Below, one piece after another: positions 1-64,000 of a DNA stretch of 64,000 nucleotides. The stretch spans positions 36,642,001 through 36,706,000 of the forward strand of contig CM034546.1 in assembly GCA_020055645.1 (NCBI GenBank). The letters are read 5' to 3'. This DNA is from Tomocerus qinae (lineage: Eukaryota > Arthropoda > Collembola > Entomobryomorpha > Tomoceridae). The number at the start of each line of letters is the position of its first letter. Positions within the stretch are counted from its first letter, which is position 1. The translations under genes were made by a program, and so were the position numbers. The notes under the pieces were generated by a model. It had not been told where the DNA came from, ran no database searches, and worked only from the letters and a program-made list of their open reading frames with translations.

Positions 1-648
1 TGAGTAAATTAAGGCTAAGAACATGTTCTTAGTTAAACAAAACTGTTCTTTTTCAGCCGCTTTCAACACCACTCGAAGTATGTCCAGTCCTGCAGCAGTG
101 AGTTCTTCATCCCCATCGTCATCTTCTTCGCTGTCAGACCCATTCGTATTCTCAGATTCTCTCTCATCGGAATCCTCCTCGCTTGTGTTCTCAGACTCCC
201 TCTCATCGGAATCCTCCTCGCTAGTTGAAGATTCGCTAGCTACAGAAGCGCTTTCATCTTCATCTGTCGAAGACTCTTCATCGTCGGCATCAGAGCCAGA
301 AGAACTGTCGCACACTTGTTCTTCAGTTATTATGTTATTAAGAAGTTCCCTCAGAATGTTCTTTGTGAGTTTGATAAAATCAAACTCGGCGTTATAGACG
401 ATACGTTGAAACATCTTTATGCTCTCCAAGGGCAAAGATTTTGGCTCACCGTCATCATCTTCAGAGTCGCTGGGTATGCGTTTATTTCTTGTATCCGAAC
501 CATTGGAAGAACTGTGATTAGAATCTTCATCAGAAGATTCTTCACGTTTTCTTTTAGAAGAGGGCACTTGTTGGTAGTGCCTTTCTAAATTACATTTGTT
601 GGAAAACATCTTGCCACATTTAGGGCAGTTCATGATGATATTGTGCAT
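1..648 (-). CDS. Acidic protein with N-terminal zinc-finger-like motif, partial (3' end outside window)
   Basis: An open frame of 216 codons starts at ATG 648 and runs off the left edge, so the C-terminus is missing. A second in-frame ATG is at 633. Residues 8-24 read CPKCGKMF...ERH, the first three ligands of a C2H2 finger (C-x2-C-x12-H), but no second His follows at the usual spacing. A basic KRKRE patch (about residue 33) could be a nuclear signal. The rest alternates Ser/Glu/Asp-rich tracts with two helical stretches, one around FDFIKLTKNILRELLNN and one at the visible end. A 13-residue acidic unit (SEEDSDERESENT) occurs twice in tandem, a 39-bp duplication. The Ser-rich open frames on the plus strand are shadows. 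I do not recognise the family; it could be a host nuclear protein or a transposon accessory protein. Confidence 0.55.
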   Translation of the reverse strand, partial: MHNIIMNCPKCGKMFSNKCNLERHYQQVPSSKRKREESSDEDSNHSSSNGSDTRNKRIPSDSEDDDGEPKSLPLESIKMFQRIVYNAEFDFIKLTKNILRELLNNIITEEQVCDSSSGSDADDEESSTDEDESASVASESSTSEEDSDERESENTSEEDSDERESENTNGSDSEEDDDGDEELTAAGLDILRVVLKAAEKEQFCLTKNMFLALIYS

Positions 649-1291
649 AGCTATTATAAATTATATATTAAAAAGCGTAAGAAGAAATGCGACTGTACTG
701 CTCGGAGGTCAGACACAGAATGAGGTTGATAATGTAAAATGCAATACTTGAGTAATAATAATATTTCTTGATATAACTAAAAGCAATTTATGTATCTAAT
801 CTCTCATTCGTTTTCATAGAAACCTATTTGATAAACTAAATCCATTTAATTAAATCAAACTCAATTTAATGAATGAAAAATACTAATTAAAGAACGGTAA
901 CACGAAATGTTTAATAGTATAACTTTGCAAATGTATGGAGCTTTCACTCGGAAATGTTAATTTTATAAATGCTTCTAAACGATAATAAGGTTAACGTCCA
1001 ATTCAATATTTGAATTACCTAACCAATAATGGATGGACGAGTCAACTGTTAAAAAGCAACATTAGATTTTTCGACGATATTGGGATGGATTTTCATTACA
1101 AATTAGTTATAATGGTATATTATAAATGTACAAGGTATCGAAAATTCTGGGTTTTTAGGAAAAAACCCTCAACTCCGGGTTTTTAGGTTTAAAGGTTTTA
1201 TTTATAACTATAGACATAAATGCAAGCCTATACTTATATACCATGTATGAAATATACAGCTGACATTAACAACAACCGGTAACCCTGCAAC
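649..1291. other. Intergenic sequence, no feature seen
   Basis: AT-rich, stop-dense in all frames. It would hold the promoter of the minus-strand zinc-finger-like gene, but no clear TATA or initiator is seen. Confidence 0.4.
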
Positions 1292-1887
1292 CAATGTACT
1301 AAATTTACCACTTTTTAGCCTTTTTTACCATCACAGTGGTAAAATGCACTTAATGGTAAAAACGCATTTAATGGTAAAAATGGTAAATTTTAGCGATTGA
1401 TTAGACAGCTGAGAACAGATACACTAGACTTCCTAAACTATAAGTTTTAAAACTTTATTTTCTATGAAATATTTCCAATTAGCCCCTTAATCAATTAAAT
1501 TAATCATATTTATTTGATTGTACACCAAAAGTTATGAAACAATTTAGAAAGAAAGATTGTATTTGGTATCGCCCATTTAAAATTGATACTAATTTAATTG
1601 CAATTAATTTCTCGATCAGCAAGGGTTGTTAGCCCCCATTAGTTGAATCCTACTCTGATTGATGAACACTTATCAATTTGTGACAACAATGATCATCTGC
1701 TAAGCTATTTTATACTTTGGCACCGAATTTTATTCAAAATTCAAACACGAAATTTAAATGAAAATATTTTTTACCATTTTTACCATTTATACCACTTACC
1801 ACTACTTTTTAGGTAGTGGTATTTAACGTTAAATACCATTAAAAACCACTTACCACTGGTAAGTGGTAAATGGTATTTTGGACACTG
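1292..1887. mobile_element. hAT-type MITE, complete (596 bp), with 8-bp target duplication
   Basis: The element starts CAATGTACTAAAT and ends ATTTTGGACACTG; the ends are imperfect inverted repeats of the CAGTG type typical of hAT. It is flanked by the 8-bp direct repeat CCTGCAAC at 1284-1291 and 1888-1895, the expected hAT target-site duplication. Internally both ends carry many TACCAC/GTGGTA motifs that can fold into a hairpin. It has no open frame. A second, truncated copy lies at 41375-41785. Confidence 0.75.
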
Positions 1888-4102
1888 CCTGCAACTACTA
1901 TTATTTACGTCGCATAAAAATTCAATTTTAACTTGTTTCAACATACAGCAAGCAGGCATTTTTTATTGTTTAACCATCAGTTAGGGTCACATAAACAGTC
2001 AAAATGCAAAGAAATCTAAAATATATATTATATATTACTTCTCATGTTGGATTTATTCTAAACTAAAAAGGTAAACCAAACAATGCACAAATGACTCTGA
2101 CATTTAAGTAGTGTACAAGCGATTCCGAAATAAAATCTTCATTCAATATTAATGATGCATGAACATGAATAAGTAATATCCATTGTATAATGAGAATAAT
2201 ATTTAAGATTGTGTTATTTAGTTGTGTAAATGTGTGCAATATATATAATTTTAGTATCCATAATCAATACATATGATTTGTAGAATTACAATAATTTTAT
2301 ACTATATTATAATCGTAATAGCACAATAAATTTATGTATGTTAATTAATTCTGACAGATTTAGAAAAATGTTACCAACGTTCTATAAGGCCGGTAAAAGG
2401 AAACAAACAAGACATTTAAAATAGATTCTATTAGAGCATAATAAATCTTTCATTAAAAAGAGATATAATAAGTTTCAGCTATTCCAAAAATTGAAAGTAT
2501 AATTATTAAGTTATATGATCAAAATGTAATTTTAATGCTAATGATATAGTCTTTAAGAAATAAGTATAAATAAGCTTTGTCCGGTTATTCCCTAATTGTA
2601 TTTTTGGGCTTTGATCCATTGTTTTGATTTTCTATTTGGTTTAAGTATAAAAATATGAATAAATGAAAAATGTGAATATACTTAATTATTTTTGGAATAG
2701 TAATGATATAAGATGCTTTATCGTTTTAGTCAACAGTAATTACAGTTTGGGAAGGTATTACCAAGAAATTCGAAGAAATAAATCACAAACATCGTTACTG
2801 CAGGCGATATTCTAAAATTAACACTTTAAATAGGGTAGTACATTTAGTGAGTATATGCTTGCATTTTGCATGTTATAGCTGGTAAGGTTGCTAATGACGA
2901 TTGGGCTCCACCATTATATTCGGTTTTAACTTTTTTGGGAAACTTGTGTCTAGTCCGGAAGTAATGGTAGCAGAAAGAGAAAATTGGTCCCTAGAAAAAC
3001 CGAGAATATAAATTGATAGCAAATTGCCTTTGCTATGATATATTCATAATCTTTACCTTTGATTTTCAGTTAATATAAATTTTACATGAAAACATTAATA
3101 TGTTAGTAGGTCCCTAAAAGAATGTTTGCTACTTTGTACCAAATAGTATAGCTAATGTTTGAAAAGTTAGTCTAAATGCCACACGATATTATAAATTTTA
3201 CCCAAATGAACAGTAAACATGAACTTTATATAACCATTTAAGTAGTTTGTCAAAATCCGTACTTTGAGAAATGTGTGTGTCAAACTATGCTCATTTAAAT
3301 GGCAGTGGTTGTTAATATTAGTATACCAGTAGATAATGCATGGTAAAAATATATTATATGTTTAAACATGTAAATCTACTTTTTAAGGTGGTACAATCAA
3401 ATGTGATAAGTTTAAGATATCTTTATTAATTATTACGACAATTAATGGATGGCCGAAATAAGAACATCTGAACATTACTCTAAATATTCAATATAAAATG
3501 TCTACCCCATACAAACAAAATAAAAAAAATGTCAATTGAATTTTGGCCTAGAATTTACTAATTCCATTATTACCAAGTCTTTTGTCTGAACAGTCGACCA
3601 GCTTTTGCGTTTATCAGTTATGCAGTAAATTGTAAATGGCAAATATTACACGTAATATAATGGAAAGAAAATACACAAAAGATTAAAATATTCACATTTA
3701 GTTGAACTTATATCTCTCTATATAGATAAAATATATATGACAACCGAATATAATACTGTATAGAGCTGCCAGTTTTCGCTGTCACAAGATTTGGAACATG
3801 AAAAATCCTTTTATCTATTGATAATGCATGATTCAGTGCCCAAGAGGGATTTACCGTACATTTACTCAATAACATAATGGTTCCATATATTATTTCTGAT
3901 TCCATTAAACGACATAACAACAAAAAATTCTTTGACTCGCTTATCACCATCCTCCAACCTCGCCCATTCAAAGTCCAAAGCCGTGCAGCAGATATTGCTC
4001 TTCCGCAATTTTACAATTCTGCCATTAGCGTGGTTAACTTACGTGCGGTTATATTGCAATTTCTGTGCTCTTTATAAAATAATTTTATCTCCAATTTATA
4101 CA
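1888..4102. other. Intergenic region upstream of the CARD-NB-ARC gene; partly duplicated at 42.5-43.1 kb
   Basis: No gene seen. About 2080-3130 is a diverged relative of 42530-43110, sharing blocks such as ATTTTCTATTTGGTTTAAGT-like and GTAGTACA-TTAGTGAGT-TATGCTTGCATT. Short open frames at 3708-4261 have no protein-like composition and overlap the start of the CARD gene. Confidence 0.4.
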
Positions 4103-7100
4103 ATGGAAGACGAAATTAAACAAAATCTTGTTTTCTTGACTGAAAATCTGTCAAATTTAACAATGGTGCTGACATATTTGATTCAATTGGACATCATCTC
4201 TAACGCTGAAAAGGAGGACATTGTAAGTTTACTTATTATTTATTTATTGCTGGCTTTATAATATACCGCATGGCTTCTGGGCATCAAATAATAGGAATAC
4301 CTTACATTTCACCAAGGAGTGTCATTTATTGCTGATAGAAAATGGGATAGACAGTTAGAGAGTATAAAGAAATAGAATCAGTTTCTACAGCCGTTAAATA
4401 TATGAATAAAAGTTGGAATTTAATAAACAATGTGAAAGTCAGGCTGTGATACAAAAGTGTTGTATGAAAAGGAAATAATATTGGTAGGACAAATTTATGG
4501 GATGAGGTTGGCAAATTAAATTAATAAATGTTTTGATAAAAAAGTAAACCGAATTGACTAGCACTCATTCTCAATTAAACTTTGTCAGCAACAGATCATG
4601 AACTGGACTGAAACTTGATAGTTTGGCTCGATCTCTAACTAGCGTTATTTTTTGTGCTTGTGTTATTTTCAAAGAATTTTCCCCAAAGGGAATGGAGATA
4701 CCCCGAATTTCGCCAAATAAGTTCGTATTGATGATTTTACTTGAGGCAATAGAATATTTTAAGTGATATGAACGATTTAAATAATTTAAAGAACTAAGGC
4801 ACTTGGCAGCTCTTTCTTGAAAATTAAAATTAGAAATAAGAAAAATGACACCATATTTGCACTCAGATTTTTTTAACTACAAAACCTGAAAAAATATAGG
4901 TAAAACCATTTTTCAAAAGTCTGCTCTTCAGGAGTCCTAGACAAATACTTTTACTACTTATCTGTTCGGTTCTTTCATTCTCATCGCTGGCAAAAGTCAG
5001 AAGTCACCCTTAATTGACAATCCTTATGTTTAGCAGCTCAGAATGCATATTAACCCATTCGTAGGAGTTGTATTGCTATAGAACAAATCATTGTTTAGTT
5101 AATTCTACTAACCTAAACTAAAACCAACTTGAAGGTTCACTAAAAACGGGTGGCGATCACCGTCTATTTTATATTTCATGATATTCATGAAGGATTTTTA
5201 CTAAATATAGTCGACGATAAATATAGTTTGATGGAGGAAATATTAATTAATATTGCAACTTGAATTTCGATAGTTATAAGATAAAATTTTGTAATAAAAG
5301 TCACAAAAACAGTTTTAACACTCAATTTCTACTTGTAATGGATGTACAACGCTAAACATTCCATGTTGACTTCAAAAGTAGGGAAACTACATATAAAATT
5401 TTACCTTGTTTAGTCGGTCAATGGATTTAGGTTCTTAATTTGTGCGACCCTCTTTTCTAAAAGCTAGTTTAGCTGACTATACCAACTAGGTTTGTAAATG
5501 CTTTCTTCAAATATTATTTGTAGGAGGCAGAAAATACTCCAACTAACAAAAACAACAAACTGCTGTTTACACTGCTAAAGAAAGATTGGAAACTAATCAG
5601 AGATAGGTTTCTAGAAATATTATTGAAAACAAAAAATGATGTTTGTGCACAAAAAATAATTCAAAAATCGAACGTAAGAATGCAAGAATGCGTTCCACCA
5701 CAAACCAAAACCACTCTTTTCCATCCAAAAATAGATCAAAAGTGGTGGCCAGATAAAAAACAGCTAATAAAGTCCCTTCTCAAAAGAAAATTCGGAGAGA
5801 AAATGTTAATTGACGAGCTACAAGAGCGAATTACAAAAGATGAGAATCGAATGGTCGTCATCTGTGAATCTCTAGCTGCGACTAAATATTCGGGGATGGG
5901 AGGAGTCGGCAAAACTCTCACCGCCAAATGGTATGCACACACTTACGAACAAGAATATGATCACATTATATGGATTGATTGCGGAGAAGGCAGTCTCCTC
6001 ACTTCGAAAGCCTGGCCAGAGATTTGGACATCAATCACCTGGAGAAGCTGACGTTAAAAGAAATTGCTGTGAAGAGTTTTAATGAGTTGAAGAATTTCAG
6101 ATGTCTCTGTATTTATGACAATGCAGAAAATTACAAAGGAGAAGACGGAATTATAACTGTCCTCCCAAAAGATTTAGAAAACTTTTATTGCATCATCACG
6201 TCCCGAAGTCGTGAATGGGGAACAGAGACTGGATTCGGGAAAATATCTGACCTGGAACTGGACATTTTTAGTGAAGAAGAAAGTCTGGATTTCTTGAAAA
6301 CCAATTTGAATGCGTCAATAGAGCGCACAGATTTACAACTGAAGGAACTATGTCGACTAATGGGTAATCTTCCATTGGCTCTTCAATTGGCTGTCGCTGC
6401 ACTAAACAATAAAAAAATTGAATTGCAAAATTACATTGGGAAAACTTCTTCGATGGATGTGGGATTCCTTGATGAGAAATTCGATGACTATGAAAAGACA
6501 ATCAACAAAAATATCAAAGTATCGTTAGATTTGATTTTGAAACAGAAAAATGGTAAAATGGCATACGAAATATTAATGATATTTGGATATATTCGACCAG
6601 ACGACGTTCAATCGTTATTTCTATCCAGAGTTTTAAACGTCGACCCAAGTGGAATAGAAGATGCCATAAATTTGTTGGAAAAGTATGCATTGATCACGAA
6701 AACCGGAAAAGTGTTGGAATTTTCCCATAAAGACGGAATAATGAATAAATTATTATGTAGAAACAAAGTAAAGATGGAAATGTCTTTATTGAGTATTCAT
6801 CGACTTCTGCAGCAAGTAATACGTTACAATGGGCTTGAGTCAGAGAATGAGACGCTGAAGAAAATTCTCAGCTGTGCGGGATTTATCGACTACAAATTTA
6901 TTCCGTTTACCAAATACGCTGATGAAAAATTGCAGAAAACATTTCCAAAAGTCAAAGCAGAGTTACTCGATCAAAGACAATTGAGGAAATTGATCGGAGA
7001 AGGAAGAATGGAAGAAGCAGTTGAATTGGCAAAATTTATTAATGGAGAAGTGGACACTCAAACTTCGAAATTTAATTATGCTGTTTGTATGAATAAGAAC

Positions 7101-8783
7101 GGACAAGTTGAGGAATGTGTGGATATCCTTAAAGAACTTTATCTGGAGAAGGGAAGGGAGACGGGAGACAAGGGTATGATCAAAGTTTTAGGAACGATGC
7201 TAAAATACTTGGCGACAATTGATAATATTAAAACAGACGTCGATTTCGAATTGATGGACTTGAAAGTAAATCCAACTGGAAATAAAATCGGAAATATTTT
7301 ATTCTGTATCTATTTGGGTATGGGAAAGTTAGAAGAAGCATTGCTAATTGCAGAAGAAATAGGAGGCGAATCCCACATAATCAAAATTCTACGTGTAACG
7401 TTGAGACAAATAAGATTAAAAGAATCGGTCCAACTGGCGAAGATAATTGCAGAAGAATTGAAATCACAAACATCAAAATTTAATTATGCCATTTGCCTGG
7501 CCAAGAATGGACAAGAGAAGGAATGTGTTGACATCCTGAAGGAATTGGGGAAGGAAGAAATGAAGGAAACGAGAGGGTATTGTAAAGACAGTCTGGAAAT
7601 GGGGATTTTAGGATTGAAAGAAGAATTGTCCAGAGAATTGGTTAATATCCACTTAAAGGTTATTCAATGCAGAATAGAACTGAAAAATGAATCGAAAAGA
7701 AGAAAAGACGCTAAACAAAGTTTGGAGGTAGTTTATTCAGAAGATTCACTTGGCACTTTGATTCGATTAGTCCATTCTGATTTCATAAAGTCCAATTATT
7801 CTCTCATAAAGATAGTAAATAAATCAACACTCAAATTGGAATTGGGAGGAGAATCAGGTAAAATTGATTTGTTTGGATGTTCATTGGATCTTTCATCTTT
7901 CGATCGACTGTCTCCAGAGGAATTGCAGTTAGAGAATGTCTCATTCAATAGAAATGGACGGGAAGTGGAGGAGGCGAATCTCAACGAATTCTGTGACTTC
8001 CACAAAATCAATGAATTGATCCTCATGAGGAGTAAAATGTCTATCGAGTTGAGTGACGAAATCTCCATGGAATATCTTTACTTAAATGAAGTGAAAGTGT
8101 TGAACTGGAAAGAGGCCAGATGGAATATTCAAAGATTAAAATTGTGGGATATTCCATTTGTGGAAAAGACGAAAATGAAAGTCAAAGAGATGGACTTTTG
8201 GAGATCTTCTTTGGACATTTCTTGTCTTCCTCCAACAATTGAAAAACTGCATTTAGATTATGCAAAAGTTGTTTGTGATGAACCAATTGACCTTCCAAAT
8301 CTGAAATATTTGACACTAGAATGGATGTCCGATTCTTCCTTCTTGTCTTCTTTCCGATCTGCCAACCTCACACACATACACTTCGGTAGGACATGGAAAG
8401 TGTATGTAGATCAAATACCCAAAAGCCTCACCCACATTGAAGTAACTAAACTTTTTTTTAGTAGCACGAGAGTTGTTGGTGGAGTGAGGAGAGTGGAGAA
8501 ACTCATTCTATCCGACTGTTCTGTTATAGAAGTGGAGGAATTTTTGGGTCACTTTCAGACAGACGAACTCGTTCTTTACTCTTGGATTACACCAAAAGAG
8601 TTGATTGAGTTGACGAAGAAAGAAATAAAGAGAATTGCAGTCGGACCAGTAAATTGGGACGAAGAAGATTTGTCGGTTCTCTCCAGGCACGTCGACAGAA
8701 AAGCAGATTATTATTTGTGGGGGGGAGGAAGGGGGAGGGGAATGGAGGAGAAAGAGTTTGAGGAGTTAAGGAAAATATATTAA
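4103..8783 (+). CDS. CARD-NB-ARC-TPR-LRR protein (NLR/Apaf-1-like), two exons; one frameshift
   Basis: Exon 1 is 4103-4222 (40 codons, ends ...EKEDI); a GTAAGT donor follows. Exon 2 starts at 5524 after TTGTAG, phase 0, and joins the long frame. Residues 1 to about 85 read as a CARD: six amphipathic helices with the usual L..L...ENL.NL..VL.YL pattern and a second half ending DRFLEIL. Then NB-ARC: P-loop GMGGVGKT (residues 164-171, nt 5893-5916), Walker B-like CIYDNAEN (about 6107-6130), ITSR sensor, NLPLAL (GLPL) motif, winged helix, and an MHD-like IHRLLQQ (about 6798). Two TPR-like repeats (about 7010-7560) share TSKFNYA.C..KNGQ..ECVDILKEL. From about 7750 an irregular LRR solenoid runs to the stop. 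The frame shifts by one base near 6000-6015, where WIDCGEGSLLTS continues as FESLARDLDI in another frame; this is either an error or a lesion. Nine residues (155-163) sit just before the P-loop where other STAND proteins have none. Family knowledge: such proteins oligomerise on ligand binding and recruit CARD partners. The specific role is inference. Confidence 0.82.
4223..5523 (+). other. Intron inside the CARD of the NB-ARC gene
   Basis: 1301 bp, GTAAGT donor and TTTGTAG acceptor with an upstream pyrimidine-rich stretch. Phase 0, cutting the CARD in two at the same place as the intron in the CARD-Rho gene at 54333-55669. No other gene is seen inside it. Confidence 0.75.
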
Positions 8784-9001
8784 ACTAGTTCGAGTAAATA
8801 CAAATAATTGTGATTCTAGTTGATGTCGAGGATTGGATTTCTTTCCTTTTGTTGGTGCAGTAATTCCTATTGCATTTACTTTAATGGTCAATTTATTTTG
8901 TCTTTATTCATGCTTACATTTTGATCGTCCTAAATGTTATCCACAGTAATCTTTAAAGGCTATGAAATGAAGTTATATAAAATCATTTATGACCTTTTGT
9001 A

Positions 9002-9007
9002 AATAAA
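9002..9007 (+). terminator. Candidate polyadenylation signal AATAAA
   Basis: AATAAA lies about 220 bp after the stop codon of the CARD-NB-ARC gene, in AT-rich sequence. The hexamer is common in such DNA, so this is only a candidate. Confidence 0.35.
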
Positions 9008-9849
9008 ATCTTTATTTTAATGAATTTTGAATCATTGTGAAAACTAAATAAACCATAAACTCCAGTTCCCTCCAACTGGCGTCGCAACCGCATTTTCTCA
9101 TTTCGATCGCTAGCAGACATTTTTTGGTCACAATCGAAAGCCAGTAATCTATTCTATTGTTAACACACGCCGAAGACATCAAAAGTTTCCTATATGGTCA
9201 TGAAATACTACCTTTCGTGCCAAAAAGGCATATTTCATGCAAATGCAACGTTGGACAAACATTTTCATACGGAGTTCAAAGACTTTGATGTAAAACTGTC
9301 TCAAATCCTTATTTGCATGTTCAACTCTATTTATTCACATCCATCTTCTCAAATAATTCTTTTTTGTAGCATAATTCGTATTTTAGAAATTTATTTTATC
9401 AGCCTAAAAGCTACCTACACTCCCATTGGCGTCGCAACCGCATTTCCTTATTTCAAGCAATACCCAACAAATATTGGTCAATGGTAAGACTGCAACGTAC
9501 TCTATTGTCAATACCCGCCGAAGACATAAAAAGTTGTCGACAAGTTGATGAAATTTGAATTCCTCCTATATAAGACAATTTTCATGCAGTGCAGGCAATT
9601 TAAGTTTTCAGATATTTCCAAACCTGATAAAATAAAATAAACTAACTAAAATCAACGAAATTAATTTATCCATGGTCACCTTAGCTCTTACTTGATTTGC
9701 GTGCAAATGTCGCGTTGGACTAACATCTTCATCCATCAGTAACATATCAATAGGCAAGGCTCCTACTACATCCCAAGAAAAATGTAATTTTTTTGTCAAT
9801 AAAAGTTAAAAATCCAAAACATAATAATATTTACATTTTTGCTAATATT

Positions 9850-10160
9850 TTGTGGTAAGCCCTCCCTGATCAAATTCCTGATACGCGAATGTCATCCAGA
9901 TACCCGTCCAAGTTGATGTGAAACTGGGTGAAATTCTCCACATGTTCATCTATTTGCCAGACGTAAGCCAGCACATGTGGCTTGCGTGGTAGAGTGTCAA
10001 TCTCTATGGCGAGTGGTCACAGCTTCGATGCTTGGCGATATTGGTGTTTGGATACGGTTTTTTCCACCGCTGATGTATTTAGCAGTTACGGCTGTTACTA
10101 ATTATGCATCATGCAATGGTTTTCCCGCTTCTGTAACTCCGAATGGAGAAATACCTTAAC
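9850..10160 (+). repeat. tRNA-derived SINE-like sequence
   Basis: TGGCTTGCGTGGTAGAG at about 9979 resembles a Pol III A box. AGCTTCGATGCT about 45 bp later resembles a weak B box. A similar tail motif (GATCAAATTCCTGA) recurs in variant form near 40165 and 47677. Ends are not resolved. Confidence 0.3.
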
Positions 10161-10254
10161 ATTTCTTCGTACTACTTAACGTAACATTTAAAAGAAAGTG
10201 AGTTATGTTCAACTGGTGTAATTGGTTTCTAACGAAACAAACCAGTAGTGTATG

Positions 10255-10259
<5 letters not shown>

Positions 10260-10286
<27 letters not shown>
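10260..10286. repeat. Poly-T tract
   Basis: An uninterrupted run of about 27 T. It could be the A-tail of a minus-strand retroposon, but no clear element body is attached. Confidence 0.6.
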
Positions 10287-10794
10287 TTTCTCAGTCTTCT
10301 CAAACACTTCCTTTATATGGTAATAAAACCTATGAAATTTGTTTCTGCGCTCTTCTTAATTAGCAAACACTTCCATTAGATCAGTTCATTCACATCTGTT
10401 AAACTCCAATTATTCTCTTTTAAAGAATTAAATTCTTTTAAAGATAAAATAAATAATAAATAATTCATATAGCAAATAATTAATATAGACAGTAACCTAA
10501 ATTTTATCCTACTGGGATGACCACGGGATTTTATCCCTTCGACCACCAGCGAGTAATTATTGTTAGAATTAGACTGCATTCTACTCTATTATCACAACCC
10601 ACTGAAGACAAAAAGTTTTCGACAAGACCATAAAATATCAACTTCCCTCCCAATAGCCAAAGTTAAAAAGCCAAAGCCCAGAAACCAATATTTTAGTGAC
10701 GTAAATTTTAAAAATTATTTACTTATAGTCCAAAACAGAACAACACCCCTCACTGATATCGCATCCGCATTTTCTCATTTCAATTCCAATACCA

Positions 10795-11219
10795 TATGAG
10801 GGTTTGGACGCAAGTGCTCACGAAATATGCAGTCCGCATACACGTAGAGCGGTCCTAGTTCACCTTTATTCTATTTATGCTAGAAATGATGAAATAATAT
10901 TTATGAATCTAGTTACCCGTGATACCGAAATGTCCAATAATGCCCGATGATCCACAGGAAAGTTCAGGAACACAATGTATATTTATTACACACAAAGAAT
11001 AATACTCAAACTGGAATGATAAGTGACTTTGAAAATAATAGAAATAATATATTTGGAACACAAAGCAACGTAGTCTCCCCGTCCCAGGTTCTCCAGCAAC
11101 TGGCGTGTCCAACGGAGCTCCTCGCGTAGTCTTTCCGCTGCACTATGCAAATTGGTGGGTTGCTGAGGTGGATGGTTGGGTGGTGACGTCATGAGGAGTG
11201 GGCTGTAGCCATCTTCATA
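10795..11219 (-). repeat. 3' LTR of the Ty3 element
   Basis: 425 bp, near-identical to 20183-20607. The ends were fixed by the flanking ACCA duplication and by the polypurine tract that directly abuts 11219. Confidence 0.9.
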
Positions 11220-13218
11220 TCCTCCCCCACTTCGATCCCCCCCTCACTGTGCGGGTGTCGGATCGAAACCGCTGGTCATATGCAGGAAAATGGTGTCGTC
11301 CGAGATCCTTTGTTGTCTCTGTGACAGTCCTTCTATGGTAGTACTCGTCCCTTGGTCTCGTACGATACTCTGGCATCCTCGACGGCTGTCTTTCTCTCTG
11401 TAGTGCCACCCTATTGTCTCGTATCCTGGCATCCGGTCTGGTTCCTCTAGACGTCGAAGGACCATTCTGTCCATGGTTTTGCTGTAGCTTCTTCCTAAGT
11501 CTCTTGATCTCCTGGTTTTTCCTGAACATTTTCTCCTTCATGACTTGTTTCTCATAGGCTTCTGGATGTTCTTCCTTGAGATGAGCTAATTTGGCCTTCC
11601 GGTTCCTCTTATTCGGGCAATTCTTTCCTAGGTGACCTTTCAGTTGACATTTGCTACATCTTACAGTTGAGAGATCTTCTGGTGCCCTGGGTGGTTGATC
11701 AATTTTTTTCGGTTGATCTGGTTTCTTTGGTGAGTTTAAGTCATTGTGACTGTTGACATTCGGACGTATTCTTGGTTGGGTTTCGAATTCATTGTCCGGT
11801 GCGTCGACATGTAAAACATCGTCTTCCCATGATTCTTCCTGGGGATCCGCTGCAAAGAACTTTGGAGCATTACTCATAATGATGGCTTCGTCGTCGCTGA
11901 CTATCTCGTAGTAATCAACATTACTGTCCTCGTCGTCTGATAATGGTGGTCCAAGTGTAGTATGTCCCGCAGGCTTATTCTCAATAACAGTGTCTTCAGT
12001 GAAGATGTCCACTATATGTTGGCGGTATGGAAGAATTAGAACATCCGTGAATGGGTCTAGAATTTTTGCCACTTCCTCGAAGGATTTAGGATTCTTCTGG
12101 ACTAATGTCCGCAAAGTGTATGACGAAATAAGATTGAGCTCGCTCTCATCTAAAGATTTTGCCATGTCCCGCCTCCATTCATATAGGTCTTCTAGGAGTT
12201 CCTTATGCTTCGGCGAAAACTTCCCGAACTCAGGATCTGCTTTCGGATTTGGGGGTTTCCTGTAACTGTAGATGACGTTGGCAGTCTTGTTGGACTTCTT
12301 TATGATGTCCCGTCCTTCAACCGTGTCATCGATGTGATGGTAGCATTTTGCCCAAACTTCCATAAGTTTAGCACTGTCCATTGCCGCATACTTCCGCTGT
12401 CTATCATGGAGTGGTCGTTTCCTCCAGTCAGAGTAGGTGCAGAGATGATCCGAAGTAAACGTAGGTTCCTTTAGAATTGTTCGGACCATAGTGTCAAATG
12501 TGACGTTTTGGCTTCCACCGACGATTTTGTAGTACAAGTGTTGGGTGTCGATAAGTCCAACGGTGAAAATTTGGTAGTCTCTCTGAAGATGTCGAATATC
12601 GTTAGATGCGCCATGAGCTAGTTTGATGACATCTGGGCTTTCAAAAATTGGTTTGAGACGTTTCACGATAAATTTGGTCATTCCGGGTGCAAAGGGGTCA
12701 ATGAGGTATGACTTCCCCATGGTAGAGATTTGGATTAGCGCAGTCATTCCGTGAAACGAATGAGTGTCGTGGTTTTCCAGGTCAAAGGCAAAAACTGTGA
12801 CCTGTTTCATTCTGCGGTATAAATCTTCGGCTCTATTGTTGTCGTTGACGAACAGTGTATGGCCAATCGATTCAGGTTAAGGTTTAAGCATATTTTTGGT
12901 CGGTCTCCAAGTTTTGATGATGTCAGCATTCGGATTTCTTGAAACCGGAAATTCGTCTTGACGGTTAAGGTAACGTCTTTCGTTGAGATACTCTGGATTC
13001 ACTTCTTGAGGCCTCTTGAGACAAACTCCTATTTGATGTGAAGCTTTCCTGACCTTCAGATAGTATTTGTCCTCCGGATCATAGGGAAGCTGAAAAGCAT
13101 GATCTTCGAGCACGTCCTGTTTGGCGGCTACATTTCCAGTTGACTTTCGGGTGAACACACCCTTAGTATTGCGCCCCCGCAAGTTGTCACGACGCCCGTC
13201 TTTCACGTATCTTGACAT
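11215..13218 (-). CDS. Ty3 ORF3: Rrp6/EXOSC10-like 3'-5' exonuclease + HRDC + zinc knuckle, interrupted by one stop
   Basis: A single frame runs from 13218 to 11215 except for one TAA at 12877-12879. The start of the exonuclease fold (FVNDNNRAEDLY) lies just after that stop, so the two parts are one protein. DEDDy motifs are present: Exo I FAFDLENHD (D-x-E), Exo II HGASNDIRHL, and Exo III YAAMD (Y-x3-D). DWRKRPL and the 'FHGMTALIQIST' stretch match the Rrp6/EXOSC10 branch, not general RNase D. An HRDC-like region follows (LEDLYEWRRDMAKSLDESE). Then come an acidic linker, a CCHC knuckle (CSKCQLKGHLGKNC), a Lys-rich coiled coil and an Arg-rich tail. Rrp6 is a nuclear-exosome RNase; in the element it may process element RNA or cDNA (inference). 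It sits where retroviruses carry env. The stop may be a mutation, an error or readthrough. Confidence 0.85.
11220..11230 (-). promoter_or_regulatory. Polypurine tract (plus-strand primer)
   Basis: On the minus strand the sequence is GTGGGGGAGGA immediately before the 3' LTR, the expected place for the plus-strand primer. It is also coding: it lies in the last codons of ORF3, whose stop falls inside the LTR. Confidence 0.75.
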
Positions 13219-13910
13219 ACTGTAGAAAAAAGAAATACTGATAAGTGACCGTTGCTGTAGAACTTATGGTGGTGACATGGTAGTATGTCTATACAAAGGT
13301 TTGACATTTTCGGTGGCGGTAATCCTTTTGGTGTTGTTAAACTGCCTAATGTAAACACTTTGGTGGTGCTAACCCTTTTGGTGGTGACCACGGTGGTGAC
13401 AACATATACTGTAGTACTATCCTGCCTATTGTAAATGTATTTGGTGGTGCTAACCCTTTTGGTGGTGACAACATATACTATCGTGTTGTACTACCTAAGT
13501 AAACATTTTTGGTGGGGTTAACCCTTTTGGTGGTGATAACTGTCTAAGCCACATCCTAAGTTAAATAGCGTCACGTAGTCTATGGACCTATTGAAGTTGG
13601 TGGTGTCCATCTGTCTAGAGACATTCTATGCCTTGTGGAGTCGTCCAGTTTAGTTAATGTGTTATTTACACTTATGTATAAGTAGGTATTGTACTTAGAT
13701 GAATTGTTAATTTTCTTAAGTGTAGCTATACTTATATAAAGATTTTCTATAAAGGTGTGTCCTGTTACTAAGCCAATTATATTAACGATGAATGTACGGA
13801 ATAACCATATCCGTACCCTTTATGATACACATAATTTTGGTTGTGATACACACAATGGTACACTAACTTAACCTATAATGAACTTCTATATACAGTAGAA
13901 AAGAAGATGG
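13219..13910 (-). repeat. Ty3 internal spacer with tandem GGTGGTG-rich repeats
   Basis: Non-coding stretch between the end of pol and ORF3. From 13250 to 13560 the plus strand repeats TTTGGTGGTGCTAACCCTTT in units of roughly 85-95 bp, degenerate. Related GGTGGTG motifs occur in the 5' leader near 19625-19675. It may carry a splice acceptor, translation signal or packaging signal for ORF3; none can be shown here. Confidence 0.55.
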
Positions 13911-16900
13911 TTAGTGATAGTATTTTGAGTACTGTCCAGGGACGTACTGATGTCGTTTCGGGCGTAGAGTATTAGAGTCGCCCGTGGAAACTTCTGGCTT
14001 CTTTCTTGATTTTGAAGGAATTTTTGAAACAGAAACATTTTTTTGTGGTTTTGGCATTTTTAAATAAAGTTTAGGAGTATTTTTCGAACGTTTTAAATAC
14101 GGTTTTATATCCGAGACGTGTCTCTTCCCTAATGAAGATTTTGTCTTCTCGTCAAAGATTTCATAAGTGACAGGTGTGATCTGTGACTTAATGATGAACG
14201 GACCCTTCCATGCGGGGGCTAACTTCGCAAAAAAAGTTCAGCGCCGCATCGGAAAGTACGTGGTTCCTTATTAACACTTGCTGATCCACAGCATAGGAAA
14301 CTTGACGATGATGGCGATCATAGTCATCCTTATACGCAATTTGGGCCACAACAATGTTGTCTCTAACCCAATTGATGATCTGCAACAGTTGAGCTGGGAC
14401 TTCTTCCAACTTCTTCCTCGCAGCATCAAAATCAATCTCTCTTGATTCCATGAGTGTCCTATCGAATGGTAAAGCAATCTATCTTCCGAGGTTAAGCAGA
14501 GCAGGGCTGACTTGAGTTGTGTCATGCACAGCAGAACGTAACCCGAGTCCGAAGAACTGCAGATGCTCATCCCACGAAGACTGTTGACCGTCGATGAAAC
14601 ACTTAATCATTGTCTTCAATGTACTATTCACTCTTTCGACCTGGTTCGGTTGCGGGTGATATACACTCGTAAACCTGTGATCCACACTCCAGTCTTTACA
14701 TAACTTCTTCAACTTCTTGGAGATAAATTGAGCTCCATTATCTGAAATAAGTATTTTTGGGGCTCCAAAATGACAAAAGATCCACTCAAGCCAATACTTC
14801 AACTGCGATGAAGTCGCTGCTCTCATTGGGATCAATTCAACCCATTTTGACAATTGGTCTTGAACTACCAGTAAATATTTATTCGCTCGTCCTCCCGAGC
14901 TGGTGGGGAACGGTCCTTGAAAATCCACATATAGTGTATGAAAAACAGTCGGTGCGACGTCCGAGATTCCCATCAAACCTGCTTTCAGTTGATGCGATGC
15001 TTTAACTTTTTGACAAGTGTCGCAAGATTTAACATATTCTCTCACGTCTTTTTTCTAAATTGGGCCAGTACGCACGTGATCTGACACGACGTAAAGTCTT
15101 CCTTATGCCCATATGACACGCTTCAGGTACATCATGAAACTGAAACAACACGTGTGTCCTCAAACTCTTCGGAATAAATGGAAGTAAGTATTTCTGTGAC
15201 TTCTCCTGTTCAGTGTTGGCTTCTCCAGTATCAACTTTTTCACTATTCTTGCTTTTAGTGTGACCGCGTGCACTCGGTTCCCGCACACTATTATCCAACT
15301 TGGGAGTAACGGTTTTTCCATTAACCCTACTGTCATCTGTAGAATTTACTACTTTCTTCGATGCAGCTTCCTTAAGCAATTTCTTCGAACATCCTGGCTT
15401 CTCATCCATGCTAGGTTTACTGACTTCCTCTGCTGATTGAGCAACTTCAGCAGATGCAGTCTTCGATTCAACTCTTTCCTCTTCTGAATTCGCTTTCTGG
15501 TGACCCACGCCATTAGCTGAACGATTCACGCTCCTCCAATTCAAGTCCATGACTCTGTAGAGTAGATTGTCCTTGAAGCAGTACTGTGAGTTCTTCGTGG
15601 CCATCGAATTACCCATTACTGACTTAAGAATCTTGTTGCATTCTTCATCCGTCTTCTGTTCTTTTCTGATCTTTGCAAGATCTGGACCTTTAAATAACAG
15701 TCCAAAACATGGAACGAACATGACATCCGGATCCTCATCGACAAAATTTGACTCATTTCCCGTAGGTTCCACTGGAGCTCGCGACAACGCGTCCGCTATC
15801 ACATTCTCCTTGCCTGAAATATGGCGAATCTTGTCTAAATAAGGTTGTAACCGAAGTGCCCATCTTCCTAGTTTGGTGTTTGAGTCCTTGTTTCCGTTTA
15901 AATATTGCAAAGCTTTATTATCCGTTAAAATGAAGAAGTCTTCACCCCAGATGTAGTCATAAAACTTCTCTACTGCCCACAAGATTGCTAAGAGTTCCTT
16001 TTCACAAGCATGAAGACTTAGCTCAGATTGTTTTAATAACTTGCTGGCAAACTGGATGATTCTTTCCTTCCCGTCGATGTTCTGAGTTAGAATAGCTCCT
16101 AGTCCAATACTAGATGCGTCGCACTTTATAATGATTGGATATTCGTAGTCGATCCCGTTGAGCATTGTGTCTTCGCACATGTAAGATTTCAAGGTTTCAA
16201 AGGATTTCTGCTGTCTACTGCCCCAATACCAAGTCGTCTTCTTCCTTAACAAGGAGTTTAAGGGTTCTGCAAGTGTGGCGAAGTGTGGGATGAACGCTTG
16301 ACAGTAGCCAATTTTTCCTAAGAATCTTCGAACTTCCTGTACATTCTTTGGAGCTGGATATTCCTTGACTGCTCTGATTTTCTCTGGATCCATACTAATA
16401 CCTTGAGCGCTGATTATGTGACCCAAAAATGTAATCGAAGTCTTTGCAAACTCGCATTTTTCTCTGTTTATAGACAAATTTGCTTTCTTCAATCTATCGA
16501 GGATAATCTGCACGTGTTTGTAGTGTTCTTCTAGGGTTTGTGAAAATATTATAATGTCGTCGACAAAAACGAAAGCGAAGTTACCGATGAGTCCATCCAA
16601 AACTTTGTTCATCAGTTCCACAAATGTTTTCGGTGCATTCTTAAGTCCAAATGGCATCACTAAAAATTCGTATAGAACGCCATCTACTGTGAAAGCTGTC
16701 TTCTCAATACTATCTTTGTGCATTGGAATCTGCCAAAATCCTGCTCGCTGATCGATACGACCAAAGTAAGCTGCTTTCGGTAAGCTCTTTAAGATGTGTT
16801 GTCCGTTGTGCATCGGAGTTCTGTTTGTTCTTGTTACTTTATTGACTTTCTTGAAGCTGACACACATTCGTAAGTCTCCGTTGTGTTTGGGAGCCATGAC

Positions 16901-17644
16901 AATGTTAGAGTTGTAAGGAGAAGTTGACTGACGAATCAATCCTTTCCTGACAAGGTCTTCGGTTTGTCGTCGAATTTCTTCGGCTATTTTTCTACCCGGT
17001 CTACGATACGGTGTATATACAGGTGTATCAGGTGCATCGATGTAATGTTCGATAAGAGTCGTTTTTCCGAGCACATTCTTCCCAGTTACTGTAGGATATT
17101 GGTCTAATAGATCGTTAAACATTTTCTGGATATCTTGTTCCGTTACTGACTTCACTTCATTAAAATTAAGTGCAAACAGGTACTTCCTCGGAGTTCGGTT
17201 GATGATTGAATAATTTCGGTGTTTCGGATCGTCCTTTAACCAAAACGTATTTCCCTCGTAGTCTAAAACCATACGTGAAGATATAATGAGGTCCTTTCCA
17301 ATCAACACGGGTACAGCCAATCTCTCCATAACGTAAAATCGATGTGTAATCCTCTTGTGACCTAATTGAATTTCTAAAATTAACTTGCCGATTGGAGTAA
17401 CTTGTTGTCCATCAGCCATGGTTTGTGGTCTGACGGGACACGTTTCAATTCTTCTAGCAATTTTTTGAGCAAAAGATTTCCGAATAAATGAAAAATCCGA
17501 ACCCGGATCGATGTATGAAGGGGTTACTGTAGCTGTGTCGTTGAAAAATACTGAAACTGCTGATAAACGTTGGTTTAGTTCTTCATCTTTTATGGGAAGA
17601 CAGACATCAGGAAAGTATTCTGCCTCCCCCGTTACTGGTTTAAA
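13911..17644 (-). pseudogene. pol: Ty3 pol: protease, reverse transcriptase, RNase H, integrase (broken)
   Basis: The frame opens at the gag stop and is reached by a -1 shift. Protease has YIDPGSDFSFI (DPGS in place of the usual DTG/DSG) near 17515. RT shows YEFLVMPFGLKNAP and FVFVDDIIIF (about 16550-16680). RNase H has KCDASSIGLGA and LTDNKALQYL. A Ser/Lys-rich insert precedes the integrase. Integrase has the H..H..C..C finger (HDVPEACHMG, CDTCQKVK) and the DDE core in YVDFQGPF, LISDNGAQF and QPNQVERVN. Lesions: one extra base in an A-run near 15045-15052, a TAG at 14479-14481, and one extra base in a T-run near 14228-14235. The frame beyond reaches a natural stop at 13911. Two lesions are at homopolymers and may be sequencing errors. 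Confidence 0.88.
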
Positions 17645-19227
17645 GAATTATTTTCTTCAGGGTAGTATTCTTGGGATTCCTCGACCCAATTCTGTTCTTC
17701 ATCATGTACAGCCATAAGTCTTCCTTTACTCTGTAAACAGTCACGACTTTTGTGGCCAAACTCTCCACAAGTATAGCATTGAATATCTGCCCGGTTTCGC
17801 TGTCCGGTTCCTCTGTTCTGAAAGTTTGTCTGTGCTCTATTTCCTGAAGTACTTGGGCCAGAGTTTTGATTTTGCCAATTATTTTGGGATCTTTGTTGTT
17901 CTTGGCGATTAGTACCATTGTTCTGTGATTGATACTGTTGTTGATTCTGTTGTTGTTGGTTCCGTTGATATTGCTGATTCTGTTGATTCTGCTGATTGGT
18001 CTGTTGGCGATTCTCGCCCTGACCTACGAGATTCCCTCGTCCGTTTCCTCTGAAATTTCCTCTTCCACGGAAATAATTGTTTCTCCCTCTGTAGGATCTA
18101 CTTCCTCTAAAGGGTCCTCCTCTTCCATTGTTTTGTCCGTTACCTCTGACTTGTACACCAGCATCAGGGGCTAAAGAATTTGCTTTGCCTTCCCTGGCAT
18201 CCTGTGCACGTAAATCTTCAACTGCCACTTTGGCTCTTTCAATAAGGTTGACTGCTGTGTAGGCTCCAATGTCTCCCATTGCTAGCTTGATGCGCGGCAA
18301 CAGGCCTTGCCTACATCTCCTTACTGACTCCGCCTCTGGTTCATCAGGGAAAACTTGTCTTGCTAACCGTAGCATGTCCCAAACGAACTTCTCTACGTTT
18401 TCATTTTCCCCTTGGGTCTTTGACATCAGGTACTGAGTCCTCTTATTGCGTTCCAGCCATGTATCATACTTCGCTATGAAAGCATTCTTGAAGTCATCCC
18501 AAGTCCAATCTGGTTGTCGTACATGTTCGAACCATGCTTTGTTCTCCTTGATGAGAATGGTAGAGAGCATATACAGCCATTGATTTCTTGCATATCCCTG
18601 ACTAGTGTAGTATGCTTCTATGTCTTGCAGGTAATTAGCTGCTGTGGTCTCATAAACGTTATATCTTGGCATAGGGACGTTAGGGTTTCCAGGTCCTGGA
18701 TGACGCATATACTGATTTCCATTGGGGATTGCCTGTCCATTGGCATTGGGGATCTGCTGTCCATTTGCGTTGGCAATGACACGACCATTTGCATTTGCAA
18801 TGACGCGCCCATTTGCATTTTCTTGTTGCCTGAAATGTTCAATTATCAGGCGTTGTTGCTCCTCAGGCAAATTAAAACGAAGATGCTCTGGTAGCTGATT
18901 GCCAGGGACCACATTCAAAATATTCTGCTGAGGGATTACATTAAAATTATCTTGTTGGGGACCGGCATTCAAATTATTTTGTTGGGGACCTCTCTGATGA
19001 TCCGCAGCATTTCCCTCTGCATTATTATTCCTATCCATGATTTCTTCGATATCTCTATCGGATTCTTGTGAAACCTGCCCTCCAGGTGAGTTGCTGTTAG
19101 CCTGTCGGGGACGTCTACGATACCTTTCAAGTCTTGCTTGTATCCTTCTCTGTATTTCTGCTTGAAACTCTGGATCGTGCCTTCTGTTAAGTCTTGACCT
19201 CCTTTCCGATGTCTCGCTATTACTCAT
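17632..19227 (-). CDS. gag: Ty3 Gag
   Basis: 531 residues, intact. The N-terminus is Arg-rich (SERRSRLNRRHDPEF). A tandem Asn/Gly repeat (ANANGRVI/ANANGQQI, about residues 141-170) precedes the capsid region, where YETTAANYLQDIEAYY, WFEHVRQPDWTWDDF and the PDEPEAESVRRCRQGL helix are typical of Ty3 retrotransposon Gag. A Gln/Asn/Gly/Arg-rich tract follows. One CCHC zinc knuckle (CYTCGEFGHKSRDC, C-x2-C-x4-H-x4-C) near residue 490 would bind genomic RNA. The last codons overlap the slippery site used to reach pol. Confidence 0.9.
   Translation of the reverse strand: MSNSETSERRSRLNRRHDPEFQAEIQRRIQARLERYRRRPRQANSNSPGGQVSQESDRDIEEIMDRNNNAEGNAADHQRGPQQNNLNAGPQQDNFNVIPQQNILNVVPGNQLPEHLRFNLPEEQQRLIIEHFRQQENANGRVIANANGRVIANANGQQIPNANGQAIPNGNQYMRHPGPGNPNVPMPRYNVYETTAANYLQDIEAYYTSQGYARNQWLYMLSTILIKENKAWFEHVRQPDWTWDDFKNAFIAKYDTWLERNKRTQYLMSKTQGENENVEKFVWDMLRLARQVFPDEPEAESVRRCRQGLLPRIKLAMGDIGAYTAVNLIERAKVAVEDLRAQDAREGKANSLAPDAGVQVRGNGQNNGRGGPFRGSRSYRGRNNYFRGRGNFRGNGRGNLVGQGENRQQTNQQNQQNQQYQRNQQQQNQQQYQSQNNGTNRQEQQRSQNNWQNQNSGPSTSGNRAQTNFQNRGTGQRNRADIQCYTCGEFGHKSRDCLQSKGRLMAVHDEEQNWVEESQEYYPEENNSLNQ
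17638..17644 (-). promoter_or_regulatory. -1 ribosomal frameshift slippery site TTTAAAC
   Basis: The minus strand reads T TTA AAC in the gag frame, a classic X XXY YYZ heptamer, one codon before the gag stop (17632-17634). The pol frame lies at -1 from gag exactly here and is open from this point on. No downstream pseudoknot was worked out. Confidence 0.75.
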
Positions 19228-20182
19228 TTACTTATTATGCTGATGTGAATTTAAACTAGCTTTTGTGTGTCTAACTATGAAGTCAATATAATTATAGTAA
19301 GAGTACGCAAGTACCCTAATTAAAGAAAAATGCCCAAAAGGTCAAAATATGAAAATGCTTAAATCTACATAAATTTGATAAAATTTGGAAGGTATGTGCC
19401 TAGTAAGCCTAAGTCCTATGCGACGCACTACACAAATATATATATTCGGTTAGACACCGAATTTGGAGAAACACTCGAGTCACTGTATATTCCGTGATAC
19501 ACGTATACAGTCGGGAGACACCCGTAATGAAAGGTTCGGTGATACACCTACCTTCGAAATCCCTCGACTCAATGTACGTATCTCCGTATAGTACGTGAAA
19601 CACACGCCAATGTCCTTTACCCACGGTGGTGATTTTGGTGGTGATATGGACATACACTATAACCGAGACGGTGGTGTTGCTTAGATATGTGTTAATGTAT
19701 ACGTACCTTGATGTAGTTGTGACCGATACTTCTGCTATACTTAAAGTCGTTCCTTCGATGTCGTTAAGCTGCACACAAAGGTAATGTAGACAGAGTTGGC
19801 GCCGAACTAATTTGCATATGATGACTAAAAATAAAAGAGTCGTTTTAACTTATAATTTCTTTACTATACATAGGCACAAAATTCAACTTTAAGATTCAAA
19901 ATTTTATAAAATTTCTACTTTTTTATAATAAAAAAATATGTCAAAATGCTTATAAAATTGGGCTCTTTCCGTTAAAATTATTAAATTCCCAAAATTCTGT
20001 TCTTCCCGAACTTGGGGCGAACTGCACAAGACCCGTGCTTTTGGAAATTTACACTAAAATTTCGAGCTACACTCGGCAAATAATATTTCTCGTAAGACAC
20101 GATAATATTATTTCTCCGAAAATAATTATTTCACCGAATTCTTAGCACAAAATAGAAATAAAGTCGGGTTTCGGCAACAATT
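19228..20182 (-). other. Ty3 5' untranslated leader
   Basis: 955 bp between the 5' LTR and gag. No long open frame. It contains GGTGGTG motifs (plus strand, about 19625-19675) like those in the internal spacer. Next to the LTR no standard TGG-type primer binding site is obvious; the sequence there is AATTGTTGCCGAAACCCG. Confidence 0.6.
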
Positions 20183-20607
20183 TATGAGGGTTTGGACGCA
20201 AGTGCTCACGAAATATGCAGTCCGCATACACGTAGAGCGGTCCTAGTTCACCTTTATTCTATTTATGCTAGAAATGATGAAATAATATTTATGAATCTAG
20301 TTACCCGTGATACCGAAATATCCAATAATGCCCGATGATCCATAGGAAAGTTCAGGAACACAATGTATATTTATTACACACAAAGAATAATACTCAAACT
20401 GGAATGATAAGTGACTTTGAAAATAATAGAAATAATATATTTGGAACACAAAGCAACGTAGTCTCCCCGTCCCAGGTTCTCCAGCAACTGGCGTGTCAAA
20501 CGGAGCTCCTCGCGTAGTCTTTCCGCTGCACTATGCAAATTGGTGGGTTGCTGAGGTGGATGGTTGGGTAGTGACGTCATGAGGAGTGGGCTGTAGCCAT
20601 CCTCATA
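20183..20607 (-). repeat. 5' LTR of the Ty3 element
   Basis: 425 bp, differing from 10795-11219 at about five sites (for example G/A in GAAATRTCC and C/A in CGTGTCMAAC). Ends TATGAG/CTCATA, followed by the ACCA target duplication. Confidence 0.9.
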
Positions 20608-21500
20608 ACCAGACAATAATCATAAGCAATAATCGATAAATTGCATCCTAATATTGTCACCACTCGCTGAAATCATAAAAAAGCCTAAAAATTGTCATGA
20701 AATATCTTTTTTTAGAAAACGGTAAAATAAATAAAGATGGGATGAACAAACATTTTATTTCAAAGTTTCTTTTTTTAGTTCAATTTTGTTTCCAATCCGC
20801 TGAACAACGATTCTGTTCCATTTTTGATAGTTAGATATTTTTTTTATTATATTTATTTATTATTTTCATTTTGGGAATCAAATCCATTTAAAGCATCCCA
20901 CTCTATTGTAATCAACCGCCGAAGACAAAAAGTTTCTATAAATTCATTTTTCCAGCAGAAGGCAAAATATTTTACATATTATTTGACCAAATTAAAAGAT
21001 TTGAAATGGTATCCGTTGATGGTGATTCAGTCCTGATTCAATATCTTCTTTTTCCAAAGTATTCAACGTTTCCAGAGAGGAATGAACTGAATGAAGGATA
21101 ATAAAAATGGCTAAGAAAGGAAAAAGTTGGAAATACCAAATTCGAGGGGAAAGTAATTATTTAGCACTTTTTAACAAATTCGACAAATTAATTTCTTAAA
21201 ATTCTTTATATAACTGTAAGCGTATTTAGCAGGGACTGATTTACATGGAAGAGTAAGGCATTGAATCTCTTAAATAAGGTAAAAATAGAATACCTATGTT
21301 TATTTTCAGTTTAAAATGAAATTAATGGTCAAACGTTTTTGTTAGGGAAAGTGGAAACTAGTTGCACTACATCGTGCAATGCGTCGCTATATGGCATTTT
21401 TATATGTCGACCACGAAACAATAATTATTAGTAGAAATCGAGTGACTGCAATCAACTCTATTGTCAACACCCACTAAAGACAAAGAAAGTTGTCAATATT
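20608..21500. repeat. Decayed tandem-like repeat array, right part
   Basis: Continuation of the array broken by the Ty3 insertion. Block b copies are at about 20650 (diverged), 20897 (CAACCGCCGAAGACAAAAAG) and 21455 (CACCCACTAAAGACAAAGAA). No protein-coding sequence seen. Confidence 0.5.
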
Positions 21501-21720
21501 GGTTCTGAAAATCCAGTTAAGGGATTCTCAATGTTGAATGTCCCCTGGATATTTTCATATGTTATTAATTAAAAACAATTAACTATTACATGAATTAAAT
21601 ATTTCATAATGGGTTTAAGTAGACGACGATACCTTAATTTTTGAAATCAGTCAAATTTTTGTCATATTGCTGTCTTGATAATTAATTTAAGTTTATCCAA
21701 GAAATATTGCAAATGAAACA

Positions 21721-22606
21721 TCAAATCAAAGTTTTGGATAGGAAATAAGTAGCGTCCAGACAGTCGAGAATGTGCTTAAACTTTACTTGTGTCAAAATGC
21801 CACACCGAGACCCAAATGTAGTTGTACTGGCGAGCATTTTTTGACAATACAGGTTATTTCGAGTGATTTTAAGCAGTTCCATTTGGAGTATATTTAGAAT
21901 CGGTGGAATGTTTACACAGAGGGAGTACGTCAACAAGATGAACGAAACAGCAAACACGCATATAAGACAGGGAGCAATCAACATAATTACCAATGCCATG
22001 TCTACTGAATTTTGTCGAATGACCACAAAGAAAGTAAATGACGCAACACCTAACATAAAATAAATGATGGCCCGGAAGAATCATCTCAGTCATCGAATGA
22101 AGTATTTAAAACTCTTAGCCCATTGAAAGTTCGTATTCTCTCTTGAAGATCAGCTTTGCTTTCCTTACTGAATTAAAAATGTTATAAAATCTAATAAATA
22201 TCAACATTTCATAACTTTGTTCCAAAAATGTTAACATAATAATTACGTTGTGTATATTTTGGTTAATTTTATATTTTTTCCGAAGCATACCGAATCATAT
22301 GCAGGAAGAAACAGATCCTGGTTGAATACAGTTTACAACAGTATATGAACAGATTGATTAATTCATACGAATATTTGTATGCTTTTAAAATTTCAGCAAT
22401 GATTGGGATAATAAAGAGCATTTGTTCTGAATTTCCCTGGAGCATCCTTCATGTATCCAGATATTCTTAAATATGTAAGACAATTTCAGATGTCTTTCAA
22501 TGAGCTTGTTACAGTTACTGAACAATTGCTTTACTTCAGTAGTTTCAGAATTCAGTCTGGATATTGTTTGGTCACTTTTAAAGTTTATAGTCCTTTTATA
22601 TTTCAC
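21721..22606 (-). pseudogene. Seven-pass chemoreceptor-like gene, decayed relative of 58287-59754
   Basis: Three collinear pieces match the intact gene at 58287-59754. The exon-1 end (PIIAE, near 22395-22415), the exon-2 tail (the TGCAGGAAGAAACAGATCC stretch at 22299-22317) and most of exon 3 (22170-21721) can be followed. Exon 3 keeps ILLTYSLC, LLKITRNNLY and TTTFGSRCGI. It has a TGA and a frameshift before the first remaining Met, and most of exons 1 and 2 is unrecognisable. A non-functional copy. Confidence 0.65.
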
Positions 22607-22679
22607 GACAGACGCAAATCTCGCAATTTAATGGAGGGAGCTATTTATTAAAAATTGACAAAACCTTACGTATGCTTAA

Positions 22680-22880
22680 TGGCTACGTTAACTTTACCTA
22701 TTAGTATTTTATAAGTTGAAAGCTAGACTTGTACTTTTGCACATCATGAATTAAATGTTCTATGCTGCACGTGTTGTAAGTGGAGAGAATGACAATAGGG
22801 CAACAGTAACAAAAATAATAACGACTCCCTGCGAAATGCCACATCTTATAATGGAATTTCGAAACAGAACTGTTTATATC
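22680..22880 (-). pseudogene. Fragment of another chemoreceptor-like exon
   Basis: The minus strand reads GISQGVVIIFVTVALLSFSPL followed by stops. It resembles the exon at 60246-60491 (PQAVGYIIATISSLSFTLLAI) and that at 60823-61044. Confidence 0.5.
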
Positions 22881-25030
22881 TGAAGCATAGAAACCTTTTA
22901 GTTGTTACCACCGAAAATCAGAGTGGATATGTTATTTTTTTAGGCGTCCCGACAGCCAAACTAAAATAGGGCCGACGATTAGAATTTTTGGTTTTTACGT
23001 ATTTATCTTACCCACTAAATTTTCATTGTAACTCAGTTGGCATCCGAGCAACCAAGTCTGTCACCTGTAAGACGTGTATAATATTGTACACAAAACAAAA
23101 TATGGATTTAGGCTATTTTGTACACAAAAGGAAAAGTGGTTTTAGGCTAAATGGTTCCTTAAGGGACGATATGATTGTGAGAAATTGACTGCAAACACAA
23201 TAAAAGGTTTTCAGTTTCAAAATTCAATTAGATTTTAATAACGAGCCTGCAATTTTAATATTCTAAAAACCATTTTTTAAAGCACCAAAAATTCAGTTGA
23301 CGTATTTTTATTTCCGTTTGCAAATACAAATTCAAAAATTTTCGCCCTATATTTACTTTCTGATTTTACATGTTTTTCCAAAATACCATAATCATAATTT
23401 TTTGTTTTAAAAGGAAATCCTTTGGTAACGATAGTAACAATATCAATTTTACTGTATGGAACATGAGAAAATAAATAGCTACCCACGGCACACAATGCAA
23501 ACAAAGTCAGTGGTATGTGCTTATATATATTTGTGATTCCCGTAGTATGTTACTCGTTGGTAAGACGGCCATAAAGTCCCCACACGTCCTTAATATACTA
23601 CATAGCAGCAAGCTGAGATATTTTATACGCCATAAGATCTGATGAAAATTGAACACAAATATATTTATTGTTTCAAGATATTGTTGATATTAGTTACACT
23701 ATTCTTAACTTAAAAGATAAAAGTCTAATCAAAAACGAAAACAAGTACTTATGAATTACACGGCAACTATATAAAGTTAAGTGGGCCGTCCTCCGTTGAC
23801 ATGAAATGAGCATTTTCAGTAGACAATGGTGAGACATAATCGGCATTTTAGGCTTTCATTTTATCCTTATGGTTAATTACTTAATTCAGGTATTTGTTTC
23901 AAGTGAAGCTGTAAGGTAATCTTTACTTTGAGACATTCCCTTTTTGGAACCAAATGGCTTTATGTCTAAACCATGAATATTTTTAAAACATTTTTGCTCG
24001 TAATCCAATAAATATTGCCTATCAAAAATATAAATTAGAGTGAATTATTTCTCTTCAACCTTAAGACAACGTGTACACGATATCAAACAACATCGAGCTA
24101 ATATTTTAAGAGATGGTCTGGAATCATACTAACTTGAATTTTATTTAGACTAATTGCTTTTTTATCAGCGCATCAAATTTTGTTACTTAACTTAGTGGGC
24201 AGTTCTTACATTCAATAGGTAGTGATAATTTTTGTTATTTTCTTTGTGGGTTTTGTGACTCAAGGCCTTCACTTGTACCTGTAACAATATATTCTTCCAA
24301 CATTGTCACAATCACAATTGCAAAGATGCGCCTTAATTATTGGGTGGAGTTACTTAAAATGGGCGAAAGGATCACACGTTCAAAATACGTTCTAAATTAC
24401 TACTCAAATCACAATGGTGAGTTTTTGTTTTTTTACTGACGATGCTATAAATTAATTGTAGTGCATTTTTTTGGTACCTTCCAGAGAAAATAGTTGCAGA
24501 ATTGTCAAATGTTATTAAGAGATACAATTACGATTACACTTTACGAAAATATAAGATCTCAAATTTATTATTACAGTTTTTAATGCCTCAAAAATATCGG
24601 TGTCAATATATCGGTCGTCATGCCACATTTTGAAAAAGAGCCATGAGTCCGTGTTTTAGATCCGTATTTTAAATATCCATCATAACTTTCCACTTCAACG
24701 CATAGCTTTACTCGAGATTTTGTACAGACATTGCAATGTAAAAGCATAGAACTTATTTAAGCTCTGTTCGGTGGAAAACATAATGCCTGTCATTTTTGAG
24801 AGTGATTAATTTCTCAATAAATGCTGAATCATTGACCATGCCTGTACCAACAAAAAGCGGTTTTAGGTATTAGTGATTTAATTAGCTTAAAGTAATAAAT
24901 AATAACTCATACATCAGAAATATTTAAATTACATTCGATTTACCAAATACATTGTAAGTAAATATTATAGGACTTTCTTTCTAAGCGAATTTATGTTTCC
25001 CCTTTTCCTGAGGCTTTGGTGTATTTATGT
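22881..25030. other. Intergenic; possible SINE piece near 23030, otherwise nothing recognised
   Basis: At 23030-23075 GTAACTCAGTTGGCATCCGA resembles a tRNA A-box region; no B box follows. A minus-strand frame at 23277-23504 (75 codons, one hydrophobic N-terminal segment) has no recognised homology and may be chance. The rest shows no gene. Confidence 0.3.
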
Positions 25031-25450
25031 GTTACAATATTTTATGAGGATAAATATCTGTAATAGGAAGTTATTTGTATTGTAGTAATGTATTGCTCAT
25101 AATATAAGTATGTCAATGTTTTTTCTGTATGTATAAGAGTGTTGGAATGCAATGACAAGATGTAAAAGTGAAGCATGCGGCTATGAATGGAATCTAAGGT
25201 TAACTTTGTGTATGAAAGATGAGCTAAGGCCAGGTAGCATTGTAAAATGTACCTATTACACAATTGTTTTATTAGATGCTATTTCCTGCCGATACGGAAA
25301 GGAATCTTTTGTATGTGACAAAACATTCTAGTTGTAGGTCAAGTCTTTGTTACTCTTAGGTATATAAAGGCTGACACAAACGTAAATAAATCAGTGTGTT
25401 AACTAGAAGAAGCAATTGAGAGTTCAATTCATTTCTAGCACTCATCATCA
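25031..25450 (+). repeat. Putative 5' LTR of a Copia element (single copy)
   Basis: The stretch starts TGTTACAATATTTTATGAGG, has a TATA-like GGTATATAAAGG at 25360-25371 and a possible AATAAA near 25385. It lies at the expected distance before the Copia gag. The 3' boundary is a guess and no second LTR exists in the window. Confidence 0.4.
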
Positions 25451-25818
25451 GCACCACTGAGCTAAGGGAGCCATGAAATCTTGGGAATTTCATATGACAC
25501 GTTTTCAGCACTGCTCTAAGAACCTTTAGAGTTGGAAGGTGGGCTTGTCGTTAACAACGTAACGACGTGCGAGTAAGAAGTCAACGGAGTTTCCACTCAC
25601 AACTTTGGGTTCACCGGTCTTATCTAAGACGCTGTAACTACTTGTGTGTATCTAGCGAGATACATGAGAACCTTGGCAAAAGTGAAGGGACTATCGTCAT
25701 TCTGGGAATACGAAGTGGACCACTTTAGCAGGAGGGCAAGCAAGTAGTGGACAGGTTTAGTTTAGCGTGAGTTTCCAGTCAGTTTCTGTAGAGATCTGAT
25801 TCGAAATGGCGAAAGACG
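25451..25818 (+). other. Copia leader between LTR and gag
   Basis: No long frame. An ATG at 25806 gives MAKDDEN then a stop; one base more would join it to the gag frame, so the natural start is probably 25806 with a one-base lesion. Confidence 0.4.
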
Positions 25819-27200
25819 ATGAAAATTGATACCTCGGGGATCAAGAAGTTGGAAGGAGCGGGTAACTATCCGTTATGGAAGTTTAAAGTCGAGAATCTTT
25901 TTTGGGCAGCCGACATCATAGACGTGGTGTCTGGGGCTTCAACTAGGGATCCGACGGATGCAGCTAAGCAGCGAGAATGGGATGTGGAGAACCGGGGAGC
26001 TATGGCGATTATTCTTGCCACGATTGAAGAGACGCTGACACATCACGTGATGTCTTGCAAGACGGCCAAGACGATGTGGGACATACTGGACGCGACTTTT
26101 GGTAAGTGCACTGTATGGTCCAAGCAGCGACTGTTGCAAGAATTCTATGCAGCGACCCTGTCCAACCATTCTCCGACAGAACTTGTGAACAAGTTGCAGA
26201 CCATTGCGGGGGAACTGAGACCCCTGGGGTACACTGGTCTTGACGATGATGCGATCATCGGTAAGGTGATTAATGAACTTAAAGGAATTCAGTATGAGGG
26301 TTTCATTTCGACCTGGAATGTATTGGGGTCTTCAAGCAAGACAGTTGCAAATCTGGTGCAAGGTCTTAAGGCGTTGGAAGCCCGGCAGTCGAATTGGGGA
26401 TCTGAGGTAACTGAGCGAGCGTTCCATGTGGATAAGTTCAGAGGGAAGAATCGACCTAGTGCAGCTTCCGCCGGGAAGGGCACTAAATTCAGAGGTGACT
26501 GCTATAAATGTGGGTTAGCAGGTCACATGGCACGTGACTGCAAAGAAGACGGCCAGGATGTCTCTAACAAACCAAAAGCCGTTGGTTTGGGCACCAAAGG
26601 AAAGGTAGCTGATACTGAGAAGGATCGGGCATTTTTTGTACGTTCACACCGGATGAACAATTTGATGGTGGATGGGACACAAAAACACCAGTCAAAGGAA
26701 AAGAGGCCTGCGCCGAATACTGATGATGGATTCGTATGGTTTTGTGACAGCGGCACAAACCAGCATGTATGCGGCGACCGGGAATTGTTCTCAAAGTATG
26801 AGAAATTCCGAAAACTGAGGTACGTCCAAACCGCGTCCAAGGAGATGGCAGCGTGTCCAGGCCAGGGCACTGTGGTTCTGCGTGCTCAACTAGGCAAGCG
26901 TTGGCACGAAATCACACTAAAGGAAGTGTTGTATCTTCCAGGAGGGGAGAATCTGTTCTCTCAGAGTGTCTTGTTGAAGGAGGGATATAAAGCCATAAGT
27001 GATGGACAAGGGACGTCATTTTTCGACAGGAATGGAGCACCAAGTCTGAGAGCAAGGACGACTAGGGGAGGACTCCACCAAATGGTATTCAAGCCTTTGC
27101 ACCGGTATGGGGAGGTGAATACAATGGACGTCAAGGAGGGATCTACCAAGAAGATTGACATTCTGGAGGAGAATGTTGGAATCTCTCTATCTCTACTAGT
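25819..27200 (+). pseudogene. Ty1/Copia Gag-protease fragment, truncated before integrase
   Basis: The protein begins with the UBN2/Copia Gag fold (KLEGAGNYPLWKFKVENLF; TAKTMWDILDATFG). A CCHC knuckle (CYKCGLAGHMARDC) and a retropepsin active site (FVWFCDSGTNQHVCGD, DSG) follow. The pattern VLYLPGGENLFSQSVLLKEGY is typical of Copia protease-to-integrase sequence. The element stops after about 27200 at a (TA)n tract that leads into mitochondrial sequence. Integrase, RT, RNase H and the 3' LTR are missing. The frame continues through the repeat by chance as Tyr-Ile codons. Confidence 0.85.
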
Positions 27201-27211
27201 TTGCTTGACTA

Positions 27212-27216
27212 TATTA

Positions 27217-27296
<80 letters not shown>

Positions 27297-27299
27297 TAT
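27212..27299. repeat. (TA)n microsatellite at the Copia/mitochondrial junction
   Basis: About 88 bp of nearly pure AT dinucleotides. Control regions of arthropod mitochondria often hold such tracts, so it may be mitochondrial in origin or a junction-generated repeat. Confidence 0.85.
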
Positions 27300-27493
27300 A
27301 TATATTTATTTTTTTAATATATTATTTATATAAATATATACATATTGTGATAAACATTTATATTAATATAATATATTGATATAACACACACATACATAAA
27401 AAAATCACTTTAACAAAAAGCGAAATAATTACCATCAAAATTAAAAAAATTAAAAGTATCTTAAACATTTAAAGAAAATAACACTTTTTAGAA
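27300..27493. other. NUMT: AT-rich control-region remnant
   Basis: Very AT-rich, non-coding, between the (TA)n tract and trnI, where the control region lies in the ancestral order. Confidence 0.5.
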
Positions 27494-27558
27494 AGTAAAA
27501 TGCCTGATTAAAGGGCTATTTTGATAGAATATATAATGTATAATTTATACTTTTACTT
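27494..27558 (+). tRNA. trnI: NUMT trnI (GAT)
   Basis: Acceptor arms AGTAAAA/TTTTACT pair. The anticodon loop TTGATAG is closed by CTATT-type stem bases. Confidence 0.7.
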
Positions 27559-27622
27559 ATAAATAATAGAATTATACTATTTCTCATGGCTACAAAAACC
27601 ATAGTTCAATTAAACTAATTTA
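27559..27622 (-). tRNA. trnQ: NUMT trnQ (TTG)
   Basis: On the minus strand the anticodon arm is ATGGT-TTTTGTA-GCCAT with TTG in the loop. Confidence 0.65.
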
Positions 27623-27687
27623 TAAAAATAAGCTAAATAAAGCTATTGGGTTCATACCCCATCTATGTAAGTAAAATCTTTCTTTTT
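27623..27687 (+). tRNA. trnM: NUMT trnM (CAT)
   Basis: The anticodon arm TGGGTTCATACCCCA carries CAT. Followed directly by nad2. Confidence 0.7.
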
Positions 27688-28691
27688 ATAATTTTTATAA
27701 AATTTTATGAAATAATTTTTATTATGCTGCTATTAATAGGAACTATTATTGCAGTGTCAACTTCCTGTTGGTTCACCAGATGATTAGGATTAGAATTAAA
27801 CTTATTAATAATAATCCCCCTTATTATCAATAAGTTTAATTCATCTTCTACAGAATCAGTAATTAAATATTTTTTGGTGCAGGCCATGTCTTCAATTTTA
27901 TTTATTATTTTTTCTTTAATAAATTTTATAATAATAAAAACTAATTTTTCTATAAATATAGAAAATATAATTATAATTGCACTAATTATAAAGGCTGGTA
28001 TCCCCCCTCTCCATTTTTGATTCCCTCAAATCATAGAATATATAGAGTGAACCCAGTGTTTTATTATGCTAACATGACAAAAAATTGCCCCATTCATGCT
28101 TTTATCATTTATATTTAACAAATTAATAATTTTTATTATAATAACAAGAGTTATTATCGGAACTTTAGGTGGCTTCAATCAATCATCTTTAAAAAAAATC
28201 TTGAAATATTCCTCTATTATTCATTCAGGATGAATAATAGCTATTATTATGAATAACATAAAAATTTGAATAAATTATTTTTTAATTTACTCTGCTATCT
28301 CTTTCAGAATTATTTGAACAATTAATCAGACATTTTTTAAAAATATCAAATCAATTATAAATATAAAATCTAACCTATTCTTCAAAATTATTTTTTCAAT
28401 AAATATTTTTTCTCTTGCAGGGTTACCACCTTTTTTAGGATTTTTAGGTAAATTTATAGTTGTAGTACATTTAATAGAAGTAAACTTTAACTTATTTATT
28501 TTAACAATACTGATTTCTTCTTCTTTAATCGGACTTTTTTTTATATAAAAATAATATACTCAATATTAATAATTAGTATTAATAATATGAACTTTATCTT
28601 CCTTACAAAAAAAAATAACAATGAAATAATATTAATTACAATGACTATTTTTTTAAATTTAATCATACCATCTTTTATTTTATTAACTTAA
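27688..28691 (+). pseudogene. nad2: NUMT nad2, one frameshift
   Basis: NADH dehydrogenase subunit 2, a hydrophobic proton-pumping subunit of complex I. Conserved stretches include PLHFWFPQ and LAGLPPFLGF. The span is 1004 bp, one short of a whole number of codons. The frame breaks in a T-run near 28534-28542 and is good again to TAA 28689-28691. Confidence 0.85.
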
Positions 28692-28757
28692 AAGTTTTAA
28701 GTTAATAAAACTGAAGACCTTCAAAGTCTTCAATAAAAGTAAAATCTATTGAACTTT
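28691..28757 (+). tRNA. trnW: NUMT trnW (TCA)
   Basis: Anticodon arm AAGAC-CTTCAAA-GTCTT reads TCA. Confidence 0.7.
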
Positions 28758-28759
28758 AA

Positions 28760-28827
28760 AAGTTTAAGTTAACTTATATAACATCTGTAAATTTGCAATT
28801 TATAATCTTTATTGGAATATTAAACCT
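28760..28827 (-). tRNA. trnC: NUMT trnC (GCA)
   Basis: Minus-strand arm AAATT-GCA-AATTT with GCA; acceptor pairing AGGTTTA/TAAACTT. Confidence 0.55.
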
Positions 28828-28828
28828 A

Positions 28829-28888
28829 TGAAAGTAGAAAAACAAATTTCTTAATTAAATTTACAGTTTAATGCCTAATACATCAGCC

Positions 28889-28892
<4 letters not shown>
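28829..28892 (-). tRNA. trnY: NUMT trnY (GTA)
   Basis: Minus strand contains AAACTGTAAATTT with anticodon GTA in the expected place before cox1. Ends approximate. Confidence 0.55.
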
Positions 28893-30428
<1,536 letters not shown>

Positions 30429-30433
<5 letters not shown>

Positions 30434-30496
30434 TATGGCAGAATAAGTGCATTAGAGTTAAGTTCTAATAATGAAGAAAATATTCTTCTATTAAAA
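30429..30496 (+). tRNA. trnL2: NUMT trnL2 (TAA)
   Basis: TTTAATA/TATTAAA acceptor; anticodon arm TTAGA-GTTAAGT-TCTAA. Its place between cox1 and cox2 is the pancrustacean/hexapod arrangement. Confidence 0.75.
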
Positions 30497-31181
30497 ATAC
30501 CAACGTGAGCAAATCTTGGATTTCAAAATGCTGCTTCTCCTTTAATAGAACAGTTAATTTTTTTTAATGACCACATTTCAATAATCCTTCTTTTAATTAT
30601 CACAATTGTAGGTTATAATCTTTTTTCAACATACTTTAATATAAATATTAATCGAGATATGTTAGAGGCACAGAGATTAGAACTATTTTGAACTATCTCG
30701 CCATCATTTATTTTAATTTTTATTGGAGTACCCTCAATTAAATTACTATACTTATTAGATGAGGTATTTAAACCAGCTATTACTATTAAATCAATTGGAC
30801 ATCAATGATACTGATCTTATGAATATTCAGATTTTGTAAATTTAGAATTTGATTCTTATATAATCCCAGAAAATGAAATAACAAATAACTCATTCCGACT
30901 TATTGATGTAGATAACCGAACATCAGTACCAATAAATTCTCAATTGCGTATGCTAGTTTCTTCAACTGATGTCCTACACTCATGAACTGTTCCGGCCTTA
31001 GGAGTTAAAACAGATGCCGTCCCTGGACGACTTAATCAAATTAGATTTCTTATTAATCGTCCAGGCCTATTTTTTGGTCAATGCTCAGAAATTTGTGGGG
31101 CAAATCATAGATTCATACCAATTGTTATTGAAAGAATCTCCTCAAAAAAATTTATTGAATGAATTAAAAATATAATCAACT
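30497..31181 (+). pseudogene. cox2: NUMT cox2, frame open
   Basis: Cytochrome c oxidase subunit II, 228 codons plus a T that would be completed to TAA by polyadenylation in mitochondria. Contains GHQWYWSYEYSD and the CuA-site stretch [16 protein letters not shown]. Confidence 0.9.
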
Positions 31182-31252
31182 CACTAAATGGCTGAAAGTA
31201 AGTAATGGTCTCTTAAACCAAAAAATAACATATTAACAAATGTTTTTAGTGA
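31182..31252 (+). tRNA. trnK: NUMT trnK (CTT)
   Basis: CACTAAA/TTTAGTG acceptor; loop CTCTTAA with anticodon CTT. Confidence 0.75.
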
Positions 31253-31256
31253 AAAT

Positions 31257-31320
31257 AAAATATTAGTTAATAATTAATATAAGAATGTCAGTCTTAAGAA
31301 GCTAAAAGTAGCATATTTTT
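31257..31320 (+). tRNA. trnD: NUMT trnD (GTC)
   Basis: AAAATAT/ATATTTT acceptor; loop ATGTCAG with anticodon GTC. Confidence 0.75.
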
Positions 31321-31481
31321 ATACCACAAATATCCCCATTAACTGATCATTATTATTTATTTACTTTTTAACCCTACTTTTAATGATTTTATTCAAAATT
31401 TATTTCATTAACTACCCTAAAAACCAAGAAAATATTAAAAATAATGTTTTTAATAATTTAAATTTAAAATGACAATGATAA
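31321..31481 (+). pseudogene. atp8: NUMT atp8, one-base deletion
   Basis: ATP synthase subunit 8. It begins MPQMSP, then the frame breaks by a one-base loss near 31338. The following frame reads FKIYFINYPKNQEN and ends at TAA 31479-31481, overlapping atp6 as usual. Confidence 0.8.
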
Positions 31482-32122
31482 CAAACTTATTTTCAGTATT
31501 TGACCCATCATCTTCTATATTCTTAATGCACAACTGAATAAGATCAATAATTTTTATTATAATTATTTTTCCAATTTTCTGATTAATCCCTTCACGAGTC
31601 AACCTAATATTTATTAAACTAACTAATTTTATTAACTTAGAATTTAAAACATTACTAGGCCCTTCTTCTTTTAAAGGAAGAACATTAATATTTATCGGAT
31701 TATTTTTATTCATTATTATTAACAATGTTATAGGTTTATTCCCATACATTTTCACAAGAACAAGACATTTAATTTTAACTTTAAGATTATCACTTCCTAT
31801 ATGAATTATATTAATAATGGTAGGATGATTTAATTATTCTAAATATATGTTTGCTCATATAGTACCACAAAGTACGCCCATTGTACTTATACCTTTCATA
31901 GTAATCATTGAAACAATTAGTAATGTAATCCGGCCAGGAACTTTAGCAGTCCTACTTATAGCAAACATGACAGCAGGACATTTATTAATAACACTTTTAG
32001 GAAATCAAACAGCAGTGGCTAGAAATGTTATTTTAGCCAGACTTTTAATTGTACAAATTATACTTTTAACTTTAGAAAGAGCAGTAGCTATTATTCAATC
32101 TTACGTCTTTTCTTTACTATAA
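31475..32122 (+). pseudogene. atp6: NUMT atp6, frame open but key arginine lost
   Basis: ATP synthase subunit a, 215 codons plus TAA. The conserved helix that normally reads AVRLTAN..AGH here reads AVLLMANMTAGH (about 31945-31980). The Arg lost is the one that faces the c-ring in all ATP synthases. This is strong evidence that the copy is not under mitochondrial selection. Confidence 0.9.
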
Positions 32123-32154
32123 ACTCTTTACACAAGAGAGATTACCTCACATTA

Positions 32155-32942
32155 ATGATAATTAAAAGTAATCATTCTTTTCATTTAGTAGATCAAAGGC
32201 CATGACCACTTACCGGAGCAATCGGAGCATTTACACTTACTTCAGGAATTACAAAAATATTTCATTGTTATTCTTCAAGACTATTTTTCCTGGGAATTTT
32301 TATTTTAATAATTACATGTTTTCAATGATGACGAGACATTTCACGTGAAGGAGCCTATCAAGGTCTTCACACATTAATTGTTATAAAAGGACTTCGATGG
32401 GGAATAATTTTGTTCATTGTATCTGAAATCTTATTTTTTTTAGATTTTTTTGGGCTTTTTTCCACAGAAGACTTTCACCAACTATAGAAATTGGAATACA
32501 ATGACCTCCTATAGGAATCAACCCATTCAACCCATTTCAAGTACCGCTTTTAAATACAATTATTCTTTTATCTTCTGGATTCACAGTAACATGAACTCAT
32601 CACGCTATTATAGAAGATAATTATACTCAAAGAATTCAAAGACTAACTATAACTGTAATTTTAGGAATCTATTTCACAACTTTACAGGCAATAGAATACT
32701 GAGAAGCTAGTTTTTCAATTTCAGATTCAATTTATGGATCTACTTTTTTCTTAGCTACAGGATTTCATGGTATTCATGTCATTATTGGAACGACATTTTT
32801 AACAGTATGCTTGTACCGTTTATATATTAATCATTTTTCTTCAAACCATCACTTCGGCTTTGAGGCAGCAGCATGATATTGACATTTTGTAGATGTAGTA
32901 TGACTATTCCTTTATATAACTATTTACTGATGAGGAAGATAA
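32155..32942 (+). pseudogene. cox3: NUMT cox3, one-base deletion
   Basis: Cytochrome c oxidase subunit III. It starts MMIKSNHSFHLVD and continues to ILFFLDFFG, where one base is missing in a T-run near 32443-32450; the shifted frame then gives MNHAIMEDNY-type sequence, [10 protein letters not shown] and HFVDVVWLFLY to TAA. Total 788 bp, one short of 263 codons. About 32 bp of extra sequence separates it from atp6. Confidence 0.85.
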
Positions 32943-32951
32943 AAACAAACT

Positions 32952-33016
32952 ATATTTTTAATATAACTAGTATATGTGACTTCCAATCATAAAGACCATT
33001 TTTAATGGAAAATATA
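32952..33016 (+). tRNA. trnG: NUMT trnG (TCC)
   Basis: ATATTTT/AAAATAT acceptor; loop CTTCCAA. Confidence 0.75.
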
Positions 33017-33355
33017 ATAATTTTTTTTCTATTTCAATAGTAATTTCTATGGCACTAATTATTTTAAATAGCTTAATCTCAAAAAAAAAAGAATGAACGA
33101 GAAAAACCATCCCCGTTTGAATGTGGTTTTGACCCTAAGGTATCTTCACGTATCCCTTTTTTACTACAATTTTACTTAATTGCAGTTATTTTTCTAATTT
33201 TTGATGTAGAAATCACAATAATCATGCCTATTCCAGTTTTATTAAAAACATCAAACATAATATTTTGAATATATATTATAATATTTTTTATTATAATTTT
33301 ATTAGCCGGCCTATACCACGAATGAAATCAAGGAGCTCTTCAATGAAAACAATAG
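33017..33355 (+). pseudogene. nad3: NUMT nad3, two compensating indels
   Basis: Complex I subunit 3. The span is 113 codons, but the frame is out between a T-run at 33021-33028 (one base short) and an A-run at 33081-33090 (one extra). After the A-run it reads [14 protein letters not shown] and ends ALQWKQ. Confidence 0.8.
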
Positions 33356-33417
33356 GATTATAGTTAACCATAACATCTGGGTTGCATTCAGAAAGTACTA
33401 TTATTAGTTTATCTTTA
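33354..33417 (+). tRNA. trnA: NUMT trnA (TGC)
   Basis: AGGATTATAGTTAA start and GGGTTGCATTC anticodon region; 3' end approximate. Confidence 0.65.
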
Positions 33418-33479
33418 ATAAGAAGCGAATCAATTGCACTCAGTTTCGACCTGAATTTTGGTATTTATTAACCCTTATT
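33416..33479 (+). tRNA. trnR: NUMT trnR (TCG)
   Basis: Anticodon arm TCAG-TTTCGAC-CTGA. Confidence 0.65.
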
Positions 33480-33546
33480 TTAAAAGAATCTAAAATATAA
33501 GTATATCACTGTTAATGATAATTAGAGAAAAGTTTCTCCTTTTAAA
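33480..33546 (+). tRNA. trnN: NUMT trnN (GTT)
   Basis: TTAAAAG/CTTTTAA acceptor; arm ATCA-CTGTTAA-TGAT. Confidence 0.7.
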
Positions 33547-33547
33547 C

Positions 33548-33613
33548 AGAAAATCAAGAAAAATTTTAAGCTTCTAACTTTTAAATTAAGCGGTTAAATT
33601 CCGTTTATTTTCT
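33548..33613 (+). tRNA. trnS1: NUMT trnS1 (GCT)
   Basis: AGAAAAT/ATTTTCT acceptor; AAGCTTC loop; short D region as is normal for trnS1. Confidence 0.65.
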
Positions 33614-33679
33614 TATTTTTAATAATAAAATTTATATTTTTACTCTGAAAAAGTAATGTTTTAATTAAACTATAAAAAC
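33614..33679 (-). tRNA. trnE: NUMT trnE (TTC), on the minus strand
   Basis: The minus strand gives a D arm GTTT-AATT-AAAC and an anticodon arm TTACT-TTTTCAG-AGTAA with TTC. In the ancestral order trnE is on the other strand. The plus strand would show GAA (Phe) in the same loop, but trnF is clearly the next gene. Confidence 0.55.
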
Positions 33680-33683
33680 ATTT

Positions 33684-33750
33684 AAAAAGTAAAAAAACTT
33701 ACCCCAATATCTTCAATATTATGCTCTATAATTTAAGCTATTTAAATTTA
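33684..33750 (-). tRNA. trnF: NUMT trnF (GAA)
   Basis: Minus strand AAATAGCTTAAATTATAGAG start; loop TTGAAGA with GAA. Confidence 0.65.
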
Positions 33751-34690
33751 AAAAAATACAAAAATAAAAACAACCAAGAAAAAAAACATTATTAAATAAG
33801 ATTTTAAATTTAAATTATTAAAAAAATCAATCTTAACTGAACTTTTACCGATTTTTCTATATAAATACTGACCTCTATAATTTTCTAACCAACCTTGATC
33901 AAAATTTTTTAGTAAATAAGAACCGTAAGCTAAAAAAGGAACAAAAAAAGATGTAGAAATATAAGGCAGTAGCCATATTATTCCATGATAAAAAAATATT
34001 AAATTTATCTTAATAATAACAAATAAATTTATAGTAAATATGTTTAAAACTATAATAAATAAAAAAATATTAAACCAAGTATAACCAACATTTTTAATAA
34101 TGAAGGCAATAAAATAATAAAAGAAGGAAAGTAAAATCAAGACATTAAAGAACCTGAAACCACCGATATAGTAAATAAAAAAAACATAGGAATATACATT
34201 AAATAATCTTCAGATAAATTTAATAAACTTTTAATACCTAAGTTTTTAAAAAACAAAAAATAAATTAAACGGAAAGAATACGTTATTGTTATTATAGTAG
34301 AAAAAAAAATAACAATTAATATGAAGTAATTTATTGAACCTATAAAAAATATTTCTAAAATTACATCCTTAGAATAAAATCCTGCTATGAAAGGAAATCC
34401 ACATAAAGCTAAAGAAGAGGCAAAAAAATAAATTGACACTAAAGGCAATCCCTTTAAAATACCCCCTATATAACGAATATCTTGAATATTTCCCATTCCA
34501 TGAATTATTACACCTGCACATAAAAATAATAAAGATTTAAATAAAGCATGACTTAATAAATGAAAAAAAGACAACTCATAAAATCCTAAGGAAAGAGTTA
34601 TTATTATTACCCCTAATTGTCTTAACGTTGAAAGAGCAATAATTTTCTTTAAGTCTATCTCAAAATTAGCACCAAACCCATAACCCGCCC
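33748..34690 (-). pseudogene. nad5: NUMT nad5, 3' part, one frameshift
   Basis: Complex I subunit 5. The visible start reads GFGANFEMDLKKIIALSTL, then FHLLSHALFKSLLFLCAG and FIAGFYSKD. The frame shifts by one base near 34125-34140 and continues through FDQGWLENYRGQ to the stop. Homology ends near 34680-34700, the right border of the NUMT. Confidence 0.85.
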
Positions 34691-35087
34691 CATAACAAAA
34701 ATAATTTTTTCATCAACCCAGTTGTACAACATTTGCGTAATTTATTATATAGAGCTTACACCTCTAACTGAGGCCTTAAGTGCACATTTCTCATGTTGTA
34801 GGGGAATATGAGATATGATACAGCTGCCATCTCTTGTTCTGTTCTGTTATTTACTCGCTCGCTTTGGTGTATTCACTGCATTGCATTTCTTCCAATCCCA
34901 ATAGCCTGCATCTCCCAACCTACAACCTTCCTTACTACGCACACATTGCCTGCTATATATATCATCAGCCCTCTCCTCCTCCAAACTCGCTCATGATCAG
35001 AAGGCAAAAGGCTTCCGCAAAACCAGAATTTAATTATGTGATGGTTGCAAATTGCATTGTTATAAAACTATAAATATCATAATTTAG
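34691..35087. other. Nuclear sequence between NUMT and first visible kinase exon
   Basis: No gene seen. It ends with the AATTTAG acceptor of the first visible receptor-kinase exon, so it is probably intronic and the NUMT may sit inside that intron. Confidence 0.4.
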
Positions 35088-38000
35088 ATGGAATGGTTCC
35101 CAAAATAATTGCTCTGGAAGCTGAGAAAGTGTTTTCTGTTGGAGAGAAGGGGCAAAGTTTGAGTTGTGTCAGCGACGGTCGTCCAACTCCCAATGTCGAA
35201 TGGTCAAGGAAAAATGGTGTAGGAACAATTTTTTGTTTTAATTTGTTTTGTGTATGCAGCAATCCCAAACTCCGGCCGATTAATATTTAACTAGCGACAA
35301 GCAAAATAATTAGTTTCTGCGTTTGCTTAGCCTACTTAATGTGGAGTGCTAAGCCGCGGGGCTTAGCTCACCATATAAAAATGTTGATTCTACTTGCAAT
35401 TAATTGACCTTTGTAGGATTATAAGTCTTCAACGGATGTGGAAATCCCTACTCAAATTTTAATGCAACTCTTAGTACTTCTTGTTAGTTCTAAGCTCCCT
35501 AGATGCTGCACCACTGCACTGAAAATTGATTCTTAACATTCACATCTACTTCAGTGCAGCAGACTTATAACCCTACATAGATCAATTGGGCTCGCATCAC
35601 AAAAGTGAAATATTTTTAATATTATAACGTCAAGCTTTACACCTTCAAAGTACAAAGATCATCATAAAACAATACGGTACAAGCAGGTTTAAAAAAGACA
35701 AGGTGTAGATTAAAATGAGCATAGTTCTACGTTTATCGCATTAACATAATGTCAAATTGGTTTTGTCAAAAAGTCGTTGACAATTAGATTTATTGGGTCC
35801 ACTTTTTCACATTCAAAGAAAAAACATCATTGAAAATGATGATTTTAATTTACATTAAAATTCATTAACATATTTCTTTATCTTTCTCACTGTATAATTG
35901 CATCACAGATTTAGATTATTTCTTCCCGTGCGAGAGACTTTGTTTTCGTGCACAGTAACGCCCAATAGATTGAGGTATGTCCACCAAGCCTTTTACGCAT
36001 TGTAACCCTTGGTTTAAGTTTCAGCATCACTTTCCAGGCTGTATTAAACTATTGATATAATATGAAAAAATTATTTATTTCGACAGTGCAGTTCCGTATT
36101 TTGAAGTCGATAATGAAATGCATAGACCATATTCGCGCCAAAAATTTTGGTTTCTTTTGTCTGAAATGAGCCAAAAATAACCTAGAGTGATATAAAATTC
36201 CGCGGTTTTTTTGGGATTTCTAGAATTTTTTTTTATTTTTTCGATTTCGAGGGGCATTTGCCCCCAATACCCCCAAAATGCAGAGGATAGCTAACTCAGG
36301 ATAACTCTTGATCAAATTGGCGTAAATTGTTTAAATGCGTAATATTCAATTAAGGGCTATCCAAATGCTCTGGTTGTACTCCATCAGAAATATATTTGCA
36401 ATTTTTTGCTGATAAAGCCCATTGAATCTCCATTGAGAGTCTCCGGCCAGAAAAACTTCAAACAGTTAATATTTTCGGACTACAATGACACGTTGGATGG
36501 AGAATATGTGTGTACAGCATCCAATACCTTTGGAAATGCTACTAAATCTTTTAAAATATCGACCAAAAAAGGTCAGTGAATTTCCACTACGTGTAATTGA
36601 ATTTAAATGATCATATGTAAAAGATCATAATGAGATAGATTCCATAATTAAAACATTACAGATGCAGCATTTGGTATGGCTTCAATCTTAATTCTAACGA
36701 TATCGATAAGTCTGCTGTTAATACTGATAGCGATATTCCTTATTGTGTATTTCATACGCCGCCTGAGAGCTGCGCAGGTGAGTGTATTCATATTTTATGT
36801 TCAAATTTCGAACAAACATAGATTTACGAAAAACTAAATTGGACACAAAGCGTTTTTACAATTGTACAATTTGTTTATATTTTAGCGAATAGTTGCCCAT
36901 TTAACTGAGTCGGAGATAGATGAATTTTTTCAAGGAAATGAAAATCTACAGTCCACACAATCAGACCCGTTCGCATTACCATATGACATGCAATACGAAA
37001 TGGCTAAGGATTCTTTTGAAATAGGTCAAACAATACTTTGAAGTCATTGAAATGCAATTTCAACTTACTCTTTGTTCTTAGGTTCATTTGATATTTGATA
37101 ATCCTTTAACCCCACAGACAAAAAAATAATTTTGGGCTCAGGAGAATTCGGAACGGTGTACAAGGGAAACATTTACACTCGAGGGGAGTTTGCTTTTAAA
37201 ACGACAAGAAATATCTGCTCATCTGAAGGTCTAAAAGGAATGCTTTCCGAATTGAAAATAATGATCTACGTCGGTGGACATGAAAATATAATCAAATTAG
37301 TTGGCGCTTATACAGAAGAAATTAAATCTGGTGAAAATTATTAATTAAAAATTAGCAGAATTTAAGACAGAATATTTAAAAGTTACTTCAATATAAATAT
37401 GATTTTAATGTACTTTTAGGTATATTGTTTATTGCTACTGAACTTTGCTCGATGGGAAATTTACATAGCCATCTACGAAATATGAAACAAGAAATTTCAG
37501 AAAACTTAGATTTCCTCAGGTAAAAATACGAAGAGGGTTTAATTTGTCGAGGACATTCTGATTTTCGCATTTCATTTGCAGATCGGAATCATACACAAAA
37601 TGTCTACGATGGTCAGAGGAAATTGCCAACGGGATGAATTATCTTTCCTTCAAACATGTATGTACAAATAATAAATAAAATACAATTTGTAGGTGTAAGC
37701 AGAAATTACCGTTTTCTGATTTGAATTTCTGCATTCAGGTAATTCACTCGGATCTGGCTGCCCGGAATATTCTGCTGACAGAGATGGAAGTAGTAAAAAT
37801 ATCGGATTTCGGATTAAGTCGTCGGATGTATAATTACGTGGACTACAAGAAAACGGACAAATCAAATCCTCTGCCGTGGAAATGGATGGCTATCGAGTCT
37901 CTTAGAGAAATGACCTTCTCCACTCAGTCCGATGTCTGGGCCTATGGCGTCACTATCTGGGAAATATTCTCTCTTGGAGAAGTCCCGTATCCAGGAATAT

Positions 38001-38576
38001 CTTGGACAATAGACTTCGTAAAAATGTTGGACCAGGGACTTAGAAATCTGAAACCAGATTATGCCTCCAATGAATTGTAAGATTCGATTGTTGTCATTAA
38101 TTTCAATTAGAATTACTACTGATAGAAATTCACATACCAAAATAGATACCTTATAGCTTGGTGTGAAATGGGCGACAATGATTTAAATGTTAATGTAACA
38201 AGCAGTCTTCTGTGGTGCAGGTACAAGATTATGCTCTCCTGTTGGAACAAAAATCCTACGGATCGACCTGATTTCAGTTCCTTGAGATATTTCTTCATGG
38301 ATTATGTAAGCCCTAAATATTGCACAATTCCGATCACATGTCACTAACTTTAAATTAAAGTAAAACAAGTTGCTTGCTTGCTGCTTATGCACTATACTTT
38401 GCTGCTTACAATGCTTATTGCTGAAAACAAATTACGCTATATATTTAGCCAATAATACTTACAGTTTGTTTAATTTGAGATAAAATTCTCCCATATTATA
38501 GAAAATTGAAGATTTGAGTGGCGAAACATCCGACCTTCCAAACCAGGAAGACTTTTATGAGGACCTTAATCCCTAA
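35088..38576 (+). CDS. Ig-domain receptor tyrosine kinase, last ten exons
   Basis: Exons with matching GT/AG sites and phases: 35088-35218, 36418-36571, 36662-36777, 36886-37024, 37118-37330, 37420-37519, 37582-37657, 37739-38076, 38221-38305, 38502-38576. Exons 1-2 form one Ig domain ([29 protein letters not shown]). Exon 3 is a TM helix with a RRLR stop. The juxtamembrane part has DPFALPYD as in the PDGFR/VEGFR-type receptors. Kinase: [11 protein letters not shown] loop, FAFK lysine, E in [16 protein letters not shown] catalytic loop, [40 protein letters not shown], and [12 protein letters not shown]. The HRD arginine is Ser; the catalytic Asp and DFG remain. The tail is short with one Tyr (EDFYEDLNP). 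5' exons, including more Ig domains and the signal peptide, are not found; they may lie beyond the NUMT/Copia insertions. Confidence 0.88.
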
Positions 38577-41374
38577 AATATTTCAGGTTTTGCGGCAATT
38601 TGAAGCTGTTAAATCAATAGCTTTACTAAGAAAAAATAACCGATGTATAAATGTCAGTTTAGGGCAAATAGTTACTGCTTGCTTTGTCACTAATACAAAA
38701 ACCGTTTAGCGCATCAATTATTTAACTATTCTCATAGTTAGTAAACTACATTTAAATATGATTTATTAACTAATTGGAAGTAATCTAAATATTTCTAATT
38801 TCAAGAAGTAATAACTTGAAAACGCCTAATGCTTTGAATATTTTTTAATCTTTTATTGCACTCGAGACATTACACTATCTACAACGTTATGATATGTTTC
38901 ATTAAAAATCAATTTTACTATTTACTGAATACGATTATATAAAGCACATCTATTGAATGCTTTGCTTAAAATGCATTTTAAAAAACTATATTTAAACATA
39001 ATTAATTTCTTTCGTTTCAAGAGTACAGTATGTTTAGCTTAATACTAATTATTCCAAAAATCTGGGCGTCGAAATCTGTTTTATATCTATACTTTACTAC
39101 ATTTTCAAAATAGATAGGAAAACACTATTTACGGTTTCACTGATGATTGCTCGATACTTTGTTTTAGAACGGTGCATTATTTCTAATATTTGTTGAAGTA
39201 TTTCAAAGTTATTTGACCAAAAAGCAACTCAAATTATTATTAAAATGATTTGGTTAAAATTATGTTAAAATGTGTTACTATGTTAAAAGAAATTATGTTA
39301 TTATGTTAAATTATGTTAAAATTATGTTAGTGAATTAGGTTAAAAGGTTACAATGTTTTTTGAGTAATATAGTATAGTTGTATGTCCTTTATTATTTCTG
39401 TACTTACTAGTATTTTAATGATTAACTCTAGACTTATGTCAATATAAATACCAGGTGTCTAAGTTATACCATAATATTGACTTAGGATTTTGGATGAAGT
39501 CTATAGGTGGAATATAAATGTAATACTGACTAAAAATTGACTTAATGTAAAATGTTAATGAAGTTCTTAATTAAATTCACATGTCGCTTTACGCTGAATA
39601 AATGATCAACTTTGAATGTTTGCAAAGTGTATTTAAATATTTTAGGGGACTACCCCTTTTTGTCTACACCATTTTGTCAACAACTTTTTTTGGAAATCAC
39701 TTTTTGTCAACACGTAGTAAGTTTAGACATGCTACCAATATGTTTAAAAGCAGTAAGAATAACTTTGGCATCGGGAACCAATTTAATTTTCAAAAGAAAA
39801 ATTTGATGTGAACAGGTGAAAATGCTAGTTAACTATGTTCTTAATTGTCATCTTACTGCCGAAAAACCTTAATGATGTGTACGACATTTCAGAAATTAGT
39901 AATAATATTTCAATTTAAAATTTTTTAGAACAAAAACATTACCATAATTGCACATAGATAAAATAATGGCGAATTATTACTCATTTGAAAGCTATTATTA
40001 ATATAATATTAATAAAGTGTAGTTCAGTCAGAAGCTGGCTGAGGAGGTTAGCGCCCCTCCCTCCTAAGTACAATAAAAAAATATTTTTTTGTCAAAAAAT
40101 TCTAATGAAAAAGGATTTCCTCTTTTTGCGAAAATGTTACTTCTATGCTTCACATTTGGCGTGCCCCCGTGGTCAAATTCCTCAATATGTCAAAGTGTAG
40201 TTTATGTCAAATTTTAAATGAATCAAAAATTGATTCAAAATAATATTACATATATAAATATGCATAATATTATGTATATTGGTAGATGATAGATTTTTAG
40301 CCTTCAATAAACTTTGTTTTGAACTATTAAAATGTGTGATGTTACAACATAGATTTACGTATATAAATGAAAAAAACAAGATAAATAGTTGTTTCGGTAG
40401 AATTTACTATGATTTAACCACTACTTGCATTGGAAAAATTGGAATTGCACTGAGCTGAATCCAGATCAAATTACTGTAGTAATTTCATAGGGGCCACTTC
40501 TCTCCTTCCTTTGTTTTACCCTAAGAATTGGTCCTTTCAACGGTAGAAAAGTATTTTCTGCAGCCAGCTAAACATATTGTGGAATTTGAATTTCGTGAAA
40601 ATGTTGAAAACCAAATCCTGTTCACATTTAATTGTTTTAAATTTACATTATTGAAATTTATGGCGCACATGATTGAAAATTGTGAATGAGGTTGCACTAA
40701 TTAGAGTACCAGAAAGTGTAAAACGATGGCGTTGAAATAAAGCAACAGAATGATAAATGGAGAACGTTCAAAACTAAAAATACTAATTTTCTGACCGTAA
40801 ATGGAGGTAACGATGGTAACAACTGCAATTTCAATACGAGACACTCGAGGAAATGACCAGCTACAAGTTACCACCCATGATGCAAGAAATCAGTGAATGT
40901 GCTTGTATAGCTGATGTTCATCGTGATAACAAACGCAAACAAGAGAATCGTTATTACGGACTTAATCAGAGAGCCACGGCCACCGGTACAAAGATTTGAA
41001 TCTATCTGTGATTTAATTGATTACAAGCATGTTGTTTCTGCATTACTTACAACAGTCCCTCATCCGAATGGCACTATTAAATTTTAAATAGGACAAAAAT
41101 GAAATTGGTTAAAACACTCATTTCAATCCCAATTATATTTCGTTCTATAGCTACGAGATTTTTGGAGATCGGAATCTCGTTTGTCAATGCTTTTGCTCAG
41201 TGTTGGGATAAGTATACAAATACAAATGCTACCTTGGAAAATATTATTAACAAGAATATTGTAAAAAGGCTGCAATGACTTTAATAATACTTAGGAGAAA
41301 GTTTGGGAGGAATGTTGCATCCGAAATGTTACTGTTCATGGATGACATAGATACGGAGTTGAGCTATGCACTGC
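38577..41374. other. Intergenic; small minisatellite at 39240-39345, possible SINE piece near 40020
   Basis: 39240-39345 repeats TTATGTTAAAA-like units about eight times. Near 40019 AGCTGGCTGAGGAGGTTAGC followed 120 bp later by GTGGTCAAATTCCTC is SINE-like. No protein-coding gene recognised. Confidence 0.35.
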
Positions 41375-41785
41375 CAGTGTACAAAATGTACCACTTTTTA
41401 GGCTTTTTTACCATCACAGTGGTAAAAATGCATTTAATGGTAAAATTGGTAAATTTTAGCGATAGATTAGACAGATTAGTACAGATACACAACATACTTA
41501 CTAACATGTAAGTTTTAAAACTTTCTTTTCTATGAAATATGTCCAATTAAATCCTTAATTTATCAAATTAATCCTATTTATCTAATTGCTCACCGAAAGT
41601 TACAGAAAATGAAAATGTTACTGAAACCAAGATTGCATTTTATGTCGCCAATTTAATTGCAATTAATTTCTCAATCGACAAATAAGGCTATTAGTGTCCC
41701 AATTGTTGAATCCAACCCTGATTAATGAACACTTACCATTGTGTGTCAACAATCATCCGCTGATAAGCTATTTCATTCTTTACAA
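41375..41785. mobile_element. hAT-type MITE, 3'-truncated second copy
   Basis: Starts CAGTGTACAAAATGTACCAC and stays similar to 1292-1700 (for example CATTTAATGGTAAAA and GTTTTAAAACTTT). The right terminus is missing, so no target duplication can be seen. Confidence 0.65.
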
Positions 41786-43257
41786 TGCCTTAATTGGTAC
41801 AATTAACTAACGTGGCTAGAAAATACTTTCCACAAAATTTTTTATCTCATTTCAATTTTATTTCCGTAAAGCAACAAAATGCTTGTTTCTCTAGCCCAGG
41901 TAATCATAGATTGTGTTTTCTTACCCATATGTATATTTGAACATAGCCTTAAAACTCAAGGGCATTGACATATTCGAAGTCGGATTGAAATGAAGTCAAT
42001 ACTTAATAAATAATGGATCCTACTTATATACTTCGCAAAGAAGTTATTTTTACTTTTATATATATCAATTTTGCCGAATATAACTTTTTGCCAATTGGTC
42101 AATAACAGCGATGATATTAAGGTATGTATATAGCATATATAAAAATTGGTATGCTTCTAAAGTTGTTTGTTATTTTATATATTATCGTTTGGTTTCCCAC
42201 TCCACGCACGGCTTGAAAGGTGATGTGACCCAGTTAAGTATTAAGTCGTCATTTGGTGAATATATTAAATATTTCATGATTCCTGGCATCATCAGGTCAA
42301 CTTAAATTTAACCTTTCATCTAAGTTTGTTCATACATCGATCAGTTTGCTCAAATTACAAATGTTTTTATGCCACTGAGCGGATTCATAATTAGAAACCT
42401 AATCTAGAAATTTTTCTTGGTATTTGATTTTATTAAAATTTGAAAAACATCGCTATAATATCTCCTAATTATTGGTAATGATTACAACAAATGAATATGG
42501 TATGTATTTCTAAATTTGTTGTGACAAATGGCTGCAACAAAATTCTGGCATTTGAGTAATGTTTAAGCGATGGCGAACTGAAATCTTGAATCGGTATTAA
42601 CAACAAAATAAATAATAATAAAGATAATAATATAGATAACAAATATCTATAAAATAATTATCAAAAAAGCTTTTGGTTTGTGTTAGTTAGTTGTGTAATT
42701 TTAGTATCAATCGTTTTGATTTTCTGTTCGATTTAAATATAAAAATATGAATATAAATGAAAAATGTGAATAAATTATGGTAATGATATAAGAAACCATT
42801 ATATAGACACGTTTTAGTTCTTTAAATGTAAAAATTGGGTTTAGTCTTAGTGCTAGATTTATCATGTTAGCCAAGAAAAACTACAGTTTAGGCATTACAA
42901 AGAAATTGGAAATAAATCAATAACAGATATCATTACTGCAGAAGAATTATTGCTTTAAATACGGTAGTACACCTAGTGAGTGTATGCTTGCATTGCTCCT
43001 TAGGAGGGTAAGTCTTAAGGGGTTTACCTTTGATTGACAGTTACAGCAGATTTTACATGAACATTAATATCCCGTAACCAGGGGTAAGATAATAAGTGCA
43101 ATTTGCTATAATTTGACATTTTCTGTGTATTTAGGGACCAATTTTGACTTTCTACGACCAGTATTCCTGCACTATAGATACAAGTTTTCCAAAAGAATTT
43201 ATCATTGTTATGTGCTATTCATTTTTCTGTATTGCCATGGAGTAAATTTCTATAGCT
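41786..43257. other. Intergenic; partial duplicate of 2080-3130
   Basis: 42530-43110 is a diverged copy of 2080-3130. No gene recognised. Confidence 0.4.
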
Positions 43258-45465
43258 CTATGTACTTTTAAATCGTAACCATGGATTCTTACACATTACC
43301 TGCCTGCTCCTCTTTGAAGTTACTCGTATTTTAAACCCCCTCTTAATCGTCAGAAAATATTTTCTCCTTTTCTTACAAGGAACGTGTTTAGGGCATGACA
43401 GGTTACACGAACGAAAAACTTCCAACAAAAAAACTGCACAAGATATGCAGATAGCAATCGCAAAACATTCAAATATTACTTTCAGGTTTGTTTTCAATGA
43501 GAATTTCTTTGGCAACCAATTTTGATAATTCTCATGGGCCTTTATTTTTTTAACCATCATATTATGTGCCATCTGAAAAGTATCGACCTCCTTAGCGGAT
43601 GTGTAAAGTCCGAATTCTAAGAATTCTTGAAAATAGGTTTTAAAGTTTTCCATGAAACAACCTTCAAATAGAACTGAGTACGGAACCGCATCCAAAGGGT
43701 CTTCAAGGAATTCTTTGCATTCGATTGGATTCCAAATATTGAGGGACGCAAGCTCGATATATCTTCTGTCTACTTCTGCAATATTGTTGTCTTGATTACC
43801 CATTAAGTTCAGAATAATGGGGATTACATTTTCAGCATCGTCGTCTAAATACATTTGTAATCCTATTGAATTACTGAAACCCACCAAAGTAATGGTGAGA
43901 TCATTTCGAAATATCATAAGATTGTCAAGGATAAAGTCAATACCTATCATTGAAAATGGAGCTGCACCAAGTGCTCTCACACGAGGGTAATAAACATCAA
44001 TAAAATTGTTGATCACGGTTGACCATTGAAAATCAGTTCTATAATCAACTTTAGCAAACGTGTTTTTTTAAAGACGTCATTGATAGATTATATTTCTTGA
44101 ACATCTTCTCTAAATTCGGATTTTCCTTAATGAATGCTTCGTCTGACTTTCCGTCTTTTAGCTCCACAAAATATTTGAATTTCTTGGCAACCACTTCAGG
44201 AAATGTCATTCTTGGTTCCTCTTCATATACTGTAATGTTGCTAGTCATTTTAGATTCATAAATCCATCCTAGGAACAAAGCCGCCATGGAGAATCCTAGA
44301 ATCAGAGGCCCTGATATAGGCGTGTGGTTTTGACGTAGCATTATTGCCAGAATGTCGTAAAATACGTAACGATAAATCTTTTTCTTGACTTTTATGATAT
44401 CGTACATGACCATGTAGCACGACAAAGTGAAAAATAATGTCAATAAAAGAGACCAGGTTATCGTGTCAAGAGTTTTTGTAGTGGCCCAATTCAAAGAATA
44501 CCTTTTCTTGTCGGCTGACGTTTTTACGTAGCAATATGCCATGACATTACTCTTTTCTTGGAGCAGCATGGATGTTGTCAAATACTTTTGTATTGAAATA
44601 TCATAAAAAAGCTTACTTTTTCTTTCCGAGTAGATTGTTCCGCATGGCAAAGTGAAATCATCATTGTTGTTTCTTTCTTTGTCTTCCTTATCTTCTATTA
44701 GGGTGATGAATTCTTGTGTGAAATTCAGTAATTGAGATAACTCCCCGATCATCATTGTCGATGCTGTTAAATACATACAATCATAGTTGGTGAAGTATGT
44801 ATTTATTACTCCAAAAAATGATGTTGGTGGTTTCTGTCTGTATTTGAATGGTCTTGCAACCTGAATAAATATTTTCTTTTCATCCACTGTAATTTTTGTT
44901 CGTATTTTGTTGCTTTTGATTTGAAGAGGATTTTCCATGGACGACTGAATTTCAGTGATTTTATCTCCATAGAGATGAAATAGGAGTACATCGACTTTTC
45001 TGATATTGTCGACAGATATAGATGAGAATTGAATTTCTTAATTCCTTGTAAAAATTGATTTGTGGGGTCCTCTAGTTTGCCAAAAATAAAAATAAAAATA
45101 CTTTGAGGACGAATGGGCCTCCATGAATTTTGAAGTAATGAGAGGATGATGTCATAGGAAGGAGGTTGAAAAATGATATTTATATGGCAGATTTCTCTTG
45201 ATGCAAGAAAAGTCACATATTTATATGGATATGCCTCACCGGATATTTGTCTGCTTACTTCTCTTTTAATTGTCCATGATTGACCGTGCTCAATTTGTTG
45301 AAAAAGAGTTTCAATATTGTAAGATCCCAATGCTATGGAATAATAAGTTAAATGGAAATCACAGTTTTTGTGTGATTCTAAATCAATCGGAAATGCGATT
45401 AGTTTACCTCCGACAGATATTTGAATCACAGACAACAATGCCAAGAAAACCAAAAATATGATCAT
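43258..45465 (-). pseudogene. Divergent ionotropic receptor (iGluR-like), two single-base frameshifts
   Basis: The best start is ATG 45465, giving a signal peptide (MIIFLVFLALLSVIQISVGG). The extracellular part has little similarity to known ligand domains. M1 is TITWSLLLTLFFTLSCYMVM; the M3-type helix is PLILGFSMAALFLGWIYESK followed by MTSNIT; the last TM is LKVIFECFAIAICISCAVFL. This one-channel-domain layout without a large amino-terminal domain is that of arthropod antennal/divergent IRs, which detect odours or tastes in sensory dendrites. The frame breaks near 45010-45040 and again in a seven-A run near 44063-44069; the flanking frames are otherwise open and continuous. The second break is homopolymeric and may be an error. 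No introns are needed. Confidence 0.7.
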
Positions 45466-45477
45466 TTTGATGGACAA

Positions 45478-48084
45478 CTACAAAATTCGGGAATCTAGGT
45501 TTTAATACATACACTATGATGTCTAAAGAACCTGTAGTCTACTATCTTTATATTCTAACCGAAACGATATATTATTTGGCAATACGGTCGATAAATCGAT
45601 GTTGTCAACAACCTTTACTGTCTAAAATTTATATAGGGTATGGCTGTATAATTGAGACGTTACTTACTCAGCCATATAGTCCTTTGCTTCAGTACTTAGT
45701 ACTTATGTTGTATGTATAGATATAACTCAAATTGGATATAATATTATATGAAAATGCCGCATTCAGATAGACGGAATTAAAATAGAAACATCCATATAGG
45801 TATATCACAGGGTCGCCACAGACTCATTTAGAGTATTTACGTATAATATGGCATTACAAGTGAAAAGTGTTAATATAGTACATAATTGCTTCCAGATCAT
45901 AATAATTAGGCAATACTGTTATAGTATAATTGCTTAGTCATAACAACGGTACTGTTTATTCGTTCGTATTATTGGCTTTATTTATGATATTGCTGCCTTC
46001 AAATTCAAATTCCATAAAATTTAAGTTTCGAAGAGTAATATCGTTCCTTGTAGAACCATTTAGCCCATATCCCCTTTACGTTTTGTGTATTACATAGCCT
46101 ACATCCACTTTTCGTTTGGTGCGTTTATTCATTCTCCTGGAAGTGGGTTGAGGCTATTTCGTAAACAAAACGGAAAGTGGATAGAAGCTTAATTGTTCCT
46201 TTTAAGAAAAGATATTCAATTTACTAAAAATTAATTCATCCCTATAATGTTAGCACAAAAATTAATCTATTTTAGTCGAATTGAACCATATACATTGGTG
46301 TGACAAGTGGAAATTCTTTTGCATAAAGTGTCGATTATTAGATTTCATTTGAGGATGTATGTACTTAAAGTGCATGAACTAGGGCTTTATGCTTAATTAT
46401 AATATTTGTTGACTCCAAATTGGGAGAGGTGATTGGTTTTCACCGAAGGTGGCCTATCAATCTGACTAAACTTTGCTAGACCACTAGGCCTAGTCCATCA
46501 GTACTGCTTTTGAATTTCAAAATATTACAAAAGTTTCAATATTTTGGTTTAATTTCTAAAAATGCTAATATTAACCCTGAGCTCATTGTTTTATGCATTA
46601 TGCCTTGTATTAGCGCTTTGGTAACCCTGCGTATGTATTGAAACTTGGGAAAATGACAGAACTAAGTATTATTAAGTAAGCCAAACCGAGGCCTGCGCCC
46701 AGCACTATATCACTTTGTAGTGAGGCAGTACGTACCCCATACAACATACATACATACATTTAAGCCAAACCACCACTAACATACCTGACTGAGAATAGTA
46801 TTTAAAACCTTCCATAATAATATTATTCCTCTTATTATGCCAAAGTAGGTACACCAACAACGTTAAATAAATGATGATTAAACATAACAACCAATGTTTG
46901 ACTAGCCACTTTGCACCAAATGATGTCTATATAATGTTGTAGTGTTTTAGGTTTTAAAGATTGGTCTAAAATCCACATTATGTATTAAGTTATACACAAA
47001 TGGACCTAATACACTCATTTAAGTACTGTTTCACATCGATTTCGAATTGGTCAAATTTTTTGGCAGAACGGCAGAAGGTTTTGCTGTTTTGAGTGTTTGT
47101 TATTCTTTCATTCTGATCTGATAGTTTTAGTTGATGTTGAGCTAGTATGTAAGCATTAAAATAGTGAAATTATCCTCAACCAGTGATTTGGTTCATTATT
47201 GTATTATATTGCTACATTCTTTGTATATTTTATGGTGTCGGTTAGTTAAATCATTCTTAATATATACGTGAAGTCTGTCCGCTCATTTAAATGATATACC
47301 AACAATATTTATTATACTCTTATCGCCTGTTGGAAAGAATAAATTAAGCATGGTATCATATTCGGTCTAATTCCGACGAAAACCTGCACAATCGTCCGTT
47401 AACATTATTTCTCGCTTAATCAGCTAGTTTCTAACTAATTAAGGAGAACTGGCGCTGATAAACAAAAACCTAGAAATTCTTCACATTTTGTTAAGCTTCA
47501 TTCCTTTGAGTAAGCTTGAGGTCAGCTTTCAAAGTAGCTACCATACTCGAGTTAAAAACACGAATTACAATTATCTATAACAGTAGCAGCTCATATCTCT
47601 GCTCTTCTTCTCTTCTAACTTACATATTTTGTCAATTTGGATAAGATGGATGTATATATCTAAGTGTGCCCCCTTTCTCAAATTCCTGGAAAAATGTAGG
47701 TATAAACGGGTAACTTGTAGTATCTTCGACACCAAGAATCATGTCACTCGTAGAGCAATGTTGTAAAAACATACACCGGGATCCACCTCCACCGCCTAAA
47801 TGGGTGGAGTAGAAACCTAACCTAATTTTTCAAGTCCCTTCATACAACGATTAGTGAAAGCTTGGTTTCTATTGCGTACTATGAACAATCATAAATTATT
47901 CCTGATCGATATGTGTAAATTAAGGACTAATTTACTGATGCTCTGTAAGTGTATTTAATTTTAATGAAATTAAGTGTCGGACTATGCAGTATACTTTCTA
48001 ATAAGGTACAAAAATACAAACTGCTTTTATTTTAAAAAAGAGCTACGCATATAAAATTGCAGAGTAGGTTACAAGTTTAACAAA
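45478..48084. other. Intergenic, nothing recognised
   Basis: AT-rich; short CATACATACAT stretch near 46740-46760. A motif TGCCCCCTTTCTCAAATTCC near 47668 resembles the SINE-like tails near 9868 and 40155. No gene seen. Confidence 0.35.
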
Positions 48085-48316
48085 TTACAATGTAAACACG
48101 CCTGAACCTAGTAATAATGAGGATTGATTTAAGGTAATTTCATGAATAACTACTTCATCATCAGAATCTATATCTCTTAAGGCTTCTTCCATTTTGCGTT
48201 GCTTCGTTTGGGAAAGTCGATAGTTACGATACTTCCGAAAAGCAAAAAGTATCCCAGTCAAAAGAAACACCCCCACAATTGCGCCGGCACCTCCCATGAT
48301 AGATAACAAGTCGAAT
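48085..48316 (-). CDS. Terminal exon: single TM helix plus short cytoplasmic tail
   Basis: After a possible acceptor (GTAATAG) the frame reads EFDLLS, a TM helix (GAGAIVGVFLLTGILFAF), basic stop-transfer residues (RKYRNYR) and a tail of about 45 residues with an acidic patch (DIDSDDEVV). This looks like the last exon of a type I membrane protein. The TAA is at 48085. Upstream exons were not found, so it may also be an isolated fragment. Confidence 0.4.
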
Positions 48317-49832
48317 TCCTATTACACCGTCTGTAGAATCAAAGAAATTAAATTATAATTATTATCGTATTATATATTATAACGCAAGATTGTAAAAGTG
48401 CGGTACAAGAAAAACTGAAATGCAAATATTTTATTCTCTATTGCTAATAAAATATTGCTTCGTTATTTTCACAACTATGCTGCAAAATTGCCAGACGATC
48501 AAGTTCCAAATTAGACTGAAAGATCACGATTCTTATTTTAGCAATTTTTTGCATAGACTTTTTGCAACTGTTAGAAACCATGATAGTAAATTAATTCACC
48601 CAAATATTTATTTCATTTATGTTTCCCTTCTGTATGCAGCCGGTTGAAAGGGAGAATTAGAGTCTATACCCAATAATTTATTAATTACTTACCTATTTGG
48701 AGTTTGGAGTATGTTTTAAAAATATTAAAAATACTTAGAGATTTTGTGGAGACGTGGAGAGTAATGTTTAGTGAATACGTCCAGGTTGTGTAGCAGTGTT
48801 AAATTGAGTGTAGCAGTAAAAATATAATATTATATATACAGCTTGGCAAATGGTAAATGCATTGCCGAATGCAAACTAAATAGTTTTATCACAATTATTA
48901 TGACGTGCATTATCCATCATATTACTGCCAAACAACATCAACAACCCGATTATCAATATTCAATATCTAATACCACAACGAGCCATCCGTATGCTGGACG
49001 TCTGTCCTCCATCTAGCCTAATGTAATGCATGTATGTAGGTATGTATCTGTTCTGTCTTCGTATTGATATTTTAAGCGTCTCTAGATATCAGATATCTTA
49101 AGCATAATTGCGCCCAATGTAATGGGGGTAGAATTTACTCCCATTTATAACAAATTAATTTTCCTGGACCTAAAATGAAACATGTGTTTATAAGCGAATC
49201 AAAAAAGAGCCACCAACCGGACCTTTCTTCGTTTTTCGTCATTAGATGCCACAAAAATACGTTTTTAATGCAACCTTCATCATTTATATAGTTTGTTTTA
49301 ATTATCAATTTAAAACGTGGGCATTAAAGTTTAAAACTCTGGCCGTGTATTGAGTTGATTTAAATATCTTACATATTACTTCCAGTCCTTTTAGTTAAAC
49401 TAGACTGTTTCAATGTGAATTTATTGACTTTGTAGTGGGCACTATGACGGATTAGTAATTATAATTTAATTAATTAATATATATAACATGGTAATATCAG
49501 TAAAATATAGTTACAGCAGTATATCTCGTGGATGCAAGTGGAAACAAGTATGCATCGCAATGAATGAGCATTAATTCCCAACGATGTCAGTAATTACATT
49601 TTATTGACTTTATCGTTTTCCTTCACAGAAACAAGCTGCGAATGTAAGAGGAAATGCAAAGATAACATACATTTTTATAATATTTTATGTCGTCAATTCG
49701 TGTTCACTATAAATCATTATCTTCTGAATTACTTTCTTAGTAAGTGTGAATCATCATGTACACACAGTACACAGAATTTCTTTCCTACGTGTTAACTTGT
49801 GTACCTTCAGATGTACATATTTTCTTACTGTT
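48317..49832. other. Intergenic, nothing recognised
   Basis: AT-rich, no gene-like frame. Upstream exons of the 48085-48316 exon would be expected here on the minus strand but none is convincing. Confidence 0.3.
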
Positions 49833-50034
49833 AACGTTTCATATTATTTCTTTCTGAGTATACATTTCACTCAAGATATACATCTACATCTCTTACTGTC
49901 GTTTTATAAAATACGTGTATTTGTTTACTTTCAACGTGTCATATTACGTAAGAAAATATTTCTTTCCGAGTATACGTGCCACATTTGTCTCAAGATGTAC
50001 ATCTCTTACTGTCTTTTTATAAAATACGTCTTTC
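49833..50034. repeat. Two-copy tandem repeat, about 100 bp per unit
   Basis: Both units contain TTTCTTTCYGAGTATAC, CTCAAGATRTACATCT and TCTTACTGTC-TTTTATAAAATACGT. Non-coding. Confidence 0.6.
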
Positions 50035-50948
50035 TTTTGATATTTTATAATTTTTTATATCCATTCTATTGCAATAATTGACATTGCTACGTAAAAATAA
50101 AATCATTTGGGTTCAGCTTCTCTATTCCATTCGCAGTAAATCATGAATGACACAGCAGTGGAGGAGAGGATAATTTATATCAAAAACCACAACAATCTAT
50201 ATTAGATATAAGTTTTGCTGCTATAAGTATACTATGTAATATATATGTTGTATACAATTTAATGCTATTAAAATACCAATGTCATTGTCAAGTATATTAG
50301 GACGTGTATGCTAAAGTATAAATGATTTTTACAACAGTCTTTGTATGTGAAGTGGACTATTGAATTAGAATTCGGACTAATTGACTACAAATACTTCCAC
50401 TACTCTCTTCCAAATACTATTTAATTCCAGATCCAAATCGCATTATAGACAGGTTCATTATAGGACAACATTTTCTTATATAAAATTTGGTGGACCACAG
50501 GAACCCCAAGCAAAATCATAGATGTTTGAGGACATTGTTGAATCAACGAATTCAGTACCTAGTAATATTATTATTGGTAATTGACAGTTGCCTCTTTGTG
50601 GAAGTTTTTGGGCTGCTAATGCCACTTTATGATAATCAGAATAGTTATATGTTCAAGGTGAACACATTAGTGCTTAATTGGTTTGCTTATACAAAACATA
50701 ATATAAAAAATGTTTTAAATACATGAATTAAAAATAATAAGTTCTAAAAATTAATATTAGGCTTTGAAAGTGGAAAATTTGAAGCCAAAAAGTTGAAATA
50801 GTACCTTGGAATAAGTTCCGTTTAAATTAAAAATGTATTACAAAAATTTCCTATAAGTACTTCGCATTTTAATATGGTAATTACAAAATTTGTTAAATAT
50901 TTTATATGCTTCCAGCCTTTTGATTCATAGCAATTCATTTTTTTCGGA
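50035..50948. other. Intergenic, nothing recognised
   Basis: No gene-like frame or clear repeat before the Penelope-like copy. Confidence 0.35.
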
Positions 50949-52696
50949 TAAAGGCTACCAGAATATTTTATTCACAATATAATCCAAGCTTTCGACAACT
51001 TTCTGTTGTCATCTTCAGGGGATCTAAAGATAAAATGATGAAGATGATAGATATGATTAAATATTTGTGATAGAGAATTAGAACAAACAAATAATAGGTA
51101 TATAATAATGCAAATATGTAGCTACGTAACGGTAAATTGTTTTTTAGGTATATGTGTGAATCTATAAGATAGATTCTAGTAGAGATGACCATAAGGGGTT
51201 AAGAGACAATCCCGAATCCAAATTCATGGTTTCTTTTTGCGAACGAATATACAAGCCTTCTTTTACTTTTCGAATAAAAGCATTTGGTTCTTTTTCAATC
51301 AGTCTTATGGATGGAGGCTTATGATGATAGTTGTGATTTTCAGCGAAATGTAGTGCCACCGCAGAAGACAAAACACGATTGTGACGAATATCAGCTAAAT
51401 GTTCTTTGAATCTTGTAGTATAATCTCTTCCTGTTTCGCCAAAATAACTTGCATGGCATTCTTCGCATTTAAGTTCATAAATACCTGAATTTATGCTTTT
51501 TGGTTTATCTTTATGACTGCATAATTTGTTGTATAGTTTTGGTCCAGGAAAATAACCGAAATCTGTATCTAAAGAAGATTGAATAATCTTGGTAATTCTT
51601 TTAGTCGCATTTCCAATAAAAGGTAGAATGAGACGTTTTTTGTATTCTTTTTCTTTATCAGGTGGAATATTCAACCTTGCTTTTTGAATTTTGATTCTCG
51701 AATCGATTAAATTGACTGGGTAGTTATTCTTAATTAATGCATTAGTAATGTGTTGAATTTCTTCATCAAGATGAATATCTTCACAAATTCTCAATGCACG
51801 GTAGACCAGACTGTCAATCACTGATATTTTATGGCACAAAGGGTGGTAAGAGTTGAAATTTAGATATCTGTCTGTGTGTGTTGGTTTTCTGTATACTTTA
51901 TAGCCAAAATTGTCATTTTTACGGTATAAAAATATATCTAGAAATGGCAATTCCCCGTTTTGTTCATGTTCAGAGGTAAATTGGATGGAAGGGTGGAAAG
52001 AGTTTATGCAGTTTAGAATTTCATCTTGTTTTACTTTGTTCACTATTGCAAAAGTGTCATCTACGTATCTTCGCCAAAATGATATGTCCGGATGGTTTGC
52101 GACTCTTTCATTTTCTAATTTTTGTAAAAATAGTTCACTAAAGATTGGAGAAATAGGAGATCCCATGGCATTTCCATCTTGTTGTAAATACAATTGATCT
52201 CTCCAGCGAAAATAGGTTCCTTGTAAACAAAGTTGTAATAATTGTAACACATCTTCAGAATCTAAACGAGTGACAGTCTTCCATTCTTCGTTTTCTTCCA
52301 GAATAGTTTTAATGTAGATCATTGTTTCTTGGATTGGAACTTTTGTGAAAAGTGAAACAACATCATAAGAAACCATAATATCTTTGTCCTTCAATTTGAT
52401 GTTTTTGATATCCGAGATGAGATCATAGGAATTTTTGATTGAAAAGGTATTTTTTGAAATCAAAGCTGTGAGGATTGGTTTTAGATAGATAGCTAAATTG
52501 TAACTTGGAGAATCTCGAAAATCTACTATCGGACGTAATGGAATATTGTCCTTATGAATTTTCGGTGAACCATAGAATATAGGACATCTATATGTTGTTT
52601 TCGAAATGAAATCTTTATCGTGTTTGGAGATTTCATTATTCTTGAAAAATAATGAGCAAAGTGTTCTGATTCGTTTCCCTTGGTCGTCTAAATTCA
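50949..52696 (-). mobile_element. Penelope-like element, copy A, 5'-truncated
   Basis: Contains the RT/GIY-YIG frame and a 3' untranslated region of about 210 bp that ends near TTTATCCGAAAAAA. It lacks the N-terminal part of the ORF. An inverted partner (copy C) lies at 52913-53990. Confidence 0.85.
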
Positions 52697-52697
52697 A
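51162..52697 (-). CDS. Penelope-like reverse transcriptase with GIY-YIG endonuclease (N-terminally truncated)
   Basis: 511 residues, uninterrupted. RT motifs: YGSPKIHKDNIPLRPIVDF, VSYDVVSLFTKVPI (motif A), QQDGNAMGSPISPIFSELF (motif B), and FWRRYVDDTFAIV (motif C, YVDD). The C-terminal GIY-YIG nuclease has SGIYELKCEECHASYFGETGRDY..RFKEH. This domain order is diagnostic of Penelope-like elements. The usual N-terminal extension before the first RT motifs is missing, so the copy is probably dead on its own. The frame is nevertheless intact, which points to recent insertion. Confidence 0.9.
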   Translation of the reverse strand: MNLDDQGKRIRTLCSLFFKNNEISKHDKDFISKTTYRCPIFYGSPKIHKDNIPLRPIVDFRDSPSYNLAIYLKPILTALISKNTFSIKNSYDLISDIKNIKLKDKDIMVSYDVVSLFTKVPIQETMIYIKTILEENEEWKTVTRLDSEDVLQLLQLCLQGTYFRWRDQLYLQQDGNAMGSPISPIFSELFLQKLENERVANHPDISFWRRYVDDTFAIVNKVKQDEILNCINSFHPSIQFTSEHEQNGELPFLDIFLYRKNDNFGYKVYRKPTHTDRYLNFNSYHPLCHKISVIDSLVYRALRICEDIHLDEEIQHITNALIKNNYPVNLIDSRIKIQKARLNIPPDKEKEYKKRLILPFIGNATKRITKIIQSSLDTDFGYFPGPKLYNKLCSHKDKPKSINSGIYELKCEECHASYFGETGRDYTTRFKEHLADIRHNRVLSSAVALHFAENHNYHHKPPSIRLIEKEPNAFIRKVKEGLYIRSQKETMNLDSGLSLNPLWSSLLESIL

Positions 52698-52912
52698 AAA
52701 GCAAGGTTGAATATTCCACCTGATAAAGAAAAAGAATACAAAAAACGTCTCATTCTACCTTTTATTGGAAATGCGACTAAAAGAATTACCAAGATTATTC
52801 AATCTTCTTTAGATACAGATTTCGGTTATTTTCCTGGACCAAAACTATACAACAAATTATGCAGTCATAAAGATAAACCAAAAAGCATAAATTCAGGTAT
52901 TTATGAACTTGC
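52697..52912 (+). mobile_element. Penelope-like element, short fragment B
   Basis: A 216-bp piece coding for KARLNIPPDKEKEYKKRL up to NSGIYEL, i.e. the region between RT and the nuclease. It begins exactly where copy A ends and is fused at its 3' side to copy C. Confidence 0.8.
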
Positions 52913-53990
52913 ATAAACTCTTTCCACCCTTCCATCCAATTTACCTCTGAACATGAACAAAACGGGGAATTGCCATTTCTAGATATATTTTTATACCGTA
53001 AAAATGACAATTTTGGCTATAAAGTATACAGAAAACCAACACACACAGACAGATATCTAAATTTCAACTCTTACCACCCTTTGTGCCATAAAATATCAGT
53101 GATTGACAGTCTGGTCTACCGTGCATTGAGAATTTGTGAAGATATTCATCTTGATGAAGAAATTCAACACATTACTAATGCATTAATTAAGAATAACTAC
53201 CCAGTCAATTTAATCGATTCGAGAATCAAAATTCAAAAAGCAAGGTTGAATATTCTACCTGATAAAGAAAAAGAATACAAAAAACGTCTCATTCTACCTT
53301 TTATTGGAAATGCGACTAAAAGAATTACCAAGATTATTCAATCTTCTTTAGATACAGATTTCGGTTATTTTCCTGGACCAAAACTATACAACAAATTATG
53401 CAGTCATAAAGATAAACCAAAAAGCATAAATTCAGGTATTTATGAACTTAAATGCGAAGAATGCCATGCAAGTTATTTTGGCGAAACAGGAAGAGATTAT
53501 ACTACAAGATTCAAAGAACATTTAGCTGATATTCGTCACAATCGTGTTTTGTCTTCTGCGGTGGCACTACATTTCACTGAAAATCACAACTATCATCATA
53601 AGCCTCCATCCATAAGACTGATTGAAAAAGAACCAAATGCTTTTATTCGAAAAGTAAAAGAAGGCTTGTATATTCGTTCGCAAAAAGAAACCATGAATTT
53701 GGATTCGGGATTGTCTCTTAACCCCTTATGGTCATCTCTACTAGAATCTATCTTATAGATTCACACATATACCTAAAAAACAATTTACCGTTACGTAGCT
53801 ACATATTTGCATTATTATATACCTATTATTTGTTTGTTCTAATTCTCTATCACAAATATTTAATCATATCTATCATCTTCATCATTTTATCTTTAGATCC
53901 CCTGAAGATGACAACAGAAAGTTGTCGAAAGCTTGGATTATATTGTGAATAAAATATTCTGGTAGCCTTTATCCGAAAAAAATGAATTGC
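52913..53990 (+). mobile_element. Penelope-like element, copy C (C-terminal RT and nuclease, 3' end)
   Basis: Begins inside the FHPSIQFTSEHEQNGELPF region and is open to 53758 (LWSSLLESIL), then continues through the 3' untranslated region. Nearly identical to copy A in opposite orientation, with few differences (LPPDKE/LPDKE-type change near 53250, AENH/TENH). Its start from Met at 52970 is only the first ATG; the copy is truncated. Confidence 0.85.
53902..53930 (+). ncRNA. Hammerhead-ribozyme-like motif in the Penelope 3' region (also inverted in copy A)
   Basis: CTGAAGA (CUGANGA box) is followed by T, then a perfect hairpin GACAAC-AGAAA-GTTGTC, then GAAA. This is the core of a hammerhead with stem II, except for one extra U before the stem. 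Penelope-like elements are known to carry hammerheads. A cleavage triplet with stems I and III was not resolved. Confidence 0.4.
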
Positions 53991-54332
53991 TACAAAATTT
54001 GTTGTCAATTTATTTAAATCTTTTAAAACCAAGATCCTAAATTTGAATGTTTATTTAAAAGGATTTATTCGCCAATATTGATATATAAAGTAAGTATTTT
54101 TATCTGATTTATACATGAAATCGATATCGTTAATATTCAAATTAAAAAAGTACACAATTAAAATACAATTATTAATTTTTTTCATTTAAACCGCATCCAT
54201 TATAGTCACATAACTATGCAACAGCCCTGTTCAGATCTGCTCTTCTAAAATAAATTCAAAAATAATTTCTGAGTCTGAATAAACTTTTCGTCTCAACAAG
54301 ATTTTAAAACGCTCAATGTTTTATTATCTTCA
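53991..54332. other. Intergenic, nothing recognised
   Basis: AT-rich sequence downstream of the CARD-Rho gene (minus strand). If the Rho gene has a further 3' exon it should be here or beyond. Confidence 0.35.
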
Positions 54333-55669
54333 TTATGAATATCTTACCAATGCCAATGTTATTTGTATAATAGTTGGCAAGATGTCTTTCATTCCTTCGC
54401 CTGTCTTTGCCGAGCATTCGAAGTATGCCTTAGCTCCTATGTTCTTTGCTGTTTGTTGTCCTTCTTTGGTGGTTACAATTCTACTTCGTTCACAATCGTT
54501 CTCAGTATTTCGCAAATCCAGTTTAGTTCCCACCAAAAAAATAGGAACTTTTGGGCAAAAATGTTTAAATTCAGGTACCCATTTTGCCTCTGCATTTGAA
54601 AGTGAGTTGTAGTTATTTATAGAAAACACGAGAATACAAATATCCGTTTTGGGGTAACTTAAGGGACGTAATACGTCGTACTCCTCTTGACCGGCGGTGT
54701 CCCAAATGGCAAGATTGACCTATAAATCACATTTTTAATTAAGCTATGGTAGTTTTAACAGTGACTATAAAAGAAAAACCTACCAGACAGTTGTCCACTT
54801 TCACAAAAGTTTGATGATTGTCAAAAACGGTTGGAATATATTCTTCAGGAAATATTCCCGCCGTCCAAACTATATTCATGCACGTTTTACCAGTACAACC
54901 GTCTCCAATCACAACAAGCTTTTTAATTCCTGATATAATATTATCCTGTTTTGCGATTGGCTTTTCGATTTCAGAAACTACTACTACCTGCAAAAAAATA
55001 AATAAAAAGGTATCACATTTTAGAATTCCAGTTTTTGCCTATGAATTTAGGCTTACCTTTTTATTATCTTCAGGACTGTCTTCTGGTAGCGTATTTTTCT
55101 CTTTAATGGAAATATATCTTGTTTTGGATGCAGCAACAATATCTTCGACTCGGAGGACATCCACCAGCTCTTGAACTTTGTCCAAAAGTGGATTTATTCG
55201 ATCGTAATTAACTGGAGAATTAGTTAAGTCTAAAGTAAATTGCTGAGAAAAACGAATCGCTTGCGAAGTTCCGTTATTTGTGTCTAAAACTTTGGCTATG
55301 TGATCGTTACAAGTTTCCTTTAAGGCTTTTAAAAGTTTGTCTTTTGTTCCTGGTCCTTTCCTTGTTAATAAACGCATTAAATTATACACTTGATCTTCGT
55401 GAGTTGAATGAGATTCCTAAAAGATCAAAGGAAAATGTTAAATATACACATACCATTAAAATATTAAACTACATTTACATACGCTTGGTTAAATCAAGTA
55501 GGTTGATAGCTAAAGCAAATAGAAATTGATTTACAATAGTTTCTTTCTCTACTGGAAGAATGACACCACTTTGAATCAAGTGAATATTAAGTAGTCCAAT
55601 GTTTGTCGTCCTTTGAGTTATGAAGACAATATTTTTTAATACATTTGACTCCAGATCTTCTACTTCCAT
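54333..55669 (-). CDS. CARD-Rho family GTPase fusion, four exons
   Basis: Exons (minus strand): 55669-55535, 55416-55057, 54987-54784, 54719-54333. All introns are phase 0 with GT/AG sites. Protein about 361 residues. Residues 1 to about 80 form a [32 protein letters not shown] then, after the intron, [23 protein letters not shown] and HIAKVL, the classic second-half CARD pattern. A linker of about 85 residues follows. The GTPase has G1 GDGCTGKT, switch [11 protein letters not shown]3 [11 protein letters not shown]4 GTKLDL and G5 ECSAKTG, plus the Rho signature [10 protein letters not shown]. It should bind GTP and act as a switch on actin or NADPH-oxidase-type effectors (family knowledge). 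The C-terminus (LALVRYS) lacks a CAAX box. A GGTAAGA just before the stop could be a splice donor to a missing last exon. In the G1 loop the usual Ala-Val is Cys-Thr. Confidence 0.85.
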
Positions 55670-55791
55670 TATAATTATTAAATTTCAAAATAATAATTAA
55701 TGCACTAAATTCAAATTACAACCTTATTTAGTTTATCACTTTTGTTTAAATTTAATACAAGCTCCCATAAATTGCACGTGGTATAATAATA

Positions 55792-56708
55792 CAAAGGGTG
55801 TACACAGTCTTTTTGGACAGTGCAGTTTGCCGATTTGTTACGAAGTAAATCACATATATATAGCAACATTGAAAATGTCTGTTCAAATCTAAGTTTGATT
55901 AATTAAGTAATTAGCAAAACATTTTAACAGCGGTCGACAAGGTGGCAAATAATTTATAGTGGAAGTAGAAGGATCACTAAAGATGCTTTTCAAATTTTTT
56001 GTTATCCAAAAGAGTGTTCGTTCAACGCAATATGGACAATATTGCCATTTCATATGAATCTGAACTTAATGTCATCGAAAGCAATGACATTAATACATAT
56101 TAAAAGGTAATTCGGCTGACAAGGCATTAAAAGAATCCTTACTGATAAAAAAAACCCGGAATTTATCCATAAATTTGCTCAAATAAAGAAGGGTTGGCGT
56201 TTGGAATTGATTGAGACCGTTGCGTTGGCTGTAAGTCGTAAGTCGGGCATTCCTACACTAGTTGTGTATAACATAATCTGTAATGATTAATTGTTGACAT
56301 TGAAAAGGAATGCAGAAGTTGGCAAGATAATACATTTTTTTGACTTTTTTCCAAATTACAAGTAGAAATATTGTAGAAACCACCATAAAATAATAGTCAT
56401 TTTCAAAGAAACCATTACGGTAATGTCCCCAGATAAATGTTTTTCTATTCTTGGATCATAGATAGGAACTGGTTTTTGGGAGAAAAGTATGCTATGATTG
56501 AGTTTTGGAACATTTTAAAGGAAGAGTGGAGCAAGTTAATTTATGCCACAACAAGAATATTTTTAACGTCATAAATTAGGATTGGCTCATTGAGGATATC
56601 AAAATTTAAGATATTCAAGATGTTGAAGTTATTCAATATGTCAAAATTGTTGAATTCGTTAAATGAAGTTAAGAGAAAATCGTCCAAAAAGACTGCATAC
56701 ACCCTCTG
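55792..56708. mobile_element. Tc1/mariner-type element, decayed (917 bp)
   Basis: Terminal inverted repeats of about 27 bp, sharing AGGGTGTA and CAGTCTTTTTGGAC, are flanked by TA on both sides (55790-55791, 56709-56710). The interior has no open transposase frame, only stop-rich sequence. It lies just upstream of the CARD-Rho gene. Confidence 0.75.
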
Positions 56709-58286
56709 TAGTAAAACACCACCGCACCCTATCACCCATCGAGGTCGATATATAAACATCAGTTAAAGTTAATTAATATAACTATAGTATAATAAAATGG
56801 CATATTAATATTACATTGATGTTAACTTGAGAATGGCAGTATAAATATAGTAAGTATAGTATAGTAAATATAGATAGTAAATATAGTAAGTAGTAATATA
56901 ATATATATAAAGTACGAAAGTAGCCAAATAGCAATACGTAACTAATTCGCAAAACCGCAAATTACGCAAACATCGTTCAATGAATTCGTTGAGGTTTAAG
57001 ACTAAAACCGCTCATATGCAGCATACCTATTAATTTAAAAGGAATATGCAACGCTACTATTTACAATAATTCATCATTAAATTCATAGTATAATGCACAA
57101 TAATGTTTCAAGAATCAAAATTCTAAAGCAAGTCGTAACTAATAACAGATCGTCCTAATCCTGCATTTATTTTAAAACTTCTTTTCAAGCAGGTAATATT
57201 GTATGCAGTTTCATAACTTTAAAAATATCTCATAATGGATGTAAAATGTAATTATGCCATATGTAATGTAGAATAGAATAGAATATGGGTTTTATTTGCG
57301 TTTTAGATCAGATTAGAGTAGTGATTATGCATGTGAAATCATACTTATTAATAATAATCTTTTATCAGAACGGCAAAATAATTACTTAGAACTATACATT
57401 TTAATAAGGTTATCCTAGAGGATATCTCATGTCTCAAGATTAGGTCATATTATTACAATTTTTTTATTGGGACTACATTATTAAATTAAAAGACTTCTAA
57501 CTATCTTATATACCTAATGGACCTGAGTTAGTGAACACAAATCAGCGATGTATTATCAATTTATATCTGATTATTACTATTATGTGTATAATGTTTTCAG
57601 CGATATTATCCATTGATGCTCCATGATCTTAGTCAGTATGTTATTTTGAATGTAGAAAATATGACTTCTAGCCCTTCCTGTCCTACCAGACTACCCAGAT
57701 CCTACTTGGTCTAAGGGAAGGGAACGGAGATAATACCAAATTAATGTTTAGTTAAAAAGTAGTGATAGATTTTGTAAATTGACCCTACACCTTATTAGCA
57801 TTATTACTAACAGTTAATTAAAAATGAAAAGTAGGTTTCGAAATAGGTTAATGATTTAACATAATAGCTAATCATCAAAACTCCATATAAATGTTTATAT
57901 GGATAATCAAATTATTTTTAATACGATTATTATAGAAATTATTATGCGTCCAGACCTAGTTCCTGCAGTTTTAAATCTATGCATAACGTAATTGAGTTTT
58001 CTGTCTGATTCTTTTTGTTTTTGTTTGATAGCTATACATTATTGTGCAAAATCTACATGAATGTTAACTTGCCTGATAATAATAAATTAATAATATTTAT
58101 TTTTTGTTAAAGACCATATAGCAAAAATTAATATACCCAATTTTATGAAATAGATTAACTGAGCGTCCCATTAAAAATGCGTCTCATACATACATGGCTA
58201 CATACCGGGTAAGATAAAACGTTTCTTGCTTATATTTTTGACGAGATTTAAATCTAAATAAAAGAAACTTGGTACGCTAAAGCAAA
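56709..58286. other. Intergenic; duplicated with 61540-63430
   Basis: Blocks at 56790-56950, 56985-57240 and 57660-57740 recur, diverged, at 61545-61640, 62963-63230 and 63355-63430. The stretch 57268-57300 (GAATAGAATAGAATATGGG then TTTTATTTGCG) looks like a LINE 3' end. No gene seen. Confidence 0.45.
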
Positions 58287-59754
58287 TCAAAGCTTTGGAT
58301 AGGAAATAAGTAGCGAAGTGACGATATTGGTACCGGCGTCAATACAGTCGAGGGTGTGTTTGGATTTTACAGCTTTGAAAATGCCATAACGAATCCCAAA
58401 TGTAGCTGTACTGGTGAGCAGTTTCTTATAATACAGTTTGTTCCGAGTGGTTTTAAGCAGTTCTATTTGGAGTGCATTTAGTGTTTCTGTAGAGTATTTG
58501 TCACAGAGAGAGTACGTCAACAAGACGAACGAAAGAGCGAATCCGGATATAAGGCAGATTGAAACCAGCAGAATTACTATTATCAGGCCTTCTGAATTTT
58601 GTCGGATGACTGCAAAGAAAGCAAATGACGCAACAGCCAATACATAATATATAGCTGCGGGAACGTGACATCTTAGAAGACAGTCATTGAATAAAATAAT
58701 TAAAACTCTCAGCCCATTAAAAGTTTGTATTCTTTTTTGAAGATCAGCCTTGCTTTCCCTATGGAAACACATTATTACTAATTAATATGCGTGTTAGTTC
58801 AAATTCAAATTTGAAGCAAAACATTGACTAAATATCAGAACTTCATAAGTATGTTTCTAATATATTTTTCCTTTATAGTAAAATATGTTGTATGCATTCT
58901 TTTAAGTTTTCAAAAACATGCCTTATCATATGCAGGAAGAAACAGATCCTTGTTGAGCACAAGAATGTGAAACAAAGAAACAAAGATATTGAGAAAACTT
59001 TCAATATCCCCACGAAATAATGTTGAACAAAGATGACAATGGAGGACAGTCCCATCCCTTCAAAAGCCCAAGCAAAACGATGTCTTCCCGGAATCACATA
59101 ATATAAAGCATGAGAGGCCAACCCTAAAGATATCGTGTATACCCCTACTATCCATTTGGAAAATAAAGTTTCGGCATAAACGAATAGTTTGAATTTCGTC
59201 GTGGATGTTTCACGCCAACCTGATTTGGAGTATTAACAGATTAATTAATTGATATGGACAATAAATTATATGCTTCTAAAATAGATGCAAGAATAATGTC
59301 GATGATATTAATGATCATAGGAGTAAATACCTTCAGCAATGATTGGGAATCCTTTAAGGTCCATTTGATTTAAGACGTGCGCAATTTCAACCCTTTTTGT
59401 TCTCAGATTACATAATGAAATGATGGCCATTATATACGTAGTCATAATCATGTAGACAATCACAAATTTCAAATTGATATTCTCGTCTGAACGAAGCATG
59501 AGTACTAATTGAATTGCTTCGTAAATTGCAAGTACAATTAAACATATTATATGAATGCTTAATATGGGAGATGCCCTGGGTTCAAACAATTTACTAGCTT
59601 TACTATATTTTGTTGGATTATGTCCGAAGAAAATATTAAAATAAAACCCAATCCATTGTAAACTTTCATAGCCGGAGAAGTTCTTTGTATCTGGAATGAT
59701 ACTGGCTTTTACCTGTTCTTTCCAAAGTGCCCAGGGAATAGAAATAGGTCGCAT
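58287..59754 (-). CDS. Seven-pass gustatory-receptor-like protein, three exons, one GC-AG intron
   Basis: Exons: 59754-59331, 59219-58922, 58758-58287; together 397 codons, the usual size of arthropod Gr proteins. Intron 1 uses GTATTT/CAG. Intron 2 needs a GC donor (AG|GCATGT) to keep the frame; the GT four bases on would lead to a stop. About seven hydrophobic helices: ILSIHIICLIVLAIYEAI, VIVYMIMTTYIMAIISL, WIVGVYTISLGLASHAL, GLSSIVIFVQHYFV, VFSISLFLCFTFLC, AIYYVLAVASFAFFAVI and LIIVILLVSICLISGFALSF. No TYhhhhhQF Gr signature is seen, so assignment to the Gr family rests on size, topology and repeated occurrence in the window (also 21721 and 60246). Likely a chemosensory ion channel (inference). 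Confidence 0.6.
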
Positions 59755-60245
59755 ACTGACACAAATGGCGATTTGTTAAGCAATTTTGGAAGTTGATCTG
59801 ACTGCGGATAAATACATTTTCACTTAATACGAAATTGCAATAAGTTTCAAAAAATGTAATATAAATAAAAACTTTTGAATACTTATATGTGTAATTAGTT
59901 TTTAAAACTACTTGATTTGTTTGATTTGTTTGATTTGTTTGATTTTTAGTGCCTTACCAAATAAAAACAATTAGCGTTTTAAAGTGTGCAAGTAAAATAA
60001 ATTTTATTTAGATGTACAGAAATTGTTGTTTACGTTAAGTTTTCTAGTTTGGAGTTCAAGACCATTTGTACTGATTTTCTACGAGTGGCTTTATTTATAT
60101 TTATATCCAGATATCCTCCTGTAACTTTCGGTGAGCTAGTTAATATCTCGTACATTATTCCGTACAAACTTCCGTCGTTTAAGACGACGTGTTAAAACTA
60201 TAGTTAGGACATGGCATAGCTAACATTTTATAGTTTATTTACACT
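59755..60245. other. Intergenic; short (GATTTGTTT)n at 59912-59945
   Basis: Four units of a 9-bp repeat. No gene seen. Confidence 0.5.
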
Positions 60246-60491
60246 TCATTTCAGCCACTTATCTAAAAATGGGATTGCAGGACCTATTAAAATAACATTG
60301 ACAAATGCCGCACTAAAAGGGGAAAATCTAACTATCCTTATTAACATTTTATAAGTTAAAAGCAGACTTGCACTTTTGTAAAAACATGAATTAAACATTC
60401 TGTGGTGTATTGCTAGTAGAGTGAATGACAATGAGGAAATAGTAGCGATAATATAACCGACTGCCTGGGGTAGAGGTAGAGGCGATGCCAA
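60246..60491 (-). CDS. C-terminal exon of a second chemoreceptor-like gene
   Basis: The frame reads two hydrophobic helices (AVGYIIATISSLSFTLLAI; FSPFSAAFVNVILIGPAI) around NSCFYKSASLLLTYKMLIRI and stops at 60246-60248. It resembles the end of the gene at 58287 in layout, and fragments at 22680 and 60823 in sequence. No upstream exons were found, so it may be a remnant. Confidence 0.45.
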   Translation of the reverse strand: MASPLPLPQAVGYIIATISSLSFTLLAIHHRMFNSCFYKSASLLLTYKMLIRIVRFSPFSAAFVNVILIGPAIPFLDKWLK

Positions 60492-60822
60492 ATTACATTG
60501 GTAAATACATACCAGAAATTGTTGGTGAAGCTGATACCTACCAAGTACTAAAGAATATTCGCAAAGTATCTATTATAAATGGAGTTTCTTTGAGTTATTG
60601 CGTTTAGATATTCTAACATGCCAACTTCATATATTAAGCACAATTTTGCCTCAATCCAAACAAATTAAACTTTTAAAAACAAGGCTTCAAAGGCAAAAAA
60701 CAAGATTCACTTAACTAGAAAGTTTCATGGCCAACGGCATTTTGTTTATTATTTTCTCCGAAATGACAGGTAGGGCATCACGTATAATTTACCGCTGTAT
60801 TGAGTATACATTATACATGATG

Positions 60823-61044
60823 CTATGAGGCTGATCGAATGGAATAACGTAATAGCCTCAGTCGCAACTTGCAAGTAGAGAGAATGGCTAATAAGAAAAC
60901 AGTAACGAAAATATTAACGACCACCTGAGAAAGAGATGAGGCCAAACGTATGGAATTATTAAATATGGATATGTGACGAAAAGAAACCCTTTTAATTATT
61001 AAAACTTGCAGTCCTCTAGAAGAACAAAGGACTACATTATACAT
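60823..61044 (-). pseudogene. Chemoreceptor-like exon fragment
   Basis: LASSLSQVVVNIFVTVFLLAILS matches the first helix of the exon at 60246-60491 and the fragment at 22680. GLQVLIIKRVSF upstream corresponds to GLRVLIILF in exon 3 of the gene at 58287. The frame ends early, so this copy looks truncated. Confidence 0.45.
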
Positions 61045-62001
61045 AGTGTTCTTTGCGGTTAAGAAGCAAAGTTTAGACTTAGAAACATGCCAGTTTTATA
61101 CATTTAATTTTTAAATACAATTTTTACACAAGCCAACCAAATTAAACTTTAAAATAATGTAGGAACTAGACGTAATACAGACTTGTCATGTATGACAATA
61201 ACGCTCTCCCCTTCAATGTAAGCCAAATAGTCGCCATTGCCTCATTGTCACATTCCAACCGGCTCCCTTATCACCGCAATCTGTTACCCAGTCTGCCTCC
61301 CCCTAACTCGACCTTGACAGTCCTATCGGTTTCTTACACCTAGAGATCTTTTTCCTAAAACTCCTCACTTCCGTGTAGAGCCGAACCTACCTTGCATAGC
61401 AAGTCCGAGCTGGATAGCCAATTTGGTATTTTGGGGTATTTTAGTCATAGCTATTAACTAGTCTCTAAGTGTCTAGGGCTATTTCCGTGTTTTGCTACAG
61501 ACGACATACGCAAATCCATAAAAGAATTACAGCCCCGCATAAGTATGGTAAATTAAATGACATAATATTACATTCACGTTAACTTGAGAATGGCATATAG
61601 GTATTAGTATTAAATACGAAAGTATAGCCATTCATGCAAGCCAAATATTATCATCATTTGCTATTAGATAAACGGCAAAAGTTAATCACGTGACAATTCC
61701 GTTTGTATGCTTGAACTTCTGTGTGTTGATTTGCCGCAATTCTAAAACGCAGCCAAGCACCAAGCACAATAAAACTTAATGCGGCCAATCCTTACACATC
61801 TGAACCAGAAGAACTTCAAGCCAGTGTGTATATCAAAATTACGCACTTTGAGATTAATAATTTCATAATACATCATGCAATCTTCAGCGAATTTAAACCT
61901 GGTCATTGCTGTGTGGTTAGTCTGGGGTCTTTTTCCTCATATACCCCTCCTATTCTTTTCAGAATAAAAAATGGCACACTAAAGCATTCTTCTATATAGT
62001 G
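61045..62001. other. Intergenic; start of the second copy of a duplicated block
   Basis: 61545-61640 resembles 56790-56950 (both contain GTTAACTTGAGAATGGCA). No gene seen. Confidence 0.4.
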
Positions 62002-62655
62002 ATTGATTGATTGATTGATTGATTGGTTTTATTTCAGTGACCATTATTAACAGTAACAATTAAGCCCCGTTATTTCCTTTTCACAGTCACTCTAATACAC
62101 TAAAAATAGTAATGATATTAGTTATAATAATAATAGTAATATTCCATTTGTCATATTATATAATGATTTGAGATTTGTCGTAGGTGGAATAAAAATTATA
62201 GAACTTTCATTCACTGTCATTTGTCCCGCAGTTGCAAAAAATGTTTCCGTATATTTTTGTCGAACTCAACCAGTGTTCCTGTTTCTTGTATTTCCGTAGG
62301 AATTGTGTTCCACAATTTTGCACTACGGTAGGAGAACGCAGATCTGGCAAAGGTACTGTAGATCTTAGGCAATATAAAGTCGTGCTTTCTTCTTAGAACT
62401 CTTTCCTGGGTTGGTTTGAAAATGTAGTCACGTCCTACTATGTACTCATGTAAAGGTGTTTCTATTTTAATTACGTTTGAAAATATAAATAATAGCGACG
62501 TTACATCCCTTCGTTCTTCAAATGACAGAAAGTTCAAGTTCATAGTGATTATCACTATGAACCACTGTAGGGGATACAGTGTTGTGCCCATATATTCTAA
62601 AGAGAGAAGGAAGGATTTTAAATTTAAATACGTCGTCGCTAAAATGATTTTTTAA
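62002..62655 (-). mobile_element. Non-LTR retrotransposon (LINE) 3' fragment
   Basis: The minus-strand frame 62591-62217 ends with FARSAFSYRSAKLWNTIPTE, the typical C-terminal tail of RTs in the CR1/Jockey/BovB-like groups. It is followed by about 190 bp of 3' sequence and a (TCAA)n tail at 62002-62025, the kind of microsatellite end made by such elements. The RT core and endonuclease are missing (5' truncation, as is common for LINEs). Confidence 0.7.
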
Positions 62656-62724
62656 AATTTGACTCCAACTCTTGATTATCTTATTACTAGCTAGTTAACC
62701 CGTCACCCGTCCTACAAAAGCACA

Positions 62725-62962
62725 CTAATAAAATAATATAAATAATATAAAATAATATAAAATGATATGAAGTAATGTAAAATGATATAAATTAATATAA
62801 AATGATATAAATAATGTAAAATGCTATAAAATTATATAAAGTAACATAAAATGATATAAGATAATATAAAATGATATAAAATAATATAAAATGATTTAAA
62901 ATAATATAACATGATATAAAATAATATAAAATGATATAAAATAGTATAAAAAATATAAAATG
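62725..62962. repeat. AT-rich minisatellite
   Basis: About 240 bp of ATAAAATGATAT/ATAAAATAATAT units of 10-20 bp, imperfect. A long Tyr/Ile/Phe frame on the minus strand is only the repeat. Confidence 0.85.
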
Positions 62963-63609
62963 ACACTGAAACCGCTCACATGCTGCACACCTATTTAATT
63001 TAAAAGGAAAATGCAACTCTACTATTTACTATAACACATCAAACTCACCATTAAATTAATAGTGTAAGTGTAATGTACAATAACGTATCATATGAATCAA
63101 AAATCTAAAGAAAGCCATAACTCATAACAAATCATCAGAGTAAAGGCAATCATACTCAGATTACTCATTTTAAAAATTTTTTTCAATTCCCAGTTATGCA
63201 ATTTCATAACTAGGAAAAATGTCATAATGGAACTTGCATATTTTCCCCTGCCCTGGTTCCCAGTAGTCCTATATATTTATTATTTAGGTAATTTTACAGG
63301 CTTATACGTAAACCTAGCAAACACAATTGAGGATTTATAAATGTAAAAAGTATGACACACTGACAGCGTGACGGCCCTACCAGAATACCCGAATCCTATT
63401 TGGTCTATTAGGGAACTAAGAATCAAAAGAAGGTATACTTCGATCGACGAATATATTCTATAATGTGTCTTGAGCTTATATTATATTAAAATTACTTAAG
63501 GAAATGGTGCATGTTTCAAAAGACTCAGATTGTTTTTGCCACAAATGGGGATGTTGCTGGGTAACCGGCAAAAATTATCATAGAGGGTAAATGGGAATCG
63601 GAAAAATTC
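62963..63609. other. Intergenic; diverged duplicate of 56985-57740
   Basis: GAAACCGCTCACATGCTGCA matches AAAACCGCTCATATGCAGCA at about 57007. No gene seen. Confidence 0.5.
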
Positions 63610-63949
63610 GTACTTTTTTTTGGAAATTCCCTAAGGATCTGAGACCACTGGTCCCACACCCATACAATAATTTTTTAAAAATTCTTCAAAACTTATTCTA
63701 TAGTAGTTATATTTAAAATTCCACATTATTTTGGTCTTCGACTTGAAGATATCATCGTTTGAAACCGAAAAATGTGTGTTTTTTGTGCATATTATATATT
63801 GCGAATTTATATCTTCAAGTCAAAGACCAAAATGTGGAATTTTCAATATAACTACTGAAGAATAGGATTCGAAGAATTTTTTAAAATTTACTATATGGCC
63901 TTAGGACCTGTGGTCTCAGATACTTAGGGAATTTCCAAAAAAAAGTTAC
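63610..63949. mobile_element. 340-bp foldback (long-TIR MITE)
   Basis: Two arms of about 135-140 bp are near-perfect inverted repeats: GGAAATTCCCTAAG and GGTCTTYGACTTGAAGATAT occur in the left arm and, inverted, in the right one. They are separated by about 65 bp. The tips are GTACTTTTTTTT and its complement. No coding capacity; target duplication not resolved. Confidence 0.75.
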
Positions 63950-64000
63950 TGGCAAATATGATAGTCGAGAAATCATTTTCGTTTCCATGCATGCACCTGG

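Follow-up and report, generated by a model that had tools for sequence, protein, structure and literature searches.

In Tomocerus qinae (Collembola), a CARD and a Rho GTPase are, judging by the sequence, encoded by one real gene. It lies in the window, the 64,000-nucleotide stretch of contig CM034546.1 that was analysed (C1:36642001-36706000), and runs on the minus strand from 55669 to 54206, where five exons encode 369 codons and a stop. Two other copies are found on C1, namely P2 (36469148-36470670, 226 kb from the fusion gene) and P3 (about 36456.8-36458.3 kb, 238 kb from the fusion gene). CARDs serve for docking in sensors of the inflammasome and apoptosome types. We tentatively regard the product as a Rho-family GTPase, restricted to its lineage, that has a CARD at the N-terminus and a signal for membrane anchoring, and that would be recruited or clustered by CARD-bearing sensors.

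Gene model

The five exons measure 135, 360, 204, 372 and 39 bases, and all introns are GT-AG introns of phase 0. Exon 1 (55535-55669) encodes the first half of the CARD, and its start codon precedes by five residues the point at which the CARDs of other genes begin. Exon 2 (55057-55416) encodes the second half of the CARD, at about 55416-55285, as well as the greater part of the linker, exon 3 (54784-54987) the end of the linker followed by G1 (GDGCTGKT) and switch I, and exon 4 (54348-54719) switch II (WDTAGQ), G4 (TKLD) and G5 (CSAK). Exon 5 (54206-54244), whose acceptor is TTTATTTTAG, encodes KSRSEQGCCIVM and the stop, including a CAAX box with a second cysteine (CCIVM). In the spliced protein, the CARD occupies residues 30-89, the linker about residues 91-186 and the Ras/Rho domain residues 188-352, the domains spanning 54348-55669. 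Two possible poly(A) signals were read by eye on the same strand, an AATAAA at 54064-54069, about 140 bases past the stop, and a second one at 54050-54055.

The original prediction comprised four exons with consistent splice sites and phases, and these correspond to exons 1 to 4 above (55669-55535, 55416-55057, 54987-54784 and 54719-54348), all GT-AG and phase 0. The gene is nevertheless longer than predicted, with five exons and not four. The end proposed at 54333, with the C-terminus LVRYS, is a read-through into the intron past the exon 4 donor TTG|GTAAGA at 54347; the true end is on exon 5, at 54206.

With regard to intron 1, four of the five donors tried with the standard acceptor (55482, 55478, 55472 and 55469) close the frame early, with a stop after 64-76 codons. 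Four other models, with acceptors within exon 2, are open, but their CARDs score 27.9-35.1 bits versus 50.4 bits, and the extended exon 1 that they need runs into a stop soon after in P2. Every open alternative model keeps the CARD joined to Rho.

Identity of the CARD

Pfam CARD (PF00619) matches residues 30-89 of the spliced protein with 27.6 bits (E 2.9e-6; cut-off 23.9). Exon 2 alone reaches 18.9 bits, under the cut-off, with a match that starts at profile position 42, and exon 1 alone matches no Pfam family, so the join of the two exons supplies the missing CARD half. An independent HMM was built, with the fusion gene left out, from five CARDs found elsewhere in the genome (in the gene at 4103 and in L004, L006 and L007), of which one is a fragment. 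The spliced fusion CARD scored 50.3 bits with this HMM (E 2.8e-14 in 3042 sequences), compared to 11.6 bits for the best of 2000 shuffles, and is therefore more than a chance match. The score was 52.4 bits for P2, 17.4 for exon 1 alone, 22.9 for exon 2 alone and 31.8 for the reversed exon order. Among 1037 frames of the window, four exceed the best shuffle, and these are exons in unspliced form, two from the gene at 4103 (61.8 and 56.2 bits; training data) and two from the fusion gene (20.4 and 19.7 bits). The proposal that the N-terminal residues form a CARD is thus borne out by Pfam, above its cut-off, and by the HMM of the genome's own CARDs.

When compared with the PDB on its own, the fusion CARD matches a single chain at E <= 10, NOL3, with an E of 1.7, which we counted as adverse evidence. 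A mixed profile of the fusion CARD and the five other CARDs matches 73 chains at E <= 1, and the matches listed include CARD8 (9.5e-9), CED-3 (2e-6), cIAP1, RAIDD, NOD1, APAF1 and caspase-9. Among the best 60 of these 73 chains, we take 57 to be CARD-bearing proteins, the other three being designed proteins. A structure prediction of exon 2 alone, with half a CARD as input, was poor (pLDDT 55.7).

The linker contains a constrained motif at residues 115-144 (55120-55209, minus strand), in which 1 of 30 residues differs in P2 and 4 of 30 in P3. This element has no match to any family, and residues 91-187 have no match in the PDB (best E 1.3).

The Rho GTPase

Pfam Ras (PF00071) matches residues 188-352 of the spliced protein with an E of 3.8e-46. 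All G motifs are intact by sequence (GDGCTGKT, switch I, DTAGQ, TKLD and CSAK), so the predicted order of a CARD followed by a complete set of Rho G motifs holds. The only NCBIfam matches above cut-offs are to small GTPases, and the Pfam scan of the fusion protein returned no NB-ARC or NACHT module. The best PDB match is RhoA (1.5e-55), and the best 60 of 794 matches are all Rho/Rac family chains or fusions thereof. The region of the Rho insert, between G4 and G5, is present but about five residues shorter than in RhoA. The CAAX box on exon 5 (CIVM-stop) constitutes a membrane-anchor signal, and lipidation is predicted: when Met is the last residue of a CAAX box, farnesyl is favoured, and an extra cysteine beside the CAAX cysteine could be palmitoylated. 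In switch I, a His (FDNH) stands in place of the Tyr found at the Rho1-, Rac- and Cdc42-type loci, as it also does in the Mtl-like L050, and the tail contains two K/R residues versus six in Rho1. As a result, the usual effectors and targeting should not be assumed.

The first intron of the GTPase (NCL|VNL) has the same codon and phase (0) as that of the Rho1-type L036 (GKQ|VEL), and is also common to L039 and L040; by eye, the last intron is displaced by one codon. No intron is present at the first-intron codon in L041, L042, L043, L048, L050, L052, L056 and L057, which we named Rac-, Cdc42- or Mtl-like, and L033 and L038 are also unbroken through it. In a tree of 19 Rho sequences, from which the RhoBTB-like L051 was left out, the window copy and P2 group together (100/100) on a long branch, which is placed, with modest support (82.8/78), with the Rac/Cdc42/Mtl-like sequences and not with Rho1. 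The tree and the shared intron conflict. We lean towards descent of the GTPase from an intron-bearing gene of the Rho family, and leave the subfamily of this ancestor unnamed.

Copies of the fusion gene and selection

A six-frame search of the 334 Mb genome (115 contigs) with residues 1-165 returned 76 rows at E <= 10, the top seven of which are the fusion gene, P2 and P3. In P2, each of the five exons has a counterpart of identical phase, and the CAAX exon ends in CCCKMM-stop. However, a stop replaces the Trp of WDTAGQ, and the exon 2 donor (GTCATC) is weak. In P3, the CARD and the linker are followed by what remains of Rho; this copy is interrupted by stops, its exon 2 contains an insertion and its Rho part a deletion. 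Both look like pseudogenes. All three copies, as read from their DNA, once had the CARD-linker-Rho order, and the window copy is the sole one of them with an open frame.

Between the window copy and P2, the exons share 72-86% DNA identity, whereas introns 1, 2 and 4 are no more alike than their shuffled versions (50 per intron). The exception is intron 3, of 64 bases, with an identity of 0.83 versus at most 0.80 in shuffles, and this too was counted as adverse. Exon 2 is 82% identical at the amino acid level over 117 codons, and exon 5 shares 6 of 12 aligned residues with its counterpart. Over 365 codon pairs (Nei-Gojobori), dS is 0.815, dN is 0.154 and dN/dS is 0.19, which argues for an old fusion that was kept under selection. 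The ratio is 0.108 for the CARD (90 codons), 0.178 for the linker (92 codons) and 0.227 for Rho (171 codons), with dS of 0.71-0.78 across the three. For exons 1 to 4, it amounts to 0.13, 0.14, 0.11 and 0.275, exon 4 being the least constrained large exon; exon 5 (12 codons, dN 0.76, dS undefined) is too short and too diverged for a ratio. In a three-way comparison of two exon 2 stretches (91 codons, the last few loosely aligned), dN/dS is 0.15 for the window copy and P2, 0.16 for the window copy and P3, and 0.41 for P2 and P3 (dS 0.12). The split between P2 and P3 is thus late, and much of the constraint probably predates their decay or is on the lineage of the window copy. These comparisons of coding sequence show that the fusion predates its duplication, with purifying selection on the CARD, the linker and Rho.

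Search for relatives of the fusion

A search of 5.8 billion proteins with the whole protein gave 3049 matches, and PF00619 is absent from the best 120, among which a full-length relative of the fusion should rank high. Four of the longer proteins among the top Rho matches (P0004, P0006, P0008 and P0010) are tandem Rho proteins and were rejected as relatives. With residues 1-185, none of the 351 candidates reached E <= 1. The search depends on shared five-residue words and on lengths of 0.55-1.75 times the query, and the host may have few annotated relatives, so that "not found" here differs from "absent". Among the papers listed by literature searches, none reports a CARD-Rho fusion. The statement that no standard family has this fusion therefore agrees with the matches listed in this protein set.

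CARDs elsewhere in the genome

The window contains another gene with a homologous CARD. Its CARD exon 1 (4103-4222, plus strand) is joined, by the same phase-0 intron, to an NB-ARC-like exon, and the remainder (5524-8783, plus strand) comprises the other CARD half, the NB-ARC and repeats, which makes it a candidate member of a partner family. Exon 1 of the fusion gene is 35% identical to this exon over 40 amino acids (E 7.6e-6 in a 124-kb search set), and the two end at the same codon. The NB-ARC of the gene at 4103 scores 18.7 bits, under the cut-off of 23.5, and its frame shifts between about 5980 and 6050, so that the gene reads as a pseudogene or an assembly error.

The CARD intron is found at the identical codon in all 17 other CARD first exons inspected (5 + 12), which suggests that homotypic partners exist in the genome. 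The 12 derive from 13 loci (L017-L029) in which they are the complete or near-complete first exons, all with a GT donor at the shared codon; L027 has no exon 1, and one further partial row (i-E 0.01) has no GT donor at this codon. The best Pfam CARD match in the genome, L001, is unbroken over profile positions 2-59 and lacks this intron. Beyond the fusion copies, 60 of the 76 rows are exon-1-like pieces, individually weak (E 0.009-9.5) and mostly unverified candidates. The fusion had been suggested to be the effector of a CARD-bearing sensor such as the gene at 4103. As this gene has a homologous CARD (35% identity, same intron), a role as effector of such a sensor is a fair hypothesis, but the gene at 4103 is frame-shifted, and nothing sets it apart from the rest: at least 16 further CARD first exons were inspected, and the candidate rows number about 60 in all.

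Partner domains were scanned at a few loci. NB-ARC is found beside the CARD at L025 (5.1e-13), and the CARD-NB-ARC family includes the gene at 4103-8783 of the window, L004, L006, L007 and L025 and may extend to the approximately 60 candidate rows, all but one on C1. A protein search with the NB-ARC exon of L007, which resembles bacterial NB-ARC/TPR proteins, gave 101 matches, mostly bacterial by name or unnamed, and one from a stick insect (Dryococelus). Apparent joins of a CARD and a dsRBD are found at L020 (C1:79624604-79625450, minus strand) and L021 (C1:132548509-132549388, plus strand). The Pfam CARD E-value is 1.3e-8 for the L020 join, and that of the dsRBD is 5.6e-8 at L020 and 5.7e-9 at L021; at both loci the domains lie within about 0.9 kb, alike in strand and order. 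With their putative splice sites, these loci may encode an invertebrate CARD-type RNA sensor. Five more dsRBD relatives are located at 9.9-13.0 Mb of C1 (E 4e-9 to 0.003). At L029/L062 (C1:79625500-79633300), a pair of CARD exons precedes an open frame of 389 aa whose C-terminal part has hydrophobic stretches, and 201 aa of this frame were scanned with no Pfam match; a second frame further down is NB-ARC-like by eye and may be part of the same gene.

Comparison with known systems

With the classical Rho GTPases (RhoA, Rac, Cdc42, Mtl), the fusion shares all G motifs, DTAGQ and the CAAX box, and with the Rho1-type L036 the codon and phase of the intron in front of VNLAIWD. It differs from them by its N-terminal CARD and linker, together about 185 aa, as well as by a shorter insert, the FDNH switch I, few basic tail residues and the CAAX-terminal Met. 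In comparison to the CARD-NB-ARC (Apaf-1/NLR-like) genes of the genome, it exhibits a homologous CARD with the same phase-0 intron, and a GTPase where those have an NB-ARC and repeats. The CARD adaptors and effectors CARD8, CED-3, RAIDD, RIPK2 and cIAP1 likewise join a docking CARD to an output domain, which is a protease, a kinase or a ligase in their case and a Rho switch in the fusion. DAPK1 and the Roco proteins contain a Ras-like Roc domain within a multi-domain protein, along with a death domain in DAPK1; in contrast to the fusion, the GTPase is Roc and not Rho, and no CARD is present.

PMC4196510 reports that in rice, OsRac1 binds Pit at its NB-ARC and drives ROS, and that human Rac1 co-precipitates with NOD1 and NOD2, and PMC8084149 reports that pyrin senses RhoA inactivation and that NOD1 and NLRP3 respond to Rac activation. 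In the immunity of animals and plants alike, Rho GTPases thus come together with NLR-type sensors more than once, in these accounts through separate proteins; OsRac1-Pit, Rac1-NOD1/NOD2 and pyrin-RhoA resemble the fusion in tying Rho GTPases to NLR/inflammasome signalling, whereas the link in the fusion is covalent.

Possible function

Given a docking domain, a switch with intact motifs and a membrane-anchor signal, recruitment by CARD-bearing sensors is the most economical reading, and the one that we favour, tentatively. The CAAX cysteine and its neighbour would carry lipids and hold the protein at the membrane. CARD-NB-ARC or CARD-dsRBD sensors would oligomerise, and their CARDs would capture that of the fusion, after which clustering or exposure to a GEF would drive the GTPase to its GTP form and launch a local Rho-family output, e.g., actin or oxidase. 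The conserved linker may couple or restrain the CARD and the GTPase. Several observations count against this reading, in addition to the lone NOL3 match and the similarity of intron 3: the candidate sensor of the window is itself frame-shifted, exon 4 is the least constrained large exon, switch I and the tail are unusual, the structure prediction of exon 2 is poor, and the gene may be dispensable, since two of its three copies look dead. A wider version is possible but more speculative, in which a two-exon phase-0 CARD cassette was shuffled onto NB-ARC sensors, a dsRBD and a Rho switch, giving this animal lineage a CARD network of its own; within it, a sensor, once activated, would itself recruit a Rho GTPase at the membrane and trigger it. 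The all-phase-0 boundaries would fit such exon shuffling. If true, a single protein would link CARD polymer signalling to the cytoskeleton or the oxidase, for which the known cases use separate proteins. The fusion, kept under selection in a genome with many homologous CARDs, would offer a natural minimal system in which to ask if the clustering of CARDs suffices to switch a Rho GTPase, and an example of how the innate immunity of an invertebrate line is rewired by domain shuffling.

The strongest rival, which we consider unlikely, runs in the opposite direction: Rho would be an integrated bait, a decoy presented to the microbial factors that act on Rho proteins by modification or cleavage, and the CARD would be the output, nucleating CARD signalling once Rho is altered. 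The Thr and Asn of switch I, the Gln of switch II and CAAX-type residues are common targets of microbial factors, and all are kept in the fusion, while two dead copies are consistent with a fast turnover. Mammals guard Rho proteins indirectly, through pyrin, NOD1 and NLRP3, according to PMC8084149. However, Rho keeps all G motifs under purifying selection (0.23), more like a working switch, an argument that is tempered by the fact that a decoy may likewise need to stay Rho-like.

Improbable, to our mind, is a CARD-based brake, which would cap or titrate the CARDs of NB-ARC proteins or caspases at the membrane, as CARD-only inhibitors do, with the GTPase mainly ensuring localisation. The membrane-anchor signal would suit this role, as would the kinship of the CARD with those found on NB-ARC genes, but the intact catalytic motifs and the selection on the GTPase do not. 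Slightly less probable again is a non-immune regulator of cell death with an Apaf-1/Dronc-type apoptosome as its target. In its favour, the CARDs of APAF1, CED-3 and caspase-9 are among the matches to the mixed profile. Against it stands, with little weight, the closeness of the fusion CARD to the CARDs of NB-ARC-type genes, the group of this genome that the comparison covered. Finally, it is very improbable that the locus holds a pair of neighbouring genes, or a gene that died recently, and not a functional fusion, for although stops are found in P2 and P3, the frame of the window copy remains open over 369 codons from a start just upstream of the usual CARD start (five residues) to a CAAX stop, dN/dS is 0.19 versus P2, and the exon order is identical in the three copies.

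Other features of the window

The Rfam scan of the window gave no match. Just downstream of the fusion gene, two Penelope-like retroelement copies are found in inverted orientation (51162-52754, minus strand, and 52907-53758, plus strand); RVT_1 was matched on the former, the remaining assignment being made by eye. Mitochondrial ND5 frames are present at 33748-34709 on the minus strand (Pfam 6.3e-28 and 7.6e-11), and this stretch of nuclear DNA is probably a NUMT. The region 59308-59775, also on the minus strand, exhibits a possible chemosensory receptor, in keeping with an arthropod host, with a 7tm_7 score of 24.7 bits, just below the cut-off of 26.6.
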